A stretch of DNA of 64,000 nucleotides from Selaginella tamariscina (Eukaryota > Streptophyta > Lycopodiopsida > Selaginellales > Selaginellaceae): assembly GCA_003024785.1 (NCBI GenBank), contig PUQB01000054.1, positions 24,211 to 88,210 of the forward strand, in the 5' to 3' direction. The notes under the pieces were generated by a model that was not told the origin of the DNA, did no database searches, and worked only from the letters and a program-made list of their open reading frames with translations. Positions 1 through 64,000 of the stretch are shown here, piece after piece. Made by a program: the position numbers and the translations under genes. Numbering within the stretch: position 1 is the first letter of the stretch; each line of letters starts with the position of its first letter.

Positions 1-118
1 TACGTATTCTTTACGTATTTACCTAGGCATATTTTTATCAATTTATATTTCTATCTAGTTTCATATATGTGTGTGTGTGTGTGTGTGTTCATACGTTTTA
101 ATTGATGTTATGATAACA

Positions 119-2232
119 GGACAACTGATACGGAGGCGAGAGCTTGCGGATTCAACAATATACACGATTATTTAATATGTCAATTGACGGGCGAACCACG
201 TGAGGAGATAGAAAAGCGGAAAATCGGACGAGGATGGGTGAACGAAGATCCAAATGCATTTTGTTACGATATCACTATAAGGGTCAAGGCGGAGAAGGCC
301 GAGAAGATTGATTCGGACTCCGATATGAGTGCTGTAAGTATAATTATTCATGTTTTAGGCTTAAATATTACAGATATTTCACACACACCGCACGATAATA
401 TTACCATCTCTCTTTCTTTCTCTCTGATCTAGCTTCCTGGATGGTTCTTCGTTGTACAAACATAGCTTTAGATCCCTTACAGTGCAATGTGTTACATACT
501 TTATAATAGTTTCAGATATCTCAATGTTCAGTTTATCTTTACCAGAAAAGAATGCGGGGGCAATTGACGGGAGTTATGTTAAGTCAACATTTGTCGCAGC
601 AAGAGGAAATCCAGAAGTTAAAGGTCAAAAAAGAGCCGGATATGGACTTTACTTTTACAAAGGTGTGGTAAATACATATATAATATCTATGCACATTATA
701 ATATATAGAGTTATGCACATATGTGCATATATGCGACCGTAAGGTGAATTTAGGAGTGCAGATTTGTTGTAGACATTCAACATACATAAAACTCGCAAGT
801 CATATGTGCATATTTAGGTGCATACATAAAATATACATATGGACGTTTTTAACTTCGTTAAACAGGAAAATTTGGTAGATGAATACGCTGTTAAACAGTC
901 ACAAGACAACGTTCAGAAGATCATTCAAGATAAGTTGAAGAAGATGAAAAATGAAGAACCAATTACCGAACCCGCGTTTATGCTCTGCGAAAGGTATGTG
1001 TGCATCTGTATAGGCATACATTAGAGAGAGAGAGAGAGAGAGACAAAGAGACAGACAGACAGACAGACACTTCAAATGTGTACCCTACCACGTGATTAAG
1101 AAGATTTTACCGTGTAGAAACAAACAGGAGCCCGTTGTTATGGATGAATGCGAACGCTTGCCTCCTCTCGTCATAATGGAAAAAGAGGACATGCACGCAC
1201 CTTTAGAAGCTCTCACCAAAGGTAAGGAGGCATACATAAACATAAATATGAATAATATCGATGTCTTACATAGTTCTTCTTCTTTCCTTTTAAAAGCTGA
1301 GATTGAAACTGAACCTGTGGAAGCTGAAGTATTAAAGGAGAAGGAGCAGCAGATTTTTCAAGTTAAGCAAGATATCGAGACAGCTCAACCATCTCCTTGC
1401 AAAGTTACAGGGGAACTCATATCTGATTATTGTTCTCCGGTACGTGCGTGCACCCGTGTTAGTGTGTATGTTCTCACATGTCTATATATGCATACAAATT
1501 TTGAACTGGTCACACATCGAGATAGAGAGTTTGTATGTAACACATTAAATATATTTTACATATATATGACCGTATCGGCTTGATGTTTGTCTATTAAGTA
1601 CATATAATGCATGTATATAGCATGTTGTGAGCACCCGCATCTGTTTTTAAGCTGATATTCTTCAGGTTAAGAAAACGTCTGTTCAAATTAAACAGGAGAA
1701 GATCGATCAAAACGATGGAAAACAGAAGACGGCGGAGGTGGTATGTTTTTGTGTGTATATACATACGACTTCCGTAGTGTCTTAAAAGTTTGTGTCCGTG
1801 TGTGTGTCAGAGAGAGAGAGAGATTTATGTGTGTGCTGATAAATTTAATATTATGCAGCTTATGCAAACCGCTTTTCAAGTTAAACAGGAGAAAATGGAT
1901 CAAAATAAGGGTAAACAGGAGACGGTGGATCAGAACGAGAGAGCACCAACAAGGACTCTGAATAGGAATGAGGTGGAAAAAGAGGCCAGCTCATCTTCTT
2001 CTGAGGAAGAAGAGGTCAGCTCGTCTTCTGAAGATAATGACGAAGAAAAAGAAGACTATGATGATGACGGAGAAGATGATGGGGAAGAAGGATGATGATC
2101 AGAAGCAACCAACAAGTAAGTGGATGGTTATTTAGTTACATCATTTACACACTTGAACGTCTAGCTTATTATGTATTGTATATACACATGCACACCTACA
2201 CATATACACATGGATGCACACGCACTATATAT

Positions 2233-2305
<73 letters not shown>

Positions 2306-4543
2306 AACTCAATACTCGTGATATACACAGTTAAGATATTTACATAGCAGGTTGCAATCTCTCATCATATATTCATACGTGTTTTCTTACTAAACTTAAC
2401 AACGCATACATATTGTATTCACGATATAAGCATATTATATAATATGTGTGCGTGTGCTTTTACATTTATAGGCTGCAACTATGCACATTTTCTTAACACC
2501 GTGGTGGACTTCGACTTTGAAAAACATAAGAGGGCCTTACAACATAGAGCTAAGTTTAAAGCTGCAGTTAGGAGGGCCCGAATGGTACCCTGTAGCTATG
2601 CACACCTGTTAACTTGTGCACCCGGTGTGAAACAGGAGCCTATAACCACTAATTTCGACTCTGAAAGCGAAGGAGACTTAAAAAGCCCTGCACCAGCGAG
2701 CTCTCTTACTGAACAACGAGACTCTGATGATTCAGATGTTGGCAGCATGGTGAACTATATTAATATAGAAGTTACTAAATAACTCACTATATAGTACATG
2801 ATAGTACTTTGTTTAGTTACATATATAGCATAGGTTTATGAAATTATAATTTAGCAGTAGTTAACAGGTGATAAGTGTTGTTCTAATATCTTATATAATG
2901 CACTAGTCAATACTTATGTGAGTTGTGATGTTTGTGATGATATTTGGTTATAAAGATGAATTATGATATCTTATCTTTAGATCAAAGAAGTCATTCGATA
3001 AATATATTATTATAACATTATTGTAATAAGTATTTGCACAGGTTAATGAAGGATTTGTACCAATGGTTGATGCTGGACGACTATACAAGGAACAGCTTGA
3101 CAAGGAGCTTGCAAAGCCGTTCGATGGCCGTCAACTAGAGAAAATGATTAGTGAGGTGAACCTCAGAAGGGCTATTTTTCGTCACCGTGAGACAAGGCAG
3201 AGGGTTGTGATGTCGAAACGAAGAGCGAAGGCCCCTCTTATCTCGATCATAATCCTGGTGTGTGTGTGTGTTTAACAAGTGTATAGGTATATGTTGTTCT
3301 ACATTACTTGATTGTCATTACCAAGAGTTCCAGAAACTCACCTGACCACACTATAACGAAATAATCTGTCTGAAACATACTATGTCGTATCTTGGACAGA
3401 GATACTATGATATGTATATACATATATATTTGCATTTCTACTGCTATATGTTATCATTTTCACATTGGTAGTGTTACACTAGTGGTAGCATTCACACACA
3501 AACACACACCACTTTTTATCTTTAACTTATGTGTTTCCCCCATTGTTGACAAAGTTGCTGAGTGTTTCTCACTAGAGAGAGAGAGATTTAAGCATTAATA
3601 ATCTTTTACTATGTTTTTTAGCTCTAATATTTTCTGTTTCTTTTTGTATGCATATTTTAATCTTCAGAACTTGCTGAAAAGCTTGCGGCAGCCAAGGATG
3701 ACGAAGAGAAGCTTAGACTATTACGTGGTTTCTTCTTCTGGCTTCAGGTAATATATGTATGTATGTATTTATATATACAGATCTCAGGTAGTATAGATCA
3801 ACTTCAGGTAACTCGACTTATATATACACATTCATATAAGCAATATATATACATATGTATTGCCATTTTGTGTGTATCCAAAGCTTATAAACTATACATG
3901 TTATAATAGTATCTACATACTGCTTTCTGTGCAGCATGCATGTAATCCTGGAGCATTCAAACCTTGGGCTTCGACTCCAAAGAAGTCTAACCAGGCTGCT
4001 GACGACTGCATTGAAGTTGATGGTCCTGATTGCGAGGTATACACTGTGTGTGTGAGTGAGAAAGACAGAGCATTATAGTTAATATACAGAACATACTATA
4101 ATATTCCAAACTTATACCATACATGTGTTTCCATGTTATGATAATATCCATTAATGGATACTACATACAATACTTAAGTGTAATACTAGTGTATAACCGT
4201 ATAATTGAGAAAACCACGAAGATCAAATCGTAGAATTTGATTTAAACACGTATAGTTGTTAATACGTACATGTAGAATAGAATTTGATTTAAACACGTAT
4301 AGGGAATGGAGAATTGTCACATACATGTATGCATGCATGTATATACATATAATTGTTAACATGTACACGTGTATACTGATTATTTACGCAGATAACTGCG
4401 GTTATAGTTTCAGTGGATGAAAGAAGAGCAGCCAAAAATCTACTTAGGCATACAGCTCGACATGTGGCAGCACACGGTGAAGAGAAGAGTTTTCCTGTGC
4501 TGCCTGACAACCTAGTTAAAGTTAAGACTGAGGTTAATCCTTA
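119..4543 (+). CDS. Hypothetical acidic, Lys-rich protein with repeated VKQE/IKQE motifs (5' end outside window)
   Basis: I do not recognise the family. Splice-bounded open segments run at about 119-333, 840-993, 1118-1221, 1297-1439, 1666-1740, 1859-2115, 2472-2749, 3042-3257, 3668-3748, 3935-4035 and 4391-4543, ending in TAA. Visible traits: many copies of V/I-K-Q-E or V-K-T-E (near residues coded at 860, 1695, 1880, 2625, 4518), which fit the SUMO-acceptor consensus psi-K-x-E; a Ser/Glu/Asp-rich acidic tract at 1985-2090; and helical charged stretches in the 3' part. The acidic tract reaches TGA at 2093, but a one-step frame change restores a frame that splices correctly to the exon at 2472, so an indel is likely. 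The phase of the 3257/3668 junction does not fit either. It could be two genes (break near 2782-3040). Intron 3749-3934 repeats a CTTCAGGTAA donor-like string. Nuclear location is only a guess. Confidence 0.4.
1024..1070. repeat. (GA)n and (GACA)n microsatellite
   Basis: AG run followed by five or six GACA units, in an intron of the first gene. Confidence 0.9.
2225..2306. repeat. (TA)n(GA)n compound microsatellite
   Basis: TATATATA followed by two GA runs, in an intron of the first gene. Confidence 0.9.
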
Positions 4544-4670
4544 ACGAGTAAGTATCATATGCGGCTACTAAGTAAATTCTTTTTGTAAATATTATACATA
4601 AGCCTTATCAAAACATTTTATTTAATAGAAAAAATTATAACAATTATGTCCAAAGTAAGGCTTAATTACC

Positions 4671-5442
4671 TTAGGAGGGCTCTTCATAGGCATCCTTCTT
4701 CTTCGCAATATTGGTAGCTTCATGAAGTGTGTGATTGAACAATCCAACAACAGCACTGCAAATATCATAAATCAAACTTGTTATTAAACAGTAAGACCAT
4801 TCAGGGAAATAACACTTTCAATCAAGGGGCATACACTAACCATTATATTATTCATCATAATCAGTACATACAGCTCACTCCCTCCCCACACACACACGCA
4901 TGCACGCATGCACGCACTCACTCACTCACACACATCCGAATGCCATTGGTATCATAACACATAAGCAAGGAACTCAGCTGTAAACATGTGGCCAGGGCTC
5001 ACCTTTAGTTGCATAAAAGATAATGCCCCTCCCTCCTCTCTCTCTCTCTCTCTCTCTATCATATAATATAATAATTACAACTTAAAAGTGATATTGACTT
5101 ACGCTTCTTTCATCTGGTGAATCTTTTCAGGGTCAGTCTCATTCATGTTTTTCTTGAATTGCATACGGACCAGTCGAACAATGCCCTCCGTGTTGCCATG
5201 CTGCAAAAGCAATGTGTACACACACAAACACACACACGTCCCATGAATGAAACAATGGTGTTATACACACACCTTGTTACCCACGAATTGTGCCCGTCGA
5301 AGGCATTCTTTGTAGAGCTGGTAAGAAGAGAGAAATGTATCAAATTTCGTCTGCAGTAGATTGGGATTCCACTCACCCTGCGAGCGCTCTTCGTAATCTG
5401 TTGTGGAATCGCCTGCGCTGCCGCCTGCGACGCGGCTGCCAT
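4671..5442 (-). CDS. LYR-motif (Complex1_LYR family) small protein
   Basis: Four exons on the minus strand (5377-5442, 5273-5317, 5103-5200, 4671-4755) join in frame to a 97-residue protein starting at ATG 5442 and ending TAA at 4671. Residues 22-25 read R-L-Y-K, followed by a basic helix containing ECLRRAQFVGNK and a later LVRMQFKKN stretch. This is the usual LYR layout: LYK/LYR near the N terminus, a conserved Arg/Phe-rich middle, and under 120 residues. LYR proteins act in mitochondria as accessory or assembly factors for Fe-S enzymes and respiratory complexes, through the acyl carrier protein. Which member this is cannot be told. The Ala/Gln-rich first 20 residues could be a short targeting peptide. 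All splice sites are GT-AG. About 300 bp upstream is microsatellite-rich 5' flank. Confidence 0.75.
4856..5060. repeat. Intronic (AC)n/(GCAT)n/(CT)n microsatellites
   Basis: Last intron of the LYR gene: short runs of AC, GCATGCAC units and a CT run at about 5034-5058. Simple sequence only. Confidence 0.8.
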
Positions 5443-5989
5443 TGGCCGTGCCGAAGAACAACCCTGAATAAGCCCTAAAACAGGGGATCATTAACCTATA
5501 ATAATCTTTGATGATCATTAGAATATTCCTCGACAGAGACAATCACAAGTGTGTGTGTGAGAGAGAGAGAGTTTAATATGACTTAAGAAATCGTCTCTCT
5601 TTTTTTTCTCTCTCTCTCTCTCTCACACACACACATTTCAACGTAGTTCTTTGACAGGTTGCTGTACGGCGGAAACAAAATGTCGGAACGGAGAATCAGC
5701 GTCTGAGGTGTGTATATATATATTCTCATATTTCAAGGTATAAGTTCTTTGAGATGGGCAAGCAATAGTAGGAGCACACATGGCATTGTCATCCATTGTC
5801 GGCACATCCCAGGGACTCATGCGCTTCCTGAAGTTTGTGGAGAAATTTATAAGTGATAATTAATGATTGGGCTTTGAAGCTACAACACCTGAAACTACGT
5901 AAATGGCACCCTCAAGAAACATGTTCCCATTCTTAATCTGGAAATGTAACAAACTATGTTGAAATTGCACTATAGGAGACACAAAATGA

Positions 5990-7110
5990 GTTAGCTAACA
6001 CGACCCTTGGTTTGAATCTCGGGGAGGAATTTCTCGGCCTAATCAGCATGAGTCAATCCTCCCACGAGAATTAGAGCGCTCTTGAGTAGACACAAGGTAA
6101 ATAGAATGTACTCACTCTCAAACAACAATTCTTCAACTTGCACATGGCCTCTGGCAGACAATAACAATTTGTCAGTTATCTCAAGAGTGTCATCCTTCAG
6201 CTACAACACATGAAAGCTATCATGTCGGAGCAGAACCAAATGGCAATGCTACTAAAGGTGCTAGCTTTAGTCCCTGAGTTTTCTTTCATGGTAAACACAC
6301 TCACCATCGTCCCTGATCAGACCATGTCCACCCTTGTCTCATCCCTACTCGAGGAGGAGTGCAACATGAAGTTGTAGAGTGCCACACATGCATCTGCATT
6401 ATATGCTACTCAATAGTAGCAAGGTGGCCAACAACAACAAATACGAGGGAGGGGAACCTTTGGCTCTCGTATGGGAAATCCCTCCACCGGCAATTGAGGG
6501 TGACAACATCAACAAATCACAACATAATGCCAATCTCCGCACCCCACACCACACAATCATCTGTCAGTATTGCGACATGCAAGGTCACATGATTAGGGAG
6601 TGCCTTGCATACAAGACCACACTTCATATAGGTAGGGTCATGGTACTAGTAGTGGTACCACAAAGAATTGCATCTTCATGGTGAGATCCTCCCTCATTCT
6701 TTGTGCAGCAATAGAAGTTGCACCTCCAACTCTAAAGCAGAAGAAGGTTCTGTGGCTTGATTTTGGTGCAAACATCTACTTGTCTCCCTTGCTCAAGTTC
6801 TTATTCAATTTTGAGTTGTTCTCTTCATCGTCATGTCTACCTTGGTGATGATTCTTCACAGGTGATCCTTGGCATTGACAAGATGTTAGTTTTCACTAGC
6901 AAGAAGGTGCTCGACAACATTTGCTATGTCCTATACCTCACACATAGTCTTCTCTTAGTGAGCGCCATCGCCAATGCTAGCTACCAGACCATGTTTGGCC
7001 AGCAACATCAACAGTGTCACCTACTCAATTCATATGGCTTACAAGTAGTGAGGAATCCTTTTTATACCATCAAACACTCGTTATCCTTCACTTTTCTACC
7101 TTTATTATAT
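5990..7110 (+). mobile_element. Decayed Ty1/copia fragment (gag to protease)
   Basis: The frame at 6379-6684 contains a retroviral-type zinc knuckle CQYCDMQGHMIREC (C-x2-C-x4-H-x4-C). Downstream at about 6750 the sequence reads VLWLDFGANIYLSP, which resembles the copia protease start W-L-x-S-G-A-x-x-H-M-T with the catalytic-region Ser replaced. Around 6880 a stretch like the post-protease region (VLDNICYVLYLTHSLLLVSAIA) matches the copia pattern of pol proteins N-terminal to integrase. Stops and frame changes break everything, and integrase, RT and RNase H are absent. No LTRs were recognised, so the boundaries are approximate. A dead fragment, unrelated in frame to the copia element at 29721. 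Confidence 0.6.
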
Positions 7111-8265
7111 TTACATCTGTCGAACTTACTGTTATCTACTTTTACTATTTTTCCTAATCCTCTAATCTTATTTAAACTAATATAATAATATTTTTACAGA
7201 ATTTATACTAATTAACAATAGTATGTAGCAATTTATTATTACATTTTGATTAATCAACAATACATAATGTTGATCATTTGCTTCCATTTTAAATTATTAT
7301 GAACAAACCAATTGTCAATTTTAAAATCTTTATTAATATTACATATTATACATTTTCATTTCATTTTATCTTTCTTGTTATTATCTCTTTTTACTTTTAT
7401 TAAACTTTTACATATTTCACAAATACAGTCATTTAAAAGTAAATCAATTTCAACACAGAAATTAATTACTTTTAATTATGAACTAATTCTTTCATGTAAT
7501 TCATACATGTTTATATTTTCAAAAGAAGAATTTTACAAAAGAGCAAAACTAAACATTATAAAAATAATAATTATAAAATAAAAACCCACAAAAGAAATAA
7601 AGAACACACAAACAAAAATGAAAAATTTATTTGAGACAAGATAGAAGATGCACCACTTAAATATAACATATATACTCTTAAATGAAATGTGTCACAATAT
7701 ATATCAAGTAATTACATGGAAAAGGATTTGTTTTATGTTAAGGTATCACATGGAAAATGTAAAAAAAAATCCATTTTATTTAAAAAACTAATTAGCATAA
7801 TGGATTTAATTTTTCTCCATGTTATAACATATAAGCATCTTAAATCCCACTAAAAAGTATGAGAATAAGAAAGGCCCATTGTGTAAACTACTCCCTAAAT
7901 TAAAGCATGTGTTTGGATAATCCCATTGATATTGATTTTAACATTCATATTAATGCAAAAAAAAAAAAGAGTTAAAATTTTATTTAATTTCATGTGTGCC
8001 ACATCTTAGATTAATAATAAATAAGATAGATGTACTAAGATAAAGCAAACATTACAAGTTAAAGAACCCTAATAAAAGAAATTTAAGCACTAAAGATTAA
8101 GATTAAAAACTCTTAGCCCATGCCATTGGGCATGGACTAAGTTTTTATTGAAAATACAAAGGAAATAGATTGGTACTACACGTGTGTGTATAAATGTATA
8201 CACATGTAGAAATTTGTATTGATTGTTTTAATGATTTTTTTAACTTTTGGAGCTTAATATTGGGG
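7111..8265. other. AT-rich intergenic DNA without recognisable gene
   Basis: Very AT-rich, with short A- and T-runs and no coding signal. A small ORF at 7312-7581 is low-complexity Ile/Leu/Phe and is judged spurious. Confidence 0.7.
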
Positions 8266-8425
8266 TGTAAGATCCATGTGTACAGTTGCATGTGCACATA
8301 CTATTATTAGTGTAGTGGGTTTTAATAGCCATTGGATTGGTTTCAATTTGGACCACTCGCCCTTGTATATAAGTTAGGGTTCTGTACTAATGGATATACA
8401 CATTTCTATATTTCAAACTCTCACA
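8266..8425 (+). repeat. 5' LTR of gypsy copy 1 (160 bp)
   Basis: Starts TGTAAGATCC and ends CTCTCACA. Matches the reverse complement of both LTRs of the element at 24595-29381 over its whole length with scattered substitutions. Confidence 0.85.
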
Positions 8426-11400
8426 TTAGTGAAGGTAAGGGGCAACTCTAAGTCCCTAAGGAGCGCTCGAATTTGTGTCTTTTTTGATCTTCTTTATCTT
8501 CTTAAGATCTAATTTCTCCATTGTTTAAATTTATTCTTTCTTTGTAGATATTATTTTATTTTTCTTTTCGTCCATGGATGCACAACAAACAATCCTTCAT
8601 CTATGGAGCAACTACTTATGCAGTTGTTGGATGCCATGCGAATGCAATTGAACAATCATTCTCAGTTGATGGCGGCATTCACAGCCCATGATACTCCTCT
8701 CTTGTTCATGTTGCAAATCCTAATGTCCGACCAGATTTCTTTTGCGAAATCCTAGGGATCATGTGTACCATTGGTTTGACCACTTCACCGTGGTCCCACA
8801 TATCATTCATAGGATGGTGCCTCAGTGTTGCGCGAGTTTCCTACTTGTTTGCATAGGACGGCGTTGCAATGGTACAATGGTCTGGATGTTGCAACTTGTG
8901 GGGATTGGAGTGTTATTCTAGAGATCTTTAAACGTGCATTTGGGCATGTAAACGACTGTGACGATGCTTTCAGCAGTTGCATCGTATTCATCAGGAGCCA
9001 TCTAAGTCAGTGATGTAGTTTGGTGTTCGCTTTCGGAGCCTTTTGCCGCATGCAGAGCCTAACATGTCAGAATGCATTAAGTTAGGTATGTTGTGGCTAG
9101 CACTTTTAAGACCTTGTGGGGCTTGTGCATGCACTAGCTCCAGTGACTCTTGACGATTTAAGGCTAGCACAATGATATGAGTCATCACCTCTCCCACTTG
9201 CAACTTCACATTCTCTCGTTCCATTTCACGTGGGGGATGATCCTGCTCGATGGAGGTTGATGCTATTGCTGCTTGTGTACCAGCACAAGGTTGGGCCTGT
9301 GGACGAGGACGTGGACATGCAGTTTGTTGTTGGTGTGTGATGAGGTTGGACACATGTATCAGCGCTGTCAATGATTTCCGGATTGGCGTCCCCATTTCTG
9401 GGTGGAGGCCTTAGCGTCAACAACGTCCGATTGGCGTCGCTGCGTAGAAGGTCTTGATGCAATAGATCTTCCAGGAAATGACGAATTGCATGAGTAGAGG
9501 GGGGTCCTCGTGCAAGTAAGTTAGTGATCCCTCCATCTTTCTTTCGGGAGTATCATTAAGGAGTTCACTCGGCACCAGTTCATTCGATCTTCACTTTTCA
9601 AACTCGATTTAATCACACGCCACATCCTGTTTTCCTTTCAATGTTGGTGGATACAGGTTAAAGTTTGTCCTTTATTTCTCAGTCTGTTGCTACACATTGC
9701 AGCCTTCATTTGCATTGTGCAGTAGAACAAGTCTTCATTCTATATAGCAACAGACATACTCATGCTTGTTTGTGAAATGAAGTTGACATTGTTGTTCGTG
9801 TGGACGATCGAGTTTAAGCTTCAATTTTATGGGTGGTGCCGAGTCAAGCTTTTCACCTTATTCTTGATATGAATTGGTTAACTCGCAATCATGTCAAGTG
9901 TGACTTTGAAAAGTCTCCCCCCTGTTTGACTCTTCCTCATTTTTTATTTCATTCCTTTTACTTTTATTCCACTTCATCCATCTACTTTCCCCTCTGCTTC
10001 CCCTCTCTGGATTTATCAGATGATCGTCATGCTGCAGTTATTGATTAACTCAAGAAGGAGTATGCTAATCTTTTTAATTTCGACTTGTCATATGGGGTCA
10101 AGATTGCAACACGCCACCCTATTCCAATTGGGATGCTAGGCCGATCAAGGTATCTACTCGGTGTCGATCACCAAAAAAACTCAAGATCTTACGAGCGAAT
10201 GTTAAGGAGATGTTGGAAAAGGGTGTTATTCCAAAATCTCAAAGTCTTTTGGCGTGCGAACCTCATTTTGTGACGAAGCCAGATGAAAGCATTTGATTCT
10301 ACATCAAGTATCGCCCATTAAATGATGTAACCATTTCAGATGTGTGCCCACTTCCTCATACTGCAGACCTTTTGGATCAACTAGGGCGGAGCCGTTAGTT
10401 CACCAAGTTAGATCTCGCTTCTAGATATTGATAAGTTCCAATGGTTAACATGGACATTCCCAAGATTGCTTTCAAACACCATTTGGCTTGTACGAGTTCT
10501 TGATGATGCCTTTTATTTGAGCAATGCTTCAACAACTTTCCAGTGTATGATGGACAAGGTTCTCTGCGATATGCCGAATGTGACTGCCGACTTCATCGAT
10601 GATGTTTTAATCCACTTGGATGGAACGTAAGGAGCATTTGGTGATGTACACAAGGTTTTGGATTGATTATGGAAAGTTGGTTTGAAGTTGAAGCCATCTA
10701 AGTGTGTGTTTGGATCCAAGGATACCACTTATCTGGGTTATCACATTTCACGTGAAAGTTTACAAGTTGATTCTAACAAACTTGTTGCAGTTTAAAGTTC
10801 CCTACGCCGAAGTGTGTGAATGATGTGCAACACTTTCTTGGTAAAGTATAATATCTAGGTTATTTTGTGGATCATCTTTCAGATCGTACTGCATCGTTAT
10901 AGGCGTTGCTGAAATTGTCAATAACTTCTTTTGTTTGATATAAGAATTGCAAGCAGGCATTTTGCAAATCTCAAAGAGTTGTTAATGACTCCTCCCGTTT
11001 TAGCATATTCGGATTACACTCATCCTTTTATCTTGCGTGTAGATGCTTTTGACATCGATCTCAGGGGCGTATTGCTGCAGGAAAGTACAAGTGTCCTTGG
11101 CTAACGACATCCTATTGTGTACATCAGCCATACATTGCAACTAGCAGAGGTGAACTACTCTACGACAGAAAAGGAGTGTCTAGCAGCAGTTTGGGGTTTT
11201 GAGAAACTCCATGCCTACTTACATGGTTCTCAGACGTTGTTGGAAGGCAATCATGTAGTAGTCACTTCGTTGTTGAAGCGGAAGAACTTAATTGGTCGTA
11301 TTGCTCGGTGAGCCTTGAAGCTTCAAATTTATAACTTTGAAGTTGTTCATCGCCTAGGGAGTTTTATGACTAATGCTAATGCTCTTTCTCAAGCTCCTCT

Positions 11401-11845
11401 TTCACATTCTCTTTTTTTTTTGCCCTTGAGGAGTCAGTTGTTCTAGCATCAGTGGACTTTTTGGACAAAGATTCTGTACCATTAGTGTTGCTATGCTTAA
11501 TATTCAATGTCCACAGAATGCAAAGTTAAAGCCATCTTTGGATGAGGTACGGGAAGTTCAAAAGGTTTGAGCCTTAGATTTGAAGGCTTCGTGATGGGTT
11601 TGAGAATCCTACATCACTTTTGATGACTTACCTTTCATGCATTTACATATCGCCTTTAGGACGACCTTCTTTATTTTGTGGGGACTAATCCAGATGATCA
11701 TTTACGGTTGGTAGTGCCTTTGATCTTTGTTCCATCTTTACCATGACTTTCCTTCTCGACAGGCACATGAGACATCGTCGTGTGATGGAAAAGCTGCGTA
11801 GATCTTTTTATTGGCCAAAGTTGTGAGGAGTTGTGATTCAAATAT

Positions 11846-12637
11846 GTGCGTAGTTATGTATGGTGCCAAGCTCGCAATACTCCCTCGTGTACTTTGGAAG
11901 GACGGTTGGAGTCAATTGCAGTTTCTCATTCATTTAAGTTGGTGGCATTTGATCTGATGGAACCTTTTCCGCGGTCGACTACTAGCAATGAGTACGTTAT
12001 TATTGCTTTTGACTACCTAACTCGTTGGGTAGAAGTTGGTGCTCTTGTTAGTGCAACTGCTTCTGCTGTTGGTCAATTCTCCTTAATCGGGTTGTGTTTC
12101 AGCATTCTTGCCGGAGCGAATTCTCTTAGACAATGGTCCTACATTTATGGCCAAAGCATTTCATGTCTTGATGCACACTTTCACAAGTGCTTATCATCCT
12201 TAGACAGATGGTTTGGTGAAACGGCTCATCTGAACCTTAAAGGGATGATTGCGAAATATGTGAATTTTCAATATTCGGATTGGAATGATTATCTGCCGTC
12301 TCTCCGATATGCTTATGTCACTGGAGTACAAAGTTCCGTTGTTACTTCCCCATATAAGCTCTTGTATGGTCATGACTCAGTGTTGCCAATGGAGTTGTGT
12401 CTGCCTTCTCGATTACTACGAACTGCTGATGCTCGGTCATGGGATCGGTATCTGATGAACATTCTTCCATTGGTTCGTGCAGAGTCAACAGAACACTTAG
12501 GCCACGTACAAGTAGGACAACAACAACGCTATAACTCACACCATCGTCCTCCTGCAGAGTACAAGGTTGATGAACTGGTGTTGGTTTGTTTTCCTAAGCT
12601 TACAATACGTGGTTTAGTTAAGAGTCTCCTTCCTTAA
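11846..12637 (+). pseudogene. Gypsy copy 1 integrase remnant
   Basis: Longest surviving frame of copy 1. It begins in the HHCC finger (SYVWCQARNTPSC) and runs through the integrase core (VAFDLMEPFPRS, FDYLTRWVEVGAL). It then slips through frame-altered sequence before resuming at KGMIAKYVNFQYSDWNDYLPS and the C-terminal VDELVLVCFPKL region. The DDE core is interrupted: the segment that should hold the second Asp is out of frame. Comparison with 25109-25963 shows the same protein. Not functional. Confidence 0.75.
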
Positions 12638-12874
12638 TGGAAAGGACCGTATCGAGTGCTATGCCAAGTGGGGCCACAATTTTTATGAAGTCCAGCACAA
12701 TTCACCCAATCTTCCGGAGATTGTACACGTACAATAGTTGAAGTGTTTTGTGCAACAGGAACAAGTTGTGCCGCCTACAATTTCACCAATGCCTCCTCCT
12801 AATGTTCCTTCAAATCCAGGGCCATCTACCAGATAACCCTAACCAACTTACATCCTTTCCAGAGGAGGGGATGA

Positions 12875-13050
12875 TGTAAGATCCATGTGTACAGTTGTAT
12901 GTGCACATACTATTATTAACATAGTGTGTTTTGATAGCTGTCAAATTGGTTTCAATCTTGACCACTAACTTATATACGTGGGTTTTGATAACCGTCGAAT
13001 TGGTTTCAATCTGGACCACTCACTCATGTATATAAGTTAAGGTTGTTGGA
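12875..13050 (+). repeat. 3' LTR of gypsy copy 1, rearranged
   Basis: Starts TGTAAGATCCATGTGTAC. An internal stretch of about 50 bp (GGTTTCAAT-C-TGACCACT region) is tandemly duplicated, and the last roughly 40 bp of the LTR are missing, so the right border is approximate. Confidence 0.7.
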
Positions 13051-15146
13051 CTCAGGGGCGGAAATTAAATATTAAATATAAGGCTTATAAAATCACTTGA
13101 AAAGCTTAATCTCTAAAAGAATAATTTACAAAGGGGAATTCCCTTAAACATTACTTAGTTAACATTAAAAATATTTAATATATACTCACTTCAAAACACA
13201 AGTGATTCATAAGATATTTAATTTCAACATTCTACACTTAATTGTGTTATGTCCTTTATTTTTATAATTAATGCATGTACTTTGTCTTCTTTGTTGACAC
13301 TTGAACTCCCTTTTTGCACTTTCTTATTCTTGTTTCTCCTCCTTCATATTCACATTCATTCGACTTTAACATGTAGATGTACTTTTTGACCCTAGATTTT
13401 CTATATGAATCATATGGCTCTTGTAGTCGTACTTGCATTTGTTCTTCTTTATAAAATAAAATTAAAAGTAAGAAAATGATACATACAGACACACACACAT
13501 GACTATGTATTATTGCTTGTTAATAATAATATTACACAAGTGTTATGAAATATTAATTTTTCATGGTTTTGCTTGAATAAACATAGCCTGTTCAAGTATT
13601 ACACTCAAACACATAATATTATTAAACTATTGTGATTTGCTTACCAATTGTCAAGTTTATTTACTTATGTATGCATACGGTGTACGTCTGCATGTAAAAC
13701 CCTGAAACTTTCAATTATATATAAGACTTTATGTGCTTATACATGTGGATCTATATAAATTGATAAGAATATTCCCTTCTTATTGTGATGGTTCCATGTT
13801 GTGTTGCGCATGTAGCTGATCCAAGAAGATATATAGAAATAAATGTATACATTGAATATCAGGTGGTATAATTCATTAAACCATATATTATTAATAATTA
13901 ATTATATAAGATATTTATAATGAATTTAACATCAGCATAATTTTCAACGTTGCATACAATATAATTTAATCTAGCCAAGTTGCTTTTACATTAGCAAGCA
14001 TAGAATTAAAAAACAAGAATGTTTTAATAAAATACCATGAATCTAGGAATATCTTAAGAAAAGTTTTATTGTTAACAAACATTTTGCCTTGTGATAAAGG
14101 TAAATGGAGCCCTAATTGAATCTAAGAATATTCTAGAGACACTGTTACCTTTTTTACTTTACCATAAAACCCAAGTGAAATACAACCCTACCTCATTATA
14201 CTTGGAATGGCTGAAGGAAAGTGCATAAGTAGGATTATGACCGACGGAAGAGTATTACACATACGGATTAAGCCCCTCAGAGACCCACCGAAGACATTGT
14301 GAAGGCTCCCCTCGTTAAAACTAAAGACGCAGGTGTGAAACGGAGGAGGGAAGAGGCTGCCCTAAAGAGGCCTAGCTTCCCAGTGTTTAAGCATGGGGAC
14401 ATAATTCGGGCACCTGCTATTAAGAGAGGAAAGTGCCAAGAGCGCAAGGTTGAATACCTAGACTTTTCCGGAGGAGAGAGCGGTCTTTTGCCCCAGTTCG
14501 ATTTTTCAAACCATAGACTAGCAATTGTAATGGTAACATATCAACCTTTAATTTAATTATTGTTCACGATTATTTTATACACCCTGTGTGCGCGTGAGAG
14601 AGAAAGCTCTGACTGTCAATTGGTATGTATGTTGATTATCTTATTTTTCATATGGTAGCACGTTTAGTACGCTTCCCTCCCCTGAGCAACACTTGGGCAC
14701 TGCCATTTTTTTTTTTGTGTGTGTGTCAAGGAGGAGCTTGCAGGCTTCTTTGGGGGAGGTAGTGGGGTCGCGGTTGACTGTTTCCGGTACTTGAAATTCT
14801 CCCACAGCGTGATTATGTCGTTCTACTTTGCTTTCTTCTTATTCTCGACATAAACACACACCCACGCGCGCACAGATGTGTGTGTGTGGTATGGGTTGTA
14901 TTTGTTATAGTTCATTTCTTTTAGGGTTCTTCATATGTATGTATATACTCACGTCCTAACTTCTTTGTTGGTGGGCGTTGGTTGAAAGTATTAAAGATTT
15001 CTGAATGGAAGGGGCGTATTACTTAAGCTAAATTATCAAAAATAATATTTTTTTGATAAGTTAATGAAATATACATGTTATAACATACATACCTGAAGAG
15101 GACCTGATTTACTGTATTCATGTGTTGTTGTAAACAAAAATATGCT
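13051..15146. other. Intergenic DNA; one possible exon at 14290-14530
   Basis: Mostly AT-rich. The frame at 14299-14556 encodes a basic segment with a KRRREEAALKRP cluster (possible nuclear localisation signal) that could end at a GT donor near 14532, and GC-rich sequence resumes at 14730-14820, so a small host gene may lie here. No homologue was recognised and no complete model could be built. Confidence 0.3.
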
Positions 15147-15156
15147 CTCGCTATAC
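15147..15156. repeat. Target-site duplication, left copy
   Basis: CTCGCTATAC, identical to 24072-24081, immediately outside the GGG terminus of the transposon. Confidence 0.85.
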
Positions 15157-15270
15157 GGGTTGACATTTCCTCGAGCGCAGTTTGCCGAGCGTACGGATTT
15201 CCGTCATACCGGAATATTCCATTCCGTACAGAATATTCGTTTTCATATAAAGAATATTCTGGTGCGGCGG
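15157..15270 (+). repeat. Left terminal/subterminal inverted repeat
   Basis: Starts GGGTTGAC, has TCGAGCGCAG at 15171-15180, GATTTCCG near 15195, then three GAATATTC palindromes (15212, 15231, 15252) and GGTGCGGCGG at 15261. The reverse complement of the right end has the same blocks in the same order. Confidence 0.8.
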
Positions 15271-15461
15271 GCGGGCAATCATGGCGGCACGGTAATGTGT
15301 CAAAGTTTCACAAATTTGGGGGTTAATCTGACATATATATTTATATATTTATATTTATATTTATGTTTTTATTTTTTTAATATTTATATTTATAACTATA
15401 ATTATATTTTTATATAAATACCAGCATCAAACTAAATAAAAACAATAAAAACATAACTCAA

Positions 15462-18400
15462 TCATGAAGACTCGTTTCCACCAGCCAGTGCCTCGTCGTT
15501 AATGAATGCATTGTTACGGTGTCGTGAACGTTTCTCCAAAATCTGTCTGTCGTAAACTTCGAACTCTTCAACCATTTTCTTTGCCATCTGATTAGCGTAG
15601 TCTGGTAGAACAATACTGAAAACATATTAAAGTTTAAAACCAAAGAAATGATAAAACAAATCTCACTCATCATCTGATGACTCGTATGATCTCTCTTCTG
15701 CTGACTCATCTGATGACTCGTCGTTGTGCTCCACGGACTTCTCCGTAACAACATCCTTGTCGTTTCGAGAAGGCGGATCCTGGTCTCCATCGTTGTCGCT
15801 AGCCAAAGGCAAATCCTGTGCTTCTGTTTCCATGGCCCTCTTCCACTCATCAAAAGGAGTAATCATGGAAACAACTTGATCATCCCCACCACCTTCAGCT
15901 GCTGTAACACTTGGAATGACCTTCCTGAAGACATCTCTGGCTGCTAAAACCAGATCCTTGTTGATGTCGATTCCATAACCATGTCTCCCTGTGTGAAAAG
16001 CTGCAAGAATACTAGCACCGGTTCCCACTGTTAGATCCACAACAGTTCCACCAGGCTTTGTGAGCTTCTCCACTAGCATCGCAAACAACTTGGGAGATTT
16101 CGGGCCAATTGAAATCCTGAAAGTTACAATATTAGAACATGAGAAATAACAAACAACATTATACCATGGGAGCTGGAAATCTTCTGGCTCATCAAAAAGA
16201 AGAGTGTAGCGAGTGTCCAAGATCTCCTTGTTCTTGGCAACCTTAGAGTAGGGGGAACCAAAAATACACATGGCAATGATGCTTTCCTGAAAAAATAAAC
16301 ATTAAAAAATGACATTCTCAAAAAGAAGAATTACCTTTCTAGAGAAACGGTATCCCCATGACTTTGTCGTGTGCACATAACTCATCTGCAGAAACTTTAG
16401 CTTGCAAGTTTCTGCAGTGTTCTTCAAAGCTAGAACATCATCCGGTAGCACAAACACTACCACATGGCCAGCTCTGTCTAATATCCCGAAAGCAAGGTTC
16501 ACCAAGTTCTTCAGCAAAGCATCCGAGAACTTCGTGTATTGATCCACCATCCCGCCTGCCTCAGCAACGCATCCGGTAGGCGGGTCGATGACAACGAGAT
16601 CAACAGCTCCCTGGATGCATTTTGGTGGAGGCTTCGCACCAAACACATGAATAGTCCAACTTGACTTGTGACTCACGATCCAATCCTCAAGCTCCTTCAA
16701 TCCTGACGGAAAAGGCCTTCCGGCTTTGAAGTACTGGACTGCAAGGTTCTCTGAATCTGCATGAATGATTTCCCAGCTTCCATTTCCCTTCTCAGGCATC
16801 ACCATCCTCAACATATCATCTTCTTCCAATCCAGCCGAGATGAAGGATGGGGCTGAAGAAGAAGCTTGTCCCTTGCTGACCTTGCTCGCCGATCTAGCAT
16901 ACCTGATATCCATCTTCACATGGAGCTTCCTTGCAGCATTGTCGTTCTTCCATAATAGCTCTCGCCGATCATCCTTGTGTATCTTATAGCTGGCCATCTC
17001 CCATTCGGGACAGTCACCAGGAAGGAAATCCAGCCAGAAAGGACAGTGTTCCACTTCGTAATCACTGATATCACGTAACAACCGGCTCCACATGCTAGAA
17101 TCCTTGGTAACATCCATCCACTCTTTGAAATCTTCAGGGAGTGCATCGTTCTTCCATTTTAAAAACCTGTAAAAATAGATAAAAATCTGTAAAGAAACAA
17201 AAAAAAAACTTGCCTGAATGCCATTCTTTTTGCAGATTTTTCCAGCTCAAATAGTCGAGGAGGTGGAATTGTCGCACCGAACTCCTTGTTCTCGAGCATG
17301 TTCTGGTACATATCCAACTTAATTTCATTGTGCATCTTCATATACCATGTCATGAACTCCTCTACATGCTCGACCAAAAGCTCTTTAGCTGCCTCCGCGA
17401 CCTGGCACGATAAAACGAATAAAAATGAAAAATATAAATATTAAATTACCTGGAACCAGTAAGTAAAGATGTGCAAAAACTTGATGAAGTCCTTGTCAGG
17501 CCAGCCGGTGACACCTTCCTTCTTGTCTTTCTCCGTCATGTTCACCAGCTTCTCAAGAACGCCACGTTCTTGAATGTGCACAAGCTTTCCAAGGATATCA
17601 ACCTTGACGTTGGAAGGAAGCTGGGACTTCGCGAGCATTTGAAGCTTCTCCAGAGTTATTTGCTTCGTTGATGGTTTGATAGTGATATCTGTGATCGCCT
17701 TGAACCAATCTTCACCGACCGCCGGATCAGCAATGGTGAGGAATTTGTTCATCCGAACTGTGAATGTCTTGTAAACGCTGGAGAGGATCTGAGATTCTGT
17801 CTGGTTTGGTTTTCTGTTCGCAAGTTTTGTAGCGATTTGTCGCTTCAGTTGATTCTGCAAAAGAAACCGAAAATCAAAAAAAGTCAAAAGAAGAAGAAAA
17901 GATTACCTCCCAAAAAATCTTCACCAATGTCGTCTTTGGATACTCGTACCAAACGTCTTCTTTTCTGTTCGATCTCCACACTTCCACAGCTTTTCTATCT
18001 TCCTCCGGCATCCCGCGAAGAACATGATCGGTAGAAAGATCTGCAGACTTCACACAACAATTCCGTAAGAACTGCAAGGTGTGAATGATTGTTGTAGGAA
18101 CCACACGAGCAGTTGCTCTGCAAAACAAAACAACATTTATTTAGTATTTAAATAATGAAACAAACAAGTCACTTACTCATTCAACCGATTGCAAGCAGCG
18201 ATTAGTCTCTTCTCCTCTTGCACTGTGGATGCTATGAGTGTTGCACGTACACGCAAAGTCCATTTCAAACCTGGCTCTTCAGCAAGCAAAGTGTTCAAAG
18301 CAACCCGACGATGATTCCCATCCCACACCAGAAACTTTGCATCTTTCAGAAATCGATACCATGCAGAAAATGCTGGCTTATGCAAATCCGCTTCAAACTC

Positions 18401-19093
18401 TCTATCGACCTGTGCTTCTGACTCATTCCAACTTCGGCGTTCGTCTGCACTCAGCTGTGGTCCGAAAGATAAGGTGAACACTGACGTCTCCTGGTAAAAT
18501 CCTTCAGCTCTAATCCATCCAACAAGGTCTTTCACGCCGTCCTTAGTGACATTCCTCAAACGTTGGTGTGGGAGCAACCTGTGAACCGGGATACGCGGAG
18601 GCTCACCAAGCTCAACTGGAACGTAGTGGTCTCGTCCTTGTAGCGATGTGTCAATATCTGTGTCATACCGAATAACAAGATCCCGAAGAAGCTTGGATGG
18701 AGCCTCAAGTGTCAGCCGCTCCGGAATTGCATATGATTCGGCAACATCCTCAGGAGCATCCAGTTTCCTCTTCTTATTGAACATTTTACTACCAAGATCA
18801 ATATCCGGTACTTCCTCTGCATTACCGTGTTCTGCAGAGCTTCCTGCAATCTCCCTATTTCTAGGCATCCATTCACTCACCACAGTATGTTCATCAATGA
18901 CTTGCGAACTATCCACAGGTTCATTGTTCGTCGGCATCATCTCTTTGTGTTGCAGTTGTTGCTTGGCGCCTCGGCCTCCTTTCTTGCCACGAGGTTTTGG
19001 AGCCATATCTGCAAGAGCTTCTTGGACGATATGTTCTTGAAGTGTCAAAGTCTTGTATTTATCTCGTAGTCTCTTACTCTGCCTTTGTCTCAT
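15462..19093 (-). CDS. ParB-like domain fused to beta-class DNA amino-methyltransferase (transposon cargo)
   Basis: Eight coding exons (18177-19093, 17907-18117, 17450-17854, 17214-17401, 16335-17166, 16165-16286, 15667-16116, 15462-15615) join without a frame break into 1,092 residues. Residues about 165-306 form a ParB/sulfiredoxin-like domain with WDGNHRRVAL near 257-266 (the ParB G-x-x-R type motif). A helical middle follows, then methyltransferase motif IV as VVIDPPTG near 765-770, motif X (KSPKLFAMLVEKL) near 900 and motif I/II (DLTVGTGAS, YGIDIN) near 920-945. IV before X and I is the beta class of N4-cytosine/N6-adenine methyltransferases. The usual aromatic after DPP is Thr, so activity is unproven. 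The C terminus is acidic and Ser-rich. The lineage looks phage/bacterial; introns show long residence in a eukaryote. A 5' non-coding exon probably ends at 19802. Confidence 0.8.
17167..17213 (-). other. GC-AG intron in the methyltransferase gene
   Basis: Exon ends TTCAG and the intron starts GCAAGT, ending ACAG at 17167. Using the nearby GT (AGGCAA/GTTTTT) instead leads to a stop within the next exon, so the GC donor is supported by the reading frame. Confidence 0.7.
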
Positions 19094-19426
19094 TCTGCAA
19101 TTACAACAACTGATAAGTGTGTGTGTGTGAGTTGTTTTAATTTATGGACACACATTTACTATATATGTATACCTATCAATATATATAGACACACACGCAC
19201 ACACACACATATTTATACGTGTAATGTTGTTTGTGTGTGTGCTCACTATATAATGTTCCTTGTGTATGTGTGTAATGTTGATTATGTGTGTGTGTGTGCA
19301 ATGTTGTTTGTGTTTTGTGATGTGTCTGTGTGAGAGAATATGGGTATATTCATATCTCTTCACATGTATATACAGACGAAAAAGCATCATCTCATATATA
19401 CAAGTCTTAAATTCATATACTTATAC

Positions 19427-19427
<1 letters not shown>

Positions 19428-19474
<47 letters not shown>
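19428..19474. repeat. (ATAC)n/(AT)n microsatellite
   Basis: ACAT units followed by about 35 bp of pure AT within the methyltransferase leader intron. Confidence 0.9.
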
Positions 19475-19479
<5 letters not shown>

Positions 19480-19590
19480 TTTTAAGTATGTATTTAAATA
19501 TATATATTTATATTACACACACACATGTATACAAGTCTAATGTTGTATAATCATACGTGTGTAAAATGTTATTTATGTGTGTGCGCAAAA

Positions 19591-19662
19591 ACACACACAC
19601 ACACACACACACGGATTTCCTGCCCGAATTGGCAGGAAATGTGTGTGTGTGTGTGTGTGTGT
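19591..19662. repeat. Long inverted repeat: (AC)n - 10-bp arm - 6-nt loop - arm - (GT)n
   Basis: ATTTCCTGCC (19615-19624) and GGCAGGAAAT (19631-19640) pair across a 6-nt loop, and the flanking (AC)11 and (GT)11 pair as well, interrupted by a GG/GG mismatch. A second small palindrome TTGCCGA-AA-TCGGCAA follows at 19662-19677. It would form a strong hairpin in the transcript or DNA. Confidence 0.75.
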
Positions 19663-19860
19663 TTGCCGAAATCGGCAATAACTCATGCGTCGGAGGTGTG
19701 TGTGTGTGTGCACACGCGCGTGCGTTTGTGAATACAAAGAAATCCTACTGAATTTGCACATACATTCACAGAAATTACTATACACATATATAAGATTTTA
19801 CCTGTAGCCATGTCGCCGTGACGCTCACACTAGCCTCTTGTCGCCGCAAAAAAAAGAACA

Positions 19861-20486
19861 AAAGTGCCCTCTCTCAACAATGGAGAATGGAGAAGAAGAA
19901 TGGGTAGTCCTGAACCTTTACCCTAAAATCTAACACTTAACCCTTTGACCCTTAACTATAAAACTGTGTTTAATTAAACCATACAACAGTATATATAATA
20001 CTTACGATAAATAACATACTATATAAAAGGATACAAATACAAACACATATTTAAGTAAAAATTTGTATGTTAAAAAACATATTATTATATAATTAAATAA
20101 ATATTCGTGTAAAAATATGTATTTATAATTGACAATTGGTAGCGGAGCAAGTATTAATCAACATCTACATTTGATAAAATACTGGATCAAATAACTATAT
20201 AATTATAATAAATAAATTAACAGAATATAAACAAGTCATAAATAAATATGTCAGATGAATGTAGATTAGACACACATTTATTTAAAAGACAATAAAGATT
20301 GCTCTATCTCTACGTGAAGTGCTATACTATATTAGCATCTAAGATCTATACGTTTCCTTGAATTAAATATTCGCCCACGTTGAGTCATGATTGTGAATTT
20401 TTGAAATGGTAATATCCGATATTTACCAAAAGATGATTAAGTAATGCTGTTGTTTTTCTGTCACGTTTGTGGTAACTGCTTGCAAA
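19861..20486. promoter_or_regulatory. Divergent promoter region of the transposon
   Basis: About 620 bp of AT-rich DNA between the presumed start of the minus-strand leader and the transposase ATG. No other gene is seen; it must hold promoters for both cargo genes. No individual box was assigned. The GAATATTC motifs of the termini are absent here. Confidence 0.5.
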
Positions 20487-23400
20487 ATGGCCAGGATTGT
20501 TTACGGCAATTTGGATCACGATGTTCCTGTGATAGATGGTGTTGGAATCATTCTTACTAATCAGATTAGAACGTTCTTTGGCATTTTTGATTGGCAAAGT
20601 GTTCGTCTTTTTAAACTTCTTCATGGGCAATCTGCTTTACAGATCGAAATAAACGAGGACCAAGATGCTGGAGGGAAGGATAATCCAGGATATGTTTTGT
20701 TACCGGATGAAGGACCATTGTTTAAGCTTGTCGTTGCTTCTGACTCTGAATACTCAACGTTGAAGAACCTTTTCACTTCTAATACCTGCAAAAAGGGAAG
20801 AATTCTTATCGAGGGTTCCACGATCATTCATACAAATGAATTGCCTATTGCGTATGATGGGGATGTCATTTTTGAGCTCCCTCCTTCCGAATACAAATAC
20901 AAAGGAATGAATCGGAAAGAGGATGGACATACCTGGACAGCAGGAACGACCAGCAACTGGAATTTTCAAGCGAGGGTGTCCAGGAGCAAATGTGTTGGGA
21001 GCCTTTGCTGTATCAACCCGGACTGCCCTGCTTCTAAGGCAGGATTTCCGAACTGCACTAAATGGAAAGGATGTATTGTTTCCCCACCTTCAATCGACAA
21101 ACTGGCAAAAGGATTGACATGTTTTTTCTGTAAAGAAAATCCATTGTGCCTTGAAGTTTGTCATGCTGTGGCGTTTTGCGTTTTCCCAGACGACATAACC
21201 AAGACTAGATTGTTTATCCACCAGGGAAAACATTCACATCCAGTGGGTGATGGTGTTTCTGCATCGAACAAAGAAGAAATGCATATGGCGGTCCAGAATG
21301 CAACAGAAAGAACTCCCAGAGCTAGTCCAAGAGTCATCGAAATGGCAGCATGTAAAGATGCTATCTTTGGTTTTCTATTAGATAATTCTGAGCCTGGAAG
21401 TTGGGATAAGCTCATGGATCATTTGCAACCATTATCAAACAATCGAAGGTACAATTAGAGTTTTACTTTGTGCTGAGCATTCTTTGATAATACCTTTGAT
21501 GCAGAGTTCGTCAATGGGTAGCGTCCGCAAAGAGAACTGCTGCTGAAATGCCAGAGAATATTGATGGATTATTGGAGCTGAAACGAAGGTTGTCTATCCC
21601 ATTCATCCACGTGATTCACTATCCTGGGATGAATTTCCGTGGTTCAGACGACCAGGCATTAGTTTTTAAGATGACGGTTTCAGGGCCAGGTTCTGGAATC
21701 GATTATGTAAGGATGTGCCAACCTCCTCTTGGCCCTTTGCAGAAGAGTTGGGTTCTACTTGATCACACACACCGTGTTGTTGATAAGTGGATCACTCTGG
21801 CATTGCATGTTTACGACCCAAAGTAAGATGTTATCTTTTTGTTGTTTGCTTAACTCTTTGATTATTTTATAGTGTGCGCCGATTATCCACCATTGCTTAT
21901 GGTGACATGAAGAGACAAACGGCTGGAGCTGTGGAGAAGTTTTTTCGTGCTATGTTGGATGTCTGTTCCGAGAAGGGAATCTACAATGTGCAGTTCGCTG
22001 GGTTTATGTCCGATGAAGCAGGAGCGATCTGGCAAGCAATTAGGAATGTGTTCTTTAATGGCCAAGAAATTCCTGGACGTGAACGGAGCTGTATCTTTCA
22101 CTATGAACAAGCCATACAACGTGTGACAAGGAAGTGGGTCCCTCTTGAACATCAACAACAACATCTTCAACTTTTGAGATCATGGCCAACAGCCACATCA
22201 ACAACTGATCGTGAAGAAATTGAAAATAATCTTTTCCGCTTTTGGAATGAAAATGTGAAGGATGTTGGAGTTATGCAGACGTGGTTTTCATGGTGGGAAA
22301 GACAGAAGAATCATATTTCAAATGTTGTTCTTGAAAGCATGCCGGAGAATGCTGCAAGGGTTGTGCCCATGACAAACCAGTCGGAGTCTGTTCACGGAAG
22401 ATGGAGGAGGGCTAGAGATTCAAAATACATTTCATTGTACCAAGCTACAATCCACGACCTGACTGAATCAGTGCGACAATGTGCTCTTGTGAAGGCTTTT
22501 AGAGATGGAAGGTATAGTGGTTCCGGGCCGACTTCAGAGGAGCTCTCAGCAAGGTTCGAGAGAAGAATGTCAAATGCTAACTCAACAACACCTACAGCAA
22601 AGGTTATCATCGACTTAGTTGAAGATGTTGCTCCATCAAGCATGCAGGATACTGCTTTTGTGGCTGCCACGAATGTTGAACATCGCACTGTGCAAAGAAA
22701 TATGGGGTCAGAGGCTGAACGATCCCACCGACCGGACATCTTCTATAGTGAACAGGTTATTCCAACACAGTGTAGACGGAAGCGACGATTGGATTTTCAA
22801 CTTGCAGAAGAACATGAAGAATATGTTCTGGTTGAAGAACAAGATGTTACACCTGGACAATGGGCGATTAGAAGATGTGGTGAAAGAAGTTCTGTGAAAT
22901 GTCTGGCAGGCTTTCCCTCTTCAGGAGGTCAGTGGAGTGCTTGTGACAAAAAGATCAGTCCTAGTGGTAATCGAGTGGCTGCTCCTTGTTTTTTTGGAAG
23001 GATCAGATACAATGACAAAGAAACTGGTGAAGAATGCTTTCGCTCACAAATGATGTATTTTTGTCCAACAAACATGCTTTGCAACAGACATCCAAGACCA
23101 ACTATTGTTTCTCCGCCAGCTTCTACCTCGGTTTGGAAAGTTCAAGTGGGCACGAAGCTGATAGCAATGGAGATCAATGATCTGGCAAGATCAGGTTTTA
23201 TGCTAGCTGGGCTTCCTTCAGCTCATGCAGGAGTGCCAGGTTTTTCAACACCTCATGTTCCTTCAGTTCCTGTTGGAGTCACTGGATTTTCAACACCCCC
23301 TGCACAATTTCGTGGACCTCCTGTTCCTGCAAGTGGTCGTGCAACAAGAACACCTTTAGGGATGTCTAAGAAACAACAGGTAAGTTTTGAAGCATGTTTG

Positions 23401-23706
23401 ACGTTGGGAGCATATGTCGCAGAAGTTGACGTGGTTGATCCTCCAACATGCATTCGCTTCAGAGTATGTGACAACGACCATACATCTGCTTGGGTTGTCA
23501 TTTGTAGCGCACCATCTTGTTCATGCTCGGAGTTCTGCAATGGTCGTCAGTGGGTGCCTTGCAAACATATGTATTTTGTTTACAAGCGTGTACTGGGAGC
23601 TGATCCTCGAGTTGTCAAGCATTTGCAACGTCGTACACTTGCACCCCGTGAACTAAGTTCTTTATTGATGCTACCAAGGAACCTCCATCCTCCACCATCT
23701 ATTTAG
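20487..23706 (+). CDS. MULE-like DDE transposase with zinc finger and SWIM domain
   Basis: Three exons (20487-21448, 21505-21822, 21873-23706) join in frame to 1,037 residues. ATG 20487 is the first in-frame ATG. Residues about 150-280 hold many Cys/His (KCVGSLCC, CFFCKENPLC, HQGKHSHP), a WRKY-GCM1/FLYWCH-like DNA-binding finger. The catalytic core follows: Asp about 407 in VLLDHTH, Asp about 474 in FMSDEAGAIWQAI, then the MULE-typical C-x2-H (CIFHYEQA, about 500-503), and a candidate Glu about 598 in NQSESVHGRW. Near 975-993 CSCSEFCNGRQWVPCKH gives the C-x-C-x(n)-C-x-H of a SWIM finger, common in MULE and related transposases. A 350-residue linker with a Pro-rich repeat (VPGFSTP/VTGFSTP) lies between. 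No stop or frameshift: potentially active. Confidence 0.85.
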
Positions 23707-23883
23707 TGTGTTTGGTTTGTTTTCAAACAGCTTCGGTTTTATATTTGTTATTTCAAACTTATAATTTTCAATATAAATTTTAATGGTAATTTTATGTTTA
23801 GCATATTTTTAAGTAATTTAACATATATTTTCTTTAAATACAACAAAAATATACTACCATATTTTGTATGCGGCCGCCGCACT

Positions 23884-23918
23884 AGAATATTCTAGAATAT
23901 TCTTGAAAATTTTGGAAG
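23884..23918. promoter_or_regulatory. Seven-unit heat-shock-element-like array
   Basis: The sequence parses as alternating pentamers nGAAn/nTTCn in perfect 5-bp register for seven units, with a single mismatch (TTT for TTC in the sixth). This is the heat-shock-factor binding consensus. It lies 180 bp downstream of the transposase stop codon, inside the right subterminal repeat. It may instead be a transposase binding site; both readings are inference. Confidence 0.5.
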
Positions 23919-24003
23919 GTCCAATTGTGTGTACACTTGGCAGTACGAAAAATTTCCGTACAGAATATTCGAGGATATCTAGACGGAAATCGTACGGAAC
24001 AAC

Positions 24004-24023
24004 GGAATATTCAAGAATATTCG
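24004..24023. promoter_or_regulatory. Four-unit heat-shock-element-like array
   Basis: GGAAT-ATTCA-AGAAT-ATTCG: four perfect alternating nGAAn/nTTCn units close to the right terminus of the transposon. Confidence 0.5.
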
Positions 24024-24071
24024 GAAATCTAGGTCAAGCTCGTTGACCTGCGCTCGAATTTCGCCGTGCCC

Positions 24072-24081
24072 CTCGCTATAC
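24072..24081. repeat. Target-site duplication, right copy
   Basis: CTCGCTATAC, identical to 15147-15156. Confidence 0.85.
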
Positions 24082-24594
24082 ACATGCATAACTCATAAAT
24101 ATTATACACCTCGTTTACCCTTTTCACGTACACAGTTAATAGATCTATATGTAAGCATGTGATATCGAGCCAGATTGAAATGTAGCCCATTAATGACAAC
24201 CCTGTATACATTGCTTCGGTTTCGGGTGAAGACACTGTTCTCTGTGGTGTTCCGTGTGTTGTAGTAGATTACTCCTGGGCTTGATTCCGGGCAGTCCGTT
24301 ATTCCTTTGTTCAGAACTCTCTTTGCAAATGCAACATTTGAATATGCATTCCCAATCAACAGCATGAAAATCCCCAATAATATGGACATTGTTACAGAAA
24401 TATGGAGTTTGTGGAGTGTATATGCAATGGGGATTGTGACATCTATAGTGGGACTTATATGGGTGGGTGTGGGTATCCGCTTACTCAAGCACACAAAGTT
24501 TGAAGAGTCAATATTAAGACAAGTGTTCTACATGAATTTGCTCTGTCATGAAACAAATATTAAATATTGAAAAAAGAAATTTTTAAAAAAATAA
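24082..24594. other. Host flank; possible exon with a membrane segment
   Basis: The frame at 24307-24570 (+) encodes a hydrophobic stretch (YAMGIVTSIVGLIWVGVG) that could be a transmembrane helix, in otherwise unremarkable DNA. No homology was recognised and no complete model exists. Confidence 0.25.
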
Positions 24595-24756
24595 TGTGAG
24601 AGCTCAGAATATAAAAATGTGTATATCCATTAGTTCAGAAAACCCTAACTTATATACAAGAGCGAATGGTCCAGATTGAATCCAATCCGATGGTTATCAA
24701 AATTCACTATGCTAATAATAGTATGTGCACATGTAGCCATACACGTGGATCTTACA
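24595..24756 (-). repeat. 3' LTR of gypsy copy 2
   Basis: 162 bp, TGTGAGAGCTCAG to GGATCTTACA on the plus strand. A few substitutions from 29221-29381. Confidence 0.9.
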
Positions 24757-25108
24757 TTATCCCTCCTCTCGGAAGGGTGTAAGTTGTTTAGGGTTCTCTT
24801 GTAGATGAGCCCGGATCTGGAGGAACATTAGGAGGAGGCACTGGTGGATCTGTAGGCGGCACAACTTATTCCTGTTGCACAAAATACTTCAACTATTGCA
24901 CATGTACAATCTCCGGAGGATCGGGTTGAATGTCATGCCGAACCTCATAAACCTGTGGCCCTACTTGCCATAGCACTCGATACGGTCCTTTCCACTGAGG
25001 AAGGAGACTCTTAGCTAAACCACGTACCGTAAGCTTGGGGAAACGAACCAACACCAGTTCATCAACCTTGTACTCCACAGGAGGACGATGATGCGAGTTG
25101 TAACGTTG

Positions 25109-27446
25109 TTATTGTCTTACTTGTACGCAGCCCAAGTGTTCTGCTGACTCCGCACGAACCAATGGAAGAATGCTCGTCAAATACCGATCCCATGACCTAG
25201 CATCAGCAACTCGCAATAACCGAGAAGGCAAACCCAACTCCGTTGGCAACATCGGGTCATGACCATACAAGAGCTTATATGGGGAAGTACCAATGGAACT
25301 TTGAACTCCAGTGACATAAGCATATCGGAGAGATGGCAGATAACCATCCCAATTTAAATGTTGAAAGTTCACATACTTCACGATCATCCCCTTGAAGGTT
25401 TTGACAAGCCGTTCCACTAAACCATCTATCTGAGGATGATAAGCACTTATGAAAGTGTGGCGTATCCCTACAAAACATGAAATGCAGGACCATTATCCGA
25501 GAGAATTCGCTCTAGACAAGAATGCTGAAACACAACCCGATTAAGGAGAAACTAACCAACAGTAGAAGCAATTGCACTAACAAGAGCACCAACTTCTACC
25601 CAACGAGTTAGGTAATCAGAAGCAATAATAACGTACTCGTTGCCAGTAGTTGATCACGGAAAAGGTGCCATCAAATCAAATGCCACCAACTCAAATGAAC
25701 GAGAAAACTGCAATGGACTCCAACCGTCCTTCCGAAGCACATGGGGGAGTATTGCGAGCTTGGCACCACACACAGCTACGCACATACCGAATCACATCTT
25801 CTCGCAACTCTGGCCAATAGAAAGATCTGCACAGCTTCTCCATCACCCGACGGTGTTCCATGTGCCCGCCAAGAATAGGAGAGTCATGGTAAGCATGGAG
25901 GAAGCGTGGAACGAAGACTGAAGGCACCACCAACCGCAATGGATCATCTGGATCAGTCCTCACAAAATAAAGAAGGTCATCTTAAAGGCAATACTGCGAA
26001 TGTAAATGCCTGAAAGGCAAGTCATCAGCAAGTGATGCAGGGTTCTCAAACCCATCATGAAGCCTTCGAATCCACAGCTCAAGCTTTTGAGCTTCCTGAA
26101 CCTCATCTAAAGATGGCAAATCTAACTCTGCATTCTGCGGACACTGAATGTCAAGCACAGCAACTGCTGATGGTATGGAATCTTCGTCCAAAAAGTCCAT
26201 TGAAGCTGGAACAATTAGTTCCTCTGAGGCAACAGAAGAGAGAGAAGGTGGAAGAGGAGCCCGAGAAAGAGCATTAGCATCATCTATGAAACTTCCTGGG
26301 CGATGAACAACTTCAAAGTCGTAAATTTGAAGTTTCAAGGCCCACCGAGCAGTACGACCAATCAAATTCTTCCGCTTCAACAACAAAGTGACTGCTGCAT
26401 GATCACCTTCCAACAACGTCTGCGAACCATGCAAGTAGGCATGGAACTTCTTAAAACCCCAAACTGCTACTAGACACTCCTTTTTTGTCGTGGAGTAATT
26501 CACCTTTTGCTGGCTGTAATGTACATAATGTACGCAATGGGATGTCGTTGGTCAGGAACACTCGTACTCTCCTACATCAATACGCCCCCAAGGCCAATGT
26601 CAGAAGCATCTACACGCAAGATGAAAGACGGGTGTAATCCGGGTATGCCAAAACTGGAGGAGTAGTCAACAACTCTTTGAGATCTGCAAATGTCTGCTTG
26701 CAATCCTTAGACCAAACAAAAAAAGTCAATGACAATTTCAACAATGCGCGCAACAGTGCAGTACGATCTGAAAGATGATCCACAAAACGACCCAGATATT
26801 GTACCTTGCCAAGAAAGCATTGCACCTCATTCACACACTTTGGCGTAGGGAACTTCAAAACTGCAACCAGTTTGTCAGGATCGACTTGCAAACCTTCACG
26901 TGAAATGCGATAACCCAAATAAGTAGTGTCCTTTGATCCAAACACACACTTAGATGGCTTCAACTTCAAACCAACTTCCCACAGCCGATCCAAAACCTTA
27001 CGTACATCACCGACATGCTCCTCCCACGTTCCATCCGAATGGATCAAAACATCATCGATGAAATTGGCAGTCACCTCCGGCATGTCGCAAAGAACCTCGT
27101 CCATCATACGCTGGAAAGTTGCTGGAGCATTGCTCAAACCGAAAGGCATCACCAAGAACTCATACAGGCCAAATGATGTCCGGAAAGCAGTCTTGGGAAT
27201 GTCCATGTCAGCCATCGGAACTTGCCAATATCCAGATGCGAGATCTAACTTGGTGAACCAACGGCTCTGCCCCAGTCGATCCAAAAGGTCTACAGTATGA
27301 GGAAGTGGGTACACATCTGAGACGGTTACCTCATTTAATGGGCGATAGTCAATGCAGAATCGAATGTTCCCATCAAACTTCGTCACGAGGTGAGGTTCGC
27401 ACGCCCAAGGACTCCGAGATTTCCGGATAACACCCTTCTCCAACAT
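25109..27446 (-). pseudogene. Gypsy copy 2 pol: RT, RNase H, integrase
   Basis: Minus-strand frames in order: RT 26610-27446 (SPWACEPHLV, FCIDYRPLNEV, catalytic FIDDVLIHS), RNase H 25982-26503 (YSTTKKECLVAVWGFKKFHAYLHG), and integrase with its zinc finger (25691-25963, GGHMEHRRVMEKLCRSFYWP, CVWCQARNTPPC) and core end (25109-25417). The integrase C-terminal basic region follows at 24893-25078 (ELVLVRFPKLTVRGLAKSLLPQWKGPYRVL, broken here for length). RT uses F-I-D-D in place of the common Y-x-D-D, as does copy 3. The frame changes between domains, and the central integrase core is damaged near 25420-25690. Confidence 0.85.
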
Positions 27447-27570
27447 CTCTTTGACATTCGCTCATAAGATCTTGAACTCCTTTGGTGACTGACGCAGAAC
27501 AGGTACCTTGATTGGCCTAGCATCTCCAGTTGGAATAGGGTGGCGTGTCGCAATCTTGACAGCACGACGA

Positions 27571-28011
27571 TCATCTGATGGATCCAAAGAAGAAAAAGGA
27601 AGAACGTGAAGGGAAAATGGTTGGAAATAGGGGTGAGACAAAAGTGATGGAGGCAGAGGTGGAAGCAGATGGATGAAGTGGAATAGAAGTAAGAGGAATG
27701 TAAGAAAGACGAGGGAGAGTTAAACAAGGGGAAGACTTCTCAAAGTCACACTTGGCATGATTGCAAGTCAACCAATCTATACCAAGAATAAGGTGAAAAT
27801 CTTGACTCGACACCACCCACAAAGATTGAAGCTCGAGCTCACGATCATCCACATGAACAATAATGTCCACTTCATCCTGCGAACAAGCATGAGTGTGTAT
27901 GTTGCCGTACAGAATGAAGACTGGTTCTACCGCACGACGCAAATGAAGGCTGCAACATGTAGTAACAGATTGAGAAATAAAGGACAAACTCGAACCTGTA
28001 TCCACCAACAC
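27571..28011 (-). pseudogene. Gypsy copy 2 aspartic protease segment
   Basis: Starts MLVDTGSSLSFIS, the retroviral D-T-G-(A/S)-S active site, followed by FHLILGIDWLTCNHAKCDF, the usual second conserved block of plant gypsy proteases. The C-terminal part is a low-complexity Phe/Ser tract after a frame change. Confidence 0.75.
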
Positions 28012-28739
28012 TGAAAGGAAAACAGGACGTGGCGTGTAATTAAATCGAGCTTGAAAAGTGAAAACTGGATGATTTGGTGCCGAGTGAACCCCTTACTCCC
28101 GAAAGAAAGACAGAGGGGTCACTAATTTATTCGCACGAGGACCCTCCTCTACTCGTGCGATTCATCATTTCCCGGAAGATCCCCTGCATCACAACCTTCC
28201 ACTGTAGCAGCACCAACCGGACGTTGTTGACGCCATGGCCTCCATCCTGGAAATGGGGGACGCCAATCGGGAAATCGTTGACAGCGCTAATACGTGTGTC
28301 CAACCTCATCACACGCCCAATAATGAACTGCACGTCCACGTCCTCGTCCACGGGCCCCACCTTGTGCTAGTACACGAGCGGCAACTGCCTCAACCTCCAT
28401 CAGAGCAGGTCCATCCCCAACATGAAGTGGAACGAGAGCACGTGAAGGTGCAAGTGGGGAGAGGTGACGACTCATATCGTTGTGCCAGCCTTAAAGCATT
28501 GTCAAGAGTCACTCATGCACAAGCCCCACAAGATCTTGACGAAGTGATGGCCACAACATACTTAACTTGATGCGTTCCGACATGTTAGGTTCTGCACGCA
28601 GCAAAAGGCTTCGAAAGCGAACACCAAACTGCATCACTGACTCAGATGGCTCCTAACGAATACGATGCAACTGCTGAAAAGCATCATCACATTCGTCCGC
28701 ATGCCCAAATGCATGTTTGAAGATTTCTGGAAGAATATT

Positions 28740-29051
28740 CTAATCTCCACGAGTTACAACGTCTAGACCATTGTACCACTGCAATGCTGTCCCTCGAAGA
28801 CAAGTAGGAAACTTGCGCAAACACTGAGCACCATCCCACGAATGATATGTAGCAACCACAGTGAAGTGGTCAAACCAATGGTACACATCATTTCCAGGAT
28901 TTCTGCGAAAGAAATCCGGCCAGACACGGGGGTTTGCAACATGAGTAGGAGGAGTACCTTGGACTGTGAATGCTGCCATCAACTGAGAATGATTATTCAG
29001 TTGCATACGCATGGCATCCAACAACTGCATGAGTAACTGCTCCACAAACAA
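28740..29051 (-). pseudogene. Gypsy copy 2 gag N-terminal part
   Basis: Contains the plant retrotransposon gag core pattern (DVYHWFDHF, LRKFPTCLRGTALQWYNGL). The rest of gag continues in other frames down to about 28290, where an altered zinc knuckle (YWACDEVGHTY) lacks the first Cys. Confidence 0.75.
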
Positions 29052-29220
29052 GGGATTTGCCTGTTATAGATCCATGAACGAAGAAAAGATAAAATCTACA
29101 AGAAAGGAATAGATCTAGACAATGGAAAAGCTAGACTTAAGAAGACAAAGAAAATTGATAAAAAGACACAAATCCAAGCACTCCGTAGGGACAATTAGAG
29201 GTGCCCCTCACCTCCACCAA

Positions 29221-29381
29221 TGTGAGAGCTCAGAATATAGAAATGTGTATATCCATTAGTTCAGAAACCCTAACTTATATACAAGAGCGAGTGGTCCAGA
29301 TTGAATCCAATCCAACGGTTATCAAAATCCACTACGCTAATAATAGTATGTGCACATGCAGTCGTACACATGGATCTTACA
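29221..29381 (-). repeat. 5' LTR of gypsy copy 2
   Basis: 161 bp, same ends as the left LTR, with CAATG/CCAATG-type internal flank and AATAA outside. Confidence 0.9.
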
Positions 29382-29720
29382 ATAAGAAATATCTATGCTA
29401 AGGCCTTGTGGCACTATCACATATACACATGCATGAATGTCACGTGACAACTCATTGTGTACCATGTGAGTGCCCCTAATTTGTAGTAATTTTCACTTAT
29501 GCTAAATGGATATTCTTATAAGGATACCTTAGGAGAAGACTCTCTGTGTTTTCTACACACATATAGGCTTCTCTTCACAATGCTGAGTATAAACTTCATG
29601 GCTTCATTCCATTTTCTTCTTATATGTGTCATATCTTATTCTAGTATGTCCTACCCAACGGTATATACACATGTAAAGTAGCACACAACAAAAGTAATTG
29701 TTGAATATTATTGAACAAGT

Positions 29721-29868
29721 TGTTGGAGCATATGCTAAGGAATATGCAACTATAAGTCTTGGCATGACTCAAGCATACTAGGATATATATAGAGGACAAT
29801 GCAATGCAAAACCACACCAAATGCAAGTTCTCTTGCTAGTTATCTTGTGTGTTTTTTGTGTTCCAACA
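29721..29868 (+). repeat. 5' LTR of copia element (148 bp)
   Basis: TGTTGG...CCAACA; matches 39414-39564 with scattered substitutions. Confidence 0.85.
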
Positions 29869-30599
29869 CGGTATCAGACCATTAAAAGAAATAAATTTTC
29901 TTCTCAAGTTAGAACACACTATAACTTGGTGTGTTGATCACTTGGGTAAAGATTGTGGGATATGTGGGATATGTGGAAAAGACCCAAGCAGACTTGGGTC
30001 ATCATGATCAGGGCCCTCTCATAAATTGACCCTTTGCCTTGTTGTCTTAAGGGGAGAGGAAAAGGTTATAACATTTAGTATCAGAGTGGTTCTAGGTTTG
30101 ATTCCCATTAGAGACAAACTTATGTAACTCATGCACCAAGCGAGCGGGCTAACCCCAACTAGACTAAACTGTCTTGTCGATAACATGAGATCTACCACAA
30201 TGATGTTAATGTCGTTTCTCATCACTAGTGAGTAGGTTTTTGTGCTTAAGTAGTGGCATGGGATCCTTAGGGGGGTAAAGCATGTCATGAGTGTCAAGAG
30301 GGAGGTGACAGTTGATTGACGGCAAACCGCCAGTCAGCACGAACGAGCCATGGGACAGAGCGGCCAAGCAATGAAGGTACAACATGTACGGACTGACGGT
30401 GACATCACGCATATGGGAGGCGCATAAATGCTACATGCAGGACTCTATCACAAGGCATCAAACTAGTGAGAGGGTGCCACCTATACTTAGGATCTAGCAC
30501 TAGCCGACTCCAAGCGAAGCTAGAACTTACCTTCTAGAAAACCCACCCTCAATTTTGACATCCCAGTTAGGTTAATTGTGTGCGAGAGATACATAAATA

Positions 30600-30646
30600 A
30601 AATTATACAGATAAACACACACACGCACACACACACACATATATAT

Positions 30647-30682
<36 letters not shown>
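30600..30682. repeat. (AC)n(AT)n(GT)n compound microsatellite
   Basis: Simple repeat directly upstream of the nested gypsy insertion site; able to form a hairpin. Confidence 0.85.
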
Positions 30683-30684
<2 letters not shown>

Positions 30685-31336
30685 AGCAGGGAGGCTAGTA
30701 GTGGGTCGGGGTCCTTCTAGTCCATTTTTGTCTTGTATCTTGTTCCACCTTTCTAAGGCATCTTTATACTCAGGCAGGCAATATTGTTATGACCCATATA
30801 ATGAATTAAAGAATATTCCTCAGAAAGGTATAAGTCAGAATATTTCTAAAGAGCTATACCTATATCTAAGAGAATTAAGGGCACCCTAATATATTGGAAG
30901 CCTTTTTGGAGAGCAGCGTGTGGAGACTAGAGACAGCTCAAGGGAGGTCGGATGGTTTGTGAGGGTCTCTAGTTTGTATGTAGTGGTGCTTAACAATTGG
31001 TATCGGAGCAAGATTCGAGATGAGCAACCGACCAGTGGGAAGGAGAGGATAATACCACTTGTGTGGAGATGTTGGACACTGAAAGGCAAATTGTCTGAGG
31101 AGCAAGCCCAAGGGCAAAAGTTTTAATGGCAGCAAGGACAAGTAGATGCCTAAGAAGCTTCAGGAGATGGAGCGTGGAGAGGAGCACAAAGGAGACTTCT
31201 CTAGACAATGAGGAGCCACACACATGTGCTATTGTGGTGGAAGGACAACTTGGTGAGTGTCCAATGCGAGTCCTTGTGGATAGCATGAGTAGCAATAACT
31301 TTATGTCAACAAAGTTAGTGAAGGAGTGCAGCTTGC

Positions 31337-31790
31337 CCATGAAGATTGTGCCTCAATATGAGATTGAGGGCTCAGTTATCACACAGAGCTACAGTGCTTG
31401 TGTGGAGAAGTTACAGCTGGAGGTTGGCAAAACCTAGTTGGTGAAGTTGCATGAAGACTGTGCCTCAATACGAGATTGAGGGCTTAGTTATCACACATAG
31501 CTAAAGTGCTTGTGTGGAGGAGTTACAGTTGGAGGTTAACAAAACCAATTGGTGGAGCTGCATGAAGACTATGCCTCAATACGAGATTGAGGACTCAGTT
31601 GTCACACATAGCTAAAGTGCTTGTGTGAAGGAGTTACAGTTGGAGGTTGGTTTTTAAAACCCAATTGTGGAGTAGCATGAAGATTGTGCCTCAATACGAG
31701 ATTGAGGGTTCAGCTATCACACATAGCTAGAATGCTTGTGTGAAGGAGTTACAACTAGAGGTTGGCAAAACCTAACTAGTGGAGACTTTC
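31337..31790 (+). repeat. Four tandem 110-115-bp repeats in the protease region
   Basis: Units begin ATGAAGA-T/C-TGTGCCTCAATA at about 31337, 31451, 31561 and 31676 and continue through ATTGAGG...CACACATAGCTA...GGAGTTACA. Only the first keeps the reading frame; the others bring stops. Confidence 0.8.
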
Positions 31791-32433
31791 TTTCTTGCGG
31801 AGCTAGTGCGTGTGGATTTCATCCTTGGGATGAGCTAGTTGGAGCATGTGGATCCTAAGATCCAGTGGAGCACCAAGCACATGTATAGTGAAGTGAAAGA
31901 CACTTGGTTTGGAACAAAGCTTGAGTCTCTAAACAAGTCTTTTACTGTCACCTTGAGTGAAGCTGTTGTGTGAGGAGTTTGCTGACGTCTTCCCTCTCGA
32001 GCTACCTCATGGCTTACCACTTGCAAGAGGTGTGGAGCATGAGATTGTGTTGGAATAGGGTACAAAAAACCATTTACTATAAGCCATTCCAACTGAGCCA
32101 TGTTGAGGAGCAAGAGGTTAAGGATGGAGCTATTGGAATATGGCTTCATATAATCGAGCAAGTCTCCATTTGGTGCACCAGTATTGCTTGTCAGACGAAA
32201 GATGGCACCATGAGGATGTGCATAAACTACAAAGCTCTCAACAAACAAACAGTGAAGGGACAAGATGCCCATGCCACGTGTGGATACTATCATGGATCAT
32301 CTCGGTGGAGCCAAAGTGTTCACCAAGATAGATTTGCGCAGTGGGTATCATCAGATTGCTGTGAAGGAGGCAGATATCTACAAAACTTTACTGGCGGGCA
32401 TTTGTTAAGCCAAATGCATACATTGAACTAAAA

Positions 32434-33254
32434 ATGCCCAGCACATTCACTCGGTTGATGACTGAGGTGTTTGGTGACTACTTGCATGACTTTGTGGAGA
32501 TCTTCCTCGACGATATTCTTATTTACAGTAAGAATATGAAGGAGCATGTGGAGCATTTGCGGAGAGTTCTTCAATTGCTGAGGGAGAACAAGCTCTATGC
32601 AAAGAAGAGCAAATGTGCATTTGCTCAGTGCGAAGTGGAGTATTTGGGTCACATTGTGACGCCAAGTGGAGTGAAGACTGATCCACAGAAGGTGGCAGTG
32701 GTGGAGCAATGGCCAGTTCCTAGCAATGCACAAGAGTTACGGAGTTTCTTGGGCATGGCTGGTTATTACGGCGGTATGTCAAGGATTATGCCAAGAAAGC
32801 TTCTCCGTTAACTAGGTTGCTAAGGAAGGACGTTCCCTTTGCATGGAGTGCTTCAGAGGAGAGCAGTTTCCAAGCTTTGAAACAAGCTTTGGTACGTGCA
32901 CCAGTTTTATGTATTGCAGATCCCTCTAAGCCTTATGAGGTATCGTGTGATGCAAGTGGAGTGGCCATTGGAGCTGTACTTATGCAAGAGGGAAGGCCTA
33001 TTGCTTATGAGAGTCGTACTTTGAATCCTGCAGAGCAACGGTACTCAACGTATGAGCAAGAACTACTGGCTATTGTTAATGCATTACGAGTTTGGAGGCA
33101 CTATCTTTATGGTGCAAGTTTCAAGGTGTTTACAGATCACAAGCCTTTGGTGTATCTGTTCACACAGAAAGAGTTAAACTCTCGGCAAGCTCGCTGGATG
33201 GTTAAGCTCATGGAGTTTGGCGAATTTCCTATTGAGCATCGCAGGAAAGGCTAA
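32434..33254 (+). pseudogene. Nested gypsy RT-RNase H
   Basis: RT motif FLDDILIYSKN at about 32505, EYLGHIVTPSGVKTDPQKV, then (after a frame slip and a local deletion near 32770-32816) RNase H with FAWSASEESSFQALKQAL, VSCDASGVAIGAVLMQ and YSTYEQELLAIVNALRVWRH. The catalytic residues of both domains are visible, but the frames are discontinuous. Confidence 0.8.
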
Positions 33255-36200
33255 CGTGGTGGCAGATGCTTTGTCACGCGTTAGGAGAGCCACAGTAGTG
33301 GGAGAATTCCAAACACGCTTATGTAATGCATTAACAAGGACGGTCAGTGAGTTTAGCCAAGTAGTTCAACATGCTCAAGCACAAGACGCCGAGGTGCAGG
33401 AGCTCAAAGGACAGCTAAGCCACCATTCTCATTTCAGGATGGGTTTTGTACTACAATGGCCGTGTGTACCTTCCTGTGTGGACCATTTGATCAACCAGGT
33501 ACTATATTTCATCATGATCGCCGGAGGCTGGTCATTTTGGGGGGAAAACGTATGAGTTGATCAAGAGGAGGTTCTATTGGAGGAATATGAAAGCTGATAT
33601 CATAGAGTACTGCAGACTTGTGACAAGTGTCAGCAAGTAAAGGTGCCCAGGGAGAAACCAGGTGGGCTATTAGTACCATTGCCTATTCCAGACAGCAGGA
33701 TGGGGCAGTATCTCTATGGACTTTGTCACCCATTTGCCAAGGACACAGAGGCAGAATGAACAGGTGTGGGTCATTGTGGACAGGTTGACAAAGTTTGTCA
33801 AGTTAGTTCCCTTGGGGAAGAATGTGAATGCATCCGAGCTGGCTACGATGTATTTACAACATGTATTTCCTATCCACGGATTTCCAGATGATATTGTAAG
33901 TGATAGGGACTCCAAGTTCACTTCTAGCTTTTGGAGAGGCTTTTCTAAGTGCATGGAAGTGAAGCTTAAGTTGTGTAGTGAAGATCATCCTGAACATATG
34001 GGCAAATAGAGGAAGATATGCTAAGGTGCACTATTAACCAGAAGGAAGGCCAGTGGGATAAGTATATTCCATTACTGAGTTTACTTATAATAAGCCAGCA
34101 CATGGCATTGAATGAGTCCATACTATGCTATGTTTGGACGGCATCCCAAGACAGCTTTTGAGCTGGGTTTAGCAAGTAAGAAGGCTCAAGGCAACATGGA
34201 TGAGGAAGCTAAAGATCTGAGTGTTGAATTAGGAAACATTCAGAGTTTGTGCAAGAAGAACTTACAAGCAGCTCACAGCCAAGCTATCAAGTTTGCTAAT
34301 GAGCACAGAAGCTTCGAGAGTTCCAGTGGGAGATTATGTATATCTCCGAGTGGTATTTGCCACACATGTAAGGTGAAACATTGTTGTGGCCTTACGGAAG
34401 GGACGCAATGATAAGTTGTCTCCAAGGTACTCAGGTCCTTATGAGATTCTGGAGCGTATCGTTAAGGTAGCATATTGACTACGGTTGCTAGAAGGAGCAC
34501 CCAGTGTTTCATGTTAGTCAGTTAAAGAGAGCAACAAGGACGAGTCCTAAGTAGATTCTTTGTGGATGTACGAGGCTAACAATACAGGACCAATTGAGTA
34601 AGTTATACTGCCTTTGAGGACAAGGACTTGCTATTGTTATGACCCATATAGCAAATTAAAGAATATTCCCCAAAAGGTATAAGCCAGAATACTCCTAAAG
34701 AACTATACCTAGATCTAAGAGGCACCCTAATATATTGGAAGCCTTTTTGGGAGAGTAGTGTGTGGAGACTAGAGACAGCTCGGGGGAGGCCGGTGGTTTT
34801 GTGAGGGTCTCTAGTTTGTACATAGTGGTGCCTAACAAATATATGCATATATACATGTTTTTCTATTCACCACCTCTCCGGCTACTCTCCTCTCGCTCTA
34901 CTCCAAGGCCAAGAACGTACTTAGGTAACAAGCGGCAACACTATTCTAGGAGAACTTCTCCACACTTGTACACAAACCCTTGCGGCGTCTGGCCATTTCA
35001 ACAACTTTCAGTACTCTTGAGATAAGGCCGGCTCACTGGCATGGACCCCTAGGACTGGATGCTATCCATAGCATCTTGGCAACCACCGAGACTTCATAGC
35101 AATACCACATCTAGCCTGCGGAGTCCTCGATGACTAACAGTAGTAACCCTTGAGTCTGTGGATAAGGGCATCCACAGGATGGTGATGTCATAGTTCTAAC
35201 CTGGTGAGTTGACCACATGAGTAAAGGTTGTGAAATATATGAGATATGTGGGAAAGACCCAAGTGGACCTGGGTAGGGGCCCTCTCATAAACACCAATGG
35301 CCCTTTGCCTTGTTGGCTTAAGGGGAGAGGAAAGCGTTATGACAAAAACTGTATTTGTTCAAATATCGACTTCAAGTATAAAGACATGTGTGTGAGATCT
35401 CACTATTTATATTTATAGCACAAGTTTATTTTCTGCACCATGCCTAAAAGTGGAATTATTTTGAATCATGGCATCATACGAGAGATGTTTACAAAATCCA
35501 AGATCAAATCAATCACACATGTTTGGAGCTAAGCTTGATGCCCACTTTTGTCATTGACAAGCTGGATATCATAATGCACATACTTGGTCAATCCTTGTCA
35601 AGTCCCTCCTTAAGATTAAGGTTTGTTGGGTCTAGTGGAAGGCACAGAGACCTTAGTTGAAAATGCTAATGCTGAGGAGCAATAGAGGTTTTGTGCTCAC
35701 AATCCCAAACCTTGCAATCTCATTCAACCATGGTTGCACTTGTATGATCTTGCAACCTTGCACCAAGCTAAATCGGTAAAATTAGAATGGGACAAACTCA
35801 TGGAGATCTATTTCAATGGGTTAGTTGCTAATATTGCTAATCTCTTTTAAAAAATCATCGCTCTATGTGAATGAGTTCAAATGTACACACAATCTTATGA
35901 GTGCATTCAAGTTTGATATCAATGATGAGGTATTTGCTTATTTATTGTTGTTGAGTTTGCCACCATCTTTTGCCCTTCTCAAGACTTCCTTGAGTGCTTC
36001 TTGTGGGAACAACAAGCATACCACTACATGTGTTGTAGGTGTTTTACTTCAAGAGGACGTTGATCAAAGTAGATCTACTTCATCAATCCCAATAGCAATG
36101 GTTGCCAAAGTATCATAGAACAAGAGACAATGAGTGTCTAGACATAAGGATCGTACTTGTCATGATTTTGCTCAAGAGAATTGCTGTTGTTATGAGTACG

Positions 36201-38033
36201 GAGTTATAGAACATGTTGGCTATCAATGCAATAAGTGGGAAAAGTCGTGCAAGCAACATGGAGGTGATAGCTATCATGTTGGACACAACAACATGGAGCA
36301 ACTTGGAGATCATCGTCAACCAACTGCACCAGAAGCTTCACAAATATAAATGATGTATATGGATTTACCATATATGTGGTGGCCAATCTTGTTAAAAAGA
36401 GCATGACTTCGTAATGTTTTTGGTGGCTTGATTCTGGTGCCATGCACAATATGACTACTAGAAAGACCTAGTTTAGTAGCCTTACCCTACAGCCCACATT
36501 TCAAGTAGTCAAGGCTGCCAATGGGGACAAACTTGCTATTGCTGGAATAGGAGATATCTTCATATCTTCATTACAAATTACAATTAGGGGAGTATTATTT
36601 GTTCCAAATACTGCTAAAAATCTTCTTTGTGTGGCACGTGCAGGGATTCATGTAACATTTGGAGAAAATGGAGCAAATTTACTGTAGAATGGAAAGTGTT
36701 GGATTAGCTAAGATGGATTCAAACTTGTATCATTTGGAACATGTTGTGTTTGAGGTAAATCAGGTTTAGTACAACAACTACCAACTTATACATCTTTGAC
36801 ATCAAAGATTGGGTCATGACAATCTCTGACAACTAATAAAGATGCCAACTATGGTCCATGGGACATGCTTGTTGGAGGAGTATATTGGTTGCTATATAGG
36901 TAAACAAAGAAGGAAATGTGTACCCAAATAGGCTCAATTCCATGTGGATCATGGTGCATTTGGACTTATCAAGATGTTCCAATGTCTCATCTCAAGGCTA
37001 TCAATACTTCATGCTTTTAGTGGATGACTTTATTAAGAAAGTATTTGTATAGTTACTTTGTTGTGAGTCTCATGCATTTTGCAATTTAAGATTTGGCATG
37101 GACTTGTAGAAAACACCACAAGCTTGAGGCTTCAAATAATTCTGGTGGAGAGTTTGTAAGCAATGAGTTTAAGGCTTATCTTCAAGAACACAGCATTGAA
37201 GTTCAACTTGTAATTCTGCATGAGCATTTTCAAAATGAAGTTGTGGAGTGTAAACTTCAAACAATGCAAGATGCTATTAGAGGCATGTTAGAACACCATG
37301 AGATCCCCCCCCAAGTTTTGGTCAGAAGATGTGGAAATTGCTGTATATATACAAAATCTCCATCCCACCAAAGCCTTGGGCAACATCACTCTAGAGGAGG
37401 CATGGTTAGGAGCCAAACCCAATGTACACTATCTTCATGTTTTTGGTTGTTTGTGTTTCTCGATTGTAATTGCATAAGAAAGGACTGGGAATTGGGCTCT
37501 AAGAAGGGTTCCATGCATGATGCTTCGATATAATCATACCACTAAGAATTACAAACCATGGACTGGGGCCATGATTACTTGAATGAGTGTACTTGAAGGG
37601 CAATTTGCAACCCCCTTCTTAAACATTTCAAAGGATGATCCACTGAGGTGAATTGTTGAAGTACTTTTAGTTTTAAGGGACACTACATCTTTCGAAAATG
37701 TTGAGACAATTCCAAACCTTATGGAACTTAATCAACAGCAAAAAGTTAGTGCCAAACCGCATGATTTTAATGTCATGGATGGTCAATATTCAAATGTTGA
37801 CAACCCAATTGACCAGTTCCATGACACAGAGTAATAATGATGAATGGGCTAACAATGAAACACATTGGCCAACATTCAGACATTGGTAATGATGGTATTT
37901 AGGATGGCGAACACTCTAATCAACTTAAAAATGATGATAAAGTGATTGAGGAGAATGATGGCCAACCTATTGACCAACAACATGACATTGGTAGTTAGGT
38001 ACCCATAGTCTTCTAGGGGACTTGTAGGTTTGC

Positions 38034-38635
38034 TTGTGCATAGAGGCAATGGCAAGCCCAAAACATAGAAAATGGCAGCAAGGCATGCAAAAAGAATTTG
38101 ATTCTTTGATGAAGAATGACACATGGGAACTTGTTCCAAAACCTGTGGATTGTCTAGTAGTCTCATGCATGTGGATCTACAAGCACAAGTTAGATGAGCA
38201 TGGAAATGTAGTGCATTATAAAGCTCACTTGGTAGCTCATGGGTTTTCTCAAACACAAGAAGTATACTACTTTGATGTTTTGCAAAATTGACATCTATAT
38301 GTCTAGTGCTACAGTTGGCAGCAACATGAAATTTGGAGCTTCATTAGATGGACAAGAAAAATGCCTTTCTCAAAAGTGAACTAAAGGAGACGGACATAAA
38401 AAATGCCTTTCTCAACAGTGAACTAAATGAGACAACCACCCAAGTTTACAAGTTGGTAAGAAACATATGGTATGTTATTTTAAAAATCATTATATGGTCT
38501 TAAACAGTCCCTGAGAGCTTGGTAAGACACTATTAATACCTTTTTGGTTGGTCAAGGGTCCCAAGTAGACAAAATCATTTTATTGATTGTTCTGTATGTA
38601 GATGATCTTCTCCTTGCATGCAACAATCTCCATAT
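38034..38635 (+). pseudogene. Copia reverse-transcriptase remnant
   Basis: Reads KWQQGMQKEFDSLMKNDTW, then CMWIYKHKLDEHGNVVHYKA, the conserved N-terminal copia RT block. A degraded stretch follows, then LYVDDLLLACNN at about 38600, the catalytic Y-V-D-D. The frames are not continuous. Confidence 0.75.
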
Positions 38636-39413
38636 TCAAGGAGTTCAAAAATTGTTTCTACAACTGGTTCCAAATGATTGAACTTGGTGACTTATGGTAC
38701 TATCTTAGTTTGTAGGACTCTCTTTCTTCATCAACGATAATATGTTAAAGGAATCTTAAAGAAGTTTGATTTTGATTTCTCTCGTATTTGCCCAGTTGCA
38801 ACTCCAGCTTCTCCCACCATGAAACTATCTTGGGTTGCAATCAACACTGGCAACAGAGCACATGATCATTTAATGAATACCTTTGCTAAGGATAAGCCTT
38901 TATCATAATACTGCTGGATGTCTAGTGCATCTTGTCACACCTTGATATTGCAAATGTTGTTGTTAATGTATGTATGATCTAAAACATGTCATATTTGTTT
39001 GTTCAATATTTATCCATCAAAGCTAATTGGGCCTATTGTACACCAAACACCATAGCCTACTCAAGGTTACGTAAATGCCGATTAGGTTGGTGATATTAAC
39101 GATCGTAGGTCCAAGACTGGTTTTTTTTTTCATTATTGTGGTGGACTTATCCAATGGAAGTGCAGTAAACAACAATGTGTGAGCACATCAACATGCAAAG
39201 CTGAGTATGTTGTGATGGCTACTGCGACTAAAGAAGCTATGTGGATTCATTAACTATTACGAGACATGGGGGTATAAACAACACCAAGTGACATTATTGT
39301 GTAATCACAACACATCTGTTATTGCCTTGGTTAGCAATCCAATATGCCACAATAGCACCAAGCAGATATCCATCGATCACCATGTGTTACATGAACGGAT
39401 GGTGACATGGGAG

Positions 39414-39564
39414 TGTTAGAGCATATGCTAAGGGATATGCAGCCGTAAGTCTTGGTGTGACTCACGCATACAAGGATATACATATATAGGACACTGCAGT
39501 ATGTAAAACCACACAAATACAAGTTCTCTTACTGGTTATCTTGTGTGTTTTACGTGTTCCAACG
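39414..39564 (+). repeat. 3' LTR of copia element
   Basis: Begins TGTTAGAGCATATGC and ends GTTCCAACG, the final A of the expected CA mutated to G. The lectin gene starts only about 220 bp downstream. Confidence 0.8.
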
Positions 39565-39783
39565 CAAGCATGGCCCTTTCATTGTTTACATTATCACGTT
39601 CAATTCATGCCAAGCAGGTAAAGGCCATTGTTTATAAGAAAACAACAGTTCTACGTACAACTCATACCGTCTATGCCACATACTTTTTGCATCCATACTC
39701 TTTGCATCCATCGGCACGCTCTTTGTCCACAATATGATATATATAAGCATGAAGACTTGGAGTCTTTTCTTTCATATGCAAGG

Positions 39784-39800
39784 ATGGAATTGAAGGTCAG

Positions 39801-39861
<61 letters not shown>

Positions 39862-40278
39862 TCTTCTTCCTCTATTCTTACAGGTGGCGATGTATAATGT
39901 ACTTCTCATAGCTTTTATGCTTCCATCCGCAGCAGTGGGTGCAATGTTCCGTGTCATTTCTGCTGTCGATGATACCTACTGCATAAGCATTAGCAGTTAT
40001 GGAGATGCTGTCGTTGCAAAAATCGACGAGAACGACAACAATCAGGTACCAATGTTAATACTCTCTATTCAAAGACATAAATGTTTTGATACTTAACTGA
40101 TTAAAGGGACCTCTAGATCTGGATACAGTCTTATGAGATGGGTCGGATTCAAGACCCATCTGGAGGGTATGGTTACACCTTAACGAACTTCGGAACTAAT
40201 GGTCTGCTTCATCATACATTGTCTGAGGGAGATATTGTAAGTTCAAACGCGTGTGTGTGTGGACTACGTATGTAAACT

Positions 40279-40309
<31 letters not shown>

Positions 40310-40583
40310 GAACAAGCACACGCACGCAAGCATGTTGCAGGTGAACACTGTGGGTTACAATGGGGAAGCGGACTCGAGCTTTCTGTGGGGGACGGGACCT
40401 GAGTATACCAATCTTGGGAAACCGGCTGGATTCACAACCATATGGAACACAATGAATGTGTTCCTATGCATGAGCATCTTTGATTACGAGCAGCATGGGA
40501 ACATCAATAACTACGTTGTGATGCAAGCATGCCATCCAGACACCAAACTCCACCAGCTGTGGCATTTCCAATCTGTCAACTAG
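39784..40583 (+). CDS. Secreted ricin-B-like (QxW) lectin-domain protein
   Basis: Exons 39784-39795, 39884-40045, 40117-40236 and 40341-40583 give 178 residues in frame. The first 24 residues (MELKVAMYNVLLIAFMLPSA onward to AVGA) form a typical signal peptide split by intron 1. The mature part resembles a single beta-trefoil with two Q-x-W motifs (NNQIWIQ about residue 58, HQLWHFQ at the C-terminus), the hallmark of ricin-B-like carbohydrate-binding domains. It is one domain only, with no catalytic chain. Intron 1 holds a (CT)n(AC)n microsatellite. The gene begins 220 bp after a copia LTR, so its promoter may be affected by it. Plant defence lectin is a reasonable guess; the sugar specificity is unknown. 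The family assignment rests on motifs. Confidence 0.6.
39797..39860. repeat. (CT)n(AC)n compound microsatellite in lectin intron 1
   Basis: About 15 CT units followed by about 17 AC units occupying most of an 88-bp intron. Confidence 0.95.
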
Positions 40584-40958
40584 TAATATACACAACATGA
40601 CATATACACAAGCTCTGTAGGTGTGTGTGCTAGTGGTATCTATATTTCCCCATTATCTACAGTGTCCTTTATAGACCAGAACTTCGGTCTATTGCTATTG
40701 AATGTGGCCACGTGGCGGAGTATGTCCCCACATACGTACACATACGCAAGCTTATGACCATGTATTAACCTAATAAGAAAAAGAGGACCATGTCGATCGT
40801 CCCAGAACAGCTTTGTTGAGATCAAGTAAGCTGCAAGATTTTAATAATTGAAATTAGCAAATCTTAATACTGTTTATAATTTTAGGCATTTCTATTTCAT
40901 ATCAGCAGAGAAGATTTGCAACAATCTCGGCCATGGGGGTGGTGAAAAGACTATAAAG

Positions 40959-41346
40959 ATGATTGCTATCTCTGGATCTCTCAGAAAGGGATCCTTCAAC
41001 GCCGGCCTCGTTCGTGCAGGTTTTGTGTGCGTGCGTGCGTGCGTGCGTGCGTGTGTTAACAAATTACTAAAATTCAGCTGCGGAGATTGTTAAGGAGAGT
41101 TTTCAAGATGTGCAGCTAGAGCATGTTCCGATATCACAACTGCCCATGTTGAATACCGACCTTGAAAACGGAACTCAGTATCCAACGCCTGTGGAGGACT
41201 TCAGAGCCATAGTTCGTTCTGCAGATGCTGTGTTATTTGCAAGCCCAGAATACAACTATTCCGTCACAGGTAAAGTATGTATGTACATATTACTACGTAT
41301 ATGTCTATTTCCTTTGCATATATGACATCCCCAATATATACTCCTG

Positions 41347-41388
<42 letters not shown>

Positions 41389-42005
41389 ACACACACACAC
41401 ACACATCTTATATAAATATTTCTAAGATAGTCAAAGATAACTTGTGCAGCTCCATTGAGAATATGTACATATTACAATGTATATGTGTACCTGTGTGTCT
41501 ATGTTTAAATAAAGAATGTATATTCCTTTACATATATGACATCCCACCCAAACACTTGCGCACACGCACACACACACACACAGTTAAAAATCAGAGCGCT
41601 CTAGAAAAACTAAACATATACTCCGGCACGGCCTGTATGATCTCTCTCTCTCTCTCATACACACACACATCTTTTATATATATATGTAGTGAAGATACCT
41701 TGTGCAGCTCCACTGAAGAATGCACTGGACTGGGCATCAAGAACACCAAATGTGTGGGGGGAAAGCCTGCTGCAATAATGAGTGCAGGGGGGAATTTCGG
41801 AGGTGGGAGGTCCCAATACCACCTTAGACAGATCGGTGTTTACCTTGACCTGCATTTCATCAACAAGCCTGAGCTGTTTGTACATGCATTCCAGCCTCCC
41901 ACCAAGTTTGATGCCGATGGAAATCTTATTGATCCTGCCACAAGAGAGAGAGTTAAGAATGTGGTGTCTGCACTGAGGGAATGGACCCTCAAATTCCAGA
42001 AATAG
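40959..42005 (+). CDS. NADPH:quinone oxidoreductase / FMN reductase, with a frameshift
   Basis: Exons 40959-41019, 41078-41269 and 41708-42005 encode a plant NQR-type flavodoxin-like protein of about 183 residues (family typical about 190-200). Conserved blocks: SGSLRKGSFN (FMN phosphate loop) at residues 5-14, LFASPEYNYSVTG near 78-85, APLKNALDWASR directly after the second splice, and GGGRSQYHLRQIG. These enzymes reduce quinones by two electrons using NAD(P)H and bound FMN in the cytosol. The exon sum is 551 nt: after NVWG the G-run at 41756-41761 has six G where seven would keep GGKPAAIMSAGGNFGG in frame. The rest is well preserved, so an assembly error is as likely as a mutation. ATG 40959 is the only in-frame ATG. 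Confidence 0.85.
41274..41707 (+). repeat. Internally duplicated intron 2 of the reductase with decoy acceptor
   Basis: A segment at about 41278-41460 recurs at about 41461-41720: both contain ATGTACATATTAC, a CATATATGACATCCC block, (CT)n/(AC)n runs and end in CTTGTGCAGCTCCA-TTGA/CTGA. The first copy (about 41440-41460) therefore imitates the real 3' splice site and first bases of exon 3. Confidence 0.7.
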
Positions 42006-42787
42006 TCCAATAAAACTATGCTTTCTACATACTGTATAATAAATTAATATAAACAGTACACTGTGACTTATGTGTTCTCGCAAGCGTTGGTCACATGATT
42101 TTAATAAATAAATCATAAAGTAAAAATGATATTACTTATATATTTGCTTTTTAGTTTACTGAAAATTACATAGTTGATTAACTCTTGACATAAATTACTA
42201 TTCTCATCTCTCTTCTCTCTGTCTCTCTCTCTCACACACACGCACACGCACACAATGGCGTGCTCATTATGCACACTGTCTGTTGTAGCACAAAAACAAG
42301 GTAGTAAACTTCCGACAAGTGCGTGACACGATGCATAAGAACTACACGAGACTTCCAAATATAGCTTTATCAATTTATTAGTCGGGTGTATTACATCATT
42401 ACAAGTCTAATTATACTCATACTATTTTATTACTGTAATATAATCTTGTTATATGATATAAACAAAACGCACGCACGCACGCGTGCACGCACTGCAAAGT
42501 AAATATAAACGTATAATTTATTGTCTCGTGTATATAATTGTCGACATAAGGCACATCCCTCACTTCCCTTGCTATCAAAATGGGGTGCATTTTCTTCTAT
42601 AAAATAAAGAATAAATTTATATACTTGCCTGTTGAGTATATTCATTATGAATATCCAAATCACGCAGTTCCGCATCTGCAAGTCAACACAACAGCTAGCA
42701 TTACTTGAGATATGGTATATGGATAACAGCGTTTACTGATCATATCATTAAGAATTAAACTTTTAAATATTACTTACAAAAATGGCT

Positions 42788-44046
42788 TCACTGCATATTC
42801 CAGTTTGGTAGGTTAGCGGTGGCCTCGTTAACCATCTCCACTAACCTCACCTGCGAACCTCAATCCAATTAAACGACTTCCACAATCGTGAGTGTGTGTG
42901 TGAGAGAGAGGGAGAGATTACATACCACAGTCTCCGGTACTCCTGGAGGTGGTAATGTAAGATTCTGAGGCATCACTTGCCGAGTGTATGAACGCTTGTC
43001 AAACCTCCATTCGCCGACTTTTCCATATGTTAATTCTCCCTAAATAATTCGACGTGAGAACTGCAATATTGTGCAATCAGAAGGCAGGCAATCCCTTCAA
43101 CCACACATATTTATCCCCATATTGTGTGTGTGTGCGTGTGTAAATAAAATGCTAATACGACAGTTAGATTTATACCCACATACATAGTATGTATCAAAAA
43201 ATCACTAACCTTCATTGTGTAATCACATCCATATGTATAATGGACCATGTATGTCTCCCCAAGCTCAAGATCCCATGGTGGCTACAGTAACACGTCAACG
43301 TTATGTATATGACAAGGCATATATAATATTAATATAAAGCACATGAAACATTGAGATCAAAACTATTGCTACACAATTGATAATTAACAGGTACGCACAT
43401 ATTTTATGTTATAAAGAATTATACTGATAGTGCATGATTGTACGTACACATTATATATGAATTATAAGACCAACCTGCACCATAAAGTTCTTGTGAAGTA
43501 TATGTTGGACACCATGAAGCGCAGAGGCAAGGGCATATCCGTACCTGTACAACATATATAAATTATATATACACACAAATAACAATACGCGTACTCACAT
43601 CTCAAGAACCCAGCCAAATGTCTTGTCAGCTGCCGGATCATTCTTAAGTTGTACAGAGATATTCGCCCAAGTTGGAGCTATTCTGAGCAGATTTGACTGG
43701 AAGAACCGTCGTTCTAATACTAAGTACTACTCGTAAAGAATATATATATATCTGTGTGTGTGTGTGTGTGTGTGTAGTCTGTCGGTACCACTGTATGTAT
43801 ATATAAGTATAAAGTTACCTTTTTGATGATCACAGGTGAATTACCAATGGGATCAATGTTAGTGATGGGGCCTTTCTCTTCAGGAAAGTACTTTCGAAGT
43901 ATTTTTTCGTGCTTTCGGGGAGTAATGTAAAAAAATGGATACGCAACGGGCATATCTTCCGTAGCCAGATTTGGAATGGGCTTGAGCATGACATGGTCTG
44001 GTTCAGCCATGAAAATGTACCTGCGAAATAAATAAAACTTCATATC

Positions 44047-44085
<39 letters not shown>

Positions 44086-44727
44086 TATATATATATATAT
44101 ATATATATGGGAGTAGAGAAAGAGTTACTCTTCTTCTATGTTGGCTTTTTGCAACCATTGAACAAATGCCCACGGCCTGTTCAGAACAACATATCCCTGT
44201 AATGTTTTAATATCAACCTCTCTGTCATTTATGTAACTCAAACATTAACCTACATACATACATATAAGTAGTCTATTGAACAAACACTGAAAATGCGGAC
44301 ATGTATATATACAGCTTAAGAGTATACACCTCTGTTATGGACTCACCTTATCCATGCCAGGGGGAAGCGGATCAACTATGAATGTGGGGATCTCATCCAT
44401 GAGATTATCAGGCCTACCCGAATGAAGAACACGCGTAAATCCGCCCATCTCGGATCCAGGCTCGTCCTTGAACTTCTTATACCAGTAATACATGATCCGG
44501 CACTGCCAGCGGTTGTACAGAGCCGACGTCGCAGTGACGGCGGTGTGAAACCGCCTCTTCTTCCGCCTTGCATTTGCAAACTCCTTTGGTATCTTCACAA
44601 GTGTGTCCGGTACAGGCCGCGAAAGCTTGTTTTTCCGGTAACTCCGTAAGACACCGACTGTTTGGAAGGTGAGCACAGAGACAGAGAGGAAGATTAACAC
44701 CAGTAAGAACAGCTTGGCGCCTCTCAT
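42788..44727 (-). CDS. HPAT: Hydroxyproline O-arabinosyltransferase (HPAT family)
   Basis: Eight exons (44347-44727, 44129-44196, 43819-44020, 43599-43696, 43475-43544, 43210-43281, 42926-43039, 42788-42850) join in frame to 355 residues, close to the normal HPAT length. Residues 4-24 are a single hydrophobic signal anchor after MRGAK, giving a type II Golgi protein. The domain shows YNRWQCRIMYYWYKKFK, GGFTRVLHSG, FMAEPDHVML (about residues 155-164, the family's EPDH nucleotide-sugar/metal region), NIDPIGNSPVII and HYTYGCDYTMKG, ending ANLPNWNMQ. HPATs add L-arabinofuranose to hydroxyproline of extensins and CLE-type peptides in the cis-Golgi. All introns are GT-AG. The start is the ATG directly before the anchor. 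Confidence 0.92.
44051..44110. repeat. (AC)n(AT)n microsatellite in HPAT intron
   Basis: About 17 AC units and 12 AT units between exons 2 and 3 of the HPAT gene. Confidence 0.95.
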
Positions 44728-45613
44728 GATGAATACGAATATCAAATCTGCATAAATTCCTTAAAAGAATTCCTGTTGAAAAACCCTGTTTTCATGGAAA
44801 AACATCATCTTTTTATATGATTTTCATCTGGTTTCTTCACACTCTTACAACATCGATTCTCTTCATTCAACCGCCAGATTGAAGCGCTTCCTTTTTAAGA
44901 TTGAAGTCAATCTGCATTCCGGAATGAAATCTGTGAGAAGATCTCACCTGATCGACGGTATCGGACGAATTCGCAACGGATCAAGCGGCAGGATGCACAG
45001 GGAACGAGTAATACCTAGAAGTTCACTGTGTCTTTGGAGCTTCCCATATGAAGATTTTACGCCGTTGGATGCAACCGTCGGACTTAACACGTCAGGATTA
45101 GCCACTTATAGCTGTCCACGTGGTTTGGTTAACCAACGGTAAGGATTACCCCACTTTTCGTTTTCAAGTAAGTCAAGAGACTTCTATAGATTTAGTTTAC
45201 AGACAAATACATAAAAAAAAAAAAAAAAAAACAAAACATACTCTTGAAATGTTTAAAATAAATTAAACTATCAGTGACAGTTCTAACGTAGTTTCATGTG
45301 ACAGACCTGTTAAGAAATTAATGGTTTAACTCCTAGAAGTAAAATATCAACCATAGATACAAAGTTTATTTGTTAAGGCATCACATATTCGTAACTCACA
45401 GAACAATTAATGCATGTAGAAGTAAGATATATATTTTATATTTCATATAAAACTATATCAAGACAGTGACAGAAGGTAATGCATATCAATAATAGTTAAA
45501 TAGTATAATAATACACTAGGAGCAACGGAGCCATCCGTCCAGTATACCCTGCCTTAGCCCATTCCTGCGCTTTTTGCTCACTCTCGGACATTGCCATCCA
45601 GACTTGTCTGAGT
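44728..45613. other. Upstream region of HPAT; no gene seen
   Basis: Contains the HPAT 5' flank and a 19-bp poly-A at about 45210. The ORF at 44879-45142 has no supporting feature. Confidence 0.6.
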
Positions 45614-46906
45614 TTAAGTGTAGGCTTTTAGTAACTTCCCTTGTTTGCTGTACATCTCTGTTAACCTGTGCAGCATTTGCATTGAACTGTGAACCATCCG
45701 GTTTAACCTGTGGTTCGTTGTGTTAAACTGTTGTCCATCAATATGTCCCTCCTGTAAGTTTCCGGGCTCTGAAGATGTTACTTGTCCAGGATTACTCTCC
45801 TGTGTCATAATTTTATATTAATCAAGTGCGTGCGTGCGTGTGTAACTACCTCATACAAAGCCTCCAAATCCTTGAGGTGCTGTCCATGTTGCAAGGTTCT
45901 TCCAAGACATGCAGGTCGCTCTGACTTGTGTTGAAGTTTGATCTCCTGAAAAGTACACAAATCATAGTTACATAACATATATACTATATTAACATTTCCC
46001 TTACTGTATGAACATGTTCTGTACTTATGTTGTATGTATTGTTTAACTATAGGATATTAATGTTTCACCACAATGAAAATGGTGAATCTTCTTTTCAACA
46101 ATAGTCGTAACTACTATCTAAACTACTACGGTTGTTACCTCATACGATTCTGTTTCTCTCTGCACATTCTCCTCACTGAACTTATGCTCCAAATATACAT
46201 CCTGTGGTGATATGTCTCCAAGGCATGTTTTCCGTTTATTTAAGTATTATACATAATATAATCATTTACGTTATGTCGTATATATGTAGATAAACAACCT
46301 CATATAATTTAGCTCCCTTCTCTTCATCATAGTCCTGTTCTGTCTCCTCTCGAGATACACAAACACTGTGAGTGCCTTTCGATAGCTGAGAGTCACAATT
46401 CAACAACGAAACATAGTATGCAGGCACACATGTATGAACCAACATAAAAACAAACCTTAGGATCTTGAGCATCACAGTTCAAGGAGGAGAAAACACTCTC
46501 TGAATAAACCTGAGGACTGTAACCATTTGGTAGAGGTGAAAACAGATCCACCAAAACTTCCGTGTCTAGAGATGATAAGGGGTCATGTTGAAATCTCCCA
46601 TTCTCAATACGCAGACTCCTGTCTGTTATATATGTATGTGCGTATTATACATACATTATCACACATAGCATTCATATTACAAATGTAGCATACCTTGCCA
46701 TTCGGGGAGATCATGCCTGTCCTGAAGAACCAAAATGAACGAGTTATATTAGAATTGAATAAAAATCACAAATACCATTACTTGAGAAGCCGCATTATCA
46801 AACAAGCTATCAAATCGCACTATATAAAGACAAAATTAGAGAAATTAAGCAGCTAACTGAACACAGAGACATATATTAGCTTACAATGTGGAGCGCTGTT
46901 GTCCAT
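45614..46906 (-). CDS. Hypothetical acidic protein with repeated exons ending in Tyr-Glu
   Basis: Eight exons (46885-46906, 46782-46819, 46694-46721, 46456-46622, 46299-46385, 46139-46201, 45850-45945, 45614-45799) join in frame to 228 residues from ATG 46906 to TAA 45614. I do not recognise the family. Exons 5, 6 and 7 are all phase 0-0 and each ends in LYE or SYE just before the GT donor, while exons 6 and 7 open with an LEHK/LQHK motif, which suggests exon duplication. The N-terminal 110 residues are Ser/Pro/Asp-rich (DLFSPLPNGYSPQ), and the C-terminal exon is Met/His/Gln-rich and possibly helical (RLNRMVHSSMQMLHRLTEMY). It lies head-to-head with the RRM gene (147 bp between the two ATGs), so the two may share a bidirectional promoter. 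Confidence 0.65.
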
Positions 46907-47052
46907 GGCCAAGAACCCTAAAAAACAGGGTTTAGGCTTTACTTGAAATAGATAACACGTGGCGGCGCGCAAATGGGCGGTTCTCGGGGTTTATCACGGT
47001 CTTTTAGGGCATCCAATGTGCTAGGGTTAGGGTTTAAGGTGCAGCCCGCATT
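46907..47052. promoter_or_regulatory. Short head-to-head promoter region
   Basis: 146 bp separate the start codons of the minus-strand unknown gene and the plus-strand RRM gene. The stretch is GC-richer than its surroundings and contains CTAGGGTTAGGGTTTAAGG at about 47022, a telo-box (AGGGTTT) element known from plant translation-related and organelle-biogenesis gene promoters, and AACCCTAAAA at 46914. Confidence 0.6.
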
Positions 47053-47407
47053 ATGCTGATCCAGGCGGTTGTTCGGAGCGGAGCGCGCCCTGCGCCAATG
47101 TCCTTCCGCTGCGGGATTCATATTCAGTCATTTTCACATTTATCCCCGAGAAATTTCTCACAGACCGCAGGTATGTCACAAGAATGCTTGCGAAAATCCG
47201 TCAAGAATCCATCATTTCTTGTAGATCTCGATCATTCCAGAAATGTGAGATCTTTTCTAATACTTAATCCTTTTGTAGCTGCATTGCAAGAGCCACTAGC
47301 AGCGGATGCAGCGGGAGTGGATAAGAACCTCAATCGCACGGAGCGTCTAACCCTCATGGAGAATTTCGTCCGCAAGTATGTAGTTAATAATGTGTTTTTT
47401 ATACACA

Positions 47408-47453
<46 letters not shown>

Positions 47454-50400
47454 ATATGAGAGAGAGAGTACACATGGTATATACATAAACCCACATAACA
47501 ATGTTAAGAACTATTGAATTGAATCAAATAATATACTTGTAATAGGCACTGGGCCGAGGGAAGCTTGCCTTCGGCTTATGTCCTGGTAAAGGAGTTTGGT
47601 GGTGCAAGAACAACTGCAGCTCGTGTTCTATCTCGCATAGAGGAAGAATTTAAGAGCAAAAATATTGTACCTCAATCTGCTCCTGTTTCTGAGGATGTTA
47701 AAGTATCAAAGAATGAGGATGTAACTAAATTCCTTACTACTGCAGCTAAAGTATCAAAGAATGAGGATGTAACTAAATCCCTTACTACTGCAGCAGAAAC
47801 TACTGCAAAAACAGGTAATCTATATGCACCCATGTATACACATAGGTGTTTGTGTTTACAAGTGTCACACTCTTCCAATATAATCTAGATGAAAAGGAAA
47901 CCGATGTGAAAACAGCCAAAAGTCGTGAAGTCAAGGCAACACCAGAAGCAAAAGAGACACCAGAAGGAAAGGAGCCTGCTGTTTCACTCTGGCAAAAACT
48001 TCACAGTATTGCATATGGTAAATCTCAGCCTGCGAATGGTAGCAAACACCTCAAGCTACCAATGGTAAACCTTCTCCAGCTCCACAACCTGGTAATTTAC
48101 CATTGCAACCTGGTAACATAACTTTGTCACAACCTGGTAAGGTAACATCACAGACCGGTAAGGTAACATCACAACCCAATGCGGGAGCTATGCGAACTGT
48201 GAAGAGTATTCTGAGTGATACGAGTGAAGACGGGGATACAAGCGAGACAGACAGTGAGAGTGATGTGGATGCGGGCAGCTTTGCCAATGGCAAGAATCCT
48301 GCAGAGCCCCTGTTTAGGAGTGATTTACAAGCCAGGCATGGGTTGTATATCAAGTTTTTGTCTCCACAAGCAACGGAGTCCGATGTAAGGGGCGCCTTTA
48401 GGAGCTGTGGCGAGATTCACAGAGTGCAAGTTGTTAGAAGCCGGAATGCTGTTGCAAAGTACATTTATGCATTTGTTGATTTCAAGGTAAGCAGTCTACC
48501 TATGTATATACGGGAGATATACATGTTTACTTATACGTGTTCCTTACCTACAAGACGTACACATACGCACACACTACATATATAAATTGATACACATGAT
48601 ATTAAGATGTGGGAGCGATACATAGATAAACAATAATATGTACGAGATACTATGTGGAAGTCTAAATAGTTTTTCTACGTTGCATTGCTTACTCCCTTTG
48701 TTAATGGGTTGGCGTGGGCATGCATATACAGATAATAGATGCACGTGTATGTAGATAGATGTCTTTATATGCATGTTGACATTGTGCGTGCGTGCGTGTA
48801 TGTGTTGTTCTAATGCGCATGTTGTATGCAGAACGAGGAAAGTCTGAAGGCTGCATTAAAGAAAGAGGTGGTTATCAGAGGTTCAAAAGTGCAAACGGAA
48901 CCAGCAAACAAGAATATGGCAAAGAAGGAAAAAGGTAACCTTGAATATAACCTGACGTGTTTGTATGCGTGTGTATGTGTGCTTGTATCTCATGTACAGG
49001 TATTTAGTTACTCTTATTTATCAGAAAAAGCTGCAAAGAATGAATCTGATTCGGAGGATGAAATTGAGGTTGCAACGGTGAAAATGAATGCTGTCACAGT
49101 TAAAAACATGGATACAAAGATGACGCACCGAGATACTGCTCCCGATAGCATAGACAGGGGTCATACAGTTGCTGTTGAGAATATACCCCACGGTAGCCTT
49201 CCACAGATTGTAGACGCTCTGTCGCACTATGGAGATATTTTGAACACAAAGACAAAGTCCAGTTCGGCTGGGAACACCACTGCTTACATTGAATTTAAGG
49301 TACGCATTTATCCATGGCATATATCAGCGGAGCTATTATCGTGTGTGTTGATGATATGTGTGTGTTGGGACTTCTAACTCATCTAGAAGGTTATCTGGAT
49401 GCTGTATACAAAAGACGTGTAACTAATAGCAATTCAAACACTACAACAACCCCAATTTAGAACACAACACACTCACATACACACGCGCACATACACAGTG
49501 AGAGCACATTCCCTGTCTCGTGTGTGTATACCAAGGTGATTATTTGGATGAGTATACGTGTTTTATATATACGCTATATATGAAGACGTGTACATAGATT
49601 AAGCTATTGAAAAACTAGGAACATACCCATATATATATATATATATATCAGATTTTGTTTTGCAGAATGAATGCGAACAAGGAATGCATTGACGGCGTCT
49701 AAGGTGCACCTTGGAGGCAAGTCACTGAAGATGACGAGGATTGACAGTCCTCCAACGACGGTAGTGAGGCTTTCGAATATTCCGGCAGACTCACGTGAGA
49801 AGATTGCCGTCAGTTATAAATCCTATGGTCAAGTTGATAAGGTGGAGACCAGAATGGACGGCATCGTGGACATCTACTATAGTGCTAATGAGATGAACAA
49901 TATGGCCCGAATCCTAGACAAGTAAGATCTTAATACTTATAGTAGTACTGATTATATATAATAGTCCATAGACATTGTATTGTATATATAATACACAGTT
50001 TATTCAATAGTATTTACAACTACTATCTTAAAAGATTCATATGATTGTGTGCGTTAGTCTACGTGTTATTAGAGTGAAATGTAGAATTTTTATATTTCTT
50101 TAATGAGAATATTAATCAATCAAATAAATGTTGTAGTTGCATACAGATGGTGACTACAGTACTGTTATCACGTGCTCTGGTATAGGAGTATATTCTGTGA
50201 GAATATAGCAGTGGTGTATAATCTATATATAGAGCATAGCATATTACACAGACCATATATACAAGATTTATTAAACACACACACACACACCTGCAGACCA
50301 CTATATACATGCACATATACTTTACATACATTAATGTATTTTATAAGTATATAATTGATGTTATGTTGTTATCGTGCAGGCTTAATGCACTGCAAGTTAG

Positions 50401-50614
50401 TAAGAAGAAGTTGAGGGCAGTTCCTGCACCGATAAGCTATCCAAAGAGTTTGAGGGAGATCGCCGAAACGCCAGTGGGACTGAAATGGATAGAATCTCAA
50501 AGGGAGCTTGTGTCTAAGCACCTCGAAATCTCTCTCAAGAAGGCGGCTATGTACTCTCAAGACTTGCAACAGCTCCTCACGTACCAGCAAACTACTAAGT
50601 CGGTTGCCTCTTAG
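47053..50614 (+). CDS. RRM RNA-binding protein, probably organelle-targeted, with two frame breaks
   Basis: Exons 47053-47375, 47546-47814, 47886-48486, 48832-48934, 49025-49299, 49666-49921 and 50380-50614. The N terminus is Arg/Ser-rich (ARPAPMSFRCGIHIQSFSHL), fitting a mitochondrial or plastid transit peptide. Next comes HWAEGSLPSAYVLVKEFGGARTT, a domain placed before RRMs in some plant proteins. Then two exact-phase 16-residue repeats (KVSKNEDVTK-F/S-LTTAA), a QPGN/QPGK repeat linker and three RRM-like domains (GLYIKFLSPQATESDVR; TVAVENIPHGSLPQIV; TVVRLSNIPADSREK). The C-terminal tail is basic and helical. Frame breaks, each like one missing nt: near 48038-48042 (PANG to QTPQATNG) and near 49680-49690 (NECEQG to ALTASK). 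Otherwise conserved, so assembly errors or very recent decay. Confidence 0.7.
47408..47456. repeat. (AT)n microsatellite in RRM gene intron 1
   Basis: Nearly pure AT run next to GAGAGAGAG. Confidence 0.95.
47701..47796 (+). repeat. 48-bp tandem repeat (two copies) in RRM gene exon 2
   Basis: 47701-47748 and 47749-47796 differ at only two positions and encode a 16-residue unit. Confidence 0.9.
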
Positions 50615-52219
50615 GTATGTGTGTGTATGTGAGAGAGAGAGAGAGAGAGAGAGATGTATTATTACTGCAGTGATATAGGAAGCATATAAATATGCATATA
50701 TTTGTATTTGCACTCTCTTTCTCACACACACTCGTCTTACCAACTTATTATGCAGGTAGAAGATTTGAGGAAGTTTTTCGTAGGAGTTAATTTAATCAAT
50801 CAGAGCATTTAACGTAGATGGTTTTTGTAGCTCAGCTGGTTTCTTGGATGAATATTCTTGCACATTTCTGCATTGTACGGACTGCGTATTCCCTGCAACA
50901 GCGGGAGGAAATAGTTATGTGTGGGGATTGGTTATGAGCGTCACGAGATCGCTGCCGGGTACCCTTTCATATTTGATTAACTTAATTCAAACAAACTTTA
51001 ACTTAATTAATCTTAATAAGTTTATATATTATAAATATATATATTTATATCGTACATTCCTTGCATGAGTTTAAAACCTATATTACATATCTAATATAAG
51101 TTTAATTATACAAATCATTCTAAATTAATATTTTAAGCTTTATTCCTTCTAGGAGTATAAAGTCAGACCGTTTAACACGGTCAAACGATTACAAAATATA
51201 TAAAATATTGTGTTTAAACTCGAAGTTGATTGATACAGCTTAAATTATAGAAAAACGCACCTTGGTTACAGAAAAAAAAAACGTTAAACATATTTGAACT
51301 CGGGAATCTTTTCGTATTCCACCACTACCGTACAATATACATTCCTTCCGTATATACGTATTCTTGTATGAAATGCATTATATACATTAGAGAAACCAAT
51401 TGTTGTGAGGCAAACTACAAATTACCAAAACAACCCTCAATTGTTTTTGTTTACTTTTTAGAAAACACGCCCACCCAGTGTCAGATTATGTAAATAACTA
51501 GTTTTAAAATTAAATTAAAATAATATAGTTTAAAAACAGGTATGGGTGGCATCAGCATTTTCATCAGCAACCAACTTAGCAGTTAATTAAATATTTAAGT
51601 ATTAAGCTAATAGAGTTTTACAGAGACAGCAACAGTAGCAGCTATGTGGGCAGACTGCAACCTGAGAGAGATTAGTTCAAACTTCCCACTTAATTTACTA
51701 AAGTTTATACTAAATTAATCAGTTTGCCTGACAAAAATAATGAGTTTACCTTTGTTTGCCTCAAGTTTACCACAGACGTGAGAGATGAAAACGAAAGAAA
51801 TAGGTGAGAATTATTAATATAGTAGCTAGATGCCACTGACCAACAGTGACTGATTAGGAATTACAAGCATGTAGATTGCGTATATACCGTCTATACGAAG
51901 AGTTTGGAGCGGTCTCGGGCGTTTCAAACGCTTCCTCCTACATTGCGTGAAGATGTTCTCGTGCTATCTCTCCTTGTTAGTGTATACTATCGCACACTTC
52001 TCATGCTGTCTCGCTCGCATTTCAAGGCTTGCTCGGAGAGAACTGACTCTTTAGATTCCCACTTGTTGGGGGAAACGCAGTTTACCAGGTTTGATAATAC
52101 ACATGGTTACAAGCAGTCAGTAGAATGAAAATTGTTCATCATTTCTACATTCTATCTGGTGGGTTTTGTTGGGTTTTTCCTCCTCTATAAAACCATATAT
52201 TCAGTATAGAGATTCATAC
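50615..52219. other. Intergenic region, no gene
   Basis: Microsatellites at 50630-50653, then AT-rich sequence. A short ORF at 51904-52128 lies in the presumed 5' flank of the LC8 gene without other support. Confidence 0.6.
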
Positions 52220-54723
52220 ATGGCTTCAGTAGATTCAGATATCAGCAAGGTTTCAGCAGCAGCAGTGGTGAGGAATGCAAGGAGGAGCCTGTACAGGGAT
52301 CAGGTTCCCCCCTTGTCAGATTCATACTCGCCCAGACTCTTCACGAAGAAGCAGCTCCTCCTCCTTCAGCAGCAGAGGCAGTACATAGCGGAGGACCAAT
52401 ACAGGCAGCAGCAGCAGATGAACCACAACATGATGAACTCCAGGAGGGTATATCCACCGCAGTATTCATACAAGCAGCAGCTTCTCATCCGGAGCAATGC
52501 AGATTACTCCACGGATTGCTCCAGTCACGGATCCCCGGCCAGGAGAGTAGCGAAGAAGATGGTGGTGGATGAGAAACAGCTAGCTATGAAGCTCTTGAGG
52601 GCCAGGAATGCCATAGTCTGCTCCTCTTCGAGCTCCTCTTCCTCCTCTGAGAGTGCCTCTCTCAGAGCATCCGCTGAGAACGTTGTTGTTGTTGCACAGA
52701 GAGCCTTCCCCGGGCGTAGCCACTTGTCACAGATGAATCCCAAGAGCGATTCAATGCACCAGAAGTCTACTTCCGGATCATCCTCCTCGACTTCCAGATC
52801 TTCTTCCACTTCCCAGAATAACCCGCATAGGGGATCCGCTGAAAACGTCGAAGTCGTGGCAAGGAGGACACACCACCATGGACTCCAATGGTAAGCACCA
52901 GACAAGGTGTTCTTCGATATCTCAGTATAACCCCTACAAGTCATCTGCTGAAAGTCATGAAGTCGCGTACAGAACTTGCCGACGGGATTACCACGGACCC
53001 GGATATGGGAATCCACCCAACGGGAAGAGCCAAATGATCACACTGATGCGACAGAAATCGGCCCACCACACTGGGATGAGCAGGTTCAACATGGAAAGCG
53101 ACCCAGCAACGAATGCAGAGGAGAAGAAAACGATGACAGTGGCGTGTGTGAGCTCGGGCAGGAGCTCGGACGCCGAGGAGAGCATAAAGCGTGTCCGAGA
53201 TGGTTGTCCTTGGCAAAAGCCGGCTACTCCCGTCCTCTTGAGATCCGCATCTTGCTCTTCGGCTACCTCGTCTTCGAGTTTAAGCAAGCTTGTGAGGTTG
53301 AAGGCTGCGGATATGGCTCTTGGTATGCAAGAACATGCTTTCTATTGCACTAACGAGGTTCTCAATGACATGGATAAGCTGCATTGTAAGCGTGTTGCTT
53401 GGACTCTCAAGAAGGTACGTATATATATGTGTGCGTGTCATATATCAGTATGCATTCATTATACTGCTAAGCAAAAGATTATATATATGGTTCTCTCTCT
53501 CTCTTTCTCTCTCTCTCACACACACACCAGACATGTGTGTGTATTCCTGTGTCGTGATTGCGTGTATACATACATGCAACAGCAATCTCTGTTGTCGCAT
53601 GTTCAGTATCCAGCGATGTGTTTGTTTTACGTTCTGAATACACACATGAGCTTTAACGATTGTTATTATAATAACATTAATTAGACATTAATATATGATG
53701 ATAATTATATCGGGCTTTCATTGTCGCCCAGAGGGTTGGATGTTAGCTTTTGGGATTTTATTCCCGTGCTGCTTTTTATGCATCGTATACATAATTATCA
53801 TATCTTTATGAATGTTTGTGTTTGTGTGCGTGAGGATTACACATACACATATTATGCTGTACACATACACGTGCTAGTACGTACTCATTTATAATATCGA
53901 CATCTCATTTTAGCCCATTTACCTATATAACTAGTACATGGATGTTACACCTCTCTCTCTCATACACAGTAATTTTATATCAGAAATATATAATCAACAT
54001 ACAAAGAATAATCACTATATCTGCGTGCTTGTTATAAACACGCGCGCGCACGCACACACACACACACACATGTATATGCATCTCTATCTATGCATCATAT
54101 ATATCTGCAAAAAGTATATTGGTTGGTAAAAGTCTAATGAATAACCAATGTCATACAGACAACTTATTATATTATGTATCTGTATACCTTTGCACGTCTG
54201 TCTTCATATGTGTGTGTGTGTGTGTGTGTACACATGCACAGATTGTCAAGGTATTGAATTAGTGATAGTGAGAGATGTTTAAGAAATGTGTTTGTATGTA
54301 ATACAGACACAACCTACCTATTATATTATATATGTGTATAGATATACTGCACGTCTGTTTTAGCACATTCTCAGATCTCTCTCTCTCTCTCTTAATAAAT
54401 ATTTATATCCACATAGAGTCAAAGAACTTTATATGCATATCTAGAAATATATTGAATACATATATAAATATAAATATATAGTTACACACATGCACAGATA
54501 GTCAAGGTATTTAAGTGTGTGTAGTCAAGAGATGTTTAAGTAATGTGTTTGAGTGTGGGGTGCAGGAATTTGACAAGGCATATGGCCAGCATGGCACTGT
54601 ATTGTGGGGACAAGCTTTGGATCCTATGTCACACATTCAGTCGGTGGATTTCTGTATTTTTCTATAGGCAAAGTATCTGTTCTTCTTTTCCAAACTGCAG
54701 TTGAGTTGATTGAACATCACTGA
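52220..54723 (+). CDS. Dynein light chain (LC8/DYNLL) with long low-complexity N-terminal extension; two frame breaks
   Basis: Exon 1 52220-53414 and exon 2 54566-54723. The C-terminal domain reads [41 protein letters not shown] across the splice, [12 protein letters not shown], then [20 protein letters not shown]: the LC8 fold with its HCKRxAxxLKKEFDxxYG signature. LC8 proteins are dimeric hubs binding short linear motifs; land plants keep them although most lack dyneins. The roughly 290-residue N-terminal part is Gln/Ser-rich with three SAEN/SAES-x-x-VVA-type repeats and poly-Ser. Frame breaks: near 52875-52890 (shift of one extra or two missing nt) and at 54642-54647 (one G missing; read straight, a premature stop falls at 54665-54667). 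Start is the ATG of MASVDSDIS. Confidence 0.8.
53415..54565 (+). repeat. LC8-gene intron with duplicated 3' segment
   Basis: A block at about 54155-54300 (ACAGACA...TATTATATTAT...GCACGTCTGT...CACATGCACAGAT-GTCAAGGTATT...GAGATGTTTAAG) recurs in diverged form at about 54302-54545. CT/AC microsatellites at 53488-53528 and 54042-54069, (GT)n at 54211-54230. Confidence 0.7.
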
Positions 54724-55388
54724 GGACAAAATGTATGATTTATTCTCTTTTCTTTCTTTCTTTATTTATTTTGTTTTTATTGAGCAGCTGTATATCACAG
54801 GATGTTTTGAGTAGAGAGGTTTTCAGGTTTCTACATTGTACAATGTTCCATGAGAAAGAAAACATCTTCTGTTATGTTGTTAAATGTACACATATAACAT
54901 GCATGCACGCGTGTGTGTCTGCTGTGTTTGTGTGTAGTAAACACACACACACACAGCCAATGCATATATAAGTATATAGATGTATGTTCATATATGCATT
55001 TTTCTGATATGTATATTATAGCTTTGGCTATCAACAAAGAAGAAAAACGCACATGCATATAGACTTCTATTATATAAATAAATATTAAAATATAAATCAT
55101 ATTAACACACACACACGCCACACACACACATGAAATAAATAATTATAAGAGTATGCACATTGTGCTGGGAATATGCATAACATACTTGGAGTCAAAGATT
55201 CTCAACGATTGAAGATAGTTGTCAGACAAATTGGACTTGCTCGTTTAATTTATTCATAAGAATTTATTAAGTTATTTCAATGAATTCTCAATTTCTAACA
55301 CCATTAAAATATTAAATTATATATATATATATATATAAATCTTATGAAAAAAGAAAAAAATAATATCGAGATTTTAATTGCTTAGCAC
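54724..55388. other. 3' flank of LC8 gene, no gene
   Basis: AT- and AC-rich sequence only. Confidence 0.6.
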
Positions 55389-55592
55389 TGAAAGAGCAGA
55401 TATATTAAATGAAAATCTGATATATTAGTTTACAAAAAACCCTGCTTATATACAGGAGGTCTCCTGCCACGTGGCACACATGCGACACGTGGCGCTGACA
55501 CATGGGGGCCAGATCACCACCCATGTGTCACTACGCATGTGCGTATATACACATGCGTATATACGGTACGTTATAATATACAGTATCTTACA
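55389..55592 (-). repeat. 3' LTR of gypsy copy 3
   Basis: 204 bp. Contains two CCACGTGGC/GACACGTGGC (G-box-like CACGTG) palindromes and a CGCATGTGCGTATATACACATGCG inverted stretch (split here: CGCATGTG and CACATGCG arms). Confidence 0.95.
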
Positions 55593-56411
55593 CTATCCTC
55601 CCCTCTGCGGCTGTGTAGATGGTGATGGATCTGATGGTCCTGGATCCGTGTGAGCTGGGCCATCTAAGGTATGACCAAATGTACTCAACGAGTCTCGAAC
55701 GACAAACCGTTTCATTCGAACCACGTGAACTATCTCAACCTCATGAGATCCCACCAACTTTACTTGATATACCTGAGGACCAACCTTTCGGAGTACTCGG
55801 TAGGGACCAAGCCACTTGTGTAATAAACCAGTTGCAAGCCCAGGTGCAGTCAGCTTGGGAAAACGTACCAGGACTAAGTCACCGTCAGCAAAATCTGGTG
55901 GAATTTGATGTCGTGCATTGTAAGAAGATTGCTGCCGCATTTGAGCTCGACCAAGATGTTCAGCAGACTCTGCACGCAGAAGAGGCAAAACAGCATCCAA
56001 ATGTCGAGCCCACATCTTTGCATCCTCGGCACGTGGCAGATTCGATGATAACCCCAATTCACTAGGCAACTTAGGATCATATCCATACAATGCCTTGAAT
56101 GGAGAGATACCAATCGAACTCTGAATGCCTGTTACATAAGCAAATCTCAAACATCGCAAATACCAATCCCAGTCCGTGTGATTGAAGTTCACATACTTCG
56201 AGATCATACCCTTGAAGGTCCGATTCAATCGCTCCACCAAACCATCAGTTTGTGGATGATACGGAGAGGCAAATGAATGTTTTACCCCTAACCTCTCACA
56301 CAACACTCGGAATACCTCTGCAATGAAAGCGGGGCCATTGTCTGATAACATCCGCTCTGGACAAGAATGCTGCAAAACCACATTATCGAACAGAAACAAA
56401 GCTGTTGACAT
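55593..56411 (-). CDS. Gypsy copy 3 integrase core and C-terminal region
   Basis: 272 residues: ERMLSDNGPAFIAEVF (second Asp of DDE), SFASPYHPQTDGLVERLNRT (catalytic Glu), RLRFAY-type core end, then the basic tail DLVLVRFPKLTAPGLATGL, LGPYRVLRKVGPQVYQVKL. The first Asp (AVDLMGPFPRS) lies upstream at about 56516 in a neighbouring frame (56383-56616). No chromodomain was recognised. Confidence 0.9.
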   Translation of the reverse strand: MSTALFLFDNVVLQHSCPERMLSDNGPAFIAEVFRVLCERLGVKHSFASPYHPQTDGLVERLNRTFKGMISKYVNFNHTDWDWYLRCLRFAYVTGIQSSIGISPFKALYGYDPKLPSELGLSSNLPRAEDAKMWARHLDAVLPLLRAESAEHLGRAQMRQQSSYNARHQIPPDFADGDLVLVRFPKLTAPGLATGLLHKWLGPYRVLRKVGPQVYQVKLVGSHEVEIVHVVRMKRFVVRDSLSTFGHTLDGPAHTDPGPSDPSPSTQPQRGG

Positions 56412-56632
56412 GGCAGTTGCATCCGGAAGAGCACCAACCTACCCATCGAGTTAAATAATCGGATACAACAATGATGTACTGGTTACCTTGAGAAGAACGT
56501 GGAAAAGGTCCCATTAAATCCACTGCAATTAACTCAAAAGGGCGAGAGACATTGATGGATTCCAACACCCCATGGCCCGAGTCGTAGAGGAATTCCGAGT
56601 TTGACAAGTGGGACAACTTTGAATATACCTGA

Positions 56633-57589
56633 TCACATCACCACGCATGCTTGGCCAATAAAATGATCGGCGCAGCTTCTCCAACACTCGTTGTGACCAA
56701 GATGACCTCCAACAATAGGTGAATCATGATATGCTCGAAGAAGGTGTGGAACATATGTAGAGGGTACAGCCAAACGCCATCTGTCCTCTGGATTTGTCCC
56801 AATAAAATACAATAAACCATCCTGAAGTCGAAACTGAGCATGATATTGTCGAAACCGAGGTTCGGAAGACGGAATTGCAAACGCATCGCGTAATTGCCTC
56901 GTCCATGGTTCATGTTTTTGAGCATCCTGCCACTGTTCCAAGGATGGTAAGTCGGCATCGAATACCTGAGGGGCTTGTATCAAACCGAATGCTGCAGCTA
57001 CTGCATGAGCAGGCAAAGTGGAATCGGAGAGGGGTGCTCGAGAAAGTGCATCCGCATCCACCATTGTTCGCCCAGGCCTGTGCACCACCTTAAAGTTATA
57101 TACCTGGAGACGTAATGCCCATCTGGCTACGCGACCCACTAAATTCTTCCGTTTTAATAAGGAAGTGACAGCAGCATGATCACACTCCAAAAGTGTTTCA
57201 CTCCCATGTAAGTAGGCATGAAGTCGTTCAAAACCCCAAACAGCAGCAAGGCATTCTTTTTCAGTAGTGGAATAATTCCGCTCAGCCGGCGTGAGTACTC
57301 GACTAATGTAAGCCACCGGGTGTCGAATTGAAGAATCCACAGCATCAGTTTGCATCAATACACCACCAATACCAACATCTGAGGCATCTACTCGTAAAAT
57401 GAACGGACGAGTAAAATCTGGGTATTGAAGCAATGGTGGAGTTGTCAGGAACTCTTTTAACTGGTCAAATGCCTGCTGACACCTGCGAGTCCACCTGAAA
57501 GATACCTGTGGCCGAACTAACTCCCGAAGAGGGGCAGTTCGATCAGTGAGATGATCGATGAATCGACCCAAGTACTGCACCGTGCCCAA
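56633..57589 (-). CDS. Gypsy copy 3 RNase H and integrase zinc finger
   Basis: 318 residues: YLGRFIDHLTDRTAPLREL (RT thumb), RVDASDVGIGGVLMQ with the first RNase H Asp, YSTTEKECLAAVWGFERLHA (catalytic Glu), HRPGRTMVDADALSRAPL (final Asp) and the integrase finger start YHDSPIVGGHLG. The frame is lost inside the HHCC finger near 56670. Confidence 0.9.
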   Translation of the reverse strand: MGTVQYLGRFIDHLTDRTAPLRELVRPQVSFRWTRRCQQAFDQLKEFLTTPPLLQYPDFTRPFILRVDASDVGIGGVLMQTDAVDSSIRHPVAYISRVLTPAERNYSTTEKECLAAVWGFERLHAYLHGSETLLECDHAAVTSLLKRKNLVGRVARWALRLQVYNFKVVHRPGRTMVDADALSRAPLSDSTLPAHAVAAAFGLIQAPQVFDADLPSLEQWQDAQKHEPWTRQLRDAFAIPSSEPRFRQYHAQFRLQDGLLYFIGTNPEDRWRLAVPSTYVPHLLRAYHDSPIVGGHLGHNECWRSCADHFIGQACVVM

Positions 57590-58427
57590 GAAACGTTGGA
57601 CTTCCTGTACTGTACGGGACGAGGAACTCTCGAACAGCTCGCAACTTCATTGGATCCACCTGTAAACCCTCTCGAGATATACGGTAACCCAAGTAAGTGG
57701 TGTCGGTCGAACCAAACACACACTTTTCAAGTTTCAACTTCAGGCCAACTTCTCGAAATCGATCAAGAACGCGCCGTACATCACGAATGTGATCCTCCCA
57801 AGAACCAGACCCATGAATGAGCACATCGTCGATAAAATCGGCAGTGATATCAGGCATATCGGAAAGAAGCTCATCCATCATGCGTTGAAAGGTGGCAGGA
57901 GCTGAAGTCAATCCAAAAGGCATGACCAAAAACTCGTAAAGACCAAATGGTGTCCGGAAGGCCGTTTTTGGAATATCCTCCTCAGCCATAGGAACCTGCC
58001 AATATCCTGATGCCAAATCCAACTTAGTAAACCATCGACTCTGACCCAAACGATCTAATAGATCGGCAGAGTTCGGAAGTGGATAGACATCTTTGATGGT
58101 AACATCGTTAAGAGGTCGGTAATCCACACAAAATCGGAGAGATCCATCAGGCTTGGGAACCAAATGAGGTTCACATGCCCATGGACTCCGTGACGGACGA
58201 CACACTCGTTTACCAATCATATCAGTAACAGCTGTTCGCATGGCTGATAACTCCTTTGGTGACCTGCGTCGAACCGGGACTTTGAAAGGCTTTGCATTGC
58301 CGGTGGGTATACAGTGTCGAGTCTTCACACGTGCACCTTGGGACAGATCAAATTTGAACAAACTTGCATACTGTTTCTTAAGTTGTTCGATGCAGTGTGC
58401 TCGACACTCAGGTGACGGATCCGGCAT
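57543..58427 (-). CDS. Gypsy copy 3 reverse transcriptase segment
   Basis: 294 residues covering the whole RT palm: RSPWACEPHLVPKPDGSLRF, VDYRPLNDVTIKDVYPLP, FTKLDLASGYWQVPM, FRTPFGLYEFLVMPFGL and the catalytic FIDDVLIHG, then YLGYRISREGLQVDP. No internal stop. A one-step frame change near 57590 separates it from RNase H. Confidence 0.9.
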   Translation of the reverse strand: MPDPSPECRAHCIEQLKKQYASLFKFDLSQGARVKTRHCIPTGNAKPFKVPVRRRSPKELSAMRTAVTDMIGKRVCRPSRSPWACEPHLVPKPDGSLRFCVDYRPLNDVTIKDVYPLPNSADLLDRLGQSRWFTKLDLASGYWQVPMAEEDIPKTAFRTPFGLYEFLVMPFGLTSAPATFQRMMDELLSDMPDITADFIDDVLIHGSGSWEDHIRDVRRVLDRFREVGLKLKLEKCVFGSTDTTYLGYRISREGLQVDPMKLRAVREFLVPYSTGSPTFLGHGAVLGSIHRSSH

Positions 58428-59124
58428 TTGAACCTGTTGAGATGAACACCCCCAAGACCGGAATCAAAGGAGCTGTATGCGTGATACAAACAGCAACAAA
58501 CTTCTCTGGACGTAAAGGAACAGACTGCAAAGACACAGACTCCAAGCGTAATACAGGAGGAGAGAGTGAAAAATCACATGTACCTTTCGACTGCTTTAAC
58601 CAATCACATCCCAGAATGATGTCAAAGACCTGGGAAGGGACAACCCTAAGAGACCCAGAGGGAAACTTACAGTTGGCACCCATAACCAGTGTAGTCGAAG
58701 TGGTGTACTGTGATACTGCACGAGACTGCCCATTACCATATAAAATGTGCAAGACCTTATCTGCTCGTCTCAAGGGTAATGAGCACCGATGCGCCAGAGA
58801 AGTAGTTATGGAAGACATGCTAGATCCTGTATCCACAAGTACTGTGACTGAAACATCATTCACTCGTGCAGAAAATGTGAAAACTGGATGATTTGGTGGA
58901 ACTTGCAACCCTTGATATGCATAGCGAAAAAACATGGAGGTGGAGTTTCCATCGCACGGGATCCCTCCGTCGCCCGTACGATTACTGGTTTTCCGCAACA
59001 GATCCACCGCAAGAGAAGCGTCATCATCTGGAAGCTCATCATCAGACATAATGGCCGCCACAGGTACACCATCCGGAACATATGGTCGCCAGCCTGGATG
59101 TGGTGGACGCCAATCAGGATACAC
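58408..59124 (-). CDS. Gypsy copy 3 aspartic protease segment
   Basis: Open frame of 238 residues with VLVDTGSSMSSITTSLA (D-T-G-S catalytic motif), then a VFDIILGCDWLKQSKGTCDF block conserved in plant gypsy proteases. It continues from gag after a frame change and leads into RT in another frame. Confidence 0.85.
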   Translation of the reverse strand: MYPDWRPPHPGWRPYVPDGVPVAAIMSDDELPDDDASLAVDLLRKTSNRTGDGGIPCDGNSTSMFFRYAYQGLQVPPNHPVFTFSARVNDVSVTVLVDTGSSMSSITTSLAHRCSLPLRRADKVLHILYGNGQSRAVSQYTTSTTLVMGANCKFPSGSLRVVPSQVFDIILGCDWLKQSKGTCDFSLSPPVLRLESVSLQSVPLRPEKFVAVCITHTAPLIPVLGVFISTGSNAGSVT

Positions 59125-60060
59125 ATCGCATGCCCGCCAAGTATGTCCAGGTGCCCAACAGGCCCAACAATGAACTTGATTGGGTGACCTGCATTGTTCC
59201 GATTCCTCCTGTCACGAATCCGTGGATTTTGACCACCACGGGCAGGAACTGGAGCAGGTGCAGGACGATTTCGTGGAGGTGGTCCACGGGGTGGGCCCCG
59301 AGGTCGACCACGAAAGGCTTGTCGTGCGGGCACATATGCAGCAGCATCAACCTCCATTGGATCAGCACGCTGAACAAGAGGAGCAGGTAACCCAAGGGGA
59401 ACACGGCCCTCACCAGGCACCAACTCAAAACGTTGAGCTAGTGCAAAAGCTTCCTCCAATGTGGTAGGACGAAGAGCCCGAACGAATCGAACAAGTTCGG
59501 GTCGCATAGTTGGCCATAACATACCGAGCTTAATAGGCTCAGGCATGTTAGGATATGCACGCCGAACTAAATCCCCGAACCTAATACTAAACCGCATAAC
59601 AGACTCACCAGGATGTTGTCGTATCGCATGCAGTTGTTGGAAAGCATCATCTGAATCCTCAACTTTGCCAAACGTACGTTTGAGCATTCCGTTAACCGAT
59701 TACTATTGGCTTGAATCTCCGCAGCCAATCCATTATACCACTTGAGCGCAGGCCTTCCAAACATGTAGGGAATTCTCTGAGAGCACGGGCCTCATCCCAA
59801 CCATGGTAACGAACAATGACTTGGAAATGATCAAACCAGTGGTATACATCATCTCCCGGATCACCACAAAAAGATCGGGGTCGAACCCTCGGATTTGTGG
59901 CCTGTGAAGAAGATGAAGGAGTACTAGAAGCAGATCCCCCGGCATGAGGCTCAGACGGGGAAGAGGAGGACGGACCCTCAACGAAGCGCTCCAACAACTT
60001 AGTTTGTGCATCAATAGCAGTAGCAATAATGCTAAAAGCCGTCTCCATGTTCATTGTCAT
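58860..60060 (-). pseudogene. Gypsy copy 3 gag, frameshifted
   Basis: First frame (59692-60060) starts MTMNMETAFSIIATAIDAQT and includes DVYHWFDHFQVIVRYHGWDE and LREFPTCLEG. The second (58860-59687) continues LKRTFGKVEDSDDAFQQL, MRFSIRFGDLVRRAYPNMP and an Arg/Pro-rich nucleic-acid-binding stretch, ending near the zinc knuckle CWACWAPGHTWRAC (C-x2-C-x4-H-x4-C), which is readable only in a third frame. One indel lies near 59690 and another near 59160. Confidence 0.8.
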
Positions 60061-60113
60061 GGAAACAAGAAAAAGAAAATGCGGAAGAAAGGAATACCCA
60101 ACTTCTCCACCAA

Positions 60114-60318
60114 TGAAAGAGCAGATATATTAAATGAAAATCTGATATATTAGTTTACAAAAAACCCTGCTTATATACAGGAGGTCTCCTGCCACGTGGC
60201 ACACATGCGACACGTGGCGCTGACACATGGGGGCCAGATCACCACCCATGTGTCACTACGCATGTGCGTATATACACATGCGTATATACGGTACGTTACC
60301 TTATATACATATCTTACA
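60114..60318 (-). repeat. 5' LTR of gypsy copy 3
   Basis: 205 bp, same internal features as the left LTR; carries the element promoter. Confidence 0.95.
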
Positions 60319-62720
60319 GCCACAAGTGCTCGACAAGTTTTAAAAAATATTTGATGTCAGAAATATAAGAAATCAAACATAGAATATTTAGTAGAAAAAG
60401 CATTAATATTACGACTTTGTGCGTGTGTGTGGTTGATTAACCTTCTCATGCTGTTTTGTCCATCGACCGACAGAAGAGCGGTGCCACGTTGGCCGACTCC
60501 AGATTCTCAGGGATCTTAAACGCTATTAAACCAGTTAGTTTTTATGTAAGTAACATGTAGTTTATGTCTGCATATATGTGTGTACACTCTAGTATGCTAC
60601 AACATGCAGAAATATATAAATGATCCTCTATGATGATACTTGTCATGGTGAATTACTGAATTATACACATAAATATTTTTTTTGTGTATAAATATTATAT
60701 ATATAGAGAGAGAGAATCACGGACACGCGCGCACACACACACGTCTAATTTGACTTGGTATCAAAAGTTTAGTTAGTGTGTATTTATCATTTTTCTTGTA
60801 TGCTGTGGTGTGTTCCATGTTTATTTTACTACTCACCTATGTACATATTAAAGATTATTCTAATGCAATGTACACACACACATAATCGCACACACATAAA
60901 TGATCTAAACATAAATTCTGTAATCATACACAGAGATATATATATCTTTTATTAAGCCTTAGCCGTATTCTTTATTGTTATGCTTATGTTAAAATTATTT
61001 ATGTTTTATTATAATCATTAATGTTATTTAATTAAATTTAATAAAATTAAAATTTTCGTAAGTAACTTATATTTATTAGTTTATATAAATGTAAGACATA
61101 TTGAATCTTCGTGTACGTATATGGTTCATATTACATTTAAGATTTACAATTTTCACATATGCATGAAATGCAATTAACGGTTTTCTATAACATAACAATA
61201 TTAATTATCATATATTATTAATGTAATAATTTGAATAACAAAACTAATGTCATATATCAAAATTTATAAGAATAGTTTTACAATCCAAAGCCCCTTTTTA
61301 ATTTAGCCATTGGCTATATTTGCTGACATTATAATATAAATTTAACAATTGAGATTAAGCTATATTAATAGTTAATTAGGTCTATCATCTACTTAACCGT
61401 TAATAAGTTCTTATAAAATGATAAGTTATTTATTTTTTATATCTTCATTCATTTATTTTTCTTTCTCTTTTATTATTATTATTATTTTACTTTTTTGTTT
61501 TTCTATTTTATTTTATTCTTATCTTAATTCCTTTAAAGTAATGTTAATGCTTCAAGCATTTTTAACACAATGAAATTATTATATTTTAAATAATAAATAA
61601 TAACTTTACAAATGTGTTCAAGTAGGTTGATTTAAGAAGTTCCACTTTGTAATATATGTGAACATTTAATAAAGTTGTGTATTGATAATCGTGGTTGTAA
61701 AAATGATTTCAAATTGAAATATAAATGTTGTAACACTACATTTCTACACATGTTGAAACCAATATATTATCGATGTATTGAAATTCACAAAAGAGTTATG
61801 ATTAAAAATATATATTAAAAGTTGTAATACAATATTAATTGGTACAACTTTTGTCATAGTATAAGTGTTTAAAAGGGTAATGACAAATATGTGAGTTAAA
61901 TTTAATAATAAAAATCTAAAAAGCTAAGTTTAATAAACGTAAATACCATAGGGGACATAAAGTTATAAGTTAGTGAGTTTTTGAGAATAGAAAAAAAGTA
62001 TAAATAAGATGTTTTTAGTTTTAGTACCAAAAAGAATAAAGATACACTTATTAATATTATATATTGATATAATATTGATATATTCCTTCAAATACAATTA
62101 TTTTCTCAAAACAAGTGGGCTAATTATAATAATAAATAGCTTATACAACTTCGTTATGAACATCACATAATAAACCATTTTATTAATTTTAAAGATCCAG
62201 AAATAAAAGTTCATGCAAATCATATAAAATCAACATGACAATAATATATAAGTCATATTTTCAAAAATACATATGGCGAAAAAAGTTTATTCAAAATAAG
62301 GAAGAGAGTTTAATATTTTTTTTCAATGTGTATAACGATGAAATTATTCCCATATAGTAAAATAATATTATATTAATTTCTAATTTAAAATAAAGATTTA
62401 TTAACTTAAAGTGTTTAATAAATATATTGTGATTATATTTTATATTATGATACTTTATATATGAGATTAATATTTAATTATTTTATTAAATAGTATTAAT
62501 ATTTTTAAAGTAATAAATTATTATTTAATTCATGTTTCGGACCTTAAAATTTAACCATTAGGGCAAGTGCCACCCCATGGGTTAAATTTTGAAAAGGGGG
62601 CTAAATTGTGAAAACTAGCCAATTTATATTTGACACACTTGATCAAATTATCTTTAAATTTCTATAATAAATATTAATACAATATAATATATATGATTTG
62701 TATATTGTTTATGTCAGAGT
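60319..62720. other. AT-rich intergenic DNA, no gene
   Basis: Very AT-rich with microsatellites at 60690-60740. No coding signal on either strand. Confidence 0.75.
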
Positions 62721-64000
62721 TTTAACCTGGAAGGCTACCAAGTGGCAACACGTGGCCACCAAGTGGCCTTCCGACGTCAATTCCTTGTGTGAGCAACGCT
62801 AAGTTTACAAGACAACCCCAAAAGTCTAATTCAGATGCCTAGTTAAACAAAAAGACTTAGAGTCCTACCCTAAGTCCTCTAGAATGACCATCCCTCGAAC
62901 CCTAAAGGATATCCCGAGCAAACTTTAGGATTCTATCCCAATAGACTTAGACATGCTCATTTTTTAACCTCACAAGGAGATGTTTCTCACACATGCCCCC
63001 GTGATAGAGCAAAGGCATCGTCACTTATCCCTTAAAGAATCACCCTCATCCGGGAGTACAACCCCTTTAGGGCGACAAGGGGGTACCCTAAACCACGACT
63101 AACCCTAAGGGTTTGAGTGGCTAAGTTATACCCTAGACCTAGGGTTAGTACTAGTGAGACACGAGTGTGTGCCATTGACAAACACAAGTGTTCTGCTAAG
63201 TAAACTCCCTAAAACTAGGTTTGGATAATCCTAAGTACATGACCTTGTGAGTACTTCATGAAAAGGCTCCTGCTAACAAGCTTAGGTTGTTTAAACCCTA
63301 GATTCTAAGGAGAAGCACCCTAGTGCGAGCACAAGCATGCCTATTTGCCAGAGTATCCAACCCCTTGGCGACAAACCCAAGAAACAACCCCAAAGGGCGT
63401 GCTCGGGCATTATATCGCGTGATGTCTAGCCCAGTGTCACATCTCCATGTGACATTGCCTTCCACGATATGAATTATCATGCCATAGCCCTTAAATTTAA
63501 GAGTTGCACCAAGTGCCACAAACATGGCTCCTAAATGCCAACCTTAGTGAACAACTAGGTAACATGAACCTGTCAAACAAGATCCCATGCCCACAGTTGG
63601 ACAAGGACACAGATATGCCTTGCTTGCCGTGAGTACTACACCTGGCTTGACATGAAGGAGGAAGTTGAAGACAAGCCTCAACCTCTGCCTCTTGGAATGT
63701 GCATTCCGAAAACCTCCAGGCATGGATTTGCCAACGTTAAGGGTAAGCTACCTTGAAGCTGGGATGTAACCCTGTCATCTGGAAGTTAGGGCGGCACAAC
63801 AGAGGGTTGTGCCTTGACGACACAAGCTAAAGCTTACATCGGGAGAAGAGTAACGAGCTCAGTTATGAACCCAGAAACCCTCACTCATATATACTACCTT
63901 ATTTATGTGACAGAGGCCCCCCCCCGTTTTCTTGTTTAACATAAGTGGCTGGCATGGAATCTTCATCCCAAAGGAAATATACTTGGTGAGTTAATTAATG
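62721..64000. other. Unclassified, GC-richer, probably repeat-derived sequence
   Basis: Composition changes sharply at about 62715. Many short stretches such as CCTAAG and CCCTAG recur, and no convincing ORF is present (63298-63525 on the minus strand is the longest). It resembles the non-coding part of a retroelement, but no LTR partner lies in the window. Confidence 0.35.

Follow-up and report, generated by a model that had tools for sequence, protein, structure and literature searches.

The window examined here, a 64,000-nucleotide stretch of Selaginella tamariscina DNA, contains a two-gene DNA transposon present in many copies, in which a transposase gene and a divergently oriented gene for a ParB-like/amino-methyltransferase protein lie in the same repeated, target-duplicating unit. 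The best explanation, to which we assign a probability of roughly one half, is that this is a recently active transposon of a MULE-like lineage, with profile support below threshold, and that the partner protein acts on a short palindrome, GAATATTC, at the element ends to control either transposase access or host silencing. The features of the window copy are as follows.

15148..15156, no strand: left target-site duplication, TCGCTATAC (repeat and copy comparison)
15157..24072, no strand: whole transposon copy (14 full-length genome matches including the window; end consensus of copies)
15157..15180, no strand: left terminal inverted repeat, GGG...TCGAGCGCAG (sequence)
15212..15259, no strand: left end sites, GAATATTC at 15212, 15231 and 15252, mostly retained in older copies
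15462..19093, minus: ParB-like/methyltransferase gene, 1092 aa, spliced reading open
18176-18118, 17906-17855, 17449-17402, 17213-17167 (GC-AG), 16334-16287, 16164-16117 and 15666-15616, minus: its seven introns
18070..18613 (approximate limits), minus: DGNHR-containing ParB/DndB-like part in exons 1-2 (sub-threshold DndB match, 19.6 bits)
15980..17165 (approximate limits), minus: beta-class N6/N4 amino-methyltransferase domain, exons 5-7 (PF01555 34 bits; phrog_67 E 7.6e-11)
16575..16586, minus: motif IV position, DPPT instead of DPPY (sequence; 30/30 loci)
16017..16043, minus: motif I (SAM binding), VVDLTVGTG (sequence; PF01555 match 897-950)
20487..23706, plus: transposase gene, 1037 aa, introns 21449-21504 and 21823-21872, open when spliced (sub-threshold PF10551 and PF04434)
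23885..24022, no strand: right end sites, GAATATTC at 23885, 23895, 23963, 24005 and 24015, mostly retained in other copies
24048..24072, no strand: right terminal inverted repeat (sequence)
24073..24081, no strand: right target-site duplication, TCGCTATAC (repeat and copy comparison)

The 10-bp direct repeat reported in the preliminary description outside GGG-starting inverted termini is present as a perfect repeat, CTCGCTATAC, at 15147-15156 and 24072-24081, and TCGAGCGCAG is found inverted at an identical offset (15) from each element end. The other copies give consensus ends of GGGTTTGAC...CGCCGTGCCCC and a refined duplication of ~9 bp, so the right end of the window copy, originally placed at 24071, is shifted to 24072. 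The element described as 15157-24071 is thus real and gains a final base, the copy most likely spanning 15157-24072, with its own terminal C making up the tenth base of the repeat.

Near-identical copies that have both termini and both genes occur elsewhere in the 300.7-Mb genome, which holds 14 full-length matches to the element at 98-100%, window counted. Left flanks are distinct in 34 of 35 copies (window counted), and a run of at least 8 bp is common to the flanks of both ends in 15 of the 21 copies for which both ends were read. Independent copies thus have definite termini and a duplicated target site, as an autonomous TIR DNA transposon should. Two of the 15, C484 and C521, are one site on two contigs, and the shared run takes in the element's own G or C end bases in C1097, C169, C484/C521, C548 and C1045. 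No run of 8 bp or more was found in C1 and C452 (6 bp each), two C481 copies (4 and 3 bp), C550 (4 bp) and C1114 (2 bp); C793 was left out of the end comparison, and for C923 and C1036 no right end was found in the contig pieces examined. Chance repeats were rejected on the strength of the full-length matches, the distinct flanks and the shared runs. Copies whose termini exclude the methyltransferase gene, which the preliminary description named as a possible refutation, are the exception: of 39 right ends that could be tested, 38 have the gene within the same element (of 129 candidates 40 were scored, one lying at a contig end; C838 is the negative). Its exons gave 98 matches in the same genome, from 42 scored of 2333 candidates, at 79-100% identity save for one 54% piece inside C1045.

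The transposase has D..D..E and C..H residues, as in MULEs, and a CxC...CKH motif that may be SWIM-like. Its target duplication of ~9 bp lies within the 8-11 bp that mark MULEs, and this part of the earlier MULE-like label holds; the domain profiles by which it was to be recognised stayed below threshold. PF10551 (MULE) reached 17.1 bits (cut-off 27.6), covering positions 2-96 of 99, on a hand-cut spliced segment only, and was absent from a profile search of the whole transposase protein; PF04434 (SWIM) gave 8.7 bits (E 1.7, cut-off 19.6). A MULE profile built from 20 fragments of the same genome missed the transposase in an hmmsearch to E 50, a level at which shuffled decoys scored. Alignment to a same-genome MULE profile was co-linear over 79 columns at a probability of just 0.8%, and single-sequence comparison with same-genome MULEs fell in the wrong register.

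Both genes, previously described as divergent, fully spliceable and intact, are indeed open when spliced (1092 aa on the minus strand, 1037 aa on the plus strand), and the methyltransferase gene also remains open, at 1108 aa, with its sixth intron unspliced. Its product is predicted to combine a ParB/DndB-like domain and a beta-class SAM-dependent amino-methyltransferase domain with a middle part whose fold is unknown, in support of the claim that a ParB-like and an amino-methyltransferase domain are joined in one protein of the transposon. Among the profiles proposed for checking this, PF01555 scores over its cut-off (34 bits versus 26.7), and residues 640-1023 match the phage methyltransferase profile phrog_67 (E 7.6e-11); PF02195 (ParB) is not matched by the ParB-like part, the nearest profile being DndB, at 19.6 bits versus a cut-off of 29.1 (E 5e-4) on a hand-cut segment. 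Motif IV of beta-class amino-methyltransferases is canonically D/N/S-P-P-Y/F/W. It reads DPPT at 30 of 30 window-family loci, the window being one of them, and DLPN in a second family and at four of five third-family loci (it was not seen in L093), the aspartate and second proline being retained wherever readable. Since DPPT or DLPN stands where DPPY is expected, catalysis may be lost, and the designation as a DNA-modification enzyme is weaker than first stated, the catalytic motif being non-canonical in all three families seen.

Neither these diverged families nor the GAATATTC end sites were noticed in the preliminary description. The second family, read at locus L089, has the same two divergent genes, with a transposase 41.6% identical to that of the window over 1-772 and a methyltransferase 24.9-27.3% identical over 116-646 and 25.7% over 761-969. 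It keeps DGNHR and matches PF01555 at 39.8 bits; in a profile search with E up to 1, PF10551 was not matched, nor did the ParB-like part match PF02195 or DndB. A genome search with PF01555 gave at least 150 places over the cut-off (150 scored of 739 candidates, all passing), none of them at a known window-family copy. A methyltransferase gene of this type is present at all seven places that were read, L089 being the sole one covered far enough to reveal the ParB-like part and the transposase. At ~25-41% protein likeness between two families, the sequences show the gene pair to be old.

The palindrome GAATATTC is restricted to the outer 110-190 bp in both elements read whole. All eight sites of the window element lie within its outer 110/190 bp (left/right), where local shuffles (n=2000) gave at most one, and all five sites of the second-family copy lie at its ends. 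From this clustering at both ends in both families we infer that one or both proteins recognise GAATATTC, which may be simply the transposase's own site.

Between the window and C1114 the methyltransferase gene has a dN/dS of 0.16 (8 nonsynonymous and 14 synonymous changes), a synonymous excess with P 0.0001-0.006 if 65-75% nonsynonymous changes are expected. Constraint is less evident, or not evident at all, in other copies, with dN/dS of 0.43 (L034), 0.49 (L037, with four stops) and 1.52 (L033), values for L009 and L011 that are based on just one or two changes, and a synonymous excess that is mostly non-significant (P 0.03-0.36 for L034, 0.01-0.52 for L037). C1114 is itself a dead copy, since 43 bases are deleted from its methyltransferase gene and its transposase (dN/dS 0.34) has four stops. 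Per site, C>T changes at CpG outnumber those at other C/G two- to threefold in L034, L037 and L038. This pattern hints at methylation of the element by the host, in which case any protection from silencing would be partial; silencing pressure on the copies is likely.

In the reading that we favor, the methyltransferase-like protein would act at the GAATATTC end sites, by adenine methylation or, given the altered catalytic motif, by SAM-dependent binding. Such action might time the access of the transposase to the ends, as methylation of end sites that govern transposase binding does for IS10 (by Dam) and Ac/Ds (by the host) (PMC5371812), or it might shield the ends from host silencing, as VANC of VANDAL21, an anti-silencing protein of a MULE, does for VANDAL MULEs (PMC5735166). 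That the plant transposon itself methylates adenines (or cytosines at N4) in the GAATATTC sites of its ends, as a self-encoded replication or licensing signal for transposition, is a more doubtful proposal; if true, it would be a eukaryotic, element-owned counterpart of the Dam control of IS10. A tentative alternative, deserving serious weight, is that the protein is a catalytically dead SAM- and DNA-binding accessory, with a ParB-like clamp or nicking function, and that no base is methylated. Second transposition proteins such as TnpD of En/Spm and MURB are comparable. The retention of motif I beside a non-canonical motif IV in three families is what such an accessory would look like, and nicking of DNA is known for ParB domains in fusion with methylases (PMC5512222), but the long match to phrog_67 continues well beyond the SAM loop and two residues of motif IV have been kept. 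It is unlikely that the gene serves only to control the host, marking element chromatin or blocking silencing in trans with no role in the transposition reaction: VANC is a precedent (PMC5735166) and the CpG changes in older copies make silencing pressure likely, but the clustering of GAATATTC right at the element ends of both families is a better fit to a role there.

Two further explanations concern the origin of the gene and of the element. MULEs often capture genes (PMC6431247), and a host or bacterial methyltransferase gene picked up once by chance and hitch-hiking in the manner of a Pack-MULE would be absent from most related copies. The gene is instead complete and kept at all but one of the 39 right ends that could be tested, and families just ~25-41% alike share both it and the divergent layout; it therefore looks like an old, conserved transposon part, and chance capture is highly improbable, a one-off host gene capture having been rejected on these grounds. 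The chance of an assembly or contamination artefact, from bacterial DNA or collapsed repeats, is close to negligible: many between-copy differences are small indels resembling long-read errors, but spliceosomal introns in both genes, the distinct left flanks and the target duplications led to the rejection of bacterial contamination.

Among solved structures the methyltransferase weakly matched MboIIA (E 0.022), and the ParB part and transposase gave only unrelated matches (E 0.32 and 0.92). In a set of 5.8 billion proteins, neither the whole methyltransferase nor the transposase exon had a match among 8000 scored, and the methyltransferase domain had one weak match (E 0.04). No related locus was confirmed in viral contigs (IMG/VR) or prokaryote genomes, and tblastn of phages with the methyltransferase protein gave no match, at the sensitivity of these searches. 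Searches of the openly licensed literature turned up no DNA transposon paired with a ParB-like/amino-methyltransferase gene, and none in plants.

The closest known systems each share part of this arrangement. MuDR and other MULEs, and VANDAL21 with VANC, have target duplications of ~9 bp, an accessory gene and a short motif repeated in non-coding parts (PMC5735166). VANC counteracts silencing as a different sort of protein, and the window element differs from VANDAL21 in having palindromic sites found only at its ends and a transposase below the MULE profile cut-off. To our knowledge VANC has no methyltransferase domain. DIRS elements with a Dam-like adenine methyltransferase, and retrotransposons carrying DNMTs, are likewise eukaryotic mobile elements encoding a DNA-methyltransferase-type protein, but they are retrotransposons with other methyltransferase classes, and a ParB-like domain is not mentioned in the accessible part of that source (PMC5890265). 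KDZ elements with TET/JBP, and HarbingerS and oomycete MuDR elements with SET, pair a DNA transposon with an epigenetic enzyme, although with other enzymes and in other hosts (fungi, oomycetes) (PMC12730594). A ParB-superfamily domain fused to an amino-methyltransferase is known from mobile DNA in bacterial ParB-methylases (Bce_0392) and phage polyvalent proteins, which are prokaryotic (PMC5512222). IS10/Tn10 with Dam, and Ac/Ds, offer the mechanism proposed for the window element, but the methyltransferase there is the host's (PMC5371812), and N4CMT of bdelloid rotifers is a bacterial-type amino-methyltransferase in a eukaryote that is a host gene marking transposons rather than one carried by them (PMC8885841). 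Mobile elements with epigenetic enzymes are thus already known, and what appears new here, on the literature searched, is a ParB-like/amino-methyltransferase partner in a DNA transposon. The gene pair goes beyond one odd copy, with two far-apart families, at least 150 methyltransferase places across the genome and ends from which a candidate target site can be read, and two questions therefore become directly testable: whether an element drives 6mA or 4mC in a plant, and whether self-regulation through methylation of the ends exists among eukaryotic transposons.

The transposon at 15157-24071, with its minus-strand methyltransferase gene and its divergent, plus-strand transposase gene, is a two-gene mobile element that is repeated as a unit, and this pair of genes is old. 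When the genome (300,702,823 bases in 1391 contigs) was searched with the whole element, at least 14 full-length matches at 98-100%, the window included, were found (17 scored of 275 candidates), so that other copies with both termini and both genes do exist, and the methyltransferase protein gave at least 98 exon matches (42 scored of 2333 candidates). The preliminary description had named copies whose termini exclude the methyltransferase gene as the observation that would speak against this cargo, and a search with the right end (40 scored of 129 candidates) showed instead that the gene is kept at 38 of 39 testable right ends. This count combines 29 right ends (window included) that were paired, by comparison of match coordinates, with a methyltransferase or full-length match on the same contig at a fitting distance and strand (∼8-9 kb; ∼15 kb on contig C336), and ten others at which the expected place was read and the gene was present in nine and absent in C838. 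The right end on C1141, which lies at the end of its contig, was excluded.

The window's family has probably moved recently, since 13 loci besides the window show zero changes across 951 compared codons and several further loci differ from the window in this codon comparison only by small indels. Left flanks, compared over 300-400 bp (seven over 76-183 bp), were distinct in 34 of 35 cases. A separate MULE family with a strong PF10551 match (95 bits; G000:C102:183580 and 15 further places, L001-L008) has the identical score at all 16 places and is apparently recent too.

As originally noted, a perfect 10-bp repeat stands on both sides of 15157-24071 in the window sequence, while comparison with other copies in the same genome places the exact ends at GGGTTTGAC...CGCCGTGCCCC with a duplication of ∼9 bp, the left end of the window copy missing one T. 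The inverted ends carry TCGAGCGCAG at an equal offset from each end. Among the 21 copies with both ends read, a run of at least 8 bp is common to both flanks in 15, of which C484 and C521 represent one site on two contigs and several have shared runs that include the element's own end bases; it is absent from C1, C452, both C481 copies, C550 and C1114. C793, whose left end is not covered, was left out. Some further features of the window are as follows.

Other features in the window
26613-27461, 32724-33251, 57546-58463: RVT_1 or RNase H retrotransposon pieces, far side of the element
11837-12634, 55596-56438: integrase-like, read by eye; 11837-12634 without a Pfam match
41274-42002: FMN_red exon (NADPH-dependent FMN reductase type), over cut-off, solved-structure matches being chromate reductases; probably a host gene

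A genome search with PF01555 returned 150 places over the cut-off among 150 scored (of 739 candidates), none at a recognised copy of the window's family, and 109 of them share an identical 106-aa open frame. Reading 9 kb around one of these 109, L089, revealed a second family with the same divergent gene order, whose transposase is 41.6% identical to the window's over residues 1-772 and whose methyltransferase is 24.9-27.3% identical over 116-646 and 25.7% over 761-969. Its inverted ends, GAGGATTGGC... and ...GTCGGGACTC, match each other without gaps at 13 of 24 bases. In a comparison with eight further right ends, seven agree with L089 to its end and L102 (C993) stops sooner. Flanking repeats, judged by eye in four copies for which both ends were compared, are 8 bp (C681), 8 bp (C547), 8/9 (C639) and only 6 (C571). 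Repeats at L089 4316-4998 lie between the two genes, a position equivalent to that of the microsatellites at 19100-19750 in the window's element. Six more PF01555 places, read as pieces covering parts of the methyltransferase gene only, comprised one member of the second family and five of a third, related family; whole elements were examined for two families, the window's and the second.

The most informative clue as to function is the short palindrome GAATATTC, a putative recognition site of a protein common to both families. The window's element has eight such sites, all confined to its outermost 110 bp (left) or 190 bp (right), and the remaining 55 kb of the window hold another eight. No 8-mer with more than two different letters is more frequent in the element, and none of 2000 local shuffles placed more than one GAATATTC in the outer parts. 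Older copies retain most of these sites, with single losses in L033, L043 and C1114, and the second family's copy has five, all at its ends, despite its far-diverged proteins.

The minus-strand gene encodes a protein of 1092 aa and has seven introns, one of which (17213-17167) has a GC-AG donor that is retained in 30 of 30 loci, window included. The proposed fusion of ParB to an amino-methyltransferase holds for its second half, with a PF01555 match of 34 bits (cut-off 26.7) and a phrog_67 match (E 7.6e-11, residues 640-1023), but the ParB/DndB-like segment with DGNHR matches only DndB, at 19.6 bits (cut-off 29.1). Likewise, a DNA-modification enzyme would fit the methyltransferase domain and the retained motif I but not motif IV, which is DPPT at all 30 loci compared within the window's family (window included), and DLPN in the second family and, for the third family, at four (L090, L091, L092, L095) of five loci read; DLPN was not seen in the printed frames of L093. 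Motif IV usually has an aromatic residue. Because this residue is missing wherever the motif is readable, the case for an active methyltransferase is weakened.

MULE kinship of the 1037-aa, plus-strand product is similarly partial. The ∼9-bp duplication agrees with it, as does a sub-threshold match of the hand-cut, spliced D-to-H segment alone (17.1 bits, positions 2-96 of 99, cut-off 27.6), but the MULE profile matched neither the whole transposase of the window's element nor the corresponding D-to-H segment of the second family. With a MULE profile built from the same genome the alignment was co-linear and not significant, and hmmsearch did not recover the transposase.

For the methyltransferase gene, dN/dS against the window was 0.16 for C1114, 0.43 for L034, 0.49 for L037 (four stops) and 1.52 for L033, while the values of 0.28 (L009) and 0 (L011) derive from no more than one or two changes. 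C1114 is the sole comparison in which the ratio lies clearly below neutrality (P 0.0001-0.006, with 65-75% nonsynonymous expected), and the C1114 copy is broken: 43 bases are deleted from its methyltransferase gene, and its transposase (dN/dS 0.34) contains four stops. A stronger case for constraint is that the gene is still recognisable, and placed alike, in families that are 25% apart. In L034, L037 and L038, C>T per site relative to the window copy is 2-3 times commoner at CpG than at other C/G, with the direction of change assumed and rates compared without a test, which suggests that the host cytosine-methylates the element.

The methyltransferase-like protein may act at the GAATATTC end sites, where candidate modes are methylation, SAM-gated binding or anti-silencing. 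Excerpts of published work offer precedents in IS10/Dam and Ac/Ds (PMC5371812), in VANC (PMC5735166) and in nicking by a ParB-methylase (PMC5512222). The combination of a ParB-like/amino-methyltransferase with a transposase was not found among the top matches in the openly licensed PMC literature. Already known, from excerpts of the respective papers, are DIRS elements with Dam-like enzymes and DNMT retrotransposons (PMC5890265), as well as TET and SET genes that are carried by DNA transposons (PMC12730594).
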